Source: Clostridia bacterium
GTDB taxonomy: Bacteria; Bacillota; Peptococcia; Peptococcales; BICA1-8
Direction of reading: 5' to 3'
NCBI GenBank assembly: GCA_030154225.1
Contig: JASKKI010000007.1
Coordinates: forward strand, 1-55,154
Length of the DNA stretch: 55,154 nucleotides
Positions 1 through 55,154 of the stretch are shown piece by piece (the stretch's first letter is position 1; each line of letters begins with the position of its first letter). Below the pieces are notes generated by a model. That model was not told where the DNA came from. It worked only from the letters and a program-made list of their open reading frames with translations, and did no database searches. Position numbers and translations under genes: made by a program.

Positions 1-85
1 TGGAGGCTGGGCTTATTAAGTGTACCCTTTTTTAAGAAAATTTAGCTTTAGAATTTCCAATTTTAAAATTTAAAGACTTGACATA

Positions 86-841
86 TTACCGCAGGACTAT
101 GTAGCCTACTGCTGGAGTATTACTATAAAAGAACTTAGCATGCTCCGGGTCTTTTATTGGTCCTCCGTAAACCATATTAAATACGGTAGGATTAATTCTG
201 TTAGCCGCTTTGAAAATTCTATTTGCCATATCTGCACCATCTTTTAAGGTAATCCTTGGCTTTACTCCGGTCATACCTCCTATGGTCCAGCCGAGGTGGG
301 CGCAGATTATATCTACATTTACCTTAGCCATTTCTTCAGCCTGTTTTTCATTAAAAACAAAAGCAATAGTAAATAAATTTCTTTCAACCGCTTTGGCCAT
401 GAAATCTATTTCCTTTTGAAAACCCAAATTATTTTCCTCCAAGGCTTGTCTAAAAATTCCGTCAATTAAACCTACCGTTGGAAAATTGTTCACACCATGA
501 AAACCATTTAATATTATTTTTTCTAATAATTTATCTTGATCTAATGTTGGGTCTGTTGCGCAAACACCAAAAATTATAGGTTTATCTGTAACCCTAGGTA
601 TTATTTCCTGTGTGCCAAATTTCATAACCATTTCATTACTGTTTGCAAAAGGCATCATACACCCTAAGGAAGAAACACCTATTGTCCTAAATCTACCGGC
701 ATTTAACACTAGAAGCAAATCTGCTCCTCCTTCTACGGCTTGTTTTGCAGAAAGCCCCGATCCAACAGCAACTCCAATAATTGGCTTATTTTGCATTATA
801 CTGTTTTTTAATTTTTCTATAATTATCTTTCTAGAAAACAT
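86..841 (-). CDS. Phosphoenolpyruvate hydrolase-like TIM-barrel protein, C-terminus short
   Basis: A 251-residue protein of the PEP-hydrolase/IGPS-like TIM-barrel family (PF09370 type), cytosolic, with no firmly known substrate in bacteria. The start is supported by AGGAGA seven bases upstream. Early residues show GVAVGSGLSAKQAVEGGADL, typical of a phosphate-binding barrel strand and helix, followed by GVCATDP, GVNNFPTVGLIDG, and ICAHLGWTIGG, which match the family's conserved blocks. Family members usually continue past the last beta strand with a G-S-S-x-E-R-x-P-like segment; here the chain stops right after the AVGYI strand, so about 20-25 residues seem to be missing, perhaps by a frameshift. 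It stands alone and diverges from dgt. The family call is firm; the function is open. Confidence 0.75.
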   Translation of the reverse strand: MFSRKIIIEKLKNSIMQNKPIIGVAVGSGLSAKQAVEGGADLLLVLNAGRFRTIGVSSLGCMMPFANSNEMVMKFGTQEIIPRVTDKPIIFGVCATDPTLDQDKLLEKIILNGFHGVNNFPTVGLIDGIFRQALEENNLGFQKEIDFMAKAVERNLFTIAFVFNEKQAEEMAKVNVDIICAHLGWTIGGMTGVKPRITLKDGADMANRIFKAANRINPTVFNMVYGGPIKDPEHAKFFYSNTPAVGYIVLR

Positions 842-1003
842 GGTAATTTCTCCTAATGAAAGTATGTATTTTTGTTTTCCACAAAAGCTCGGTCATTCCT
901 TCTAGCAACAAATTTTATTTTTGCAAATAAAAAAACAGGAGTTTAGTCCTAAATATAGAAAGTTTACATTTTATAGCCTACTTGTATTTAAGAGGTGATT
1001 TTT

Positions 1004-2041
1004 TTGATAAGACAACATATCGAAGATATGGAAGAAAAAAATTTGTCACCTTTTGCGGCATTAGCTAAAAATTCAAAGGGGCGGAGTTTTCCTGAAGAAC
1101 CTGACCCCATTAGAACCTGTTTTATGCGAGATAGAGACCGGGTTATTCATTCTAAGGCCTTTAGAAGATTAAAACATAAAACCCAAGTATATATTTCACC
1201 TACAAATGACCATTATCGTACCCGGTTGACCCATACTCTGGAGGTTAATCAGATTGCCAAAACTATAGGTAAGGGATTAGGACTTAATGAAGATTTGATT
1301 GAGGCCATTGCCTTAGCCCATGATGTAGGACATACTCCTTTTGCTCACACCGGTGAAGAGGTATTAAATCAACTTATCGAAGGAGGTTTCCGCCATAACG
1401 AAAACAGTGTGCGGGTTTTGACTAAGATTGAACGGGGTAACTTGGGGCGAGGGCTTAATCTCAGTCACGAGGTTTTAGATGGCGTGCTACACCATAGTGG
1501 TTTTGGGGTAAGTAAAACAAGGGCAGAAACCTTAGAAGGTCAGATTATTCGTTTAAGTGATAAAATAGCCTATGTCCAGCATGATATTGATGACAGTATC
1601 AGGGCGGGTATATTAAAGGAAGAAGATTTACCACAAAAATATTTACAAGTTTTAGGTACTACCCATAGTGCCCGAATAGCTACTTTAGTTATTGATGTCA
1701 TAACCCATGTTTCAGAACAGTTAAAGGTAAATCCCGCTGTGCAAATAAATCTAAGCCCGGAGAAAGAAGAAGCCTTAAAAGGATTACGGGAATTTATGTT
1801 TGAAAATGTTTACCGGGGAAATTTTTGCAGTCAGGAAAGGGAAAGGGCAATGTTTGTAGTAGAATACTTATTTACTTATTATAAAAAACGCCCTGATAAA
1901 TTGCCTGAATTTTACCGGGAAATAGCTAAGGAAGAAGGGCTTGAAAGAGGAGTTAGTGATTATATTTCCGGTATGAGTGATAACTATTGTGTCACTTTAT
2001 TTAAAGATTTAGTAGTGCCCAAATCTTTTATTAATAAATAA
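1004..2041 (+). CDS. dgt: Deoxyguanosinetriphosphate triphosphohydrolase-like protein
   Basis: HD-superfamily triphosphohydrolase that splits dNTPs (classically dGTP) to the nucleoside and tripolyphosphate. The metal-binding HD set is visible: His in RLTHTLEV, His-Asp in ALAHDVGHTPFAH, and the late Asp in KIAYVQHDIDD. The N-terminus LSPFAALAKNSKGR is typical of the Firmicutes short form (about 330-345 residues). I chose the TTG at 1004, which has AGAGGTG six bases upstream, over the in-frame GTG at 995, which lies inside that ribosome binding site. This gives 345 residues. dgt just upstream of dnaG is a common clostridial arrangement, but a 255-base gap separates it from the next gene, so it may be transcribed separately. 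Confidence 0.93.
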   Translation: MIRQHIEDMEEKNLSPFAALAKNSKGRSFPEEPDPIRTCFMRDRDRVIHSKAFRRLKHKTQVYISPTNDHYRTRLTHTLEVNQIAKTIGKGLGLNEDLIEAIALAHDVGHTPFAHTGEEVLNQLIEGGFRHNENSVRVLTKIERGNLGRGLNLSHEVLDGVLHHSGFGVSKTRAETLEGQIIRLSDKIAYVQHDIDDSIRAGILKEEDLPQKYLQVLGTTHSARIATLVIDVITHVSEQLKVNPAVQINLSPEKEEALKGLREFMFENVYRGNFCSQERERAMFVVEYLFTYYKKRPDKLPEFYREIAKEEGLERGVSDYISGMSDNYCVTLFKDLVVPKSFINK

Positions 2042-2296
2042 CGTTCTCGGATAATTAACCCGTGCTCAGTGTCTAGAATTGGGCTTTAGCGCCTTAAACA
2101 CTATGAATTATTGTCTATGAACTATTAACTAACTTTATGTTTTTAATTGTAAATTTTGGTACATAATATAGAAGTCTAATTATATAAAAAAATTTTATTT
2201 TTGCCAAGAAAAAAATATCAGTTTTGGCAGGAAATTTTATTTTATTAGCGAATACTAGTTATCCGTTGTTATTTTTATTTGTCTACAGGAGAACTA
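2042..2296. other. Intergenic stretch between dgt and yaiI with imperfect inverted repeat
   Basis: No gene is seen here. It contains an AT-rich block around 2198-2245 in which TTGCCAA and TTTGGCA face each other (weak inverted repeat), followed by a GCAGGAAATTTTATTTT tract just upstream of the yaiI start. A related ATTTTATTTTTGCAAATAAA tract lies upstream of dgt near 911-935. These could be promoter or leader elements, but no clear -35/-10 pair stands out. Confidence 0.35.
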
Positions 2297-2743
2297 ATGA
2301 AAATATATGTTGATGCCGATGCCTGCCCGGTAAAAGATATAATAATAGAGGTTGCTAGGGAACAGCAAATACCTGTTATTATGGTTTGCAGCCTTTCTCA
2401 CTATAGTGATTATAAAGAAGATGCTGAATATATTATTGTAGATAATATACCTCAGGCAGCGGATATAACAATTATGAATAAGGTAAAATCCGGGGATATT
2501 GTTGTTACCCAGGATTACGGTTTAGCTTCTCTCGTGCTTGAAAAAGGTGCTATAGCTTTACATCATTCCGGTAAAAGGTATACCAGTGAAAATATTGATC
2601 ACCTTTTATTTAAACGTCATTTGGCAGTTAAAATACGTAGAGGCGGTGGTAAGATATCCGGACCAAAGACTTTTTCAAAAAAAGATAAAGAAAGTTTCAG
2701 GCAGGCTCTATTAAAGCTAGTTTTACAATTTAGGCAGGAATAA
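2297..2743 (+). CDS. YaiI/YqxD family protein (UPF0178)
   Basis: A 148-residue cytosolic protein of the YaiI/YqxD (UPF0178) family, thought from fold to be a PIN-like or nuclease-related domain but without proven activity. The family signature at the N-terminus, MKIYVDADACPVK, is complete, and conserved blocks TQDYGLASLVLEKGA and GGGKISGPKTF follow. The ATG at 2297 has CAGGAG five bases upstream and yields the exact family N-terminus, so the in-frame TTG at 2279 is not used. It sits 48 bases before dnaG, the position it also occupies in many Firmicutes, and is probably cotranscribed with dnaG and rpoD. Confidence 0.92.
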   Translation: MKIYVDADACPVKDIIIEVAREQQIPVIMVCSLSHYSDYKEDAEYIIVDNIPQAADITIMNKVKSGDIVVTQDYGLASLVLEKGAIALHHSGKRYTSENIDHLLFKRHLAVKIRRGGGKISGPKTFSKKDKESFRQALLKLVLQFRQE

Positions 2744-2791
2744 AGCAAGGGATGGCGAAATTTGTTAAGAAGTTAAGATGAGGGTGATAAT

Positions 2792-4582
2792 ATGGCAACA
2801 GGTTTTATTCCTCAAGAAATAATTGATGAGATTGCCGCCTACTCTGATATTGTAGAAATAGTTAATGAGTATGTGCCTTTGAAAAAGAGGGGAAGAAACT
2901 TTCAGGGTCTTTGTCCGTTTCATCACGAAAAAACACCTTCTTTTACTGTTTCCCCTGACAAGCAAATTTTCCGGTGTTTTGGTTGTGGTGTTGGTGGGAA
3001 TATTTTTAGTTTTATTATGCAAATAGAGGGTTTAAACTTTCCGGAAGCTGTTGAAAAATTGGCCCAAAGAGCAGGGATTCCTTTACCAAAGCAGGAGATG
3101 ACTGCTGCTCAGAAAGAGGAATTAAAACAAAAAGAAAGATGGTACAAAATTAATGAGTTAACAGCTCAATTTTATCATAAAATTCTACTTGATACAAAAT
3201 TTGGGAAGAAAGCTCTTGACTATCTTAAAAAAAGAGGAATTACTGCTGAGATAATAGAAAAATTCCATTTGGGAGTTTCCTTACCTGATTGGGATGGCCT
3301 GATAAAATTTATGAATAAAAGAGGTGTACGTTACAAGGAATTACTCGAGTTGGGTTTAATTTTACCTAAGAATTCCGGTCGAGGATATTATGACCGTTTT
3401 CGAAACAGACTTATGTTTCCCATCTGGGATAATGCCAGTAGAGTAATTGCTTTTGGTGGCAGAGTTTTGGATGATGGAGAACCCAAATACTTAAATTCTC
3501 CTGACACTCCACTTTTTAATAAAGGTTATTATCTTTATGGATTACACCTTGCTAAAAGTTCAATTCGGAATGAAGATTTGGCTGTTATTGTTGAAGGTTA
3601 TATGGATGTAATAGCTTGCCATCAATATGGTATTACCAATGTCGTAGCATCTTTAGGGACAGCTTTAACACAACAGCAGGCCAGGGCTTTAATGAGACAT
3701 ACCTATAATGTTGCCATAGCATATGATGCTGATATTGCCGGATCTAATGCTACTTTGAGAGGTTTGGATATACTTGGTGATTTAGGATGCCAGGTTAGAG
3801 TCGTAAATTTACCCAAGGGCTTGGATCCTGATGAATATCTTAGAAACTTTGGATCTCAAGAGTTCAGCAAGCTAGTAGCTCAGGGAGAAAATCTTATTGA
3901 ATATAAATTGTCTAATGCTATGGAAAATGTTAATCATGCATCTATTGAGGGTAAAATTAAGATAATACAAAGTATTTTACCTGACCTTTACAAAATTGAT
4001 AGCCCTGTAGCTAGAGAAGGTGCAGTAAAACTAATAAGCAACAAACTGGGCATAGCAGATACAAGTATTTTAAGTGAGCTTCGTAAATATAGACAGGAAA
4101 AGCAGAAATTTCCTCAAAATAAGGATAGAAATTCCGAGAAAAGAGAAAATAAAATAGTGAATCTAACAGATTTAAACAAAATTGAAGTTCAGATGTTAAA
4201 AATCCTTTTTGAACACAATAAATATTTTGCAGATGTGGAAAAAGTGGGAGGAAAAGAACTTTTTACTTCACCCTTAAATGAACTATACCAGCAAATGGTA
4301 GAAAAATTCCTGTTAAAAGGTAAAGTAATTGGTTCTGATTTAAATGAAAAAGATAGCGAACTGCTAGCTTTTGTGTTAATGAATGAATTTGATATACCAA
4401 ATTCTGATAAGGTAGTAGCAGACTATATAAAAAATCTACAAATTAATAAACTAAATAAAGACTACAGTAATACTATTAAGGAATTGAGTGAAGCTGAAAA
4501 ACTGGGTGATGCAGAAGGGGTTAAAAAACTCCTTTCTCACATAGAATGGATCATACAACAGAAAAAGTTATTGGCACCCTAG
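2792..4582 (+). CDS. dnaG: DNA primase
   Basis: DnaG synthesises RNA primers for lagging-strand replication. All domains are visible in the 596 residues: the N-terminal CHC2 zinc ribbon (CPFHH near residue 41 and CFGCG near 63), the RNA-polymerase catalytic core, and the TOPRIM segment (VIVEGYMDVIA near residue 267 and AYDADIAG near 310) that binds catalytic metal. A C-terminal helical region fits the helicase-binding domain. The ATG is preceded by GAGGG. It sits in the classic macromolecular-synthesis operon directly ahead of rpoD (18 bases between the two genes). Confidence 0.98.
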   Translation: MATGFIPQEIIDEIAAYSDIVEIVNEYVPLKKRGRNFQGLCPFHHEKTPSFTVSPDKQIFRCFGCGVGGNIFSFIMQIEGLNFPEAVEKLAQRAGIPLPKQEMTAAQKEELKQKERWYKINELTAQFYHKILLDTKFGKKALDYLKKRGITAEIIEKFHLGVSLPDWDGLIKFMNKRGVRYKELLELGLILPKNSGRGYYDRFRNRLMFPIWDNASRVIAFGGRVLDDGEPKYLNSPDTPLFNKGYYLYGLHLAKSSIRNEDLAVIVEGYMDVIACHQYGITNVVASLGTALTQQQARALMRHTYNVAIAYDADIAGSNATLRGLDILGDLGCQVRVVNLPKGLDPDEYLRNFGSQEFSKLVAQGENLIEYKLSNAMENVNHASIEGKIKIIQSILPDLYKIDSPVAREGAVKLISNKLGIADTSILSELRKYRQEKQKFPQNKDRNSEKRENKIVNLTDLNKIEVQMLKILFEHNKYFADVEKVGGKELFTSPLNELYQQMVEKFLLKGKVIGSDLNEKDSELLAFVLMNEFDIPNSDKVVADYIKNLQINKLNKDYSNTIKELSEAEKLGDAEGVKKLLSHIEWIIQQKKLLAP

Positions 4583-4600
4583 GGAAGGGGGGAGTAGACA

Positions 4601-5695
4601 GTGAAAGATCAACAATTAAAAATTGAAGGTGTTAAAGAACTTATAGAAAAAGGCAAAAAACGTGGTGCTTTAACTTACCAGGAAATTATGGATGCGCTGC
4701 AGGGTGTAGAATTATCTCCTGAGCAAATAGATGAAGTTTATGAACACCTTAGTTCAATGGGTATTGAAATTGTAGCAGATGACAATACCTTGGAGCAACT
4801 TAATGTAACAGAAACGGAAGATACCGTAGAAGACGTAGAGTTGGACTTATCTATACCAGAAGGTGTAGGAATTGATGACCCTGTTCGCATGTATTTAAAA
4901 GAAATAGGTCGTGTACCACTTCTAAGTGCTGAGGAAGAAGTTGAGCTTGCTAAACGCATGGAACAGGGAGACGAAGAGGCTAAAAGACGTTTGGCCGAAG
5001 CTAACTTGCGTCTGGTAGTAAGTATAGCTAAACGGTATGTAGGCCGGGGTATGCTATTTTTGGATTTAATTCAAGAAGGAAACCTGGGGCTAATAAAAGC
5101 AGTTGAGAAATTTGATTATCGAAAAGGTTATAAGTTTAGTACTTATGCAACCTGGTGGATAAGGCAAGCTATTACCAGGGCTATTGCCGACCAGGCTCGT
5201 ACTATAAGAATTCCTGTTCATATGGTTGAAACTATCAATAAACTAATTAGAGTTTCCCGCCATTTGTTGCAGGAATTAGGTAGAGAACCTAGCCCTGATG
5301 AAATAGCTAAGGAAATGGACATTCCCGTGGAAAGAGTTAGAGAAATCATGAAAATAGCCCAAGAACCTGTTTCTCTAGAAACACCCATCGGTGAAGAAGA
5401 AGATAGCCACTTAGGCGACTTTATTGAAGATGAAGATGCACCTGCTCCGGCAGAAGCTGCTTCATATATATTATTGAAAGAACAGTTAGAGGGTGTTTTG
5501 GATACCCTTACACCCAGGGAAGAAAAAGTATTGCGCCTCCGTTTTGGATTAGATGATGGTCGCTCACGAACTCTGGAAGAAGTAGGTCAGGAATTTGGTG
5601 TTACTAGGGAACGAATTCGGCAAATAGAGGCTAAAGCTTTAAGAAAACTGCGCCATCCAAGTCGCAGCCGTAAATTAAAGGATTACCTGGATTAA
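4601..5695 (+). CDS. rpoD: RNA polymerase sigma factor RpoD (SigA)
   Basis: The housekeeping sigma-70 factor, 364 residues, the usual Gram-positive length without the long non-conserved region of E. coli. Region 1.1 (about 1-80) is acidic. [16 protein letters not shown] marks region 1.2, [19 protein letters not shown] and [13 protein letters not shown] mark region 2, and [20 protein letters not shown] marks the region 4.2 helix-turn-helix that reads the -35 box. The GTG start has AAGGGGGGAG upstream. Probably cotranscribed with dnaG. A terminator-like hairpin follows at 5710-5780. Confidence 0.98.
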
Positions 5696-5709
5696 AAAAT
5701 ATTTGTTTG

Positions 5710-5780
5710 GCAGAACCTTACTGTTGACACGTTCCTAGATTTTTCGTATAATAGTTTTTGTCGCAGATGGTTCTGCTTTT
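5710..5780 (+). terminator. Probable rpoD terminator with a promoter inside its loop
   Basis: GCAGAACC at 5710-5717 pairs with GGTTCTGC at 5769-5776 and is followed by TTTT. The loop is unusually long (51 bases) because it contains the tRNA promoter at 5724-5752. Termination at this hairpin is an inference. Confidence 0.5.
5724..5752 (+). promoter_or_regulatory. Sigma-A promoter of the tRNA cluster
   Basis: TTGACA at 5724-5729 and TATAAT at 5747-5752 are perfect consensus boxes with a 17-base spacer, as expected for a strong stable-RNA promoter. Transcription would start near 5759 and read through the three tRNA genes to the terminator at 6174-6208. Confidence 0.93.
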
Positions 5781-5796
5781 GGTTTTATTGTTTCTC

Positions 5797-5871
5797 GGGC
5801 CTATAGCTCAGCGGTAGAGCATCCGGCTCATAACCGGACGGTCCCTGGTTCAATCCCAGGTGGGCCCACCA
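5797..5871 (+). tRNA. tRNA with CAT anticodon (Ile2 or elongator Met)
   Basis: A complete cloverleaf with an encoded CCA end. The acceptor stem GGGCCTA pairs with TGGGCCC, and the anticodon loop CTCATAA carries CAT. A fully paired first base pair rules out the initiator tRNA. The loop (A37, A38) and acceptor stem resemble the lysidine-modified tRNA-Ile2 of Firmicutes (GGACCTT type) more than elongator Met, so I favour Ile2, but automatic annotation may well say Met. Confidence 0.93.
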
Positions 5872-5945
5872 AAATAGAAGTTGGAAGTCGGAGGTCGGAA
5901 GTTAGAATTTCTGACCTCAGATTTCCGACATTTGACATCTTTTAG
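5872..5945. repeat. Heptad-repeat, hairpin-forming spacer between tRNA genes
   Basis: The spacer holds three degenerate direct heptads, GGAAGTC, GGAGGTC, and GGAAGTT, followed by GACCTC and CCGAC, which can fold back on the heptads (GTCGGAGGTC against GACCT and CCGAC). It looks like a small dispersed repeat dropped into the tRNA operon, not a gene. Confidence 0.5.
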
Positions 5946-6022
5946 GGCCCGTTGGAGAAGCGGCTTAACTCACCAGCCTTTCACGCTGGCATTCAGGGGT
6001 TCGAATCCCCTACGGGTCACCA
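5946..6022 (+). tRNA. tRNA-Glu (TTC)
   Basis: A cloverleaf of 77 bases including encoded CCA. The acceptor stem GGCCCGT pairs with ACGGGTC, the anticodon stem is CCAGC/GCTGG, and the loop CTTTCAC gives anticodon TTC for glutamate. The T-arm CAGGGGTTCGAATCCCCTA is standard. Confidence 0.96.
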
Positions 6023-6092
6023 TTCAAGAAGCAAGAGGCAGGAAAGCTATTGAATTTCTTGCCTACTGCATCGTGCATCTTGCCTCATGCAT
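6023..6092. repeat. Second hairpin-rich spacer between tRNA genes
   Basis: AGGCAGGAAA can pair with TTTCTTGCCT with one mismatch, and CAAGAGGCA faces TTGCCTC further along; GCATCGTGCAT is an additional palindrome. Like the preceding spacer, it looks like a small palindromic repeat element between cotranscribed tRNAs. Confidence 0.5.
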
Positions 6093-6168
6093 GGGCGATT
6101 AGCTCAGCTGGGAGAGCACCTGCCTTACAAGCAGGGGGTCGGCAGTTCGATCCTGTCATCGCCCACCA
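6093..6168 (+). tRNA. tRNA-Val (TAC)
   Basis: A cloverleaf of 76 bases with encoded CCA. The acceptor stem GGGCGAT pairs with ATCGCCC. The anticodon stem CCTGC/GCAGG closes loop CTTACAA, giving anticodon TAC for valine. Confidence 0.96.
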
Positions 6169-6173
6169 CAAGT

Positions 6174-6208
6174 AAAAGACCTGTTGCAATTTAAAAAACA
6201 GGTCTTTT
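6174..6208 (+). terminator. Rho-independent terminator of the tRNA operon
   Basis: AAAAGACCTGTT and AACAGGTCTTTT form a perfect 12-bp stem around an 11-base loop; the right arm ends in TTTT. Confidence 0.9.
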
Positions 6209-6325
6209 GCTTTATGATAAATTTAATCTAAACAAATTTTTGTGTCTATTTAACCTCCTGATTAATATTATAGTAATGAAGTTTTTAAAACTTTACTAGA
6301 TAGTTTAAAAAGGGAGGTTTTGTAC

Positions 6326-6568
6326 TTGTCTGATATTAAAAGTTTAGAAAATAGGCTAAACAAAGCTATGAGTGAAATTAAAGGTATTATCGATGAAGTT
6401 GTAGAGATCAGAAAAGGCTCTCCGCACAATAAGGAACAAACTGCTAAAATTTTGGAAGGATTTTTAGCAGACTTATATCAATATTTCAAAATAGCCAGCA
6501 AAGAATCTGGTGATAACCTTATGCAGGGAATTTCCTTAATGAAAATTAAGCTGATGAGCGGACTGTAA
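6326..6568 (+). CDS. Small hypothetical protein, helical
   Basis: An 80-residue protein I do not recognise. It is predicted to be all-helical with heptad-like spacing (SLENRLNKAMSEIKGIIDEV), no cysteines and no membrane segment. I chose the TTG at 6326, eight bases after GGGAGG, over the in-frame TTG at 6320, which lies only two bases from it. It is followed by its own terminator (6583-6610), so it is a monocistronic unit lying between the tRNA operon and a convergent small gene. Confidence 0.65.
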   Translation: MSDIKSLENRLNKAMSEIKGIIDEVVEIRKGSPHNKEQTAKILEGFLADLYQYFKIASKESGDNLMQGISLMKIKLMSGL

Positions 6569-6582
6569 AGTTTATGATTATT

Positions 6583-6610
6583 AAACCGGGGTTACCTCGG
6601 TTTTTATTTT
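6583..6610 (+). terminator. Terminator after the 80-residue protein
   Basis: AAACCGGGG and CCTCGGTTT form a nine-pair stem (one G-T) with loop TTA, followed by a T-rich tail. Confidence 0.85.
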
Positions 6611-6642
6611 TTCAAAATATCGGCTTAATATTTGTTAACAAT

Positions 6643-6987
6643 TTATTTACCTGGGAACCTACTTTTTTTAGCATTAGCCTTGACAGCTCCAACTGCTAAA
6701 GCCCTTTTCCTTACACGAACTTTATTTTTCAAATTTTTTATTTCTTCATTTTTTGGTTTTACATTTGTCTCTTCGACAATATTACTGATATTAGACCTAA
6801 AATTATTTAATACATTGTTAGAAGTTTGGGAAACAGTTAATATACTTTTAGTGGTTAGTACTGCTACCCGTCTTAGCGCTTTTTTTGCTATTGGTGTTAA
6901 AGTTAGCGCTAAAAGTCCTCCAATAGCTATTAAACCTAAAAATGAGGTACTATAAAGCATTCTCATACCTGTTCTGATTCTGCTCAA
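6643..6987 (-). CDS. Hypothetical membrane-anchored basic protein
   Basis: A 114-residue protein of unknown family. One hydrophobic segment near residues 13-34 (SFLGLIAIGGLLALTLTPIA) is followed by a long, strongly basic tail (KNLKNKVRVRKRALAVGAVK), suggesting a single-pass membrane protein with a cytoplasmic, possibly nucleic-acid- or membrane-interacting tail. The TTG start at 6987 is supported by GGAGGTGAT at the right distance on the minus strand. It converges with the upstream 80-residue gene. Spore-former genomes carry many such short membrane proteins, but I see no specific signature. Confidence 0.6.
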   Translation of the reverse strand: MSRIRTGMRMLYSTSFLGLIAIGGLLALTLTPIAKKALRRVAVLTTKSILTVSQTSNNVLNNFRSNISNIVEETNVKPKNEEIKNLKNKVRVRKRALAVGAVKANAKKSRFPGK

Positions 6988-7177
6988 AAAATAATCACCT
7001 CCAAAAAATAGTTTGTGTAGGTAATAATGAATTAATACAGAAAGAATAAAAACATGTCAAAATCAATATTGGGAAGGTCTATAAATTATTAAAAAAATTA
7101 CTTTTTGTTTAGATTTGTTTTTCCGGGTAAGATAATAATATAGATTTTATAATTTTAATATTGGAGTGAAAGGTGAA

Positions 7178-7885
7178 ATGGTAAAATTATCAAAAAGATT
7201 AAAACAAGTAGCATCCTTTGTTCCACTAGGTACCGTGGTTGCCGATATAGGTACAGACCATGCCCTTTTACCTAGCTTTCTGGTCCAGGAAAAAATTTCA
7301 CCTTCTGCCATTGCTGTAGATATTAATGAAGGGCCTATAAAAGTAGCTCAAGCCCAGATTAGGAAATTACTTCTAGCAGATAAAATTTCAGTTCGCTATG
7401 GAGATGGACTTGAACCCATTAAAGTTGGAGAAGTCCAAACTGTTGTAATTGCAGGTATGGGTGGATCAACAATTACAAAAATTTTAAATAAAAGTACTCA
7501 AGTAGTTGCTAAATTACAACGTTTAATTCTTCAACCCAACTTAGCAGCTGATTTAGTACGTTCCTGGGCTGTACATAATAATTGGAAAATTATTGATGAA
7601 GAAATTATCTTTGAAGACGGTCATTTTTATGAGATAATTGTTTTAGAACCAGGGAAAATGGAACTTGAGGATGATATCTATCTGTTTTTAGGTCCCAAGC
7701 TAGTAGAGAAATACCATGTATACTTGGTAGATTATTTAAAAAACCAGAAAAAAGCTGAGCAGGAAATTTTAAAACAACTGGAGAAAAGTAATAGTAAAGA
7801 GGCTCAAGAAAAGTCAAAATCAATTAGGGAAAAGTGGAACAAGATAGGACAGGTGATAAAATGCCACTTAGATGTAGAGATATAA
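7178..7885 (+). CDS. trmK: tRNA (adenine(22)-N1)-methyltransferase
   Basis: TrmK methylates N1 of A22 in tRNA using S-adenosylmethionine. Residues LSKRLKQVASFVPLGTVVADIGTDH contain the conserved N-terminus and the SAM-binding Asp-x-Gly motif, followed by AVDINEGPIKVAQ and VIAGMGGSTI, all diagnostic of the family. The C-terminal third is charged and coiled-coil-like, as in the family. I prefer the ATG at 7178 (235 residues), which matches the family N-terminus; an in-frame GTG at 7166 would add four residues. The 3' end overlaps the next gene by 25 bases, as in the usual trmK-nif3 pair downstream of rpoD. Confidence 0.93.
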   Translation: MVKLSKRLKQVASFVPLGTVVADIGTDHALLPSFLVQEKISPSAIAVDINEGPIKVAQAQIRKLLLADKISVRYGDGLEPIKVGEVQTVVIAGMGGSTITKILNKSTQVVAKLQRLILQPNLAADLVRSWAVHNNWKIIDEEIIFEDGHFYEIIVLEPGKMELEDDIYLFLGPKLVEKYHVYLVDYLKNQKKAEQEILKQLEKSNSKEAQEKSKSIREKWNKIGQVIKCHLDVEI

Positions 7886-8979
7886 TAAATGCACTGGAAA
7901 ATCTGGCTCATCCCAAGCATGCTGAGAATTGGGATAAAATAGGGCTGCAAATAGGGGATCCTAATTCTCAAGTAAAAAAGATTATGGTAACCCTTGATGT
8001 TACCATATCTGTTGTTGAAGAAGCAATTAAGCAGGGTGTAGATTTAATAGTTGTCCACCATACACCTATGTTTAATCCTTTAACTAGTATTCGCTGGGAT
8101 AAGCCCCAGGGTAAAATAATTCAATATTTAATTCAGTCTAATATAAATCTCTATTGTGCCCATACTAACCTGGATTCGGTTCAGGGTGGGGTAAGTGATA
8201 TTTTAGCTCATAAATTAGGGCTTAAAAGTATTGAAGTTCTTTCACCTGGTTGGCAGGAAAAATTCATGAAAATAGTTGTCTTTGTTCCTGAAGGTTATGA
8301 AGATCAAATCCGTGCTGCTATGGGCGAAAAGGGAGCAGGCCATATTGGTAATTACTCTGATTGTACCTTCCAACTCTTCGGAACAGGAACCTTCCGTCCC
8401 TTAGAAGGTACTAACCCCTTTATAGGTCAAAAAGGACAACTGGAAAAAGTAGAAGAATATCGTATAGAAACTATAGTGCCTGAAGAAAAAGTAAGTAGAG
8501 TTTTGCAGGCAATAAAATCTGCCCACCCCTATGAAGAAGTGGCCTATGATTTATATCCTTTGGCTAATAGGGGTATATGTTCAGGACTGGGAAGAATAGG
8601 TATTTTGCCTAATGAATTAACATTAGGTGAATTAATGGATAAATTAAAAGAAATATTAAAAATCGAAGGTATACGTTTTGTAGGTAATATTGATCATAAA
8701 GTTAAAAAAGTAGCCCTATGTGGAGGTAGTGGAGCCACTTTGCTGAAAGATGCTATTAAACTTGGTGCTCATGTATTTATCACTGGAGATATAAAATATC
8801 ATGAAGCCCAGGATGCTCAGAGTTTGGGTTTGGCCTTGATAGATGCTGGTCATTTTGCAACAGAACACCCTGTGGTGGAAGTGGTAGCAAATTTCTTGCG
8901 CCAATATTTTGCTCGTAATGAGATAGAAATTATTGAATCGCAAATTAATACTAATCCATTTAAGTTTTATAAAGGATAG
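7861..8979 (+). CDS. Nif3-like dinuclear metal centre hexameric protein (YqfO type)
   Basis: A 372-residue Nif3/YqfO family protein forming a toroidal hexamer with a two-metal site; sometimes labelled GTP cyclohydrolase I type 2, but the true role is unsettled. Metal ligands are visible in VVHHTPMF and CAHTNLD in the N-terminal half and GHFATEHPVVE near the C-terminus. The middle insertion (about residues 130-230, with IVPEEKVSRVLQAIKSAHPY) is the PII-like CutA-fold domain of Gram-positive members. The ATG at 7861 follows AGGTG and overlaps trmK. Its last bases are part of the terminator hairpin at 8971-9003. Confidence 0.92.
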   Translation: MPLRCRDIINALENLAHPKHAENWDKIGLQIGDPNSQVKKIMVTLDVTISVVEEAIKQGVDLIVVHHTPMFNPLTSIRWDKPQGKIIQYLIQSNINLYCAHTNLDSVQGGVSDILAHKLGLKSIEVLSPGWQEKFMKIVVFVPEGYEDQIRAAMGEKGAGHIGNYSDCTFQLFGTGTFRPLEGTNPFIGQKGQLEKVEEYRIETIVPEEKVSRVLQAIKSAHPYEEVAYDLYPLANRGICSGLGRIGILPNELTLGELMDKLKEILKIEGIRFVGNIDHKVKKVALCGGSGATLLKDAIKLGAHVFITGDIKYHEAQDAQSLGLALIDAGHFATEHPVVEVVANFLRQYFARNEIEIIESQINTNPFKFYKG

Positions 8980-9003
8980 AACACTATTTGTGCTCTATCC
9001 TTT
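8971..9003 (+). terminator. Terminator overlapping the end of the nif3-family gene
   Basis: AAAGGATAGAACAC and GTGCTCTATCCTTT form a near-perfect 14-bp stem (one mismatch) followed by TTTATTTTAT. The left arm includes the stop codon of the upstream gene. Confidence 0.8.
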
Positions 9004-9047
9004 ATTTTATAGTTAATAGAATTCTATTTTTTTCAGGAGGTATTATT

Positions 9048-9752
9048 ATGCATCTCAAAGTATTGTGGGATTTACAAGAAGTAGAACAAAGCCTAGAGAA
9101 AATTTCCAGGGAAATAAAACAAAAAGATTTAGTTATGAGTTTAAAACAAATGCAAATTGAAATTGATGAATTACAGTGTATCGTGGAAAAAGAAAGTATC
9201 GAAATTGCTGAACTGGAAAGAAGAGCAAAAAAAATTGAACGGCAATTGGAAAGCTTAGAAAGCAAAAAAAATGAGCAGGAAAATAAGTTATATAGTGGTA
9301 GCTGTAATGTACCTAAAGAATTAGAAAGTATGAAAGAGAAACTAGAAGAAACAACCAATAAAATTGTTGTATTGGAAGAAGAGCTATTGGGCTACATGGA
9401 TCAGGTAGAAGATAAGGTACAGTTGGTAAATCAAGTTACCGGTGAATTAGAGGATCTAAAGAAAAAGTATTATAAAGGGGTAAAATTGTACAGGAAAAAT
9501 AAGAAGGATTTTGAAGATGCTAGAAGTATTGCTGAGGAAAAGCAAAAAGAATTGAGAACTAAATTGGAAAAAAGGTTACTTTATAAATATGAAAAAGTAC
9601 AGCAAGTATTTAAAAATACAGGTATAGCCAAAGTTGAAGATGGTTTATGTTCAGGGTGCCGCATCGAAGTTCCGCTAGTGCAGTTGAAAAACATTAAAGA
9701 AGGGAATAATATATATAACTGTGAATACTGTGGTAGAATATTAGTAACTTAG
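9048..9752 (+). CDS. Coiled-coil protein with C4-type zinc ribbon
   Basis: A 234-residue protein: residues 1 to about 190 form a long charged coiled coil (many E/K/L heptads), and the C-terminus ends in a zinc ribbon with CSGCRIEVP and CEYCGRIL. This matches the widespread CT398-like family downstream of nif3 in many bacteria, proposed to act in RNA or nucleic-acid binding but without a settled function. The ATG at 9048 follows a strong AGGAGG at the right spacing; an in-frame upstream extension to 8988 would start inside the terminator. The gene lies between that terminator and rnpB. Confidence 0.88.
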   Translation: MHLKVLWDLQEVEQSLEKISREIKQKDLVMSLKQMQIEIDELQCIVEKESIEIAELERRAKKIERQLESLESKKNEQENKLYSGSCNVPKELESMKEKLEETTNKIVVLEEELLGYMDQVEDKVQLVNQVTGELEDLKKKYYKGVKLYRKNKKDFEDARSIAEEKQKELRTKLEKRLLYKYEKVQQVFKNTGIAKVEDGLCSGCRIEVPLVQLKNIKEGNNIYNCEYCGRILVT

Positions 9753-9828
9753 TGTTCCAATAGTTACCTATTGTAAATGTAAATATATAATGTTATACTA
9801 GAAATCCGGTTTGAAAAATGAATATGGC

Positions 9829-10216
9829 AGTTGAGTAAACTAGATGATCGCGGGCATAAGTCGCAAGGCTGTGTCTGAGGAAAGTCCGGGCTCCATAGGG
9901 CAGGGTGCTGGCTAACGGCCAGTGAGGGTAACCTCAAGGATAGTGCCACAGAAAGAAACCGCCCGACACTTAATTACTCAAGAGTAAATGCTTTTTAGTA
10001 ATTAAGTGTCGGGTAAGGGTGCAACGGTGCGGTAAGAGCGCACCAGTAGCTAGGCGACTAGCTAGCTAGGTAAACCCCACCTGGAGCAAGACCTGATAGG
10101 GGGACACATGGGATGGCCCGTCCCGTCCCCGGGTAGGTCGCATGAGGTGTTAGGTAACTAACATCCCAGATAGATGATCATCCTACGACAGAACCCGGCT
10201 TATGGTTTAGTCGACT
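9829..10216 (+). ncRNA. rnpB: RNase P RNA (class A)
   Basis: The catalytic RNA of RNase P, which matures tRNA 5' ends. Conserved cores are present: GAGGAAAGTCCGGGCTCC (9879-9896), the ACAGAAA turn, AAGGGTGCAACGGTG, GGTAAACCCCACCTGGAGCA, and GACAGAACCCGGCTTATGG at the 3' side. The outer helix P1 pairs the AGTTGAGTAAACT start with the GGTTTAGTCGACT end. One helix is long, with GACACTTAATTACT pairing to AGTAATTAAGTGTC at 9964-10012. Ends are estimated from P1 pairing. A second, partial copy of the 3' end lies at 48814-48840. Confidence 0.96.
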
Positions 10217-10228
10217 GTCGATTATTAG

Positions 10229-10266
10229 AGACAATGAATATTTATACAGTATTCATTGTCTTTTTA
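10229..10266 (+). terminator. rnpB terminator
   Basis: AGACAATGAATA and TATTCATTGTCT form a perfect 12-bp stem around a short AT loop, followed by TTTTTAATTTT. Confidence 0.9.
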
Positions 10267-10734
10267 ATTTTGCCTACGATAATTTTACTCTAAGACAGTT
10301 CACTTTTGGATATTGTTAATTGTTGTGCAACATTAAACGAAATCGACAATGGTATGTAACAGCAAATTCAAGAAGCAATTAGCAAGATTAAGCAATGTGA
10401 ACAATGGCGGTTGGATGAAGTACAATGATACGATTTACAAGTATAAGGCACTCTACAAATTTTTATAAATTCTCTAAAGGTGGTATGATGGGTTCAAAGC
10501 AGTATTTTTGGAATATACCTAAAAATGTAACAAGTGCTTTAGACCTAGTGGAATATAGAATAAAAAACAGTCTTTTGGTGATTGCAGAATACTAAACTTG
10601 GAAGTTTAAAGTAGGTAGAAAATATCATTTTTTGTCGGGAGTCTTTATCACAATTAGGATTTATTTTTAATAATGGAAAGATACATAGAGTTACTAGGTG
10701 ATAATCATGAAAATAAAAAGGTAACAAATATTAT
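10267..10734. other. Degenerate non-coding stretch after rnpB
   Basis: No intact gene. A 36-residue reading frame at 10485-10595 has an SD-like AAAGGTGG before its ATG and begins MMGSKQYFWNIPKNV; I cannot assign it and it may be a remnant. Around 10352-10430 an open stretch reads QQIQEAISKIKQCEQWRLDE, also unassigned. The area looks like decayed coding DNA. Confidence 0.4.
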
Positions 10735-11195
10735 AGAGGATGTTTAATCGGTGGGGCTATTGGTGATGCTCTAGGTTGGGTTGTTGAATTTCTAAAGTTT
10801 CCTAGATTAAAAACCAGTTTGGTTTAAAAGGAATAACAGAGTTGGTAGTTTCTAAATCATGAAAAGCAGAAATCACTGATGATACACAAATGACATTGTT
10901 CAGAGCAGAAGGAATACTCAGAGCTGAGGCAAGGCAGAAATTAAAAGGTATTTCCGACCCATTTTCTGTAGTTTATTTTGTTTGTAAACGTTAGTTTCAT
11001 ACCAAGGTTATCCTAAAAAGGAAGAACTAGACTGGATATATGATGGATGGTTAATTAATTAATAAGGAGCTATTCTAAAGACGTGCACCCGGGAACACTT
11101 GTTTATCATTATTTTTAAGTAAAGAACAGAAGGTTGAGCTAGTTGAATTCATAAGTAAGATAACTGATGATTTATTAATCGCATATTTGGACTAA
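10735..11195 (+). pseudogene. Decayed ADP-ribosylglycohydrolase (DraG family)
   Basis: Broken pieces in different frames reconstruct a DraG/ADP-ribosyl hydrolase. The first, RGCLIGGAIGDALGWVVEF, is the family N-terminus. A frame change is followed by FGLKGITELV and then AEITDDTQMTLFRAEGI, with the metal-binding D-D-T motif; later comes SYQGYPKKEELDWIYDGWL, and finally RRAPGNTCLS. Between them lie several stops (near 10828, 10860, and 10993) and frameshifts, and the C-terminal half is missing after about 11120. An open stretch to 11195 (KEQKVELVEFISKITDDLL) may belong to a different remnant. The gene cannot make a working protein. Confidence 0.85.
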
Positions 11196-11807
11196 TTGAC
11201 CTAAGTTAATAATATCAAATGTATTTAATTTAAGTGTAAATAATTTAAATTCTAAATAATTAAAAATTTTTTTAAAATTTTATTTTTATAAAAAAGGAAT
11301 TATTTACTAAAAGGAGAATATATTAATATAAATTAACTGACTATTTCTGTAGCAAGAGATATGATAACCTAATGACCATATCATTATTTATATAAACTTA
11401 TATTATCACCTGATTACCAGGTGGGGTAAAAAGAAGAAAAAGCACGCCAAATAATTATGCCAAAACACTTAGAAAGTGTAGAGCTTAGGATAAATAATGT
11501 TTTAAACAAATCTAAATACAGAAAGAGGTGGTTAATATGTTTGCTGAGCAATTTAACTAGTCCTAGTTGCACAAAGATATTCAGAATATTTAATTATCTA
11601 TAAAAGTAAAAAGTGCATCATCCAGGACCAACGTTTATTGAATGTGGTTCTAATTATACAAAGTCCTTTAACTATAGCAATAAAATTGCAAAAGAGATAT
11701 GATGACCATGTGATATGAATTAGAGCAACAAATTCGAAAGAAGTGAGGTACTTAATATTCAGATAATCAATTATAAAAAAATAATAACAAGGAAAGGGGT
11801 TGATATT
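11196..11807. other. AT-rich gene-free region upstream of the 2-oxoacid oxidoreductase operon
   Basis: No intact gene. Features seen: a 17-base palindrome CACCTG-N5-CAGGTG at 11407-11423; a hairpin ACACTT-AGA-AAGTGT near 11465-11480; a seven-codon reading frame after AGAGGTGG near 11539; and two related GAGATATGAT...ACCAT segments near 11356 and 11695. These could be operator sites for the downstream operon. No convincing -35/-10 or -24/-12 pair was found. Confidence 0.4.
11407..11423. promoter_or_regulatory. Palindrome CACCTG-N5-CAGGTG, candidate operator
   Basis: A perfect six-base inverted repeat separated by ATTAC in the non-coding DNA 385 bases before the first gene of the catabolic cluster. 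The size is typical of a dimeric regulator site; the GntR protein at 17630 is an obvious candidate, but there is no direct evidence. Confidence 0.3.
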
Positions 11808-12005
11808 TTGAGTAAGTTTAATTTCATTATTAATAAAAAATGGTGTAAAACCTGTAAAATTTGTGTGGATTTTTGTCCCAAGAATGTTCTTTTTCTTGAT
11901 GAAAATAATAAGGTTGAAGTTAGAAATATTGATGATTGTACAGGATGTATGATGTGTGAATATAGATGCCCTGATTATGCAATAAAAGTGGAGGTGAATG
12001 AATAG
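11808..12005 (+). CDS. korD: Ferredoxin-like delta subunit of 2-oxoacid:ferredoxin oxidoreductase
   Basis: A 65-residue two-cluster ferredoxin domain. CKTCKICVDFCPKNVL and CTGCMMCEYRCPDYAI provide eight cysteines for two [4Fe-4S] clusters. It would carry electrons from the TPP subunit to a soluble ferredoxin. The TTG start follows AAAGGGG with good spacing; the stop overlaps the GTG of the alpha subunit by one base, showing tight coupling. The arrangement delta-alpha-beta-gamma is the common four-subunit form of 2-oxoglutarate or branched-chain 2-oxoacid enzymes; the true substrate is not readable. Confidence 0.92.
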   Translation: MSKFNFIINKKWCKTCKICVDFCPKNVLFLDENNKVEVRNIDDCTGCMMCEYRCPDYAIKVEVNE

Positions 12006-13144
12006 TGGGAAAAAAACAAGTAAAATTAATGCAAGGGAACGAAGCTTGTGCAGAAGCAGCAATTGTTGCTGGAGCAAGATTTTTCGCCGGTTACCCAATT
12101 ACTCCCGCTACGGAGATTGCTGAAACATTAGCAAAGTTACTTCCTCAAAATGGAGGTACATTTATTCAAATGGAAGATGAAATAGCAAGTATGGCGGCAG
12201 TAATAGGGGCTTCCATCGGTGGAGTTAAAAGTATGACTGCTACTAGTGGGCCAGGATTTACTCTTAAACAAGAAAACTTAGGATATGCAGCTATGATTGA
12301 AATTCCTTGTGTTATCGTTAATGTTCAAAGAGGCGGACCTAGTACAGGGCTACCTACTTTACCCGCACAAATGGATGTTATGCAGGCTAGATGGGGTACT
12401 CATGGAGATCACCCAATTGTTGTTCTGAGCCCATCAACCGTATATGAATTTTACATATTAACAATAAAGGCTTTTAATTTTGCAGAAATGTTAAGGACTC
12501 CAGTAATAATTCTTTCTGATGCTATCGTAGGCCATCTTAGAGAAAAAGTGGTTTTACCTGATCCATCGGAAATTGAAATAGTAAATAGGAAAAAAACGGA
12601 TGTCTCGCCTGAAAAATTTTTACCATTTAAAGCTGATGAAGATGGAGTGCCACCTTTTGCAAATTATGGGGAAGGTTACAGGTATCATATGACTAGTAAT
12701 AACCATGACGAATCAGGAGCTCCAGCAACCAATAACCATAAAGTAGCTGATGCCCTTTTACGTCGTTTACATAATAAAGTTGAAAAGAGACGTTCTGAGA
12801 TAATTATAACAGACGAGATAATGATGGATGATGCTGAAGTTGCTGTATTTGCTTATGGGTGTACAGCTAGATCTGCATTTAGTGCTGTTGAAATTACAAG
12901 AGAACAAGGTATTAAGTTAGGTCTAATTAAAACCCAAACATTATGGCCATTCCCTTATGAGGCTATTAAAAAGTATGCAAATCAAGTAAAAGCAATTATT
13001 GTACCTGAAATGAATATGGGCCAATTGGTTGGAGAGGTTGAAAGAGTGGCCTGTAAAGATACAAAAGTTACTCCTTTAAATAAATTTGATGGAAGAATGA
13101 TTACTCCTGAAGAGATTATTAGTACTGTAAAAGAGGTGATATGA
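12005..13144 (+). CDS. korA: 2-oxoacid:ferredoxin oxidoreductase, alpha subunit
   Basis: A 379-residue alpha subunit of a pyruvate-ferredoxin-oxidoreductase superfamily enzyme that oxidatively decarboxylates a 2-oxoacid to acyl-CoA, CO2, and reduced ferredoxin. The pyrimidine-binding domain begins with GNEACAEAAIVAGARFFAGY and PITPATEI, and shows TSGPGFTLKQE. The C-terminal transketolase-like domain follows, with VAVFAYGCTARSAF. Length and blocks match KorA/VorB more than PorA. The GTG start overlaps the preceding stop by one base. Confidence 0.93.
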   Translation: MGKKQVKLMQGNEACAEAAIVAGARFFAGYPITPATEIAETLAKLLPQNGGTFIQMEDEIASMAAVIGASIGGVKSMTATSGPGFTLKQENLGYAAMIEIPCVIVNVQRGGPSTGLPTLPAQMDVMQARWGTHGDHPIVVLSPSTVYEFYILTIKAFNFAEMLRTPVIILSDAIVGHLREKVVLPDPSEIEIVNRKKTDVSPEKFLPFKADEDGVPPFANYGEGYRYHMTSNNHDESGAPATNNHKVADALLRRLHNKVEKRRSEIIITDEIMMDDAEVAVFAYGCTARSAFSAVEITREQGIKLGLIKTQTLWPFPYEAIKKYANQVKAIIVPEMNMGQLVGEVERVACKDTKVTPLNKFDGRMITPEEIISTVKEVI

Positions 13145-13145
13145 A

Positions 13146-13982
13146 GTGGCTGTACATGTTCAGGAATATCTAAGATTAGATAAAATGCCTCATATATGGT
13201 GCCCGGGATGTGGTACTGGTATAGTAGACGGTGCTTTGGTAAGAGCCATTGGTAATTTGGGATATAACCGTGATAATGTAATGGTTATTACCGGTATTGG
13301 ATGTTCTGCCCGATCCAATGCTATTCTCGATTTTAATACTTTTCAAACTACCCATGGTAGAGCTTTAAGTTTTGCAACTGGATTTAAGTTAGCTCGCCCT
13401 GAAATGAAAGTAATAGTAATTACCGGAGATGGTGACGGATCTGGAATTGGAGGAAATCACCTAATACATACAGCGAGAAGAAATATTGATATAACTACTA
13501 TTTTAATTAATAACAGTATTTATGGTATGACCGGCGGACAATACTCACCTTTGACCCCAACCGGTAGTTTTGCAACCACGGCTCCTTATGGTACGGTCGA
13601 AGATACCTTTGATGTATGTAAGCTGGTTGAGGCAGCCGGTGCTACTTATGTCGCCAGATCTACTGCCTATCATGTTACCTTATTAGAACAGTTAATTACT
13701 AGTGCATTAGAACATAAAGGGTTTTCTTTTGTAGAAGCTATTACCCAATGTCCAATAGGTTATGGGCGTAGAAATAAAATGAAAACACCTACGGAAATGT
13801 TAAAGTGGCAAAAGGACCACGCTGTTAATATAAAAGCTGCCTCTCGTCTAAGTGAAGAACAACTTGAAGGTAAATTTTTAATTGGTGAATTTGTTGTTAA
13901 AAATAAAGCAGAATATACAGAAAAATATAACAAACTTAAAGAAGAAGCAAAAAAAGAGGGGGATTTTAATGGAAAGATATGA
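13146..13982 (+). CDS. korB: 2-oxoacid:ferredoxin oxidoreductase, beta (TPP) subunit
   Basis: A 278-residue thiamine-diphosphate-binding subunit. IWCPGCGTGI is the typical N-terminal Cys motif, and the TPP/Mg motif is GDGDGSGIGGNHL through TILINNSIYGMTGGQ. This is where the 2-oxoacid is decarboxylated. GTG start one base after the alpha stop. It overlaps the gamma gene by 14 bases. Sequence blocks resemble KorB of 2-oxoglutarate-type enzymes, but substrate assignment from such blocks alone is unsafe. Confidence 0.94.
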   Translation: MAVHVQEYLRLDKMPHIWCPGCGTGIVDGALVRAIGNLGYNRDNVMVITGIGCSARSNAILDFNTFQTTHGRALSFATGFKLARPEMKVIVITGDGDGSGIGGNHLIHTARRNIDITTILINNSIYGMTGGQYSPLTPTGSFATTAPYGTVEDTFDVCKLVEAAGATYVARSTAYHVTLLEQLITSALEHKGFSFVEAITQCPIGYGRRNKMKTPTEMLKWQKDHAVNIKAASRLSEEQLEGKFLIGEFVVKNKAEYTEKYNKLKEEAKKEGDFNGKI

Positions 13983-14511
13983 AATTGTTATCAGCGGTTT
14001 TGGAGGACAGGGTGTAGTTTTAGGAGGTATTATTCTAGCTGAGGCTGCAGCAATTTATGAGGATAAAAATGCAACTCACAATCAGTCATATGGACCAGAG
14101 GCTAGGGGCGGGGCTAGTAAATCTGAAGTTATTATTAGTGACAAAACAGTTCATTATCCTGAAATAGAAAAACCTGATATATTAGTTGCATTAACTCAAG
14201 AAGCGGTAAATAAGTTTGCTTCTAACTTAAAGGAAAGCAGTATTGTATTAGCAGACTCAAGTATTAAGGAAATAAATGTTGCAAACCAAGTAAAGGTTTA
14301 TTCATTACCAATTATTGAAACAGCAGCAATAGAAGTAGGGAGTGAGCTGGTAACTAATATGGTAACTCTAGGTGCATTAGCTGCTATAACAAAAGTAGTT
14401 AGTAAAGAAGCATTGGAAAAATCAATGTTATCAAGGATACCTAAAGGTACAGAAGAACTTAACTTAAAAGCTTTAGCAAAAGGATTTGAAATCGGAGAGC
14501 AGGTGATTTAA
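13969..14511 (+). CDS. korC: 2-oxoacid:ferredoxin oxidoreductase, gamma subunit
   Basis: A 180-residue gamma subunit with the hallmark GFGGQGVVLGGIILAEAA at the N-terminus and SYGPEARGGASKSEVIIS, both conserved in the family; it helps form the CoA site. The ATG at 13969 follows GAGGGGG and begins inside the beta gene; the longer in-frame extension upstream is just beta-gene overlap. The C-terminus RIPKGTEELNLKALAKGFEI is noteworthy because a decayed second copy of the same end lies at about 30085-30240. Confidence 0.93.
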   Translation: MERYEIVISGFGGQGVVLGGIILAEAAAIYEDKNATHNQSYGPEARGGASKSEVIISDKTVHYPEIEKPDILVALTQEAVNKFASNLKESSIVLADSSIKEINVANQVKVYSLPIIETAAIEVGSELVTNMVTLGALAAITKVVSKEALEKSMLSRIPKGTEELNLKALAKGFEIGEQVI

Positions 14512-14512
14512 G

Positions 14513-15658
14513 TTGAAGCTTCTGGAACATCAAGGCAAACAGTTTCTTAGTAGTTGGGATATTCCTGTTCCCAGGGGAATTGTTGTTAAAACTAAAGAGA
14601 AAGCTAAGGAAGCATTTCATGAATTCAATGGGAAAGCTGTTTTAAAAATACAGGTGCCAGTTGGTGGTAGAGGAAAAGCTGGTGGAGTTAAACTAGTAAA
14701 TAGCATTAATGATATTGATGAATTTTTTGCAAAGTGGCAGGGCCGAGATTTTAAAAGTTTTCCTGTTGAAACCTTTTTAATTGAAGAAATACTAAATATT
14801 AAATCCGAAATGTATATAAGTATTGCTCTAAATCCGAAAGCTGGTGGCTTAATATTCATATTTTCCCGAGAAGGCGGGGTAGACATAGAGGAAGTAGCTG
14901 AAAAAACGCCTGAAAAAGTATTGAAACTTAATTTAAAACCTACTGAAGAATATAAAGAATATTATTTTAGAAAAGAATTACGGAAATTTGGTTTAAAAGG
15001 TAAGATACTAACTAAATTATCTAGATTAGCTGAAAAACTATATCTCAATTTTAAAAAGAATGATCTAATGCTTGTTGAAATTAATCCCCTTGTAATAGTG
15101 GAAAAAGGCGAAATCTTTGCTGCTGATAGTAAAATCGAAGTTGATGATAGTGGAATATTTAGACATAAACAATTTCAAGAATTTAGAGAGTTGGAATATA
15201 TAACAGAGCTTGAAAAGGAAGCTCAAGATATTGGAGTTACTTATGTAAAATTAGATGGTGATATTGGTATTATTGCTAGTGGTGCTGGCTTAGCTATGGA
15301 GACAATTGATTTAGTTAATGCTGCTGGGTACAAATCTGCCAACTTTTTAGAAACAGGTGGAGGTATAACAAAAGAATTAATTCATAGATCAGTACATTTG
15401 GTAACCAAAGATAAAAATGTTCGAGCAGTAATAGTAAGTCTATATGGTGGAGTAAATCCTCTAGTTGAAGCTGCTAAAGGCCTGGTTAGTGGTAAACAAA
15501 GTCTGGATAGAGATGTTTTAATAATTGCCAAAGCACTTGGAAATCAGCAGGAGGAATGTTGGAAAATTTTAGAAGAAGCTGGTATCCCAATCTTAAAAAA
15601 TCATCGTTCGGAAGATATAGTTGAAGTCTTGAAGCAAAGGTTGGAGGTGGCTAGCTAA
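14513..15658 (+). CDS. sucC: Acyl-CoA synthetase (ADP-forming), beta subunit, SucC type
   Basis: A 381-residue ATP-grasp subunit of succinyl-CoA synthetase type. LLEHQGKQFLSSWDIPVPRG is the family N-terminus; VPVGGRGKAGGVKL binds nucleotide; LMLVEINPLVI contributes metal ligands; and LETGGGITKELI and VSLYGGV belong to the C-terminal flavodoxin-like domain. Placed directly after korDABC (one base), it would convert the acyl-CoA to free acid while making ATP. Whether succinyl-CoA is the real substrate is unknown; the same fold is used for malyl-CoA and other acyl-CoAs. TTG start with GGTGATTTAAG context. Confidence 0.92.
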   Translation: MKLLEHQGKQFLSSWDIPVPRGIVVKTKEKAKEAFHEFNGKAVLKIQVPVGGRGKAGGVKLVNSINDIDEFFAKWQGRDFKSFPVETFLIEEILNIKSEMYISIALNPKAGGLIFIFSREGGVDIEEVAEKTPEKVLKLNLKPTEEYKEYYFRKELRKFGLKGKILTKLSRLAEKLYLNFKKNDLMLVEINPLVIVEKGEIFAADSKIEVDDSGIFRHKQFQEFRELEYITELEKEAQDIGVTYVKLDGDIGIIASGAGLAMETIDLVNAAGYKSANFLETGGGITKELIHRSVHLVTKDKNVRAVIVSLYGGVNPLVEAAKGLVSGKQSLDRDVLIIAKALGNQQEECWKILEEAGIPILKNHRSEDIVEVLKQRLEVAS

Positions 15659-16560
15659 TGAGTATTTTATTAACCAATGATACAAGAGCGATTATCCAGG
15701 GCATTACAGGGCGAATTGGAAGTATTCAAGCCATGTGGATGAAGAAGTATGGTACTAATATTGTGGCAGGTGTAACCCCTGGTAATGGTGGGACCGAAGT
15801 AGAGAGAATTCCTGTTTATGATGATGTTTTTGAAACTGTTGAAAAACATCAGGCAAATGCTTCAGTAATTTTTGTACCTGCTCCCTTTGCTAAAGATGCT
15901 GTTTTAGAAGCCATAGATGCAGGAATAAAACTAATTGTATGTGTTCCTGAACATATACCCGTTAATGATACATTAATTATGCGAAGTAAAGCTCAAGAAA
16001 AAGGTGTAATTTTAATAGGGCCTAATACACCAGGAATTATAAGTCCTGGTATCGGTAAATTAGGTATTATGCCCGCCAACATGTTTAACAAGGGCCGTAT
16101 AGGGCTTCTTTCTAGAAGTGGTACTTTGTCCTATGAGGTTGCAGGTTATATTAATGCAGCGGGTTATGGTCAAAGTACTATGATAGGTATTGGTGGTGAC
16201 CCTATCCGAGGTGCAGATATTTCGGTATATCTTCAGCAGTTTGATGAAGATCCTGATACAGACATAGTTGTATTAGTTGGGGAAATAGGAGGAAGTGTTG
16301 AAGAAGATGCAGCTAATTATGCTAAGAACATGAAAAAGCCTGTTATTGCATTTATAGCTGGGAAAAATGCACCAGAAGGTAAAAAAATGGGGCATGCAGG
16401 TGCCATTATTGATGGTAAACAGGGTACTGTTGAATCCAAGGTAAAAGCACTTAAAGAAGCAGGAGTAATAGTTGCTGACAGAATAGCAGAAATTCCTGAA
16501 CTCATAAATAAGCTTTATGAAAATCAAAATATTTCTGAAATCGCCTCGGCAAAGGAGTGA
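15658..16560 (+). CDS. sucD: Acyl-CoA synthetase (ADP-forming), alpha subunit, SucD type
   Basis: A 300-residue CoA-binding and phosphohistidine subunit partnering the preceding beta subunit. The CoA-binding Rossmann part shows IQGITGRIGSIQAMWMKKYG and VSVTPGNGG-like AGVTPGNGG; the active-site histidine lies in KKMGHAGAIIDG near residue 246. ATG overlaps the sucC stop (TAATG), so the pair is translationally coupled. Together they recover ATP from the acyl-CoA made by KorDABC. Confidence 0.93.
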   Translation: MSILLTNDTRAIIQGITGRIGSIQAMWMKKYGTNIVAGVTPGNGGTEVERIPVYDDVFETVEKHQANASVIFVPAPFAKDAVLEAIDAGIKLIVCVPEHIPVNDTLIMRSKAQEKGVILIGPNTPGIISPGIGKLGIMPANMFNKGRIGLLSRSGTLSYEVAGYINAAGYGQSTMIGIGGDPIRGADISVYLQQFDEDPDTDIVVLVGEIGGSVEEDAANYAKNMKKPVIAFIAGKNAPEGKKMGHAGAIIDGKQGTVESKVKALKEAGVIVADRIAEIPELINKLYENQNISEIASAKE

Positions 16561-16565
16561 CTTTA

Positions 16566-17528
16566 ATGAAACCTAAGGTTTTACTTGTTCAAGAAATTCA
16601 TGAAGCCGGTGTTGACCTATTAAAGCAAGAAGTAGAGGTAATTATGCCTAAAAGTACAAAGCCGGAAGATATTAAAGCAGCAATAAAAGAATGTGCAGGT
16701 GTTATTGTTAGAAATCAAAAATTAACAAAAGATATTATTGAAGCTGCTCCTAATCTAAAAGTAATTGGTAGACATGGTGCCGGTTTTGATAATATTGATC
16801 TTCAAGCTGCGGCAGATAAAGGTTTGCCTGTTGTATATGCACCTGGTAGCAATAATATTTCTGTTGCTGAAGGGGCAGTTGGCTTAATGCTTGCTTTAGC
16901 TAAAAAAATTCCGGAAGCTGATAATAAGTTAAAAAAGGAAAATGATTTTCAATTTAGGGTTAGAGTACGTACCTTAGAACTTAATCAAAAAACTCTTGGT
17001 TTAATCGGTTTTGGGCAGATTGCCAGACATGTTTGTCAGATTTGTAAATTTGGATTTAATATGAATGTTATTACTTATGATAAATTTATTTCACCGGAAA
17101 TCCCTAAAGAATATGGAGTTAAGTTGGTAGATGATTTAGATGTTTTGCTGTCTCAATCTGATTTTGTAAGTCTACATGTACCTTCTACTCCTGAAACTTT
17201 TCAATTAATTAATCAAGAAACGTTAAAGAAAATGAAGAAGACTGCTTTTTTTATTAATACAGCACGTGGTCCTGTAGTTGATGAAAAAGCTTTAATTAAA
17301 GCATTAACTCAAAAAGAAATAGCAGGAGCAGGATTGGATGTATTCGATCCTGAACCACCTAATGCCGATAATCCATTGTTTACTATGAATAATGTCGTAT
17401 TAAGTCCTCATATGTGTGCTCATACAGATGAAGGTCTAAAGCGTATGGCGGTAATGGTTGTTCATGGAGTATTGGATGTATTAAATGACAGATCACCTCA
17501 ATATGTAGCAAATAAACACTTGCTTTAA
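16566..17528 (+). CDS. D-2-hydroxyacid dehydrogenase, phosphoglycerate-dehydrogenase-like
   Basis: A 320-residue NAD(P)-dependent D-isomer 2-hydroxyacid dehydrogenase. The nucleotide-binding motif GLIGFGQIARHVCQ is near residue 145, and the catalytic trio is visible as Arg in NTARGPVVDEKAL, Glu in DPEPPNADNP, and His in LSPHMCAHT. It lacks the long C-terminal ACT domain of biosynthetic SerA. The ATG at 16566 sits eight bases after AAAGGAG; the in-frame GTG at 16557 overlaps the sucD stop. In context it probably interconverts the cluster's hydroxyacid and its 2-oxoacid. Relatives include (S)-sulfolactate and hydroxypyruvate dehydrogenases. Confidence 0.9.
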   Translation: MKPKVLLVQEIHEAGVDLLKQEVEVIMPKSTKPEDIKAAIKECAGVIVRNQKLTKDIIEAAPNLKVIGRHGAGFDNIDLQAAADKGLPVVYAPGSNNISVAEGAVGLMLALAKKIPEADNKLKKENDFQFRVRVRTLELNQKTLGLIGFGQIARHVCQICKFGFNMNVITYDKFISPEIPKEYGVKLVDDLDVLLSQSDFVSLHVPSTPETFQLINQETLKKMKKTAFFINTARGPVVDEKALIKALTQKEIAGAGLDVFDPEPPNADNPLFTMNNVVLSPHMCAHTDEGLKRMAVMVVHGVLDVLNDRSPQYVANKHLL

Positions 17529-17629
17529 CAAAACCTGAGCAATTTAGTTACAACTTCTTAAATAATAGTTTAAAATGTATTTAAAGTATGCAGTACTTGA
17601 CTGATTTTGCAAAGAAGGGAAGAGTTAGA

Positions 17630-18319
17630 GTGAAAATAAAGCGAAACAAACTGTATGAAGAAGTTGTAAATCGAATTGTTGAGGACATAAAGCAAGGTGA
17701 AATGCAGGTTGGTGAGAAGTTACCCTCGGAAAAGGAATTAGCGAAAAACTTTGGGGTAAGTAGAATGGCAATTAGAGAAGCACTCAGTGTATTAGAAACA
17801 GCCGGAGTAGTTGAAGTGAAACATGGACTGGGAATATTTATTAAAGATATCAATGAAGAATTAATTAACCCCATTACTCAATCTTTATTATGTGAAAAAG
17901 ATAGTTTGCTTAATATTTTAGAACTACGAAGAGGTTTAGAAACTGAGGGTGCTTACCTAGCAGCTTTTAGGGCAACTGCAGAAGATATTAAAGAGCTTGA
18001 AGAAATATTAGAAGATATGGATGCAGATGTTAGAAAAGGTGGAAGTGCAGTTGATGAGGACTATAAATTCCATACTACCTTAATTCAAGCTACTGGTAAC
18101 CCTATCTATATTAAGGTATTTAATACAATTACTAATATATTTTATGACGGTTTAAAAACAAGTCATAGTATTATCCAAAAAAGAAGATCCCGATTGGTTG
18201 TATATAATGAACACAAAGTGATTTTGGATCATATAAAAAATAGGCAGCCTGAAGAAGCTAGAGAAGCGATGAGGGTGCATTTGAAAAATGTAGAATATAA
18301 TCTGCGGAAGCTAATTTAG
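17630..18319 (+). CDS. GntR-family regulator, FadR subfamily
   Basis: A 229-residue transcription factor. The N-terminal winged helix-turn-helix is clear (GEKLPSEKELAKNFGVSRMA, IREALSVLE), and the C-terminal all-helical FCD domain contains ELRRGLETEGAYLAA, DYKFHTTLI, and EHKVILDHI with the metal-binding Asp/His positions of FadR-type ligand domains. The GTG at 17630 matches the family N-terminus; an in-frame ATG at 17588 would add 14 residues without family similarity. Such regulators typically repress catabolism of hydroxy- and sugar acids (lactate, glycolate, gluconate) and respond to the substrate. It lies in the middle of the cluster it likely controls. Confidence 0.93.
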   Translation: MKIKRNKLYEEVVNRIVEDIKQGEMQVGEKLPSEKELAKNFGVSRMAIREALSVLETAGVVEVKHGLGIFIKDINEELINPITQSLLCEKDSLLNILELRRGLETEGAYLAAFRATAEDIKELEEILEDMDADVRKGGSAVDEDYKFHTTLIQATGNPIYIKVFNTITNIFYDGLKTSHSIIQKRRSRLVVYNEHKVILDHIKNRQPEEAREAMRVHLKNVEYNLRKLI

Positions 18320-18358
18320 TGAGAACCCTCTCTTTAATACAAAAGGGGGATATCGACT

Positions 18359-19606
18359 ATGGAATTATCAAAATTTTATAAAATAAGACAGATATTTGAT
18401 GACCAGCATATAAAAGAGGTTGATAAAGAATTAAATTCTTGTTTAAAGGAAGTAAAGGTTGAAGAAATATTTTCTCCCGGTGAAAAAGTTGCAATTGCAG
18501 TTGGTAGTAGAGGGATAGCTAATATAACTTTACTAGTAAAAACTTTAGTAGAAAGATTAAAAGAACTTGGAGTAGATCCTTTTATTATTCCGGCTATGGG
18601 ATCTCATGGTGGAGCTACAGCTTTAGGTCAGTTAGAAGTATTAAATAAACTTGGTATAAGTGAAGAAAAGATGGGTGCTCCTATAATTTCTGACATGGAA
18701 GTTGTTAAATTAGGAAAAACACCTAGTGGTGCTTTTGTATATATGGACAAAACTGCTTGGTCTGCTGATGCAGTAATTGTTATTAATAGGATTAAGCCCC
18801 ATACTAGGTTTAAAGCAGCTAACGAAAGTGGCTTAATGAAAATGGTTGCAGTGGGTTTAGGAAAAGAAAAGGGTTGTACAGAGTTGCATAAAAATGGATT
18901 ATATCCCAATGTTGTGGAAGCTGCCCGTATAGCCCTTAACAAATCCCCAATTCGTTTAGGAATTGGTATTGTGGAAAATGCTTATGATCAAACATTTAAA
19001 ATAGCCGCTGTCAGAAAAGAAAACTTTGAAGCTGTTGACGCCGAACTATTAAAGTTAGCCAAAGCAAAAATGCCTTCTTTACCTGTAGATGATATTGATT
19101 TATTGGTAGTAAAAGAAATAGGCAAAAACATTAGTGGTACTGGCATGGATGTAAATATTTTAGGAAGAGTTAAGCAGCCAATATTAAATGAATATGAAAT
19201 TCCACGGATAAAAAGTATTGCAGCAATGGACTTAACACCTGAGACAAATGGTAATGCACTAGGTATGGGTTTAGCTGATGTAATAACTAAAAAATTTGCT
19301 GATAAAATTGATTTTAAAGCTACATATGCTAATGTAATAGCTGCTGGGTTTCTTAGTAGAGGAAGAATGCCTGTGGTACAAGATAATGATAGAGAGGCAA
19401 TAATGACTGCATTAAAATGTATTGAAAGATTAGAGCCGCTTAATGCCCGTATAGTATTTATAAAAAACACATTAGAGTTGGAGTACTTAACAGTATCTGA
19501 AACTATTTATAATGAATTAAATAAGAAGTCAACAATTGAGGTTGTTCAAGAGTATCTAGATTTGACATTTGATGCAAAGGGAAATTTAGAAAAAGGGTGG
19601 TGGTAA
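18359..19606 (+). CDS. LarA-type nickel-pincer racemase/epimerase homologue (copy 1)
   Basis: A 415-residue DUF2088/LarA family protein. Known LarA is a lactate racemase using a covalently bound nickel-pincer nucleotide. The expected active-site positions are present: His83 in AMGSHGGA, His148 in IKPHT, Lys161 in GLMKM (cofactor attachment), and His177 in TELHKNG (nickel ligand). The Lys-to-His spacing of 16 matches LarA (Lys184/His200). The 2-hydroxyacid it inverts cannot be read. The cofactor-making genes larB, larC, and larE are not in the window. A second homologue lies at 26121. Preceded by AAAGGGGG, and within the GntR/TTT cluster. Confidence 0.87.
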   Translation: MELSKFYKIRQIFDDQHIKEVDKELNSCLKEVKVEEIFSPGEKVAIAVGSRGIANITLLVKTLVERLKELGVDPFIIPAMGSHGGATALGQLEVLNKLGISEEKMGAPIISDMEVVKLGKTPSGAFVYMDKTAWSADAVIVINRIKPHTRFKAANESGLMKMVAVGLGKEKGCTELHKNGLYPNVVEAARIALNKSPIRLGIGIVENAYDQTFKIAAVRKENFEAVDAELLKLAKAKMPSLPVDDIDLLVVKEIGKNISGTGMDVNILGRVKQPILNEYEIPRIKSIAAMDLTPETNGNALGMGLADVITKKFADKIDFKATYANVIAAGFLSRGRMPVVQDNDREAIMTALKCIERLEPLNARIVFIKNTLELEYLTVSETIYNELNKKSTIEVVQEYLDLTFDAKGNLEKGWW

Positions 19607-19666
19607 AACAAATAAATATCTGAAAATTTAAAATTTTAAAATTTATTTTGAAAGGGGTTAGAAAAA

Positions 19667-20719
19667 ATGAGAAAATTAGTTGTTTTGGTACTTGTTGTAA
19701 GTTTGCTTTTTAGTTTAACTGCATGCTCATCACAACAGCCCGCAAAAGAAGCTCAGAAAGAAGAAGCTGCTCCCCAAAAAGAAGAAAAAAAATGGCCAAT
19801 AGATGGGAAAGAAATTAGGATTATTGTTGTTTACAAAGAAGGTGGGGCAAGTCATAGAAGTGCCATGCTTCTAAAAAAATTTATTGATCAGAAAAAGTTA
19901 TTAAGCGAACCTGTAGTAGTGGTTGCTATGCCTGGTGCTAATACAGTTTTAGGTCAAGAGGAAGTCCTTAAAGCCAAACCGGATGGTCATACAATTTTAT
20001 TACATCATAATGCCATGGTTAATGCTGCTGCTTTAGGTAAATATGATTTTAATTATGATGATTTTAAGCAAGTAGCCCAGGTTTGGAAATCTCCTATAAT
20101 TTTAGCTGCTAAAAAAGATGCACCTTATGATAACTTTGCAGAGCTTTTAGCTTATATTAAAGAACATCCCGGTGAAGTAAAATGGGCTTGGTCCCACTTA
20201 GGTGGAAATACTCATTTCAACTCCTATCTAATCTTTGATAAAGCTGGAATAGATCCTGATAAAGATATTCAGCCTATTGTAACATCTGGTGGAGCTCAAA
20301 GTGCCCAATATCTTGCCGGCGGCATGTGTGATGTTGCTTTAGAACTTCCATCTAGTTTTGCTGAGTATGTTAAAGCAGGTGAATTTAAAGTTTTAGGTCA
20401 AAGTGGTGCTACAGAACAGCCTATGTTCGGGAAAACTATTTTACCATTTAAAGAACAAGGTGCTGATTACGCATATGAATTAAGAATGCTTTTACATGCA
20501 CCTAAGGATACACCAGATTGGATAATAGATGAATGGAACAAAGTACTAAAAGAAGTAGTTAATGACCCTGAATATATTGAAGTAAATGAAAAAGAAATGA
20601 ATACTGTTGAATTTTTAGCTGGTGAAGAAGCAACAAAAGCCTTTGCTCAAGAAGCTATAAATGCAGAATATATAGCAGAAAAAATCAAGAAAGCAATGGC
20701 AGAAGCAGCAGCTAAATAA
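19667..20719 (+). CDS. TTT transporter substrate-binding lipoprotein (TctC/Bug type)
   Basis: A 350-residue extracytoplasmic binding protein for a tripartite tricarboxylate transporter. A lipoprotein signal peptide ends at LFSLTACSSQQ with Cys near residue 20, so it is anchored on the outer face of the membrane. The mature part has the Bug fold with IRIIVVYKEGGASHRSAMLL in place of the usual P-x-x-x-G-G-x-x-D loop and GHTILLHHNAMV. Bug proteins bind carboxylates such as tricarballylate, tartrate, or sulfolactate. The hairpin after it (20751-20817) could reduce transcription of the membrane genes relative to the binding protein. Confidence 0.9.
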   Translation: MRKLVVLVLVVSLLFSLTACSSQQPAKEAQKEEAAPQKEEKKWPIDGKEIRIIVVYKEGGASHRSAMLLKKFIDQKKLLSEPVVVVAMPGANTVLGQEEVLKAKPDGHTILLHHNAMVNAAALGKYDFNYDDFKQVAQVWKSPIILAAKKDAPYDNFAELLAYIKEHPGEVKWAWSHLGGNTHFNSYLIFDKAGIDPDKDIQPIVTSGGAQSAQYLAGGMCDVALELPSSFAEYVKAGEFKVLGQSGATEQPMFGKTILPFKEQGADYAYELRMLLHAPKDTPDWIIDEWNKVLKEVVNDPEYIEVNEKEMNTVEFLAGEEATKAFAQEAINAEYIAEKIKKAMAEAAAK

Positions 20720-20750
20720 TAAACAGAATATTTTAATTATATAGATATTA

Positions 20751-20817
20751 GCTGGTCCCAACATGAATTTATTTACTCAATTACTAAACACTAACCCCCT
20801 AATTAGTTGGGGCCAGC
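20751..20817 (+). terminator. Hairpin between binding protein and membrane genes, partial terminator
   Basis: GCTGGTCCCAAC and GTTGGGGCCAGC form a 12-bp stem with one G-T pair around a 43-base loop. There is no long T tract (ATCAATTTTT follows), so it is more likely an mRNA-stabilising or attenuating structure that allows excess binding protein. Confidence 0.6.
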
Positions 20818-20865
20818 CATCAATTTTTAGAACTTAAAATATTTAGTTTAAAGGGGGATTTATTG

Positions 20866-21339
20866 ATGACCAAAGCAGAAAAAGTATTTTTAATATTTTT
20901 AGCAATATTAGGTATTGCTTTTTTGATGCAAGTTAATACTTTGCCTGCTGTACCCTATCAGCCCGTAGGTCCAGCAGGGTTTGCTAAATCCATTCTTTTG
21001 CTCTTAGCTATTGGATTAGTATGGGAGGTTATGGCTGCAAGGAAAAAAAATGTAAAGAAAGATGAAAAACTAATACCACCTGGTATCGGTAAATGGATTT
21101 TTGTCACTTTTGTCATGATTTTCTTATATTGTGCTTTATTCCAAGTATTAGGGTATTTTACAACGGGTTTTTTAGTCCTTGTTATATATATGCATTTTTT
21201 ATACTATGCTCAGGTTGAAAAATTAAAGTTGAAAGATTCTTTAAAACTTATAGCTATTAGTTTGATTTCTATTGGTTGTATCTATGTTGTTTTTGGAATG
21301 ATGTTTGAATTATGGTTGCCAACAGGAATATTTATTTAA
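20866..21339 (+). CDS. TTT transporter small membrane subunit (TctB)
   Basis: A 157-residue membrane protein with four hydrophobic helices (about residues 5-23, 38-54, 80-105, and 120-150), the TctB pattern. LPAVPYQPVGPAGFAKSI is the family's conserved loop after helix 1. The ATG at 20866 follows AAAGGGGG; a TTG directly in front of it is not needed. It is 28 bases from tctA. Confidence 0.88.
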   Translation: MTKAEKVFLIFLAILGIAFLMQVNTLPAVPYQPVGPAGFAKSILLLLAIGLVWEVMAARKKNVKKDEKLIPPGIGKWIFVTFVMIFLYCALFQVLGYFTTGFLVLVIYMHFLYYAQVEKLKLKDSLKLIAISLISIGCIYVVFGMMFELWLPTGIFI

Positions 21340-21367
21340 AAATTTGCCCTGACAGGAGGCCTGAGTT

Positions 21368-22906
21368 ATGGATATTTTTTCACCACAAGTAATCGCGTCA
21401 ATTGTTTCCCTTAAAGGGATATTATTGATTACAGGCGGAGTTATGTTAGGATTGGTTTTTGGAGCTATACCTGGCCTTACAGCAACTCTAGGTATTGCCT
21501 TAGCCATTCCCATTACTTTTATATTAAGCCCATTGGAAGCAATGGCAACACTGGGTGGAATATTTATTGGCGGAATATCTGGTGGCTTAGTTTCTGCAAC
21601 TTTAATAAATATGCCTGGTACTCCTTCGTCTATTTGTACTACTTTTGATGCTGCACCTTTAGCACAAAAAGGAAGAGCATCTGAGGCTTTAAGTATTGGT
21701 GTTTTTTCCAGTTTCATTGGTGGAATTTTTAGCTGGATAGTTTTAGTGACGGTTTCTCCACAGCTAGCAAAAATTGCTATTCAGTTTGGACCTTATGAAT
21801 ATTTTTGGTTAGCGGTTTTAGGTATTAGTGTCATCATAGGGTTAGGAGGAGATGCTCCATCTAAGGCATTTGTGGCCGCAGTTATAGGGTTATTGATTTC
21901 AATGATAGGTGTTGACCCTGTTGACGGTTTAGAAAGATTTACTTTCGGGCTAGGACCACTTAGATCTGGGTTTAGCTTAATTCCTACTATGGTGGGCTTA
22001 TTTGTTGTTTCCGAAGTTCTACTTGGAATTGAAGATATAAAGAAAAAGTATGTACTTGCTGATCAGAAAATAAAAAAATTAAGTATAAAAAGTGTTTTAG
22101 TTAATTATAAAGAGTCTATTGCAAATTGGCTAAGGTCTTCGGTAATTGGTACGTTTTTAGGGATTCTTCCTGGAGTTGGTGGGGCAATTGCAAATTTTAT
22201 CTGTTATGACATAGCTAAGAAGTTTTCTAAAAATCCACAAAATTTTGGTAAAGGTGAACCGCAAGGAATCATAGCTTCAGAAACCGGAAATAATGCTACA
22301 ACTGGCGGTGCTTTAGTGCCAATGCTTACTTTAGGAATACCAGGGGATTCTGTTACTGCAGTTATGTTAGGAGCATTACTTCTACATGGTGTAAGACCTG
22401 GGCCAATGCTCTTTCAGGTAAATAAAAGTTTTGTGTCAGGTTTCTTTTTAGCTGTCTTGATTGCCAATGTTATAATGCTCTTTTTAATGTTTGGCGGCGG
22501 CATAAGATTTTTTATTAAAGCTCTAACGATTCCTAGATGGTTTTTATTTCCGTTAGTATTAGTAATGATTGTGGCTGGAAGTTGGACATTACAATATAGT
22601 ACTTTTGATGTATGGTCTGCTCTGTTCTTAGGATTTATGGGCTACTTTTTAAGAAAACTAAAATACCCTATGGCTCCTATGGTTTTAGGAGTAATTTTGG
22701 CTCCTATTATGGAAGAGAATTTTCGAAGAGCTATGGTTCATAGTCAAGGTGCCCTAATGCCATTTTTTACAAGACCTTACTCTGCTATCATAGTTGTTGC
22801 TATTTTCCTATCTATATTTACTTCATTATGGTTTGCTAAAAAACAATTTAAAACTGGAACTGATGAACTTATAAATGAGAATAATTCTACTACCGAAACT
22901 ATTTAA
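21368..22906 (+). CDS. TTT transporter large membrane subunit (TctA)
   Basis: A 512-residue integral membrane protein with about 12 hydrophobic helices. The family's loops are clear: GAIPGLTATLGIALAIPITF, GGISGGLVSATLINMPGTPS, FLGILPGVGGAIANF, and TLGIPGDSVTAVMLGALLLH. It forms the sodium- or proton-driven channel of the tripartite tricarboxylate system together with TctB and the binding protein. ATG after AGGAGG. Confidence 0.95.
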   Translation: MDIFSPQVIASIVSLKGILLITGGVMLGLVFGAIPGLTATLGIALAIPITFILSPLEAMATLGGIFIGGISGGLVSATLINMPGTPSSICTTFDAAPLAQKGRASEALSIGVFSSFIGGIFSWIVLVTVSPQLAKIAIQFGPYEYFWLAVLGISVIIGLGGDAPSKAFVAAVIGLLISMIGVDPVDGLERFTFGLGPLRSGFSLIPTMVGLFVVSEVLLGIEDIKKKYVLADQKIKKLSIKSVLVNYKESIANWLRSSVIGTFLGILPGVGGAIANFICYDIAKKFSKNPQNFGKGEPQGIIASETGNNATTGGALVPMLTLGIPGDSVTAVMLGALLLHGVRPGPMLFQVNKSFVSGFFLAVLIANVIMLFLMFGGGIRFFIKALTIPRWFLFPLVLVMIVAGSWTLQYSTFDVWSALFLGFMGYFLRKLKYPMAPMVLGVILAPIMEENFRRAMVHSQGALMPFFTRPYSAIIVVAIFLSIFTSLWFAKKQFKTGTDELINENNSTTETI

Positions 22907-22935
22907 GGATGGAAAGTGTTGGGGAGGTAGGTTTA

Positions 22936-23228
22936 ATGGAATTTAAAAAATCAAATGATATTATTTAATTAATTTACAAGACAATGTAGCAACTGCTACA
23001 ACTGATCTAGGGTGTGGAAAAATATTGGATATTTCAATAAAGGGAAAAATCAACTCTATTAAACTTCAAAACAATATACCTCGGGGTCATAAAATTGCAT
23101 TAATAGATTTGCAAGCAGGTACTAAAGTAATAAAATATGGAGAAATAATTGGTGAGGTATCTCAAAATATAAAAGCCGGGGAACATGTTCATACCCATAA
23201 TCTAAAAAGTTTGCGCGGTGGAGTTTAA
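22936..23228 (+). pseudogene. UxaA/SuyA-type SAF-domain small subunit, frameshifted
   Basis: A small SAF-domain protein (SuyA/UxaA N-terminal family), expected to partner the UxaA-type large subunit at 24936. A strong GGGAGG plus ATG at 22936 opens MEFKKSNDII and then meets a stop at 22966. The frame just shifted by -1 continues with INLQDNVATATTDLGCGK and on into NNIPRGHKIALIDLQAG and GEHVHTHN, the rest of the SAF domain, ending at 23228. The real gene is therefore broken by a one-base indel between about 22955 and 22968, unless this is a sequencing error. Internal initiation at TTG 23025 would make a 67-residue fragment lacking the N-terminal strand. Confidence 0.8.
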
Positions 23229-23244
23229 GGACTGGAGGGTTTAA

Positions 23245-24921
23245 ATGAAGTCATATTTACGTAGTAATTTAATGATTAAATCTTTAGACCGTGCTGGTAT
23301 AAGAGCTCACTTAAAAGCTATAGGTCTAATTGAAGAAGAATTGTCAAGACCTTTTATAGGTGTAGTAAATTCTTGTAATGAAATGCATCCAGGCCATAAA
23401 CATCTGCAAGAAATAGCAAAAGAAGTGAAAAATGGTATAAGATTAAAAGGTGGTGTACCTTTTGAGTTTAATACAATTTCCATATGTGATGGAATAACTC
23501 AAGGACACGCCGGTATGTGTTATGTTTTACCCAGTAGAGAGATAATTGTTGACTCAATAGAAGTTGTTGTAGAAGCTCAACAGCTTGATGGGCTTGTGTT
23601 CATTGCATCATGTGACAAGATTGTTCCGGCAATGCTTATGGCCTTAGGACGACTAGATCTTCCATCATTAGTGGTAACCGGTGGTACTATGTTACCGGGA
23701 AAATTTGTAGAAAGAGATCTGAGTATTTATGAGATTAGAGAAGCTGTTGCCAAAGTAAAATTGAATAAAATGACTGAACAAGAATTAAAGGAAATGGAAA
23801 ATGCTATCTGTCCTTCGGTAGGTTCTTGTTCAATGATGGGTACAGCAAACACTATGTCTTGTATAGCAGAAATTTTAGGCTTAACATTACCTGGGTCTTC
23901 AACTACTCCCGCTGTTTATTCTCGTAAGCTTAGAGAAGCCAAAAAAAGTGGTATGCTTGTAATGGATTTAGTGGAAAAAGGTATAAAACCTTCTAACTTT
24001 ATAACTGAGAAGTCCTTTACTAATGCAATTACTGTTGGAATGGCTATCGGAGGCTCAACAAATATGCTTCTACATCTACCTGCTACTGCTTTAGAGTTTG
24101 GCTTTGAAATTAAACCGGAAGAATTTGAAAAAATAAGCAAAAGAACTCCCCATTTAGTTAATGTAAAACCATCAGGTAAATATACTTTGTTTGATTTTGA
24201 TTTAGCTGGTGGAATACCAGCTGTAATAAAAGAGTTAGGAAGTAACTACCTAACTCTTGACTGTTGGACCGTTAATGGTAAAACATGGGGAGAAAATATT
24301 GAAAATTATGCAATTAAAAATAGAAATGTAATAACTAGTATTAATAATCCACTACATAAAGAAGGTAGTTTAGCTATTTTAAAGGGTAATTTGGCTCCGG
24401 AAGGGGCAGTAGTTAAGCAAGCAGCTGTAGAACCTGATATGCATTTTCATACTGGTTCAGCCCGTGTATTCAATTCCCAAGAGGAAGCCATTGAGGCTAT
24501 GTTAGGGGGAAAAATAAGAAAAGGAGATATAATAGTTATTCGTTATGAAGGTCCTAAAGGGGGGCCGGGTATGAGAGAAATGTTGGCTGCTACATCAGTT
24601 TTAGTTGGATTAGGTCTTGGTACTAGTACTGCTCTGATAACTGATGGGCGGTTCTCTGGAGCTACACGTGGACCTTGTATAGGGCATGTTTCTCCAGAAG
24701 CAGCTGTGGGTGGTCCGATAGCATTATTAGAAGAGGGCGATTTAATTACAATTGATATATTAAATAGATTATTAGAAGTTCATCTTTCCGGAGAAGAAAT
24801 GGAAAAACGTAAAAAGAATTGGAAACTGCCCCTTAAAAAAATATCCAGTAAATATCTACATAGATATAGTAAACTAGTAGATTCGGCTTGGAAAGGTGCC
24901 ATACTAAAGGAGGACTTTTAA
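23245..24921 (+). CDS. IlvD/Edd-family dehydratase
   Basis: A 558-residue Fe-S dehydratase of the dihydroxy-acid/6-phosphogluconate/sugar-acid dehydratase family, which removes water from a 2,3-dihydroxyacid to give a 2-oxo-3-deoxyacid. Cluster cysteines appear in NSCNEMHPGH, ASCDKIVPAM, and SVGSCSMMGTANTMSC. The C-terminal domain includes TDGRFSGATRGPCIGHVSPE. It is not placed with valine/isoleucine genes, so a catabolic sugar-acid or hydroxyacid role fits better than IlvD of amino acid synthesis; biosynthetic IlvD cannot be excluded. It sits between the small and large UxaA-type subunits. Confidence 0.9.
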   Translation: MKSYLRSNLMIKSLDRAGIRAHLKAIGLIEEELSRPFIGVVNSCNEMHPGHKHLQEIAKEVKNGIRLKGGVPFEFNTISICDGITQGHAGMCYVLPSREIIVDSIEVVVEAQQLDGLVFIASCDKIVPAMLMALGRLDLPSLVVTGGTMLPGKFVERDLSIYEIREAVAKVKLNKMTEQELKEMENAICPSVGSCSMMGTANTMSCIAEILGLTLPGSSTTPAVYSRKLREAKKSGMLVMDLVEKGIKPSNFITEKSFTNAITVGMAIGGSTNMLLHLPATALEFGFEIKPEEFEKISKRTPHLVNVKPSGKYTLFDFDLAGGIPAVIKELGSNYLTLDCWTVNGKTWGENIENYAIKNRNVITSINNPLHKEGSLAILKGNLAPEGAVVKQAAVEPDMHFHTGSARVFNSQEEAIEAMLGGKIRKGDIIVIRYEGPKGGPGMREMLAATSVLVGLGLGTSTALITDGRFSGATRGPCIGHVSPEAAVGGPIALLEEGDLITIDILNRLLEVHLSGEEMEKRKKNWKLPLKKISSKYLHRYSKLVDSAWKGAILKEDF

Positions 24922-24935
24922 TAAGGAGGCATAGT

Positions 24936-26096
24936 ATGGATAAAATTATGGGTTATATGCGGCCAAACGGTAAAATAGGTATTCGCAATCATGTTCTAAT
25001 AATTCCTAGTGTTGGGTGTGCAGCTCATGTTTCAGATAGTATTTCCCGAGAAGTACCTGGTTCTATATATTTAGATAACCAATATGGATGTGGCCAAATT
25101 GGAAAAGATTTAAAGCAAAGCTTTCGTACACTTGCTGGGTTGGGTAGTAATCCAAATGTAGCAGCTGTTTTGGTAGTAGGCTTAGGATGTGAGGCACTGC
25201 GACCCGAAGAATTAGTAATGGAAATAGCAAAATCCGGTAAACCTGTAGAAATGTTATTAATACAAGAATCAGGAGGAACTACTAAGACAATAAAAAAAGG
25301 AGTACAAATAGCCAGAAATATGGTAGAAGAGGCCAGTAAAATTAAATCAGAGCTTTATTCAATAGAAAATATTGTTTTAGGCTTAGAATGTGGTGGTTCT
25401 GATACTACTTCTGGTTTAGCAGCTAATCCTGCTTTGGGTTATGCAGCTGATTTACTGATCAAACAGGGAGGTAAAGTTATTCTTTCAGAAACTCCTGAAA
25501 TGATAGGTGCTGAGCATATTTTGGCAAAACGTGCTATAAGTTCAACTATTGCTGACAAGTTATTAAAAGTAGTTAAAGCTTTTGAACAAAAAGCAATTGA
25601 TGAAGGAGAAAATATTAGAGAGACACAACCTTCCCCGGGCAATAAAGCAGGGGGGCTTACGACCATTGAAGAAAAATCTTTAGGTTGCGTATATAAAGCA
25701 GGTACTAGCAATATTAATGATGTAGTGGATTATGCTGAACCTATTAAAGAAAAGGGCTTGACTGTAATGAATACTCCTGGCCAAGATGTGCAATCTATGA
25801 TCGGAATGTTGGCAGGTGGAGCACAAATAATTGCGTTTACTACTGGAAGAGGTAACCCTTGTGGTACCCCAATAGCACCAGTTATAAAAATAACCGGTAA
25901 CCTACAGACTTATAAAAAAATGAAAGAAAATTTTGATGTTTATGTCGGAGATTTAATAGAAAGTGATAGTTCAATGGAAATTGAAGGCTTAAAAATTTAC
26001 AATAAAATATTAGATGCTTGTAATGGGAAAGAAACCATATCTGAAAAGTTAGGACATAGGGAGTTTGCTATGTGGCGGATAGGTACAACATACTAA
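24936..26096 (+). CDS. UxaA/SuyB-type lyase large subunit
   Basis: A 386-residue protein of the UxaA C-terminal family, which includes altronate dehydratase, galactarate dehydratase, and the (2R)-sulfolactate sulfo-lyase large subunit SuyB. Conserved blocks: GYMRPNGKIGIRNHVLIIPS, YGCGQIG, VVGLGCEALRPEEL, ECGGSDTTSGLAANPA, and FTTGRGNPCGTPIAPVIKI. The cysteines and histidines bind iron in relatives. The usual N-terminal SAF domain is a separate gene here (22936), as in SuyAB, but separated by the IlvD-type gene. The ATG at 24936 follows AAGGAGG; upstream in-frame sequence lies in the ilvD-type gene. Confidence 0.88.
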   Translation: MDKIMGYMRPNGKIGIRNHVLIIPSVGCAAHVSDSISREVPGSIYLDNQYGCGQIGKDLKQSFRTLAGLGSNPNVAAVLVVGLGCEALRPEELVMEIAKSGKPVEMLLIQESGGTTKTIKKGVQIARNMVEEASKIKSELYSIENIVLGLECGGSDTTSGLAANPALGYAADLLIKQGGKVILSETPEMIGAEHILAKRAISSTIADKLLKVVKAFEQKAIDEGENIRETQPSPGNKAGGLTTIEEKSLGCVYKAGTSNINDVVDYAEPIKEKGLTVMNTPGQDVQSMIGMLAGGAQIIAFTTGRGNPCGTPIAPVIKITGNLQTYKKMKENFDVYVGDLIESDSSMEIEGLKIYNKILDACNGKETISEKLGHREFAMWRIGTTY

Positions 26097-26120
26097 TTTT
26101 AATTAATTGAGGTGAATCAG

Positions 26121-27389
26121 GTGAAGCTACCTAAAATTTTTAAAATACGGCAGAATTTGCCCAGACCTAAGTTAGATAACCCTATTTCAAAAGTAGCTGA
26201 AGAATTAGAAAAACTAAATTTAAAAGAAAAATTAAATAATGAAAAGGTTATAGCTATAACAGGAGGTAGCAGGGGTATTGCTAATATTGATTTGATTTAT
26301 AAAGAAATTGCCAGTTTTATAAAGGAAAAAGGTGGTAAACCAATTATCATTTCTGCAATGGGTAGTCACGGAGGGGGAACACCGGAAGGTCAAAGGGAAG
26401 TTTTAGCACACCTAGGTGTAACCGAAGATAAAATAGGATGTCCTGTTATTGCATCATCCGAGGTTGAAGTTTTAGGAAAAACTCCTACTCATGGTATTCC
26501 TGTTTATTGTGCTAAAGAAGCCATTGCCGCAGATGGAATAATAGTGGTTAATAGAGTTAAGGCACACACGGCCTTTAGGGCTCCAAGAGAGTCAGGTCTT
26601 TTAAAAATGTTAGGAATTGGCCTAGGCAGGGCTCCGGGTGCAGATGCTATTCATTCCCGGGGTACTGATGAGATCGGAGATATAATTTTGGAATTGTCAC
26701 GAGTGGTCAGAGAAAAAGTTAGTGTAATTGCCGGTTTGGCTATAGTGGAAAATGGTTATGAAGAAACTGCAGTTATTGAAGGACTATATCCCGAGGATTT
26801 TGAAGAAGGAGAAGCAAGATTATTAAAATATGCTAAAGAATTAATGCCTAGTGTTCCTTTTGATGAACTTGATCTTTTAATAGTAAATGAAATGGGTAAA
26901 AATTATAGTGGAACTGGTATGGATACCAATGTTATTGGAAGATGGCGAATTCATGGTGTGGAAGAACCGGAAAGACCTAATTTTAAAAGAATTGCTGTTT
27001 TAGATCTTACCGATGCATCCCATGGAAATGCCAATGGTATTGGTTTGGCCGACTTTACTACCAAACGTCTATTTGAAAAGGTCAATTTTAAATCTACATA
27101 TCTAAATTGTTTAACAACAGGTTTTACTCTAAGAGGAATGATTCCGATTGTTTTGAATTCTGATAAAGAAGTCATTGAAACTTCTTTAAAAACTCTCTAC
27201 CTTGAAAAACCGGAAAAAGCAAAAATTGCATGGATAAAAAATACTTTGTTTTTGGATAAAATGTATTGTTCTGAAAGTTTACTTCCTTTTGTAGAAGCTA
27301 ATCCAAACTTAGAAATTGTTGAAGGCTTAATGGATTTTCCTTTTGATGGGGAGAACAATTTAATAAGGGAGAATTTAGGAAATGGATAA
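26121..27389 (+). CDS. LarA-type nickel-pincer racemase/epimerase homologue (copy 2)
   Basis: A 422-residue DUF2088/LarA homologue related to copy 1 at 18359. Active-site equivalents are kept: His83 in AMGSHGGG, His149 in VKAHT, Lys162 in GLLKM, and His178 in DAIHSRG, with the 16-residue Lys-His spacing of LarA. The region between Lys and His differs from copy 1 (GLGRAPGADA versus GLGKEKGCTE), suggesting a different substrate. GTG at 26121 follows GAGGTGA; the GTG at 26112 lies within that ribosome binding site. Overlaps the next gene by 8 bases, so it is translationally coupled to the GlcD-type oxidase. Confidence 0.87.
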   Translation: MKLPKIFKIRQNLPRPKLDNPISKVAEELEKLNLKEKLNNEKVIAITGGSRGIANIDLIYKEIASFIKEKGGKPIIISAMGSHGGGTPEGQREVLAHLGVTEDKIGCPVIASSEVEVLGKTPTHGIPVYCAKEAIAADGIIVVNRVKAHTAFRAPRESGLLKMLGIGLGRAPGADAIHSRGTDEIGDIILELSRVVREKVSVIAGLAIVENGYEETAVIEGLYPEDFEEGEARLLKYAKELMPSVPFDELDLLIVNEMGKNYSGTGMDTNVIGRWRIHGVEEPERPNFKRIAVLDLTDASHGNANGIGLADFTTKRLFEKVNFKSTYLNCLTTGFTLRGMIPIVLNSDKEVIETSLKTLYLEKPEKAKIAWIKNTLFLDKMYCSESLLPFVEANPNLEIVEGLMDFPFDGENNLIRENLGNG

Positions 27390-28752
27390 AAAAATTATTA
27401 ACCAGGTAATAAATATTGTTGGCCCTGAAAATGTGCTAACAGATAATGAAGAAAGAATTTGTTATTCTTATGACGGCACTTTTAAGAGGGGGATTCCGGA
27501 TATCGTTGTTTTCCCAGGAAATACCCAAGAGGTTGTATCCATAATTAAGTTAGCAAATTCTGAAAAAATACCGGTTTTCCCCCGGGGAGCCGGTACAGGT
27601 TTAAGTGGTGGATCCATTCCTCAAGCAAATGGGATAGCTTTAGTTATGACAAAAATGAATAAAATAAAAGAAATTAATGAAAATGATCTATTAGCAGTAG
27701 TGGAGCCTGGAGTTATTACAGGTCATCTTCATCAGGAAGTAGAAAAATTAAATTTATTTTACCCACCTGATCCAGCCAGTTTGAAAACTTGTACTATGGG
27801 AGGAAATATTGCCGAAAATGCAGGAGGACCTCGGGCCTTTAAATATGGAGTAACTCGTGATTATGTATTGGGGCTGGAGGTAGTTACTCCAACAGGAAAA
27901 GTAATGCGTACAGGTGGTAGAACGGTTAAAAATGTGACAGGTTATGATCTAACACGACTTCTAACTGGTAGTGAAGGTACTCTAGGAGTAATAACTGAAA
28001 TAACTGTTAGATTAATCCCAAAACCCAAATATAAGAAAACTGCATTAGTAATATTTGATAATTTAGACGATGCTGCAAAGACTGTAACAGTCGTTATTTC
28101 TGAAGGAGTTATACCAGCTACATTGGAACTAATGGATAGGATTACTATAGCATGTGTAGAAAAAAATACTAAATTAGGGTTGCCTTTAGATGCAGAAGCT
28201 ATTTTATTAATGGAAGTTGATGGATCTGATGCACAAACAACTGAAGAGATAAATATTATCCAAAATATTTGCAAGAAAAATAACTGCCGAAGAATAGAGG
28301 TGGCTTCTACTTTTGAAGAACGGGAAAAACTTTGGAAAGCTAGAAGAGCAGTATCTTCAGCTATAGTACAGTTGAAACCTACAAAAATTTCTGAAGATGC
28401 AACAGTACCTAGGAGTAAAATTCCTGAGATGATTAGACGTTTAAGAGAGATAGCTACTAAGTATAATTTAAATTTACCTGTTTTTGGTCATGCTGGTGAT
28501 GGAAACCTGCATCCAAATATTATAGCTGATAAAAGCGATAAAGAAGAGATGGAAAGAGTAGAAAAGGCTGTTAGTGAAATATTTGAGGCAGCATTGGAAT
28601 TAGGTGGTACATTATCTGGTGAACACGGTGTTGGAATAATGAAAAAACCATATTTAGAATGGGAATTGGGTGAAGTTGGCTTAGAGTATTTAAAAACAAT
28701 TAAAAAAGCAGTTGACCCTAATAATATTTTAAATCCCGGAAAGATATTTTAG
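27382..28752 (+). CDS. FAD-linked 2-hydroxyacid oxidase, GlcD type (copy 1)
   Basis: A 456-residue flavoprotein of the glycolate oxidase GlcD / D-lactate dehydrogenase family. The PCMH-type FAD domain shows FPRGAGTGLSGGSIPQANG and PPDPASLKTCTMGGNIAENA; the C-terminal FAD-oxidase domain contains FGHAGDGNLHPNI and SGEHGVGIMKKPYLEWE. It would oxidise a 2-hydroxyacid and pass electrons to the Fe-S protein encoded next. Overlap with the racemase gene suggests that a hydroxyacid enantiomer is inverted and then oxidised. A close paralogue is at 46135. Confidence 0.93.
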   Translation: MDKKIINQVINIVGPENVLTDNEERICYSYDGTFKRGIPDIVVFPGNTQEVVSIIKLANSEKIPVFPRGAGTGLSGGSIPQANGIALVMTKMNKIKEINENDLLAVVEPGVITGHLHQEVEKLNLFYPPDPASLKTCTMGGNIAENAGGPRAFKYGVTRDYVLGLEVVTPTGKVMRTGGRTVKNVTGYDLTRLLTGSEGTLGVITEITVRLIPKPKYKKTALVIFDNLDDAAKTVTVVISEGVIPATLELMDRITIACVEKNTKLGLPLDAEAILLMEVDGSDAQTTEEINIIQNICKKNNCRRIEVASTFEEREKLWKARRAVSSAIVQLKPTKISEDATVPRSKIPEMIRRLREIATKYNLNLPVFGHAGDGNLHPNIIADKSDKEEMERVEKAVSEIFEAALELGGTLSGEHGVGIMKKPYLEWELGEVGLEYLKTIKKAVDPNNILNPGKIF

Positions 28753-28761
28753 GTGATTACA

Positions 28762-30012
28762 ATGCTAGAAAAACAATATAGAGAAATGTTAAATAAATGT
28801 AGCCGTTGTGGAGGATGTCAAGCTCATTGTCCTCTTTACACAGAAACAGGCAGAGAACCTTATGTTGCTCGAGGTAAAGTAGAACTTATTGAAAATTTAC
28901 AAGGTGGTAATTTGGAGTGGAATGATAGATTAGCAGAAATTTTTTCCACTTGCTTACTATGTGGTTCTTGTAGTGAGAACTGTCCAAATGGAGTAGAAGT
29001 TGATAAAATGGTTCGTGCTGCTAGAAAAGATTTAGTTGCTGCTCGTGGATTACCTATTATAAAGAAAAATGTATTCCAACATCTTTTAAAATATAATGGA
29101 AGATTAAAAACTATTGGTAAGCTCTTAGCCTTTTATCAAAAAAGCGGACTTCAAAAAGTGTTACGTGGCACAGGTATTCTCAAGCTTTTCCCGATGAAAT
29201 TGGCGGAAAAAGAACGGATTCTTCCCAGGATTTCAGGCAAGGCTTTTCGTGATTCATTTCCTGCTAAAACTGGATTAGATAATCCTAAACTGAAGGTTGC
29301 ATATTTTACTGGCTGTGTTACAAATTTGGTTACTCCCCAGGTAGGTGCTAGTGTTCTAAAGGTATTGAGTTCTAATAATGTAGAAGTAATAATACCTGTG
29401 CAGTATTGCTGTGGAGTTCCAGCTCTGGCTAGTGGGGAAATGGAAGTGGCGAAGTTTTTAGCAGCTGAAAACATTAAGTACTTTAAGAGTTTAGATGTGG
29501 ATTATATAGTGATGGACTGTGCAACCTGTTTCTCTACCTGGCTAGAATATCCTGAATTATTAAAGAGCGAAGATGCCTCTCAGCTTGCCAAAAAAGTTAT
29601 GGACATTAATATATTTTTAGTGGAGATTTTAGATATAAAATTAGAACCTAGGAATCTTGGAATAAAAGTAACTTATCATGACCCATGTCATCTAAAACGA
29701 ACTCCAGGAGGAAAATCCAGTCCTAGGGAGCTTTTAAAACGCTTAAGTCCCTGCTATGAATATGTTGAACTGGAGTTAGCAGATAGGTGTTGTGGTTCAG
29801 CAGGATCCTTTAATCTTACCCACTATGATTTATCCCAAAAGGTTGCTATGCATAAGGTGGATTCTATAGCTAATAGTAAAGCAGAAATTGTTGCTTCCGC
29901 TTGTCCTTCCTGTATTATGCAGCTTAATCACAGTTTGCAAAACAGCGGTAGTAAAGTGGAGGCAAAACATGTTATTGAATTGGTGGCAGAATGTATTGAA
30001 TCAGATGAATGA
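28762..30012 (+). CDS. Fe-S oxidoreductase subunit, GlcF type (copy 1)
   Basis: A 416-residue electron-transfer partner of the GlcD-type oxidase. Two [4Fe-4S] motifs (CSRCGGCQAHCP, CLLCGSCSENCPNG) are followed by two CCG domains (CCGVPALASG and CCGSAGSFNLT) characteristic of heterodisulfide-reductase-like and GlcF proteins. The ATG at 28762 follows AGGTG with six-base spacing; the in-frame GTG at 28753 is inside that site. The last intact gene of the cluster. Confidence 0.92.
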   Translation: MLEKQYREMLNKCSRCGGCQAHCPLYTETGREPYVARGKVELIENLQGGNLEWNDRLAEIFSTCLLCGSCSENCPNGVEVDKMVRAARKDLVAARGLPIIKKNVFQHLLKYNGRLKTIGKLLAFYQKSGLQKVLRGTGILKLFPMKLAEKERILPRISGKAFRDSFPAKTGLDNPKLKVAYFTGCVTNLVTPQVGASVLKVLSSNNVEVIIPVQYCCGVPALASGEMEVAKFLAAENIKYFKSLDVDYIVMDCATCFSTWLEYPELLKSEDASQLAKKVMDINIFLVEILDIKLEPRNLGIKVTYHDPCHLKRTPGGKSSPRELLKRLSPCYEYVELELADRCCGSAGSFNLTHYDLSQKVAMHKVDSIANSKAEIVASACPSCIMQLNHSLQNSGSKVEAKHVIELVAECIESDE

Positions 30013-30084
30013 CTACAGTTCTTTATGAGAAGGTCCCTAATCGAGACGATGAGTATGTGTCCAATCTCCTATGGTAGACAGAAT

Positions 30085-30240
30085 AAGATGGTAATGCAGT
30101 AGATATGCTCAACGATTAGCTTTGGTAGGAATAACAAATGTAGTAAAATTTGAATCCTTCAAACAAGCTCTGTAAATAAAGTTCCTAAAGGGACTGAAGA
30201 GATTAACCTAAGGGCTTTGGAGGTTGGCTTGAAAAAATAG
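30085..30240 (+). pseudogene. Remnant of a 2-oxoacid oxidoreductase gamma subunit
   Basis: Two short frames, LALVGITNVVKFESFKQAL and NKVPKGTEEINLRALEVGLK, align with the last 45 residues of the intact gamma subunit at 13969 (LAAITKVVSKEALEKSML and RIPKGTEELNLKALAKGFEI). A frameshift and a stop lie between them near 30172, and the rest of the gene is gone. This points to a former second KorC copy behind GlcF. Confidence 0.75.
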
Positions 30241-30248
30241 CTTTTGCT

Positions 30249-30316
30249 GGGAAGGGAAATATAAGTTTTTATAAAATCATACTTCTCACTCCATTGTTGT
30301 TCCCTTCCCTTTTTTT
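30249..30316 (+). terminator. Terminator at the end of the catabolic cluster
   Basis: GGGAAGGGAA and TTCCCTTCCC form a perfect 10-bp stem around a 41-base loop, followed by seven T. Confidence 0.75.
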
Positions 30317-30351
30317 AGTCCGTAAAAAGTTTTTTAAGGAACAGGTTAAAA

Positions 30352-30686
30352 GTGAGAACAGTATACAGTAAAAAGAAATTAGGTATTAGAAATAATGCAT
30401 ACATATACGGCAAAATGAATGCTATCATTAAATTAGTTACTATGGTTGTGCCCAAAATCCAACAATATAGTGTAGAAATTATAGAACAAATAATAAATGA
30501 ATGTCAGCCTTGGCAAATGGATTTTAAATATGGCTATATCATGGATACAAAACAATTTTTCTTTCAGCTATCAGTAATAGATGTTTTTGATAGAATAATA
30601 ATAGATATCATTTAGGATTAAGTGCAACATGCCTATATAGTGTCATTTCATTAACATTTACTCCAATTATTAAAGATAATATTTAA
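30352..30686 (+). pseudogene. IS3-family transposase (integrase core) remnant
   Basis: An open frame reads PWQMDFKYGYIMDTKQFFFQ and LSVIDVFDRIIIDI, matching the start of the rve integrase core of IS3-type transposases (the W-x-x-D-x-K/T-Y-I block with its first catalytic Asp). After a frameshift near 30610, HLGLSATC continues the domain. The 3' half and any terminal inverted repeats are absent, so it is a dead fragment. Confidence 0.7.
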
Positions 30687-31138
30687 AAATTAGATGTCAT
30701 AAATTGAGGTTATTTTTTCTGAATATGTTTCAATTCGATTTTAAGTAATGCAAGTGATTTTATTTTTACTTAAATGGAAAAATGGTTAAAAAGATTACAA
30801 AATAGGATAAAATAAACTTGTGTAAGTTTCCTCTTGTTTTTGGGAGGTTTTTTCTTTTTTACGAGAAATTATTTATGGTAGAAAATAAAGAGAACCCATC
30901 AATCATGCTTATCGCTCTAACTATAACCAACTAGAGCAAAAACTTCTTAAATTAAATCAGCAAATTGGAGATAAAACCTAATCCTCAATTTTTTAATCAT
31001 ACGACTAGTTAGAGATGATATTCTCAATCTTGTGTCCTGCGCAGGAATTGTAGCTTGTAATAAAAATGCAGGAAATTCTCTTGATTGGTGGCAAAAAAGC
31101 AGGAAAGCAGGGGCAGCGTTAAATAAGGAGTTGACAAC
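30687..31138. other. Gene-free stretch before the SNF2 helicase
   Basis: No gene is seen. A weak CCTC/GAGG hairpin before TTTTTTCTTTTTT lies near 30829-30860. Around 30895-30980 one frame reads NHAYRSNYNQLEQKLLKLNQ, probably a remnant with no assigned family. AAGGAG directly precedes the helicase start. Confidence 0.4.
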
Positions 31139-34100
31139 ATGTTTAATATAAATCCCCAAATAATTGCTAATGGTTGTTATAAAAAGGCTTCGTGGCAAAG
31201 AGGTCTAAATTATTATCATTCACGTGCGGTTGAAAGTCTCCAATATTATCCTAAGCAATCGACATTTCAAGGTTTTGTCCGAGGAACTAGGAGTTATCTT
31301 GTGAGGATCAGATTTGATAAAGAAAAAAATCTTGATGAAGTTTATTGCTCATGTCCAGATTTTAGCAATTATCCAGGCTACTTTTGTAAGCATTTGGTAG
31401 CAACTTTGGTGACTATTGAACAAAATAATTTCGATCCTGAACTTTGGTGGTCGAAACAGGTGGCAGAAGATATATTTCGGCGCTTTGAGGGCCTGCAGGA
31501 AACTAAACAAAAGCAGGAGTTGAATCTTGAGATCATCTATAACTTTGCCGGTTCCGACATGGATTTACCATCTTATTTAGAGTTAAAAGTCGGTTTGGAT
31601 AAACTTTATGTAGTAAAAAGTGTAAAAACATTTTTAGAAGCAATCCACTATGAACGGGAATTAGAATTTGGTAAAAAATTTGTCTATGAACCTGCAAGGC
31701 ATATATTTAATGAACAAGACCAGCAATTACTGGAAATACTTTGGGAATTATATGAAGTTGATAAACATGTTAATGAGCAAAGTTATTACTATAAAAGTTT
31801 TTCATTTTTCTCAGGCAAAAAGGTATATTTGACAGATAATCAACTAAAGAGGTTTTTTAAGGTTTTAATAGGCTCAACTTTGAAAGCTTCATTTTATGGG
31901 GAAAAGGTACAAGATGTTGGTATTATTGAAAAGGATTTACCCTTAAATTTTATGCTTTTTAAAAATGACGATAATATTATCATTGAAGAGCAAATTTCAG
32001 AGCAGCTTATACCTTTGACTAAATGTGGATCATATTACTATTATGCCGGGCATATCCATAAACTTTCTCAAAAGCAAATTGAGTATTTTCATCCCTTTTA
32101 TCTTAGTTTAAAAGAAAAAAATATGGGGGAGTTAGTTATTATCCCCCAATACAAAGAAAAATTTATTTCGGAGATTGTTCCCAATTTAAAAAAAGTGGGA
32201 GAGGTAAATATTGCGGAAAATTTAGCTAGTGAAATTGAACAGTTTCCTCTTAAAGCCCAGCTTTATCTTGATATGGAAGATGAAAACTTGACTGGTCAAT
32301 TAAAGTTTGTTTATGGAGACTTAGAAATTAATCCATTTAATAATAAGGTTAGTGCTCTTAGTGAAAAAATAATTTTACGGGATATTACCCAAGAAAGATC
32401 AATTTTAACTATTTTTGAAGATGCCCAGTTTAAGGTTAAAAATGGCATGATCTATCTTGATGATGAAGAAAAAATATATGATTTTGTTTACACTATATTA
32501 CCTAAGTTGCAAAATGATTTAGAAATATATTACAGTACAAAGTTAAACCGTTTTAAATTTATCCAGAAACCTAATATTAGTGGTAGTGTTAGATTGAATA
32601 ATGATACAGATATGTTAGAATTTACGTTTGATATTGAGGGGATTGATAAAGCCGAGATCTATAATATTTTAGAAGCTTATAAAGAGAAAAAGAAATATTA
32701 TCGTTTGCAAGATGGTTCATTTATTTCTATGGAAAATCCGGAATTAGATGAAGTACAAGCTTTAATATCGGGGCTTAATTTAAAAAAGGCTGATCTAAAA
32801 AAAGATATCTTACAAATCCCTAAGTATCGGGCAATGTATTTTGACCAGTTATTACAGGATAAAAAATTAAAATTTTTACACAAGAATAAAGCTTTTAAAG
32901 AACTGACCAAAAATATTAGAGATCCGGAAGAACTGGAATTTTGTATTCCTGAAGAACTTAATAATATTTTACGGGATTATCAGAAATTAGGATTTTATTG
33001 GTTAAAGACTCTTTATTATTATGGATTTGGTGGTATTTTAGCTGATGATATGGGCCTAGGGAAGACTTTGCAGGCAATTACTTTTCTGCTTTCTGAAAAG
33101 AAAGTAGACAACAAGCCTGCTTTAGTGGTTTGTCCTACATCATTAGTATACAACTGGCAGTCAGAGGTTCAAAAGTTTGCCCCTCAGCTTAAAACTAAAA
33201 TTATTGCTGGAACCAAAGAGCAAAGAGAAGATTTGCTTACAGATCTAGAGCAGGTGGATTTGGTTATTACTTCTTATCCTTTGCTCAGAAGGGATATCGA
33301 AGAATATCTGAAACATGACTTTAGCTTTTGTTTATTAGACGAGGCTCAATATATAAAAAATCACAATTCTCAAACGGCAAAAGCAGCCAAGCTCCTGAAA
33401 GCTAATAACTATTTTGCTTTGACAGGTACTCCTTTGGAAAATTCGCTAACTGAATTATGGTCCATTTTTGATTTTGTAATGCCCGGTTTTTTACCATCTT
33501 TTACAACTTTTGTTAAAAAGTACTTAAATCCGATAGAAAAGGAGCAAGATTCTAAGGCAATAGCCGAGCTGACTCGTTTAGTTTCTCCTTTTATCTTAAG
33601 ACGGGTCAAAGAGGATGTATTAAAAGAATTGCCTGCAAAAATAGAAAATAAGATGGTTTCGGAATTAACTACTGAACAGAAAAAAGTTTATTTATCTTAT
33701 AGAGATAAAATTGTTTCAGAACTCTCAAGTGAGATAAAGGAAAAAGGTTTTGACAAAAGCCGTCTAAAGGTTTTGGCTGGTCTTACCCGTCTTAGACAAA
33801 TCTGTTGTCATCCTGGAGTATTTTTAGAAAATTACCAAGGCGAAAGTGGTAAATTAAATCAGTTACGAGAGGTATTGCAAGAAGTTATCGAGGGAGGGCA
33901 TAGGGTATTATTATTTTCCCAGTTCACACAGATGCTAAGTGTTATAAAAGAAATGCTTGAAAAAGAGGGATATAACTATTTGTATTTAGATGGTAGTGTT
34001 AGTTCTAAGGATCGAATTGAACGAGTTAGTGCCTTTAATAAAGGACAAGGTGATATATTTTTAATTTCTTTAAAAGCTGGTGGAACAGGTCTGAATTTAA

Positions 34101-34363
34101 CTGGTGCTGATGTTGTTATTCACTTTGATCCTTGGTGGAATCCAGCTATGGAAGAACAGGCCACAGACAGAGCCCATAGAATTGGGCAGAAAAAAGTTGT
34201 TCAAGTCATGAAATTTATTGCTAGGGGAACTATCGAAGAAAAAATATATGAATTACAGCAAAAGAAAAAAGAACTAATAGATCAGGTAATTAAGCCAGGT
34301 GAAGATGTACTATCAGTATTAAGCGAAAAAGATTTTTATCAGTTATTAGGAATTGATGATTAA
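31139..34363 (+). CDS. SWIM zinc-finger / SNF2-family helicase
   Basis: A 1074-residue Swi2/Snf2 ATPase of the bacterial RapA-unlike type. The N-terminus carries a SWIM zinc finger (YCSCPDF with FCKHLVATL near residues 80-100). A central SNF2-associated region of about 450 residues is followed by the motor: Walker A in DDMGLGKTLQ, motif II LLDEAQYIKN, TGTPLENS, and motifs V-VI (LKAGGTGLNLTGADVVIHFD, ATDRAHRIGQ). It translocates on DNA or remodels protein-DNA complexes; its precise bacterial role is unknown. A broken second copy of the C-terminus lies at 42984, so two related genes once existed. Confidence 0.95.
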   Translation: MFNINPQIIANGCYKKASWQRGLNYYHSRAVESLQYYPKQSTFQGFVRGTRSYLVRIRFDKEKNLDEVYCSCPDFSNYPGYFCKHLVATLVTIEQNNFDPELWWSKQVAEDIFRRFEGLQETKQKQELNLEIIYNFAGSDMDLPSYLELKVGLDKLYVVKSVKTFLEAIHYERELEFGKKFVYEPARHIFNEQDQQLLEILWELYEVDKHVNEQSYYYKSFSFFSGKKVYLTDNQLKRFFKVLIGSTLKASFYGEKVQDVGIIEKDLPLNFMLFKNDDNIIIEEQISEQLIPLTKCGSYYYYAGHIHKLSQKQIEYFHPFYLSLKEKNMGELVIIPQYKEKFISEIVPNLKKVGEVNIAENLASEIEQFPLKAQLYLDMEDENLTGQLKFVYGDLEINPFNNKVSALSEKIILRDITQERSILTIFEDAQFKVKNGMIYLDDEEKIYDFVYTILPKLQNDLEIYYSTKLNRFKFIQKPNISGSVRLNNDTDMLEFTFDIEGIDKAEIYNILEAYKEKKKYYRLQDGSFISMENPELDEVQALISGLNLKKADLKKDILQIPKYRAMYFDQLLQDKKLKFLHKNKAFKELTKNIRDPEELEFCIPEELNNILRDYQKLGFYWLKTLYYYGFGGILADDMGLGKTLQAITFLLSEKKVDNKPALVVCPTSLVYNWQSEVQKFAPQLKTKIIAGTKEQREDLLTDLEQVDLVITSYPLLRRDIEEYLKHDFSFCLLDEAQYIKNHNSQTAKAAKLLKANNYFALTGTPLENSLTELWSIFDFVMPGFLPSFTTFVKKYLNPIEKEQDSKAIAELTRLVSPFILRRVKEDVLKELPAKIENKMVSELTTEQKKVYLSYRDKIVSELSSEIKEKGFDKSRLKVLAGLTRLRQICCHPGVFLENYQGESGKLNQLREVLQEVIEGGHRVLLFSQFTQMLSVIKEMLEKEGYNYLYLDGSVSSKDRIERVSAFNKGQGDIFLISLKAGGTGLNLTGADVVIHFDPWWNPAMEEQATDRAHRIGQKKVVQVMKFIARGTIEEKIYELQQKKKELIDQVIKPGEDVLSVLSEKDFYQLLGIDD

Positions 34364-34448
34364 AGCCTGCTCCGAAAAGTAGTAAATACTAGTTTTTCTA
34401 TGTTTTTCGGACAAAATAGTGTTAATATAGGAAATGTGGGGGGAGATT

Positions 34449-35624
34449 ATGGAAGAAATTAAAGAAAAAAATAAAAAACTATATAAGGATACTAATTTAA
34501 AAATAATTTTTTCTATTACTTTAATGGCTGTTTTAGGTGTTTCCAGTATCACACCAGCTTTTCCAAAAATAGCTCAAGTAATGAATATATCCAAAGAAAC
34601 TGTAGGATTATTAATAACGGTATTTACTTTACCCGGTGTAATATTAACACCTATACTAGGTATATTAGCAGACCGTTTTGGTCGTAAAAGAATTCTTGTA
34701 CCCTCTTTGATAGTTTTTGGAATTGCAGGAGGTGCCTGTGCCTTTACCTCTAATTTTAATATATTACTACTTTTACGATTTATTCAAGGTGTTGGTGCTG
34801 CTGCCCTTGGTTCTTTGAATGCTACTCTTATAGGAGATATTTATTCCGGTCACGAACGAGCAGAAGCTATGGGGTACAATGCCAGTGTGTTAAGTATTGG
34901 GACAGCTACTTATCCAGCTATAGGTGGTGCTTTAGCACTTTTAGGCTGGCAACTTCCATTTATCCTACCAGTTTTGGCTGTGCCTATAGCTTTTCTTGTA
35001 TTATATAAGTTAAATAACTCTGAGCCTAAAAGCACGCAAAACTTACTTAAGTATTTAACTAATGCTGTCAAAAGTATTAATGATAGACAGGTTTATGTAC
35101 TTTTTACTGCTGGAGTTATGACCTTTATTTTACTTTATGGTGCTTATCTAACCTATTTTCCTTTTATTATAGAAGGTACATTTGGTGGGACATCATTTAC
35201 TACAGGTTTAATAATGTTTATTATGTCTATTACTACTGCCATTACTTCTTCACAACTAAGAAAATTAGCTGAACGCTTTACAGTAGAAACATTATTAAAA
35301 GCTGCATTTTTATTTTTTGCTGTAGCTTTAGTTTTAGTTCCGTTTGTACCTAATTTATGGTTACTTTTAATCCCGGTAGTAATCATTGGTATGGGTCAGG
35401 GAATAAACTTTCCCAGTAACCAAACAATCCTTACTGGTTTGGCTCCTATGGAGTATAGGGCAGCCTTTATGTCCATTAATGGTATGGTCTTACGACTTGG
35501 CCAAACATTAGGTCCCTTGTTTATGGGTTTAATATTTGGTTTAGGAGGCATAAATGCCGTATTTTTTGTTGGAGCATTATTGGGAATTTTAATGTCAGTA
35601 TTATTGATTTTATTTTTGAAATAA
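34449..35624 (+). CDS. MFS transporter, drug-efflux type
   Basis: A 391-residue major facilitator with 12 predicted transmembrane helices. The signature between helices 2 and 3 is GILADRFGRKRILVPSLIVF, and RFIQGVGAAALGSLNATLIG is the motif C-like region of proton antiporters, so a multidrug or metabolite exporter is likely. I use the ATG at 34449; the ATG at 34434 lies upstream of and runs through the GGGGGGAG ribosome binding site. Confidence 0.9.
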   Translation: MEEIKEKNKKLYKDTNLKIIFSITLMAVLGVSSITPAFPKIAQVMNISKETVGLLITVFTLPGVILTPILGILADRFGRKRILVPSLIVFGIAGGACAFTSNFNILLLLRFIQGVGAAALGSLNATLIGDIYSGHERAEAMGYNASVLSIGTATYPAIGGALALLGWQLPFILPVLAVPIAFLVLYKLNNSEPKSTQNLLKYLTNAVKSINDRQVYVLFTAGVMTFILLYGAYLTYFPFIIEGTFGGTSFTTGLIMFIMSITTAITSSQLRKLAERFTVETLLKAAFLFFAVALVLVPFVPNLWLLLIPVVIIGMGQGINFPSNQTILTGLAPMEYRAAFMSINGMVLRLGQTLGPLFMGLIFGLGGINAVFFVGALLGILMSVLLILFLK

Positions 35625-35643
35625 AAAATGGTAGGTAAATAAT

Positions 35644-35980
35644 ATGTTAGATACATATATAATTGAATTATCATTGAGACAATTTCTTATAATGATGTTG
35701 ATTATGAATATAATTGGTTTTTGTGCAATGGGTTTTGATAAGTCATTTGCCGCTCATGAAACTAGGAGTATAAGTGAAAAAACTTTATTGTTAATAGCTT
35801 TCTTGCCAAATATGTCATTTATTTCTTCTATTAATCTACAACATTTCCTCCTAGATTATAACTTTTCATTTATTTATTGCTTTTTACCTAATTAAAATTC
35901 TAAAGGCACAAGAAATCCTTCGAACAATTGCTAATGGAACTAACCCAATAACAGGAGAGCAGATAAAAAAATTGGTGTAA
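35644..35980 (+). pseudogene. Decayed DUF1294 membrane protein plus an unassigned tail
   Basis: The first 50 residues look like a DUF1294 protein: NIIGFCAMGFDKSFA and RSISEKTLLLIAFL match the N-I-x-x-F-x-x-M-G-x-D-K and R-I-x-E-x-x-L-L motifs. The G-G-x-x-G and R-H-K-T blocks that should follow are lost, and frames change near 35810. In a second frame LIKILKAQEILRTIANGTNP and ITGEQIKKLV reads to a stop at 35980; I do not recognise it. Confidence 0.6.
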
Positions 35981-36108
35981 ATGAATTTGCCAAATGAAAG
36001 TTTTTACCAAATAATTTTAGGGATAGATATCCTTGATATTCTCTTTGTAGGACGTGGATTGTCATAAATTGGATTTAAAACCTGTCCCTATGTCCTAAAA
36101 AATTCTAG

Positions 36109-36130
36109 GGGAGTTAGACACTCCCTTTTA
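36109..36130 (+). terminator. Small terminator-like hairpin
   Basis: GGGAGT-N5-ACTCCC followed by TTTTA, downstream of the DUF1294 remnant. Confidence 0.5.
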
Positions 36131-36159
36131 AGTTTAATAAGAAAGGCTGAATATTTTAA

Positions 36160-36417
36160 TTAAACCTGTAGGCTTGGTGTTTTAATATTTAGAACATTAA
36201 AGGTCTCCCTTTGGTCAGCATTTAAGGACATCATAGTTTCTGGAGGGCAGAGTATAATATCAGTTTCCGACACAATTGCTTTTTCTTCACCTATTTTAAT
36301 AGTACCTTTTCCAGAGACTATATAGAAAAAACATCTACAGGCACTTTATGCTCGGGAATTGAATTGGTAAACGACATAGAGCTACTAACAAAGTAATTGA
36401 CAGCTAAAAACTTTTGA
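36160..36417 (-). pseudogene. Cupin-domain protein remnant
   Basis: On the minus strand, QKFLAVNYFVSSSMSFTNSI, PEHKVPVDVF, and then, after a one-frame slip in a T run near 36328, VSGKGTIKIGEEKAIV and LCPPETMMSLNADQ read as a small cupin barrel ending at 36160. No start codon exists upstream because the 5' end merges with the promoter region of the TetR gene. A broken cupin of unknown function. Confidence 0.65.
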
Positions 36418-36428
36418 ATTAGTATAAT
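36397..36428 (+). promoter_or_regulatory. Candidate promoter of the TetR-RND operon
   Basis: TTGACA at 36397-36402 lies 17 bases before TAGTAT (36420-36425), and the consensus TATAAT at 36423-36428 lies 20 bases from it; one of the two serves as -10. The operator at 36429-36444 abuts it, so bound TetR would block initiation. Confidence 0.55.
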
Positions 36429-36444
36429 GAATGAGCACTCATTC
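36429..36444. promoter_or_regulatory. TetR operator 1 (palindrome)
   Basis: GAATGAGCACTCATTC is a perfect inverted repeat apart from its centre, next to the -10 box and 14 bases before the TetR start. It shares the ATGAG/CTCAT half-sites with operator 2 at 37041-37060. Confidence 0.78.
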
Positions 36445-36458
36445 AGGGGGTGGGAGAG

Positions 36459-37022
36459 ATGACAAAAAAAGACCAGATCAGGATAGCAGCAATAAAAGTA
36501 ATAGCTAAAGAAGGTTTTTTTAACGCAACTACTGATAAAATTGCAAAAGAAGCTAATGTTGCTGTTGGTACTTTATATAATTATTTTTCGAGTAAAGAAG
36601 ATATATTAGACTACATCTTCCAAATAGAATGTAAAAAAAGAATTAGTTATTATACTGAAATTAAAAATTCAAATAGAGAATGGTTTGCTAAAATAGAAGA
36701 AATACTAAGATTTCATTTTCAAGAAATGATAAAAGATCCCCATATTGCTAAAATTATTCTGGCAGAAAGAATCAATGCCAGTAGAAGCAAACTAATATCC
36801 CTTGATAGTTTTGCAAAATTACCAATGATTTTAGCTGATATTTTAGAAGAAGGCATTACTGAAGGCCAAATAAGACAGTGTGATGTCAAAATAATGTCCC
36901 TAATTATTTTTGGATTTATAGAATCAGTTATGGGTGAATTTATAATTAATAGAAGTGAACAGTTTTTACACAAAGCATTAAAAGAAATCTGTGATTTGTT
37001 AAAGAAAGGTTTAGCAAAATAA
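36459..37022 (+). CDS. TetR/AcrR-family transcriptional repressor
   Basis: A 187-residue regulator. The N-terminal helix-turn-helix is typical: AAIKVIAKEGFFNATTDKIA and EANVAVGTLYNYFSSKEDIL. The C-terminal ligand domain contains RFHFQEMIKDPHIAKIILAE. The ATG at 36459 follows GGGGGTGGGAGAG. It is flanked by two matching palindromes, one at its own promoter and one between it and the downstream efflux genes, so it very likely represses itself and the operon until a toxic compound binds. Confidence 0.93.
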   Translation: MTKKDQIRIAAIKVIAKEGFFNATTDKIAKEANVAVGTLYNYFSSKEDILDYIFQIECKKRISYYTEIKNSNREWFAKIEEILRFHFQEMIKDPHIAKIILAERINASRSKLISLDSFAKLPMILADILEEGITEGQIRQCDVKIMSLIIFGFIESVMGEFIINRSEQFLHKALKEICDLLKKGLAK

Positions 37023-37040
37023 ATTAATTTTTAACCATCA

Positions 37041-37060
37041 ATGAGTGACCGCTCACTCAT
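37041..37060. promoter_or_regulatory. TetR operator 2 (palindrome)
   Basis: ATGAGTGACCGCTCACTCAT is an eight-plus-eight inverted repeat around a four-base centre, located between the TetR gene and the Fe-S protein gene. Its half-sites match operator 1. Confidence 0.8.
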
Positions 37061-37080
37061 AAACCAAGGGGGAATAATCA

Positions 37081-37719
37081 TTGAAGAGTAATACCAGAAC
37101 TTTTGTAAGATTGTTTTTTTTGTTCTTAATTTTTATCCTATGGATAATGAACAAAATAGAAATTTGGCTAGTTTTTTTGTTAGCGGGATTATTAATAATT
37201 CCTTTTTTCGGGAGAATTTATTGCGGTTGGATTTGTCCCGTTTTTACAACTTTAGACATTTTTTCACCAATTTTAAAAAAGCCAGTATTACATAAGTTTA
37301 ATAATTTCGAGAATAGATTTCTAAAAGTAGTTATTTTTATAATATTCCTTTTAATGTTTATCCATATAAAGAGGCTTGATTTATCCATACCTTTTTTTAT
37401 TTTATTAATTCCCATAGGCCTCCTGATAACAGTTTTGTTTGGTTCAGCTCAATGGCATCGTATGTGTCCTTTTGGCACAATTTTTAGCCTACTTGGACGT
37501 TTCTCAACAAAAGGATATAATTTTATTTCTGACTACTGTTCCAAATGTGGTTTGTGTGCAAAAAAATGTGAAAACAACTGTCTTGTTTTCAGAGAGGGAA
37601 AAACTCTCTATATTGAAAGAAAACACTGTTTGGTTTGTGGTAAATGCAAAGAAGCTTGTCCACAGGATAACATTTCTTTTGTAAAACTTTACAGTAACCT
37701 TAGTAAAAAACAAGATTAA
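37081..37719 (+). CDS. Membrane-bound 4Fe-4S protein, NapH/NosR/YccM-like
   Basis: A 212-residue protein with about four transmembrane helices, two inter-helix C-x3-C-P motifs (CGWICPVF near residue 50; RMCPFGTIF near 125), and a C-terminal pair of ferredoxin motifs (CSKCGLCAKKCENNC and CLVCGKCKEACP). This is the layout of NapH/NosR/RdxA-type membrane electron carriers. It sits 15 bases before the RND adaptor gene in a TetR-controlled efflux operon, where a redox protein is not expected. TTG start with GGGGG upstream. Confidence 0.87.
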   Translation: MKSNTRTFVRLFFLFLIFILWIMNKIEIWLVFLLAGLLIIPFFGRIYCGWICPVFTTLDIFSPILKKPVLHKFNNFENRFLKVVIFIIFLLMFIHIKRLDLSIPFFILLIPIGLLITVLFGSAQWHRMCPFGTIFSLLGRFSTKGYNFISDYCSKCGLCAKKCENNCLVFREGKTLYIERKHCLVCGKCKEACPQDNISFVKLYSNLSKKQD

Positions 37720-37733
37720 GGGGGAGCAGCACT

Positions 37734-38819
37734 GTGAAAAAGAGATACTTTTTTATAGGGCTTATTGTAATATTAGGAGTGCTTGTCTTACTCTCCTTAA
37801 ATAGCTTATTGAGAGCAGATGTGCCTAAAAAAGAAACATTAGGTATCCCAGTAGAGATAGGAAAAGTTACTACAGGAAGTATAAAAGACAAGAATAATTA
37901 TATTGGGACGATAAAAAGCAAAAATCAAGTTTTCCTTGCCTTTAAGCAGTCGGGAATTATTACCAAGTTGTATGCTAAAGAAGGTGATAGTTTTAGGAAG
38001 GGTGATCTTTTAATCCAACTAGATGCAGATGAGTTATTAATAAAGAAAGAGTTATTGCAGCAAAAAATGAAAAATGCTGAGCTTAATGCAGAGTATCTTA
38101 AAGATTTACTAGATAAAAATACAGTACTGTATGAAGCAGGTGCTATAACTAAGCAGCAAGTAGAAGATTTAACCTTAAAATATGAAATAGCTAATAACAC
38201 CATTAAGGAAGCAGCTATTAGTATTAAAGAGATAGATTTAATGTTATTTCGATCCCATATTTATGCTCCTTATGATGGTGTGGTTAGAAAGGTACTGAAA
38301 AAGGAAGGGGAATTTATTCAACCAGGCCAGCCTATCCTACAAGTTTCGGAAAAAGATGACTTAATTGCAGAAATAGCGGTTATTGAAAAGGACTTGCAGG
38401 AAATAAAGATTGGCAATAAAGCACTAATCTACTTTGGTAATGGTGAAGTAATTCAATCACAGGTCACAGATATTGCTAATATTCTTAATCCTCAGACAAA
38501 GACAGCAAATATTGAAATACCTGTTGCTTCTAAAAATACTTTATTACCAAATATGAGTGTAAAAGTATCTATTATTAAGAAGGAAAAAGCAAATGCCATT
38601 CTAATACCAGCTAATGTAGTATTATATAAAGATCAAAAACCATATGTATACTGTTATGAAAATGGTACTGCTCACCAAAAAGAAGTTGAATTAGGAATTA
38701 GTGATGGCAATATGGTTGAAGTTATAAGGGGCTTAAAGCTTACTGACAAGATAATTGTTTCTAACTTACAGGAACTAACTAATAATTCCAAGGTCCTTAT
38801 CTATAAAGGGGTTGAATAA
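37734..38819 (+). CDS. RND efflux periplasmic-adaptor (HlyD/MFP) subunit
   Basis: A 361-residue membrane fusion protein. One N-terminal transmembrane anchor (FFIGLIVILGVLVLLSLNSL), a biotinyl-lipoyl-like hairpin (SGIITKLYAKEGDSFRKGDL), a coiled coil of about 70 residues, then the beta-barrel part (SHIYAPYDGVVRKVLKKEGE). It links the RND pump to the cell exterior. In a Gram-positive lineage there is no outer membrane channel, so it probably works as a cell-wall-facing adaptor. GTG start after GGGGGAGCAGCAC; nearly abuts the RND gene. Confidence 0.92.
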   Translation: MKKRYFFIGLIVILGVLVLLSLNSLLRADVPKKETLGIPVEIGKVTTGSIKDKNNYIGTIKSKNQVFLAFKQSGIITKLYAKEGDSFRKGDLLIQLDADELLIKKELLQQKMKNAELNAEYLKDLLDKNTVLYEAGAITKQQVEDLTLKYEIANNTIKEAAISIKEIDLMLFRSHIYAPYDGVVRKVLKKEGEFIQPGQPILQVSEKDDLIAEIAVIEKDLQEIKIGNKALIYFGNGEVIQSQVTDIANILNPQTKTANIEIPVASKNTLLPNMSVKVSIIKKEKANAILIPANVVLYKDQKPYVYCYENGTAHQKEVELGISDGNMVEVIRGLKLTDKIIVSNLQELTNNSKVLIYKGVE

Positions 38820-38820
38820 A

Positions 38821-41800
38821 TTGAACTGGGCCGAATTTTCTATTAGAAATAAATATACTATTTTCGCATTGATTATTGGTATAATTTTATTTGGTTTTTT
38901 TTCTAAAACAACCCTTAAAGAGCAATTGATGCCTGACACATCACCACCCTTAGTAAATATTATTACTAATTACCCAGGAGCTTCAGCCCAAGAGGTTGCG
39001 GAAAATGTTAGTGAGATATTAGAGGAAGAAATATCTCTGGTGAGCGGTGTAAAGAAAGTTAAATCAACTTCCCAAAATGACCTATCAATTGTCAAAGTGG
39101 AATTTCATTACGGTGTTAATGAAGATCAAGCAGCCCTTGATGTAGAGAATGCTATAAATAGAATTACTTATATGCTTCCTTCACAGGCACAGAGGCCTCA
39201 GGTTCTCAAGTTTAATACCTCGGACAAACCTATATTAACTATTGCTCTAAAAAGTAACGACTTATCATTAGAAGAGATAAGATTTATAGCTGATAATAAA
39301 TTGAAAAATGAACTGCAGTTATTAGCAAATGTGGCAGCCGTAGATGTTTTTGGAGGGCATAAGGAGCAAATAAATATTTCTTTAAAGAATGATGTCATTA
39401 AAACGTATAACCTTACCCCTGAAAAAATACTAAACGCTTTAAAACTTAATAACTTTGCTCGTTCTGCTGGTAGGATCACTGAAGGTAACAAAGAGTTTTT
39501 AATACGGATTGATGAAAAATTTCAAAACATCGAGGAAATAAAAAACCTGATTGTTTTTTCTCACAACAATCAAACCTTGTATTTAAAAGATATCGCTGAT
39601 ATTAAAAAAGGGGAATGTGAACAAAGAAGTTTATTTAGAGTAAATGGAAAACAGGCAATTTCTTTACAGATTATAAAAAAGGATAGTGCAAACACTGTGG
39701 ATACAGTGGAACAGGTCTTAGAAAAACTGGATGAATTAAAGGGAAAGTATGAAAATATTGATTTTATTATTGTAAGTAATGATGCCGTCTTTACTAATCA
39801 AGTTGTTAGTAATATGACCAGCAGTATCTTGACCGCCATTATATTAACGGCATTAATAATATTACTATTTATCGTAAGTCTAAGTGAATCTTTAATAGTT
39901 GCTTTGTCAATGCCTTTATCTTTTTTAAGTTCGTTAAGCCTAATGAAAATCTTTAATTTGCGATTAGACTTAATAACACTATCAGCCCTTATTGTAAGTA
40001 TCGGCTTTGTGGTGGATAACTCCATTGTCGTAGTGGAAAGCATTATGAGACATCATAAAGAATTAGGGAAAAGTATTAAAGATGCAGCTGTTGATGGCAC
40101 AAGAGAAATTATCCTTGCTGTATTAGCGGGTACGTGTACTACAATTATTGTTTTAATACCATTAATATTTTTAGAAGGGTTTATTGGTAAGGTATTTGGT
40201 CCATTATCAAAGACTTTGATATTCACCCTGTCATCTTCCCTTTTTGTTTCTTTAACTATAATCCCTCTACTAGTCTCATTGGACATTAAGATAGCCTTTA
40301 TATCAAATATAGAAAAAGTGTTAAAAAGACTAATTGCGCCCTTTAACTTCGTTATGGGTAAAATTCTTGTTTTTTATATAAGCACTCTAAAAAAAGCCCT
40401 AACCAGGAAGAAAACAGTTTTATTAGTAAGCTTACTTTCCTTAGTAATAAGTGGCTTAGCCTTACGCACTATCGGGATGGAGCTTTTCCCAAAACTGGAT
40501 ACCGGGGCCTTGACAATTTCTGTTGAGGTACAACCAGGTTCAAATATAACGGAAACTAACCAAATAGTAAAAAGTATCGAGAGCATTTTAGAAAAAGAAG
40601 ATGAAGTTGTCAATTATAGTGCACAAATAGGCTATGAAGCAGGCGGACATTTTCTTGGTGAGATGGGTGCTTTAGGTGTAAATCAGGCATACTTTACCGT
40701 GGAGATTTCTTCTCGCAAGGAACGGGAAGAGACTATTTGGCAGATTCAGGATAGAATTATAAACTCAATTAATGTAATACCCGGTATTAATTCTTTTGTG
40801 GTAAAAGATGTGGGTAGTGCTGCTGTTGCTACATCCCAAGCCCCTATTGATGTGAGAATCAGTGGTCCTGATAAGGAACTGCTGAATTATTTAGCTGATG
40901 ATTTGGTTACAGAAATAAATAGTATCCCTGGGGTAGTAAACCTTTATAAAGGCTGGGAAATCAACACCCCTGAGTTAAGAATTATTTTAGATAAACATAG
41001 ACTGGCTGAGTTAAGCCTAAGTTCTCAAATGGTTACCAATCAAATTTTTACCAATATTCAGGGTATTAATGTGGGAGGAGTAGAACAAGGGGGGAATGTT
41101 AAGAGCTTAGCAATTAATGTAAGATATACAGAAAGGGATAGGGATACTGTAGAGGATTTATTGGATCAAGTAATTGTATCTCCTTTAGGTGTGAAAGTTC
41201 CTTTGAGTGAAATTGCTGAAATAAGCTATGAAAAGAGTTCAAATATTATTACCAGAGAGAACCTACAGTATACTATTGATATTTATGGTTATACCCATGA
41301 TAGAGCCTTTAGTCATGTAATTAGTGATATAGAAAAATTTATTAATCAAAAGCAGTTTCCGACAGGTTACAGTGTGGCCATTACTGGGGAGCAGTCAGAG
41401 CTGAAGACATCCCTGAGGGATCTAGCCTTTTCCTTAATACTTGCCATTATTCTAGTTTATTTGCTTTTGGTCGCTCAATTTAATTCATTCTTACATCCTC
41501 TCACAATTATGGCAGCAGTGCCCTTGGTATTAATTGGGGTAGCGGGTGCATTACTTATAACTAATAAATATGTCTCAATGCCCGTTATTTTAGGACTAAT
41601 ACTCCTTGCTGGTACTGTTGTTAATAACTCAATTTTACTATTGGATTACATTCTAAATGAGCGAAAAAAAGGTAACAATGGCCAAGAGGGAATATTAAAT
41701 TCTATTAAAATGAGGTTTAGACCTATCATGATGACTGCTCTATCAGATATAGCTGGAATGCTTCCTTTAGCTTTGGAATTAGCTTTGGGTTCTGAAAGGT

Positions 41801-41910
41801 TTTCACCCTTGGCTATTGCAGTAATTGGCGGGATATTAACGGCTACATTCTTAACTCTAATCGTGGTCCCGGTGCTATATTCAATGATTGAAGAAGTATT
41901 TTATTACTAG
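38821..41910 (+). CDS. RND-family efflux transporter (AcrB/CusA type)
   Basis: A 1029-residue proton-driven pump. Twelve transmembrane helices arranged 1+5 twice with two large exterior loops. The conserved DTSPPLVNIITNYPGASAQE and, within helix 4, IVSIGFVVDNSIVVVE with paired acidic residues of the proton relay; the second half shows LLAGTVVNNSILLLDYI and MMTALSDIAGMLPLAL. HAE1-type (drug) is more likely than CusA (metal). I use TTG 38821 nine bases after AAAGGGG; the upstream TTG 38812 abuts that site. Confidence 0.94.
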   Translation: MNWAEFSIRNKYTIFALIIGIILFGFFSKTTLKEQLMPDTSPPLVNIITNYPGASAQEVAENVSEILEEEISLVSGVKKVKSTSQNDLSIVKVEFHYGVNEDQAALDVENAINRITYMLPSQAQRPQVLKFNTSDKPILTIALKSNDLSLEEIRFIADNKLKNELQLLANVAAVDVFGGHKEQINISLKNDVIKTYNLTPEKILNALKLNNFARSAGRITEGNKEFLIRIDEKFQNIEEIKNLIVFSHNNQTLYLKDIADIKKGECEQRSLFRVNGKQAISLQIIKKDSANTVDTVEQVLEKLDELKGKYENIDFIIVSNDAVFTNQVVSNMTSSILTAIILTALIILLFIVSLSESLIVALSMPLSFLSSLSLMKIFNLRLDLITLSALIVSIGFVVDNSIVVVESIMRHHKELGKSIKDAAVDGTREIILAVLAGTCTTIIVLIPLIFLEGFIGKVFGPLSKTLIFTLSSSLFVSLTIIPLLVSLDIKIAFISNIEKVLKRLIAPFNFVMGKILVFYISTLKKALTRKKTVLLVSLLSLVISGLALRTIGMELFPKLDTGALTISVEVQPGSNITETNQIVKSIESILEKEDEVVNYSAQIGYEAGGHFLGEMGALGVNQAYFTVEISSRKEREETIWQIQDRIINSINVIPGINSFVVKDVGSAAVATSQAPIDVRISGPDKELLNYLADDLVTEINSIPGVVNLYKGWEINTPELRIILDKHRLAELSLSSQMVTNQIFTNIQGINVGGVEQGGNVKSLAINVRYTERDRDTVEDLLDQVIVSPLGVKVPLSEIAEISYEKSSNIITRENLQYTIDIYGYTHDRAFSHVISDIEKFINQKQFPTGYSVAITGEQSELKTSLRDLAFSLILAIILVYLLLVAQFNSFLHPLTIMAAVPLVLIGVAGALLITNKYVSMPVILGLILLAGTVVNNSILLLDYILNERKKGNNGQEGILNSIKMRFRPIMMTALSDIAGMLPLALELALGSERFSPLAIAVIGGILTATFLTLIVVPVLYSMIEEVFYY

Positions 41911-41987
41911 CTAATCTATTTTATTTTATTTTTATTGGCTTTCTTAAACAGCAATCAAATATGATTATTAATGGAAAGTAACGTTTA

Positions 41988-42022
41988 AAGCTCCCCTTTA
42001 CTTTTTAGGTAAAGGGGAGCTT
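41988..42022 (+). terminator. Hairpin terminator of the RND operon
   Basis: AAGCTCCCCTTTAC and GTAAAGGGGAGCTT form a perfect 14-bp stem with a seven-base loop. The trailing T tract is short (TTAGCTT), so efficiency is uncertain. Confidence 0.7.
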
Positions 42023-42153
42023 AGCTTAAAAATGATATTGAGCCTAAAATAATCACTTTGTTTGAGTGGCATCAAATATATTCTACTTAACTGAACCCCA
42101 TTAAAGAGAAAATAAAAAGGAATTTTAGCCAACAAATAGAAGAAAATTAATAT

Positions 42154-42258
42154 TTGAAATCTTCGACATTTTTACAATATATTATTGGTAACGGCTTTGT
42201 GATAGGAATGCTTTTAAGTATCTTTCTGGAACATCTTTTTATCCCTAAAATACCATAA
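42154..42258 (+). CDS. Possible 34-residue membrane peptide or remnant
   Basis: An open frame from TTG 42154 encodes a single hydrophobic stretch (FLQYIIGNGFVIGMLLSIFL) ending HLFIPKIP. Ribosome binding sequence is weak (AGAAGAAA, ten bases upstream). It may be a genuine small membrane protein or a leftover of a larger gene; nothing decisive is visible. Confidence 0.25.
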   Translation: MKSSTFLQYIIGNGFVIGMLLSIFLEHLFIPKIP

Positions 42259-42295
42259 TAGGTTCAATATAAACTTGAAAAATGGAGTGAGATAA

Positions 42296-42973
42296 ATGGC
42301 AGGAATTCTTAAAAACGATTGGGCAGAGTTTCTTAATGGAGAATTTGAAAAAGAATATTATTTACAACTGCGACAGTTTTTGATAAAAGAATACCAGAGT
42401 AGAACAATTTATCCTGATAAGTATGATATTTTTAATGCCCTGCATTTTACTGCTTATAAAGATACAAAGGTTGTTATTTTAGGGCAGGACCCTTATCACG
42501 GACCTGGACAGGCACATGGTTTAAGCTTTTCTGTAAATCCTGGTATAGATCCGCCTCCTTCCCTCCAGAACATTTTTAAGGAGCTGCAAAATGACCTAGG
42601 TTGTTTTATACCCAATAACGGATATCTTACTGAATGGGCCCTGCAGGGTGTACTTCTTTTAAATGCAGTATTAACAGTTCGAAAGGGTGTGCCTAACTCC
42701 CATAGGGGTAAGGGTTGGGAAATATTTACCGATAAAGTGATTAGTACTCTAAATGAAAGGGAAAAGCCGGTGGTATTTATCCTCTGGGGGAAGAATGCTC
42801 AGGATAAGCGGAAGCTTATAAATTCCAAGCAGCATTTTATCATTGAATCACCCCATCCCAGTCCCTTTTCCGCCCACAGGGGCTTTTTCGGAAGCAGGCC
42901 TTTTTCCAGAGCAAACGAATTTTTAAAAAATATTGGAATTAAGGAGATAAACTGGCAGATCCCTAATATCTAA
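42296..42973 (+). CDS. ung: Uracil-DNA glycosylase, family 1
   Basis: A 225-residue base-excision repair enzyme that removes uracil from DNA. The water-activating motif [18 protein letters not shown] carries the catalytic Asp near residue 65, and the DNA-intercalation loop [20 protein letters not shown] carries the catalytic His near 188. Full length for the family. The ATG follows GGAGTGAGATAA. It stands between two remnants, and its 3' side is directly followed by a piece of an SNF2 helicase. Confidence 0.96.
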
Positions 42974-42983
42974 TAAAACTAGT

Positions 42984-43101
42984 GAGGAAAAAATATATGA
43001 TCTTCAGGAGAAGAAAAAGAATTAGCTGATAAATTGATAGAGCCGGGTAAAGATTTTCTAAAGACAAATTTAACCAGGAAGAGCTTTATCACTTATTATA
43101 A
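42984..43101 (+). pseudogene. C-terminal remnant of a second SNF2 helicase
   Basis: Three short frames, EEKIYDLQEKKK, KELADKLIEPGKDFLKTNL, and QEELYHLL, reproduce the last 40 residues of the intact helicase ending at 34363 (EEKIYELQQKKKELIDQVI, KPGEDVLSVL). Two frameshifts separate them. The rest of the gene is missing, replaced by ung. Confidence 0.8.
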
Positions 43102-43134
43102 TTAAGTCAATAGCCAGTGATGAGGAGGTCTATT

Positions 43135-43335
43135 ATGATCAAATCAAGAAAAGAACAGGTTACTCTGGAAGAGTGGGGCCGTTTATATGAAGCGGCAGTT
43201 GAATTTAAAAAAAATAAGTGCTGGGAATGGATGTATGACACTGATATTTTCGGTATTCAAATTAAATACATATCTTATAACTCAAACCCCCTGGAAAATA
43301 CGTTCAAACAAGCATCAACAGCATCTTTATCATAA
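43135..43335 (+). pseudogene. Truncated hypothetical protein
   Basis: A strong GAGGAGG and ATG at 43135 open MIKSRKEQVTLEEWGRLYEA, then CWEWMYDTDIFGIQ. The W-x-W-M-Y-D-x-D-I-F-G pattern recalls the N-terminus of a longer family of uncharacterised (DUF7309-like) proteins in Firmicutes; the remainder, from about residue 45, no longer matches and the frame ends at 43335 inside the convergent HD-GYP gene. I judge it a 5' fragment cut off by rearrangement. Confidence 0.5.
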
Positions 43336-44285
43336 AGAATACCCTTATTTGCTTTTAATTCTTCTAAAGCCTTATCCTTACCCAGCGCCTGCCTGTAAGG
43401 CCGATGAGAACTCATTGCTTCCACTACATCAGCAACACTTAAGATTTTTGCTTCTAAAATTATTTCATTTTCCTGTAAACCGTAGGGATAACCAGAACCA
43501 TTAATTCTTTCATGATGTTGTAATACTATTTGGCTGACAGGCCAAGGAAAATCTATTTCTTTAAGGATTTCATATCCTACGAAAGGATGTTCTTTTATAA
43601 TATTAAATTCGTGTGAACTAATTTTACCGGGTTTACTTAGTATCTCTATAGGTACGGCAATTTTCCCGATATCATGAATGAGGCTGGCGACTTGAATACC
43701 CTTAATTTTATTGGGACAGAGCTGCAGTTCTTTGGCCATTTCAACGGCCAGCTTGCTAACTCTCTGCTGGTGACCTGCTGTATAGGGGTCCCTTTTGTCT
43801 ATTATTCTTGTTAACGTTTTTATAATTGCGTCTGTTATCTTTTGTAATTTAAGAAGGCTTTCTTCCATATTCCGTTCAGCTTCTATTCTGTCTGTAATAT
43901 CCCGTACCATGTGAAAATAAGCTATTTTACCATCCAGTGTTTTTAATTCTGTAGGATAAATAGCAGAAGAAAACCACTTACCATAACTTGTGTCATAATA
44001 TTCTCTTTCTATCCCTTTCCCTTTTTCCACTGCTTCTTCCAGGGGGCATTCGGGTATGGCACACTCCGAATTATGAATAACTCTGGGACAAAACCCTCCA
44101 ATTATTTCTTCCGGATCAATTCCGAGGGTGCTTTTTACTGCTTTGTTTGCAATTAAGATTTTGTGGTCAGGGTCAACTAAAATCACGTAGAAAGGTAAAG
44201 AATCCACAATTTTTTGTATGGTTATACTTGAATTTTTATCTATTCTCTGTGTAGTATTTTCTACCAGATGTTCTTTTCCCCCCAT
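43275..44285 (-). CDS. PAS domain / HD-GYP cyclic-di-GMP phosphodiesterase
   Basis: A 336-residue signalling protein. Residues about 20-140 form a PAS sensor (IVDSLPFYVILVDPDHKILI; C-x5-C-type cysteines in HNSECAIPECP may bind a ligand or metal), and 145-336 an HD-GYP domain: GHQQRVSKLAVEMAKEL, LIHDIGKIAVP with the HD pair, HHERINGSGYPYGL with the GYP motif, and SVADVVEAMSSHRPYR. All catalytic motifs are present, so it should hydrolyse cyclic di-GMP. The start at 44285 follows GGAGG; the upstream ATG at 44333 gives 16 more residues without support. The 3' end overlaps a truncated gene on the other strand. Confidence 0.9.
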   Translation of the reverse strand: MGGKEHLVENTTQRIDKNSSITIQKIVDSLPFYVILVDPDHKILIANKAVKSTLGIDPEEIIGGFCPRVIHNSECAIPECPLEEAVEKGKGIEREYYDTSYGKWFSSAIYPTELKTLDGKIAYFHMVRDITDRIEAERNMEESLLKLQKITDAIIKTLTRIIDKRDPYTAGHQQRVSKLAVEMAKELQLCPNKIKGIQVASLIHDIGKIAVPIEILSKPGKISSHEFNIIKEHPFVGYEILKEIDFPWPVSQIVLQHHERINGSGYPYGLQENEIILEAKILSVADVVEAMSSHRPYRQALGKDKALEELKANKGILYDKDAVDACLNVFSRGFEL

Positions 44286-44544
44286 TATTAACCTCCAGTA
44301 AAAAGCTGTTAAATTATTTTTCATTTTTCCCATCTATTTCGACAAATATGGATAAATACCTTTTAGGAAATGCCATGATTTTCTTATTCATTTTTTTATG
44401 AAAAGATGAAAAAATAAGTATGATTTATTACCTAGTAATTAAAATGGTCAACTAATTTTAAATAATTAAATTCATTTTATCTCTTGATGAATAGTATTAA
44501 AGTGTAGTAATATCTTACTATATTTAAAAATTGTTATAAAACAC

Positions 44545-44790
44545 TATGAAGGGGAACAAGTACTTTAAGATCTAATTTCAGAGAGTTGGTGTTAGCTGAA
44601 AACCAACATTGGTTTTAAAGGAAATTCCGCCCTGGAGTGGGGTATGATGAATACTACCGGGTTAACATGTCCGTTATCGTGTTTATGAGTGAACTAATAG
44701 GTTTTATTTACTTATTAGTTAATTAGGGTGGCAACGCGGGTTAATAAGCTCGTCCCTGTAGAATAACTACAGTGGACGAGCTTTTATTGT
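44545..44790 (+). promoter_or_regulatory. T-box leader with terminator
   Basis: A tRNA-sensing T-box. AGAGAGTTGGTG and GCTGAAAACCAAC belong to stem I, GGAAATTCCGCCCTGGAGTG is the conserved 3' strand, AACTAATAG and CTTATTAGTT form stem III, and the T-box core AGGGTGGCAACGCGG lies at 44725-44739. The terminator AAGCTCGTCC...GGACGAGCTT with CTGTAG/CTACAG follows (44746-44786). The bulge reads TGGC, whose last base should pair with a G73 tRNA (Asn, Asp, or Trp class). The specifier triplet could not be fixed. The next gene downstream is a FAD oxidase, which is unusual. Confidence 0.88.
44746..44786 (+). terminator. T-box attenuator hairpin
   Basis: AAGCTCGTCC and GGACGAGCTT with the inner CTGTAG/CTACAG pairing give a stem of 16 bp, followed by TTATTGTTTTT. 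Mutually exclusive with the antiterminator containing the T-box core. Confidence 0.88.
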
Positions 44791-44956
44791 TTTTAAACTT
44801 TATAAAAATTTGTATTAAGTTTTCATAGAAATTAATTTGAAAATAAATAAAAATATATAATATTAAAAATTTTGGAATAATTTTGCAAATGACATATAAT
44901 TAAAAGGGGGTTTATGTATACAATATTCAAGTTTTTATTTTTTTGGAGGTGAGTAA

Positions 44957-46138
44957 ATGGTTAATATCAACATAATGTCTCCCGTGGACATTAGGGAATT
45001 GCAATCAACTATCCGAAAAGCAATTACAAACAAACAGAAAATTTTATTAAAAGAAAATCTAGAATTACAATCACTCCCTATAGATGCAAAAACCGTTATT
45101 TTAGACCTTTCTAGTTTTGATAAAATAATTGAATTAGATAAGGAAAATTTTACAGTAACCGTTGAAGGGGGAATTAATTTTCTGGAATTCCAAATTATGT
45201 TGGCCCAAAAGGGTTTTTTCTTCCCGCTAGATACCTATGCCAGTGCTAAGACCAGTTTATCCTATAATGTACTCCATGGACTTCCGTCATATACTTTAGG
45301 TGAATATGGAAATTACCGGGAATATGTACTGGGATTAGAGGCGGTTTTATTTAATGGGGATCATATCAAAATAGGTGGAAAAAACATTAAAAATGTATCT
45401 GGTCTAGATATAATAGGACTTTTAATTGGTTCTAAAGAGACTTTAGGAATCATTACTAAGCTTACTTTACGTTTACTTCCTTTTCCTGAGGAAAAACGAG
45501 TTCTTTTATTTAACTTTAAAGAACTGAAAACTGCCTTACATGTAACTAATCAACTAATTAATAAGGGTATAAATCCAGCTAAATTACATATTTTAAATGC
45601 TTCAGGTAATTCAATAATTAAAAATATTAATTTATCCAAATCTCCAGTAGTAATTGCAGAGATTGATGGCTTTAAGGCTTCACTTCCACGCCAATTAGAT
45701 GTATTTAAAGAAATAATTTCGGGACATATTTCTAATTTTAGTCTGGAAATAACTGATAATAATGAAATTACAAATTTCTGGAATAATTTTAGGGAAGCTC
45801 AATATCAAGCTTTAATTAATGTCCAAAATACAGTTTCTTTCAGTTGTATTATATCTGAAATTCCGGAAATGGTAGCAGAAATTGAAAAAGAGTTAGTAAA
45901 ATTTGAACAGGAATTTATTATACAAGTAAATGGAATTGTAGGAACTGGAATGGTGATTCCTTTAAAAAAAGTAGATAATGAGTGGATTAGTCAGGTAGCA
46001 AAGCTTATAGAAAAGTATGATGGTAAGGTATTAGGTAAAAAAAGTTTTGTAAACCAAGGTTTGAATACTATCCATAAGAAACTAATAGATGCTTTTGACC
46101 CTGCAAGAATTTCTTTTTTGGGGGGTGAAGAATTTTGA
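44957..46138 (+). CDS. FAD-binding oxidase subunit, GlcE-like
   Basis: A 393-residue flavoprotein with only the FAD_binding_4 half well conserved (FFPLDTYASAKTSLSYNVLH, GLPSYTLGEYGNYREYVLGL, IGLLIGSKETLGIITKLTLR). It lacks the GHAGDGN and GEHGVG motifs of GlcD, as expected for GlcE-type accessory subunits. The ATG follows GGAGGTGAGTAA. It overlaps the next gene by four bases and begins the operon behind the T-box. Confidence 0.85.
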   Translation: MVNINIMSPVDIRELQSTIRKAITNKQKILLKENLELQSLPIDAKTVILDLSSFDKIIELDKENFTVTVEGGINFLEFQIMLAQKGFFFPLDTYASAKTSLSYNVLHGLPSYTLGEYGNYREYVLGLEAVLFNGDHIKIGGKNIKNVSGLDIIGLLIGSKETLGIITKLTLRLLPFPEEKRVLLFNFKELKTALHVTNQLINKGINPAKLHILNASGNSIIKNINLSKSPVVIAEIDGFKASLPRQLDVFKEIISGHISNFSLEITDNNEITNFWNNFREAQYQALINVQNTVSFSCIISEIPEMVAEIEKELVKFEQEFIIQVNGIVGTGMVIPLKKVDNEWISQVAKLIEKYDGKVLGKKSFVNQGLNTIHKKLIDAFDPARISFLGGEEF

Positions 46139-47517
46139 AAGAAACCCAAATAAGTTTTCTTCGTAATATTGTTGGTAATAAAAATATATGTACGAATAAA
46201 GAGGAATTACTAGTTTATGAATATGATGCCACCCTTTTAAAAGGAGCTCCTGAAGTAATTGTATTTCCGGAAAATACTGAACAGGTATCAAATATTTTAG
46301 CATTTGCTTATCAAGAAGGCATTCCAGTAAATACAAGAGGTGCCGGAACAAACCTAAGTGGAGGAAGTATACCAGATCAGGGTGGTATAGCATTAGTCAT
46401 GACAAAAATGAATAAAGTGTTGGAAACAGATTTTAAAAATGGTGTTGTAGTAGTTGAACCAGGTGTTATTAATCAAGAACTACAAGATTATCTTATACCC
46501 CATGGGTATTATTACCCACCGGATCCTGCGAGTATGAAAGCTTGCACAATTGGAGGTAATATTGGTGAGTGTTCTGGTGGTCCTCGCTGTTTAAAATACG
46601 GAGTAACTAGAGATTATGTATTAGGAATGGAAATGGTTTTAGGTACAGGTGAGGTAGTAGTTATTGGGAGTAAACAACAAATGAATCCGGACCCGTTAGA
46701 TTTAGTCAAACTTATGGTAGGATCTGAAGGAACTTTAGGTGTTTTCACTAAATTATTTTTAAAAATCAAAAAAATACCGGAAGCTAAAAAAACAATGCTT
46801 TGTACTTTTAATAGTGTTAAAGATGCAAGTAAAACAGTGGCTAATATTATAAGTAGGGGTATAGTACCTACCACTTTGGAGATGATGGATAATCTTCTTA
46901 TTAATTGTGCGGAAGATTTTACCGGCTTAGGGTTAGATAGAAATGCCGATGCTCTATTATTAATTGAAGTTGATGGTTTTAAAGAAGAACTTGATGGACA
47001 GGTACAGGTAATAAAAGAAGTATGTGAGAAAAATTATGTCAAGGAATTCAAAATAGCCCAATCAGCTCAAGAAGTAGACCAGCTTTGGACTGCTAGAAGA
47101 ACGGTAATAGGTGCAGTTGCCAGAAAACGTCCTTCATATTCTTTGCAGGATGTTACCGTGCCCAGAAATAAATTACCTGATATCGTAGAAGCAATAGTTA
47201 ATATTTCCCAAAAATATAACTTACCTATTGGAGTTTTAGCCCATGCCGGTGATGGCAATCTTCATCCCTTAGTATTATTTGATGAACGAAATAAAGAAGA
47301 AGTCAAGAAGGTTCATGAGGCTGAATTTAACATTTGTAAAATAGCCCTTTCCTTAGGAGGTACATTAAGTGGTGAACATGGGATTGGTTTACTAAAGAAA
47401 CCTTACTTAAAACAAGAATTTTCCCCAGAGGTGTTAAAACTAAAAAAGCAAATAATGTTAGCATTTGATCCTAAAAATATCCTCAATCCTGATAAAATAC
47501 TGGAGGTGGGGAAATAG
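46135..47517 (+). CDS. FAD-linked 2-hydroxyacid oxidase, GlcD type (copy 2)
   Basis: A 460-residue catalytic flavoprotein, paralogous to the GlcD at 27382 over its entire length. FAD motif TRGAGTNLSGGSIPDQGGIA, PPDPASMKACTIGGNIGECS, the C-terminal LAHAGDGNLHPLVL and SGEHGIGLLKKPYLKQE are all intact. Substrate is a 2-hydroxyacid such as glycolate or D-lactate, but exact choice is unknown. TTG start after GGGGGGTGAAGAA. The operon GlcE-GlcD-GlcF layout suggests a membrane-associated or Etf-coupled oxidase. Confidence 0.92.
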   Translation: MKETQISFLRNIVGNKNICTNKEELLVYEYDATLLKGAPEVIVFPENTEQVSNILAFAYQEGIPVNTRGAGTNLSGGSIPDQGGIALVMTKMNKVLETDFKNGVVVVEPGVINQELQDYLIPHGYYYPPDPASMKACTIGGNIGECSGGPRCLKYGVTRDYVLGMEMVLGTGEVVVIGSKQQMNPDPLDLVKLMVGSEGTLGVFTKLFLKIKKIPEAKKTMLCTFNSVKDASKTVANIISRGIVPTTLEMMDNLLINCAEDFTGLGLDRNADALLLIEVDGFKEELDGQVQVIKEVCEKNYVKEFKIAQSAQEVDQLWTARRTVIGAVARKRPSYSLQDVTVPRNKLPDIVEAIVNISQKYNLPIGVLAHAGDGNLHPLVLFDERNKEEVKKVHEAEFNICKIALSLGGTLSGEHGIGLLKKPYLKQEFSPEVLKLKKQIMLAFDPKNILNPDKILEVGK

Positions 47518-48770
47518 TGAGTATTTTAAAAGAGGCCAAAAATTATGAATTATTAAATACCTGTAATAAATGTGGTTTTTGTGTGCAAAGTTGTAGTGTA
47601 TATAAAGAACATCTTAATGAGGCTTATGGTACAAGGGGAAGGCTGAGGTTAATTAAAGCGGTAGCTGATGGTGAGTTGGAAAGGACATCATTTTATGAAA
47701 AAATAATAAACAGTTGTTTAATGTGTGAAGAATGTTCAAAGAACTGTCCTAGTGGAGTGCAGGGTCATCTTTTGGTTCAAATGGCCCGAGAAGATTTGGC
47801 TAGAGAAAAAGGCTTACCTTTTACTAAGAAACTTCCATTAGAGAAAATACTACCTAATAATAAATTGAGAAGTTTTTCATTTAAGTCTTTTAGGAACTTT
47901 AAGAATATAGTTATTCGGCCTATCCCTTCTCTTCATAGTATAAGAGGGATAAATATAAATTCTGTAAACATTGAAAAAGAGGATTTCCTTACAAGCTATA
48001 AACCTCTCGAAGTTTCTAAAAATTCAAAGTTTAAGGTTGGCTTTTTTGTAGGCTGCTTGATGAATCATACTATGAAAGAAGTAGCTCATTCCATTGTAAG
48101 AGTATTGGTGAATGAGGGTTGTGAAGTACTTGCTCCTCAAGAACAACGCTGTTGCGGAACGCCTGCCCATACTTATGGACACTCAAAAATAACCAGGGAA
48201 TTAGCCCTGCATAATATGCGTTTATTCAATGAAATGAAGGTTGATGTAATTGTGACTGGATGTGCTTCCTGTGGCAATATGTTAAAAAATTATGCTAAAG
48301 TCTTTAAAGAGGACAATGAACTAAAGGATTTAACCTTGGAGTTTTCCGCTAAAGTAAGGGATATAACGGAATTTTTAATGGATGATTTAAAAATTTCTGT
48401 AAATAAAAATCGCAATAACTTGGTGGGAAAAGTAACCTATCATGATCCCTGTCATTTAGTCCGGGGACAAAATGTTACTTTACAGCCTAGAAAGATTCTT
48501 AGAGATATTAAAGGTATTGAATATATAGAAATGCCCGGTGCTAATAAATGTTGTGGAGCCAGTGGTATGTTTCAATATTTTTATCCTGAAGAATCAATGG
48601 CTATCAGTAATAAAAAAATTGAAAACATTAAAAAAACTAATGCTGATTATGTGGTAACAAATTGTCCGGCTTGTTATCATCGTCTTAAAGGAAACATAGA
48701 AGCAAACAAGTTGCCACAGAAGATTCTCCATATTATTGAACTTTTGGACCCTGGTAAACAAATTGTTTAA
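47517..48770 (+). CDS. Fe-S oxidoreductase subunit, GlcF type (copy 2)
   Basis: A 417-residue GlcF-type protein, paralogue of the one at 28762. The first cluster motif reads CNKCGFCVQSCSVY, with Ser in place of the usual Pro after the fourth cysteine; the second is CLMCEECSKNCPSG. Two CCG motifs follow (CCGTPAHTYG, CCGASGMFQYF). GTG start overlaps the preceding stop by one base, so the two are translationally coupled. Confidence 0.91.
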   Translation: MSILKEAKNYELLNTCNKCGFCVQSCSVYKEHLNEAYGTRGRLRLIKAVADGELERTSFYEKIINSCLMCEECSKNCPSGVQGHLLVQMAREDLAREKGLPFTKKLPLEKILPNNKLRSFSFKSFRNFKNIVIRPIPSLHSIRGININSVNIEKEDFLTSYKPLEVSKNSKFKVGFFVGCLMNHTMKEVAHSIVRVLVNEGCEVLAPQEQRCCGTPAHTYGHSKITRELALHNMRLFNEMKVDVIVTGCASCGNMLKNYAKVFKEDNELKDLTLEFSAKVRDITEFLMDDLKISVNKNRNNLVGKVTYHDPCHLVRGQNVTLQPRKILRDIKGIEYIEMPGANKCCGASGMFQYFYPEESMAISNKKIENIKKTNADYVVTNCPACYHRLKGNIEANKLPQKILHIIELLDPGKQIV

Positions 48771-48813
48771 TACAATAAATAATTAATTATTTCGGTTTTT
48801 TTTAAAATAACAA

Positions 48814-48840
48814 AGAACCCGACTTATGGTTTTGTTGACT
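48814..48840 (+). repeat. Partial copy of the rnpB 3' end
   Basis: AGAACCCGACTTATGG and TTTTGTTGACT together match the terminal 27 bases of rnpB (10190-10216) at 24 of 27 positions, in the same orientation, and like the original are followed at once by a strong terminator. No other part of RNase P RNA is present. Possible attachment-site scar. Confidence 0.65.
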
Positions 48841-48852
48841 AACCTATTATTC

Positions 48853-48893
48853 AAAGCGATAAATAATTTTGTAATTATTTATCGCTTTTTTTT
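48853..48893 (+). terminator. Strong terminator after the rnpB fragment
   Basis: AAAGCGATAAATAATT and AATTATTTATCGCTTT form a perfect 16-bp stem with a four-base loop, followed by a T run to 48893. It also closes the upstream GlcEDF operon. Confidence 0.9.
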
Positions 48894-48998
48894 GTCGCAC
48901 AGTTGATAGATATTATTAATTAGTACAAAGATACTAATTTTTATTAATTTGGACCAAGTAGAGGAATAATTCATTAAAAATATAGTAATAAGAGATAG

Positions 48999-49027
48999 TT
49001 GAGTAAAATGATAGGAATAGTTATAAT
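48999..49027 (+). promoter_or_regulatory. Sigma-A promoter of the iron transporter
   Basis: TTGAGT (48999-49004) and TATAAT (49022-49027) with a 17-base spacer. The predicted start falls on the edge of the Fur-type site at 49037-49051. Confidence 0.75.
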
Positions 49028-49036
49028 ATAAATAAA

Positions 49037-49051
49037 TGAAAATTATTATCA
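49037..49051. promoter_or_regulatory. Fur-type box
   Basis: TGAAAATTATTATCA fits the 7-1-7 inverted repeat TGATAAT-N-ATTATCA with one mismatch, just downstream of the -10 box of the iron transporter operon, where Fur binding would block transcription when iron is plentiful. Confidence 0.75.
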
Positions 49052-49153
49052 ATTGAATTAAGGAGGGGTAACCATTTAAAAGTAATATTAATTTCACGAT
49101 ACTAAGTGAAGTATGTTATTTATTTGGCTAATTAATAGAGGAGGCAGAAAAAG

Positions 49154-50254
49154 ATGAAAAAAAATTTCACCATTATTAGTTTGATTTTTCTACTGATTTT
49201 ATCACTGGCATTTCTTTCAGGTTGTTCAAGTCCTAAAGAGGAAGCTGTTGCAAATAATGAAAAAGTTGATGGAAATAATGAAAACACTGCTAATAATAAA
49301 AAAGGAGTAGTAAATCTCTATACAGACAGGCACTATGATACTGATGAACAGCTATTAAAAGTATTTACTGAAGAAACAGGAATAAAAGTAAATGTTGTTA
49401 AGGGAAAATCAGATGAATTAATTGAAAGACTGGCCAGAGAAGGTAAGGATACAGAAGCAGATTTGTTGATTACTGCTGATGCAGGAAGATTACATAGAGC
49501 AAAGGTACAAGAATTATTACAACCTGTATCCAGTGAAATTTTATTTAATAATGTCCCGGAAAACTTAAGGGATAGAGATAACCAGTGGTTTGGGTTAACT
49601 GTAAGAGGTAGGGTTTTAGTTTATTCTAAAGATAGAGTTAATCCTTCTGAGTTATCTACTTATGAAGATTTAACTAATTCCAAATGGAAAGGTAAAATAC
49701 TTGTCAGATCATCATCCAATATATATAATCAATCTTTATTGGCTTCTTTCATAGCTATTCACGGTGAAGAAAAGGCTAAAGAGTGGGCCAAAGGAATAGT
49801 AACAAACATGGCCAGAGAACCAAAAGGGAATGATAGAGCTCAAGCTACTGCTGTTGTTGCAGGAGAAGGAGATATTGCTATAATGAACACTTACTATATA
49901 GGAAAAATGTTAAACTCTTCTAATCCTGAAGAAGTAAAGGTAGCTCAAAACGTAGGTGTTTTCTTCCCGGATCAAGAGGGAACAGGAACTCATATAAATG
50001 TTAGTGGAGTTGGACTTACTAAATATGCAAAGAATAAAGAGAATGCAATTAAACTTATGGAATTCTTATCAAGTGAAAAAGCTCAAAAACAGTTTGCAGA
50101 AGCAAATTTTGAGTATCCGGCAAATCCTTCAGTAGAGCCTTCCGACTTGTTAAAGTCATGGGGAGAGTTTAAATCACAAAATATAAACCTATCTTTACTA
50201 GGAGAATATAACAATAAAGCAGTTGAAATATTTAATGAAGTTGGTTGGAAGTAA
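49154..50254 (+). CDS. Ferric iron ABC transporter substrate-binding lipoprotein (FbpA/FutA type)
   Basis: A 366-residue extracellular binding protein. A lipoprotein signal ends at LAFLSGCSSPKE (Cys near residue 25), followed by an Asn/Glu-rich linker. The mature domain begins VVNLYTDRHYDTDEQLLKVF, and the iron-binding tyrosine pair lies in IAIMNTYYIGKM. The family binds Fe(3+) at the membrane surface and delivers it to the permease encoded downstream. Preceded by a Fur-type site. A terminator hairpin immediately after probably keeps the binding protein in excess. Confidence 0.93.
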   Translation: MKKNFTIISLIFLLILSLAFLSGCSSPKEEAVANNEKVDGNNENTANNKKGVVNLYTDRHYDTDEQLLKVFTEETGIKVNVVKGKSDELIERLAREGKDTEADLLITADAGRLHRAKVQELLQPVSSEILFNNVPENLRDRDNQWFGLTVRGRVLVYSKDRVNPSELSTYEDLTNSKWKGKILVRSSSNIYNQSLLASFIAIHGEEKAKEWAKGIVTNMAREPKGNDRAQATAVVAGEGDIAIMNTYYIGKMLNSSNPEEVKVAQNVGVFFPDQEGTGTHINVSGVGLTKYAKNKENAIKLMEFLSSEKAQKQFAEANFEYPANPSVEPSDLLKSWGEFKSQNINLSLLGEYNNKAVEIFNEVGWK

Positions 50255-50255
50255 T

Positions 50256-50287
50256 AAAAAGCAGCCCCCGCCCCCGGGCTGCTTTTT
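50256..50287 (+). terminator. Partial terminator between binding protein and permease
   Basis: AAAAAGCAGCCC and GGGCTGCTTTTT form a perfect 12-bp stem around a C-rich loop, ending in five T. It should reduce read-through to the permease and ATPase. Confidence 0.85.
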
Positions 50288-50318
50288 AAAAAGATGTAAT
50301 ATGGAGGAAGTGTAGAAA

Positions 50319-51962
50319 TTGCTAAAAATCAATAAGGTTAAACAAAACCTGAACATCTGGTCAATTTGCAGCTTTATTTTTATAGTATTAATCATTTTGC
50401 CAAATTTAAATATTTTGCTTAATTTTTTCAGTTCACCCAATGAAAATTGGAATCATATTAAGGAATATCTATTAAAAGATTATATAGTTAATTCCTTAAA
50501 ACTGATTGCATTTACAGGTTTATTTACGATACTGATGGGGACAAGTTTGTCATGGTTAATCTCTGCATATGATTTTCCTTTTAGAGCATTTTTTAAATGG
50601 GCATTAATTTTGCCCCTGGCCATACCACCTTATATAGCAGCTTATACCTATAATGGATTATTAAATTATACTGGTGTTATTCAAAGTTTTTTAAGAAATT
50701 CTTTTAATATACAAGTTAATCAAAAGTATTTTGATATTATGTCTGAAAATGGTGCCATTTTTATTTTTACCATGTTTTTATTTCCCTATGTATATACCAT
50801 TACCAGATCTTTTTTAGAAAAACAATCTGCATCACTAATAGAAAATGCCAGGGTTTTAGGGAGAAATTCCTTGGAAATTTTTTTGTATGTAGTATTACCT
50901 GTCTCAAGGGCTGCGATTATTGGTGGAGTTAGTTTAGTTATCTTAGAAGTTTTAAATGATTATGGTGTTGTTAAATATTTTGGTATACCAACCTTTAGTA
51001 CAGCTATTTTCAAGACCTGGTTTGCCATGGGAGATATTGAATCAGCTGCTAGACTTTCTGCAATTTTAATGTTTATGGTCTTTACTCTTTTGGTATTGGA
51101 AAAATTTTTAAGAGGAAGAAAAAAGTTCAGTTATACTACTGCTGAGGTTAGACCTATTTCCCGTCAAAAGCTCAATAAAAGCACAGGAATATTAGCATTT
51201 ATTTACTGCCTGGTAATTTTTAGTCTTGGTTTTTTAATTCCTACTTTACAATTAGTTCACTGGAGTTTTCTTACCTATAGAAAGATTTTAAGTGTTAAAT
51301 TTTGGGGTCTTATGTTTAATTCTTTATCTATAGCACTATTTTCCGCCGGGCTTATTGTCATCATCGCTTTAATTCTTGCTAATTACTCTAGAATAAATGA
51401 AAACTTAATTTCCAAGCTATATTCCAAAATTACAGTGGTAGGTTATTCAATACCGGGAGCTGTAATAGCCATCGGTGTGATAGTTTTCTTTGTAAAGTTA
51501 GACAATAGTATGTATTGGTTATATAAACTACTAAATACGAATTCTGATAAACTAGTATTAAGTACAAGTATTATTATGCTTATTTTTGCTTATACAATAA
51601 GATTTTTAGCTATAGGTTATAATTCCATAGAATCGGGTTTTGAAAAAGTCGGCAAAAAGTTTTTTGAAGCATCAAGGACCCTGGGAATGACTACAACGGA
51701 GACCTTTTTAAAAGTAGATCTTCCAATGATTAAACCTGCCATTTTTAGTGGTTTTCTTCTGGTTTTTGTAGATATTTTAAAGGAATTACCTCTAACATTG
51801 ATTTTACGGCCTTTTAACTTTGATACTTTGGCTACCAAAGCTTTTGAATATGCTAATGATGAAATGATTCATGAAGCGGCTATATCTTCACTTATTATCA
51901 TCATTATAAGTGTTATTTTAATCTACTTCTTTTATAGAATTGGCGATAAGGAGGTAAATTAA
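50319..51962 (+). CDS. Ferric iron ABC transporter permease (FbpB type)
   Basis: A 547-residue fused permease with about 12 transmembrane helices and two EAA-type loops that dock on the ATPase (ENARVLGRNSLEIFLYVVLP and EASRTLGMTTTETFLKVDLP). Two-domain permeases of this length are typical of FbpB/SfuB. TTG start after GGAGGAAGTG. Confidence 0.93.
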   Translation: MLKINKVKQNLNIWSICSFIFIVLIILPNLNILLNFFSSPNENWNHIKEYLLKDYIVNSLKLIAFTGLFTILMGTSLSWLISAYDFPFRAFFKWALILPLAIPPYIAAYTYNGLLNYTGVIQSFLRNSFNIQVNQKYFDIMSENGAIFIFTMFLFPYVYTITRSFLEKQSASLIENARVLGRNSLEIFLYVVLPVSRAAIIGGVSLVILEVLNDYGVVKYFGIPTFSTAIFKTWFAMGDIESAARLSAILMFMVFTLLVLEKFLRGRKKFSYTTAEVRPISRQKLNKSTGILAFIYCLVIFSLGFLIPTLQLVHWSFLTYRKILSVKFWGLMFNSLSIALFSAGLIVIIALILANYSRINENLISKLYSKITVVGYSIPGAVIAIGVIVFFVKLDNSMYWLYKLLNTNSDKLVLSTSIIMLIFAYTIRFLAIGYNSIESGFEKVGKKFFEASRTLGMTTTETFLKVDLPMIKPAIFSGFLLVFVDILKELPLTLILRPFNFDTLATKAFEYANDEMIHEAAISSLIIIIISVILIYFFYRIGDKEVN

Positions 51963-52643
51963 TTGTTCATTGAAATTAAAGGCTTAAAATTTAAATATAA
52001 AAATTCTCAAGAAGAAACAATAAAGGATTTTACCCTTGATATTAAAAAAGGAGAAATAATTTCCATTTTGGGGCAAAGTGGTAGTGGTAAAAGTACTGTT
52101 CTCAGATTAGTTTCCGGTCTAGAAGTACCAAGTAGTGGAACCATAAAAATAGATAATAGAGTAATAGTTGATAACAATACCTTTCTATTCCCGGAAAAAA
52201 GAGGAATTGGCATGGTTTTTCAAGATTATGCTTTATTCCCCCATATGACTGTAGAAGGAAATATTAAGTTTGGCTTAAAAAATATGGATAAAAAAGAAAA
52301 GAACAAAAGGTTAGAAGAAGTTTTAGACTTAGTGAATTTAAAAGAATTTAAGGATAGATACCCCTATGAATTAAGTGGGGGACAGCAGCAGAGAGTAGCA
52401 CTGGCCAGGGCTTTAGCTCCCAAACCTTCTTTATTGTTATTAGATGAACCTTTTAGTAATCTGGATGCAGATTTGCAGATTGAAATTAGGGAAGAATTAA
52501 AAAAAATAATAAAACAAACAGGAATAACATCCATTTTTGTTACCCATGACAGGGATGATTCTAAAGCTTTAGCTGATAGAGTTGTAATTTTAGAAAATGG
52601 ACAAATTATTAATGTAGGAAATCCTAAAGAAGTTTTTGGATGA
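51963..52643 (+). CDS. Ferric iron ABC transporter ATPase (FbpC type), short form
   Basis: A 226-residue ATPase with Walker A GQSGSGKST, Q-loop MVFQDYALFPHMTVEGN, signature ELSGGQQQRVALARALA, Walker B LLLLDEPFSNLDADLQ, and switch His in VTHDRDDS. It lacks the C-terminal TOBE/regulatory domain (about 110 residues) of usual FbpC, so it is a minimal form, not an obvious truncation, because the frame ends neatly after the switch region. TTG start directly behind the permease stop. Confidence 0.93.
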   Translation: MFIEIKGLKFKYKNSQEETIKDFTLDIKKGEIISILGQSGSGKSTVLRLVSGLEVPSSGTIKIDNRVIVDNNTFLFPEKRGIGMVFQDYALFPHMTVEGNIKFGLKNMDKKEKNKRLEEVLDLVNLKEFKDRYPYELSGGQQQRVALARALAPKPSLLLLDEPFSNLDADLQIEIREELKKIIKQTGITSIFVTHDRDDSKALADRVVILENGQIINVGNPKEVFG

Positions 52644-52687
52644 ACATGTTTCAGTTAATGTTTGCTATAAATGATGATGGGAGTTTT

Positions 52688-52729
52688 TAATACCCTGGAT
52701 TACCAAATAGGTCTAATCCAGGGTTATTA
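52688..52729. terminator. Inverted repeat after the ABC ATPase gene
   Basis: TAATACCCTGGATTA and TAATCCAGGGTTATTA form a 15-base stem with a single bulge around an 11-base loop. The right arm is not followed by a T run, so it may be a weak terminator of the iron operon. Confidence 0.65.
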
Positions 52730-52818
52730 AGTAAGTATGGAAAATTAAATTAAAGGGGAAAAAAAATAAATATAGAAAATTTACATAACATTATTTATTT
52801 TTTGGGAGGGGAGCAACA

Positions 52819-54789
52819 ATGTATAATAAGCAAACTGAAGAAACACTACGCCAATTAAAAAAGGCATGGCATGATTTTATTATTACTAAATCCTCACCTG
52901 AAAAAATTAGACCAATAATTTTAAAATCATGGTACAGATGCTTGAAATGGGGAACTAATCCTTATCAAAAAAAAGTAAGTAAAGTTTTGGACGATAAAAA
53001 TTTAAAATATTTAAAGGAAGAATATGAAGAATTAATTAATCTTAGTAAACCTATAATGGAAAATCTCTATGAATTTATGACAGGTTCCGGATTTTTAGTG
53101 ACTTTGACTACTAATACAGGCATAATATTAAAAATTATCGGTGATGAAGATGTTAAAAATTCATTAAAGCAAGGGAATTTTATAGAGGGAGCTGACTGGA
53201 GTGAGAGAAGTGCTGGTACTAATGCTATTGGGACAGCACTTTATACCGGTGAGCCAATTCAAGTTTTTGCCCATGAACACTTTTGTATTTGTTCCCATAA
53301 AGCTACTTGTTCGTGTTCGCCAATACGAGATCCTGAAGGTAAAATTATAGGTGCTTTGGATTTAACTGGGGATTTTAGTAAAGTAAACAGTCATACCCTG
53401 GGAATGGCTGTTGCTGCAGCAAATGCTATTGAAAACTGTCTCTTAATAAAACGGGAACAACAAAAATGCCAATTGGCAGATAAATATAAAAATACAATTA
53501 TTGATACTATCTCTGAAGGAATTATAGCTACTGATACTTATGGAAATATTACTCATCTTAATGGTGTAGCAATTAATATTTTGGATTTTAATAAAAATAA
53601 CAATATTAATAGAAATATTAGAGAAATACTACCGAAAGAAAATGAAGATTTTTTTAGTATTTTTTCATCAGGTAAATATTTAACCGATGAAGAGATGAAT
53701 ATTTTTACTAAGAAGGGAAATAGCAGATATACCGTTACTTCCAGGCCAATTAGAAATGAAAATGGTGATCCCGAAGGAACTCTTGTAGTTATAAATGAAA
53801 TTAAGAGGGCTAAGAAAATCGCCCAAAAGATGTCTGGCGCATCAGCTAAATTTACTTTTAATAATTTAATTGGTACTAATAAGCGTTTTTTAGAAATAAT
53901 AGAGACTGCAAAGCTGGCTTCAGCTAGTGATGCTAATATCCTTTTATTAGGAGAAAGTGGTACAGGTAAAGATGTATTAGCACAAGCTATTCATAATGAA
54001 AGTTATAGACGTAATGGTCCCTTTGTTGTTTTAAATTGTGGTGCAATACCTAAAGAATTAATAGGTAGTGAGTTATTTGGCTTTACCGATGGTGCATTTA
54101 CTGGAGCGAAACGAGGGGGAAACCCGGGTAAATTTGAGTTAGCTGATGGTGGGACTATTTTTTTAGATGAAATAGGGGAAATGCCTCTGGAATTGCAAAC
54201 AAACCTTTTAAGGGTGCTAGAGCAAAAAAGACTGAGAAGAATTGGTGGTAAGGAAGAAATTTTTGTAGACGTTAGAATTATAGCTGCCACAAACAAAAAC
54301 TTATTAAAAGAAGTAAAAAAGGGGCTTTTTAGACAAGATTTATTTTATCGGTTAAATGTATTGACTATTGAAATGATACCTCTAAGGGAGAGAAAAGATG
54401 ATATTCTGTTATTAGTTGAATATTTTTACCAGCGTCTTTTAGAGCAAACAAAAAAAAGAATTTATGACATATCAGATGAATATTTCAAAGTTTTGGAAAC
54501 ATACCACTGGCCTGGAAATGTTCGTGAATTACAAAATGTAATAGAACGGGGAGTTAATTTATCAAGAACCGGTGAATTAAAACTTGAGTTTTTACCTGAA
54601 GAATTAAAGAATAGGAAAATAAAACCGGTTAGTTCCGGTTTGGAAGAATTAGAAAAAGAGCTTTTGTATAATTTAATGGAAACTTATAAGGGTAATATTA
54701 CTCGAGTAGCCAATGACTTGGGTATTGCACGAACAACATTGTACCGAAAACTAAATAAGTACAATATTAATAAGGAATTATTTGTTTGA
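52819..54789 (+). CDS. Sigma-54-dependent transcriptional activator, AcoR-like
   Basis: A 656-residue enhancer-binding protein. The N-terminal GAF-type region (about 60-215, with a cysteine group CICSHKATCSCSPI) and a PAS domain (about 225-320) sense a signal. The AAA+ domain carries Walker A GESGTGKDVLAQ, the sigma-54 contact loop GAFTGA, Walker B GTIFLDEIGEMP, and an arginine finger in FRQDLFYRLN. A Fis-type helix-turn-helix ends the chain (GNITRVANDLGIARTTLYRK). It probably switches on the thiolase operon at 55049 through the -24/-12 promoter at 54992. Confidence 0.95.
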   Translation: MYNKQTEETLRQLKKAWHDFIITKSSPEKIRPIILKSWYRCLKWGTNPYQKKVSKVLDDKNLKYLKEEYEELINLSKPIMENLYEFMTGSGFLVTLTTNTGIILKIIGDEDVKNSLKQGNFIEGADWSERSAGTNAIGTALYTGEPIQVFAHEHFCICSHKATCSCSPIRDPEGKIIGALDLTGDFSKVNSHTLGMAVAAANAIENCLLIKREQQKCQLADKYKNTIIDTISEGIIATDTYGNITHLNGVAINILDFNKNNNINRNIREILPKENEDFFSIFSSGKYLTDEEMNIFTKKGNSRYTVTSRPIRNENGDPEGTLVVINEIKRAKKIAQKMSGASAKFTFNNLIGTNKRFLEIIETAKLASASDANILLLGESGTGKDVLAQAIHNESYRRNGPFVVLNCGAIPKELIGSELFGFTDGAFTGAKRGGNPGKFELADGGTIFLDEIGEMPLELQTNLLRVLEQKRLRRIGGKEEIFVDVRIIAATNKNLLKEVKKGLFRQDLFYRLNVLTIEMIPLRERKDDILLLVEYFYQRLLEQTKKRIYDISDEYFKVLETYHWPGNVRELQNVIERGVNLSRTGELKLEFLPEELKNRKIKPVSSGLEELEKELLYNLMETYKGNITRVANDLGIARTTLYRKLNKYNINKELFV

Positions 54790-54806
54790 ATAGACGGGAA
54801 AAGTAT

Positions 54807-54849
54807 AACAAAAAAACAGTCATCTACAAGGGATGACTGTTTTTTTGTT
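54807..54849 (+). terminator. Terminator of the sigma-54 activator gene
   Basis: AACAAAAAAACAGTCATC and GATGACTGTTTTTTTGTT form an 18-bp perfect stem with a seven-base loop; bidirectional in principle because the outer arms are A/T tracts. Confidence 0.9.
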
Positions 54850-54905
54850 ATCACAATAGATCATTAACTAAAGATGAATTTACCAGGTTTTTTTATACAG
54901 ATAAA

Positions 54906-54940
54906 TGTAGCAAAGTGTAACACTGTAGCGAATTACTACA
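54906..54940. promoter_or_regulatory. Candidate enhancer sites for the sigma-54 activator
   Basis: TGTAGC occurs directly at 54906 and 54924, GTGTAACAC is a palindrome at 54915-54923, and TGTAG-N7-CTACA is an inverted repeat at 54924-54940. The group lies 52-86 bases upstream of the -24 element, the usual place for an activator binding site. Confidence 0.6.
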
Positions 54941-54991
54941 ATTTTTAAAAAAATCATAACTTGGAAAAGGCCAATAATTAAGTTATTAGAA

Positions 54992-55007
54992 TGGCACGTT
55001 TCTTGCA
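54992..55007 (+). promoter_or_regulatory. Sigma-54 (-24/-12) promoter
   Basis: TGGCACGTTTCTTGCA matches the consensus TGGCAC-N5-TTGCA exactly, with ten bases between the GG and GC pairs. It is followed 41 bases later by the thiolase start. Confidence 0.92.
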
Positions 55008-55048
55008 AAAAATTATTTATGGGAATTTATCTAAAAGGAGGTCTGTGA

Positions 55049-55154
55049 ATGAATTTTAATGAGGTGGTAATAGTAAGTGCCTGTCGGACGCCGATAGGTA
55101 AGTTTATGGGGAGTTTAAAGGATATCTCGGCCAGGGAACTGGCTATAACTGCAG
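55049..55154 (+). CDS. Acetyl-CoA C-acetyltransferase (thiolase), 5' part only
   Basis: The first 35 residues of a thiolase, cut by the end of the window. VVIVSACRTPIGKFMGSLKD is the family's typical N-terminus. ATG after AAAGGAGGT. Thiolase joins or splits acetyl-CoA/acetoacetyl-CoA in fatty-acid, butyrate, or ketone metabolism. Sigma-54 control points to an inducible catabolic or butyrate-forming operon beyond the window. Confidence 0.88.
   Translation, partial: MNFNEVVIVSACRTPIGKFMGSLKDISARELAITA

Follow-up and report, generated by a model that had tools for sequence, protein, structure and literature searches.

T-box leaders nearly always mark genes of amino acid supply, which makes their specificity a guide to gene function. 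Within the window, the whole 55,154-nt stretch of Clostridia bacterium DNA analysed here, the preliminary description had placed such a leader before an operon of the glycolate-oxidase type, which raises the question of which tRNA the leader senses and what its target genes do. The placement was borne out. Rfam cmscan finds RF00230 at 44537-44760 (130.7 bits against a gathering score of 93 bits, E 7.9e-29, model positions 1-219 of 219) as the sole T-box in the window, on the + strand, and one of 20 T-boxes in the whole genome including this one. Against dinucleotide shuffles, the fold of the 250-nt leader is better by 4 sd, and 0 of 200 shuffles fold equally well. The glcE ATG does lie about 171 bases past the terminator hairpin and is followed by glcD and glcF, as open reading frames and domain matches confirm. 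The features of the locus are as follows.

43275..44333, - strand: divergent PAS/HD-GYP gene, a syntenic marker that also adjoins the leader in a second genome (BRH_c20a, G001)
44484..44513, + strand: likely promoter, TTGATG, 18 nt, TAATAT, predicted from the sequence and the serCAS paralogue
44537..44760, + strand: T-box leader RNA, stem I to antiterminator (Rfam RF00230)
44626..44628, + strand: specifier triplet UCC (Ser), nucleotides 2-4 of the specifier bulge when counted from its 3′ end
44725..44738, + strand: T-box sequence AGGGUGGCAACGCG with the bulge UGGC at 44729-44732, complementary to the GCCA end of tRNA-Ser (G73)
44747..44788, + strand: intrinsic terminator of the attenuator, predicted from the fold, with an equivalent hairpin in all aligned leaders
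44957..46138, + strand: glcE-like FAD protein, 393 aa, first gene past the leader (ortholog 57% identical in G001)
46135..47517, + strand: glcD-like FAD oxidoreductase, 460 aa (ortholog 87% identical in G001)
47517..48770, + strand: glcF-like 2x[4Fe-4S]/CCG protein, 417 aa (ortholog 75% identical in G001)

The leader appears complete: specifier loop, AG bulge, T-box sequence with UGGN and terminator are all present, and its T-box, UGGCAACGCG, differs by one base from the usual UGGNACCGCG. Across an alignment of eight Ser leaders, 18 of the 64 consensus pairs have changed on both sides in a compensatory manner. A simple terminator scan listed none at 44747-44788, for which the scan's loop and stem limits may account. 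Upstream, TCTTGA and TGTAGTAATAT of the likely promoter are kept in the serCAS paralogue (TTGACA-18-TAATAT); we word this element as predicted because its score falls under the default scan threshold.

At its 3′ end the specifier bulge reads GAAAUUCCG, and the CCCU stem strand follows. By the TBDB rule, which counts back from that 3′ end and takes nucleotides 2-4 as the specifier, the triplet is UCC, the commonest specifier for Ser (0.65; PMC7778990). The pentamer TTCCG is invariant across the Ser leaders of the order, the exception being the lowest-scoring match (L094). The tRNA-Ser genes of this genome end in ...CTCCGCCA and hence carry G73, which the C of the UGGC bulge faces. The tRNAs for the -1 and +1 frames, CCG (Pro) and UUC (Phe), normally carry A73, a base that would mismatch UGGC.

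The strongest evidence for the class, as read from sequence, is comparative. In the same genome, a second leader (G000:C6:23505-23727) is 82% identical to the glcEDF leader, with identity over GGAAATTCCGCCCTGGAGTGGGGTATGATGAATAC, an identical specifier loop, and a shared UGGCAAC bulge and promoter spacing. It precedes genes for a class-V aminotransferase (serC-like), SerA (TIGR01327, 712 bits) and SerS (TIGR00414, 592 bits), together referred to here as serCAS. The serC-like protein has the aspartate-glyoxylate aminotransferase BhcA as its top match, at 366 bits against a cut-off of 650. SerA, at 526 aa, fits the long PGDH model, and we take it, judging by length, to be a Type I enzyme. The SerB model gave only weak matches in this genome, which are uninformative, the cut-off being missed by half of the control genomes as well. 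Given this near-duplicate before serC-like-serA-serS, the UCC specifier and the G73 of tRNA-Ser, we assign the glcEDF leader to the serine class of T-boxes. The G73 read earlier from the TGGC bulge thus stands; the Asn, Asp or Trp class attached to it does not. That call was drawn from G73 alone and omitted Ser, whose tRNA also has G73, and the serine-operon paralogue and UCC rule it out.

One point counts against this assignment: tRNA-Ser genes with anticodons UGA, GCU and CGA were seen, whereas the limited search made, a single BLAST with the UGA gene as query, turned up no tRNA-Ser(GGA), which would pair exactly with UCC. The glcEDF leader of BRH_c20a has UGGU as its bulge, giving a G-U wobble with G73, and UGGU also occurs in two serA-linked leaders (L089, L090). 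The experimentally tested serA leader of Paenibacillus polymyxa, from a group of T-boxes that respond to serine starvation, likewise has UGGU; its specifier is AGC, in contrast to the UCC of the glcEDF leader and of the clostridial UCC leaders (PMC8002221). With the serine T-boxes of serA and serCA-serS operons, the glcEDF leader shares stem I, a UCC specifier, the AG and UGGN bulges and terminator/antiterminator; it differs in its predicted target, an operon for an FAD/Fe-S 2-hydroxyacid oxidoreductase in place of a gene for a synthetase, biosynthesis or transport. The RNA itself is an ordinary member of its class, and its target is unusual. As a separate observation, the arrangement of serS followed by tRNA-Ser genes (UGA, GCU and, in some genomes, CGA) is conserved across the order, at G000:C6:28176-33144 and at equivalent places in G001, G002, G004, G005 and G020.

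The comparison of genes following this leader in relatives, suggested by the preliminary description, was informative. A GlcE search of the order returned one close homologue (57%), in Clostridiaceae bacterium BRH_c20a, a MAG of the same family and a separate genus (contig LADT01000005.1). Its gene order is the divergent PAS/HD-GYP gene, a Ser T-box (115 bits), glcE, glcD and glcF, and a second Ser leader precedes its own serC-like-serA-serS. The two glcEDF leaders are 16% diverged, yet both keep an identical specifier loop, T-box and terminator. In the leader tree they form one group (88.8/90 support) separate from the serCAS leaders, so a single copying of the serCAS leader, followed by retention before glcEDF, is probable.

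Beyond this pair, a model (R1) built from three Ser leaders matched in 14 of the 21 genomes of the order. Besides the two glcEDF leaders, confident matches precede serC/serA/serS combinations; among the weak ones are a leucyl and a symporter leader, together with an unrelated T-box. In a phylum sample the model matched in 43 of 398 genomes, where the UCC-type matches examined precede serC, serA or serS, or phosphoserine aminotransferase, and other matches are T-boxes of different classes, before genes recognised as thrS-, tyrS- and alaS-like on visual inspection of their translations. Among the examined matches of these 398 genomes, none outside the Clostridia bacterium genome lies before glc genes, and no further GlcE orthologs at E below 1e-50 were seen. 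A contig search with GlcE alone gave no match, and one with a two-row alignment gave BRH_c20a only. Across the order, the phylum sample and the contig searches, the leader with glcEDF is thus found in two genomes only.

Two readings would deny the leader a major role at this locus. It might have lost its original gene by rearrangement, as had been proposed, and now control glcEDF by accident or be decaying. The restriction of the arrangement to two genomes fits this idea, as does the usual association of T-boxes with synthetases, biosynthesis or transport. However, the original leader still stands before serCAS in both genomes, and the elements preserved despite 16% divergence, the compensatory changes and the common synteny, down to the divergent gene, extend across both genera. 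The sequences thus already largely refute this reading, which we regard as highly improbable, and a rearranged orphan leader is rejected on the conservation in BRH_c20a. The same leader class does precede a synthetase operon, that of serS in the Clostridia bacterium genome itself, so the synthetase linkage that had been raised as an objection exists in form; this leaves regulation of glcEDF unrefuted, since a second genus has kept the duplicate. Alternatively, the leader could be functional while most glcEDF transcription starts at a promoter in the gap that separates glcE from the terminator, leaving serine control minor. The AT-rich 171-bp gap does hold a candidate, TTGGAA-17-TATAAT at 44872-44900, matching at 10 of 12 positions. 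Promoter-like matches in the gap are nevertheless at chance level (3 found, 4.0 expected), and the hexamers of this candidate are not conserved in BRH_c20a, although the leader is. The separate promoter entertained earlier therefore finds little footing in either respect, and we consider it quite unlikely to be the main origin of transcripts.

The three glc ORFs overlap, and their matches are to FAD oxidases of the GlcD/GlcE type and to a dicluster/CCG protein of the GlcF type. This composition of two FAD proteins and one Fe-S/CCG protein is shared with E. coli glycolate oxidase GlcDEF, as are the catalytic Arg, His, His, Glu and His of GlcD (R321, H370, H377, E414 and H415, all present). In contrast to E. 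coli, the gene order is E-D-F, GlcF is nearest to LdhH/TfrB models, scores fall below curated cut-offs, and a T-box is the predicted control. Because all NCBIfam matches are below equivalog cut-offs (GlcD 490.8 vs 567.9; GlcE 84.5 vs 284; GlcF 167 vs 333), we call the operon glycolate-oxidase-type, its identity as a glycolate oxidase being putative. The metal-site motifs HxxxxxxH and EHG were not recognisable by eye in the GlcE-like protein.

Several families of the phylum have GlcD orthologs, 57-68% identical to the protein here. In two of these genomes (G104 and G066), an orthologous glcE-glcD-glcF operon directly follows a glycine riboswitch aptamer (53.1 and 49.9 bits; Rfam cut-off 32 bits):

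L150:10599-10675, - strand: glycine riboswitch before glcEDF (Rfam; one of the G104/G066 pair)
L152:5320-5396, + strand: glycine riboswitch before glcEDF (Rfam; the other of the pair)

In both, the sequence just upstream resembles a second aptamer, so that the riboswitch is apparently tandem, and two candidate terminators lie downstream. These operons belong to another family of the same phylum; they share the gene order E-D-F, a GlcD 64-66% identical to the one here and an RNA sensor whose amino acid belongs to the same metabolic node, and differ in that the sensor is a glycine aptamer rather than a tRNA-Ser T-box. Genes for a CdaR-type regulator and a TRAP transporter (the latter named by eye) lie upstream of glcEDF in G104, and in G135 glcF is followed by a class-V aminotransferase gene. 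These neighbours and the riboswitch tie the operon to glycine, serine, glyoxylate or glycerate metabolism independently of the T-box. In the modelled fold of the G066 riboswitch, the P1 3′ strand appears to be part of the first terminator, which suggests an ON switch for that terminator; a second terminator follows. An ON-type glycine riboswitch would suit catabolism better than biosynthesis, and to this extent speaks against a supply function.

Catabolism is the core of one alternative, with GlcEDF as a D-lactate dehydrogenase or another 2-hydroxyacid oxidase of catabolic function, and serine deprivation as only the signal in a general starvation response that switches it on. In its favour, besides the apparent ON-type riboswitch of the relatives, GlcD scores highest among PDB sequences with LctD, from the lactate dehydrogenase/Etf complex, at 308 bits, and nearly as high with a glycolate oxidase, at 299 bits, and about ten GlcD/GlcE-family matches occur in the genome. 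The operon is without Etf genes, however; the GlcD metal site AHAGDGNLHPL matches a glycolate oxidase chain (9qgz) and not LctD, which has GHAGDGNLHIYV; and the linked regulators and neighbours indicate glycine, glycerate or glyoxylate. We consider this alternative unlikely. A different role was suggested by the Ser T-box common to glcEDF and serA, from which co-regulation would follow if GlcEDF were a D-2-hydroxyglutarate dehydrogenase that clears a SerA by-product, thereby drawing serine synthesis forward, as happens in Pseudomonas stutzeri. Coupling of SerA with D2HGDH is known, the by-product and 2-oxoglutarate reduction being reported for Type II SerA enzymes only (PMC9504171). YdiJ combines GlcD-like with GlpC/GlcF-like domains, and human D2HGDH and YdiJ share the FAD_binding_4/FAD-oxidase_C domains with GlcD; a functional link to SerA is conceivable. 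The C5-carboxylate residues of D2HGDH (Thr390, Lys401, Tyr432 and Asn443; PMC7801405) are replaced in GlcD by I325, L337, L368 and L379. This is the pattern of GlcD and D-LDH. Such recycling is disfavoured by these active-site residues together with a SerA of Type I length, and we judge it very improbable; on the same two grounds, a small 2-hydroxyacid is the likely substrate. Glycolate or D-glycerate, which would yield glyoxylate or hydroxypyruvate, is favoured with moderate confidence. A second GlcD-family gene in the window (27397-28752), 48% identical to the operon glcD, has S, S, F and N at the pocket positions.

The explanation that we consider probable as a whole is that a serine T-box duplicated from the serCAS leader controls glcEDF as an auxiliary supply of serine or glycine. 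In an ancestor shared by two genera or more, a duplicate of the serC-like/serA/serS leader would have come to lie before glcEDF. By analogy with the T-box family, uncharged tRNA-Ser would pair through its anticodon with UCC and through its free GCCA end with UGGC, so that the antiterminator is formed and RNA polymerase can continue into glcEDF; with charged tRNA-Ser, the terminator would stay in place. GlcEDF might then oxidise glycolate or D-glycerate, and a class-V (AGT-type) aminotransferase, such as that of the serCAS operon, could turn the resulting glyoxylate or hydroxypyruvate into glycine or serine. It is because such an enzyme can convert the products that we favour a supply function. 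Of the earlier suggestion that hydroxyacid oxidation is tied to uncharged tRNA, the physical part holds, a tRNA-sensing attenuator being joined to an oxidase operon; read-through into it remains a prediction.

The serine T-box on glcEDF points to a role in making serine or glycine, and a class assignment backed by a serine-operon paralogue gives these genes a testable function, while the substrate cannot be read from sequence. Orthologs with a glycine riboswitch independently indicate the same metabolic node. More tentatively, and with somewhat less than an even chance in our estimation, GlcEDF may serve an anaerobic route from glycolate or D-glycerate to serine and glycine, under T-box or glycine-riboswitch control depending on the lineage; if so, two unrelated RNA sensors have been recruited to the same complex. 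Going by the titles and abstracts of the few papers retrieved, no T-box or glycine riboswitch on a glc-type operon was apparent.

Two further T-box arrangements of this genome were noted. The leuS leader (L005:1501-1867; G000:C90:8591-8957) contains a complete tRNA-Ala(GGC) gene (L005:1744-1819) between stem III and the T-box sequence, and a BLAST search of the order found no relatives with the two halves joined in this manner. Elsewhere, two similar tandem T-boxes (L001 and L006; G000:C40:12120-12932), at a spacing of about 300 bases, precede a sodium/solute-symporter-like gene.
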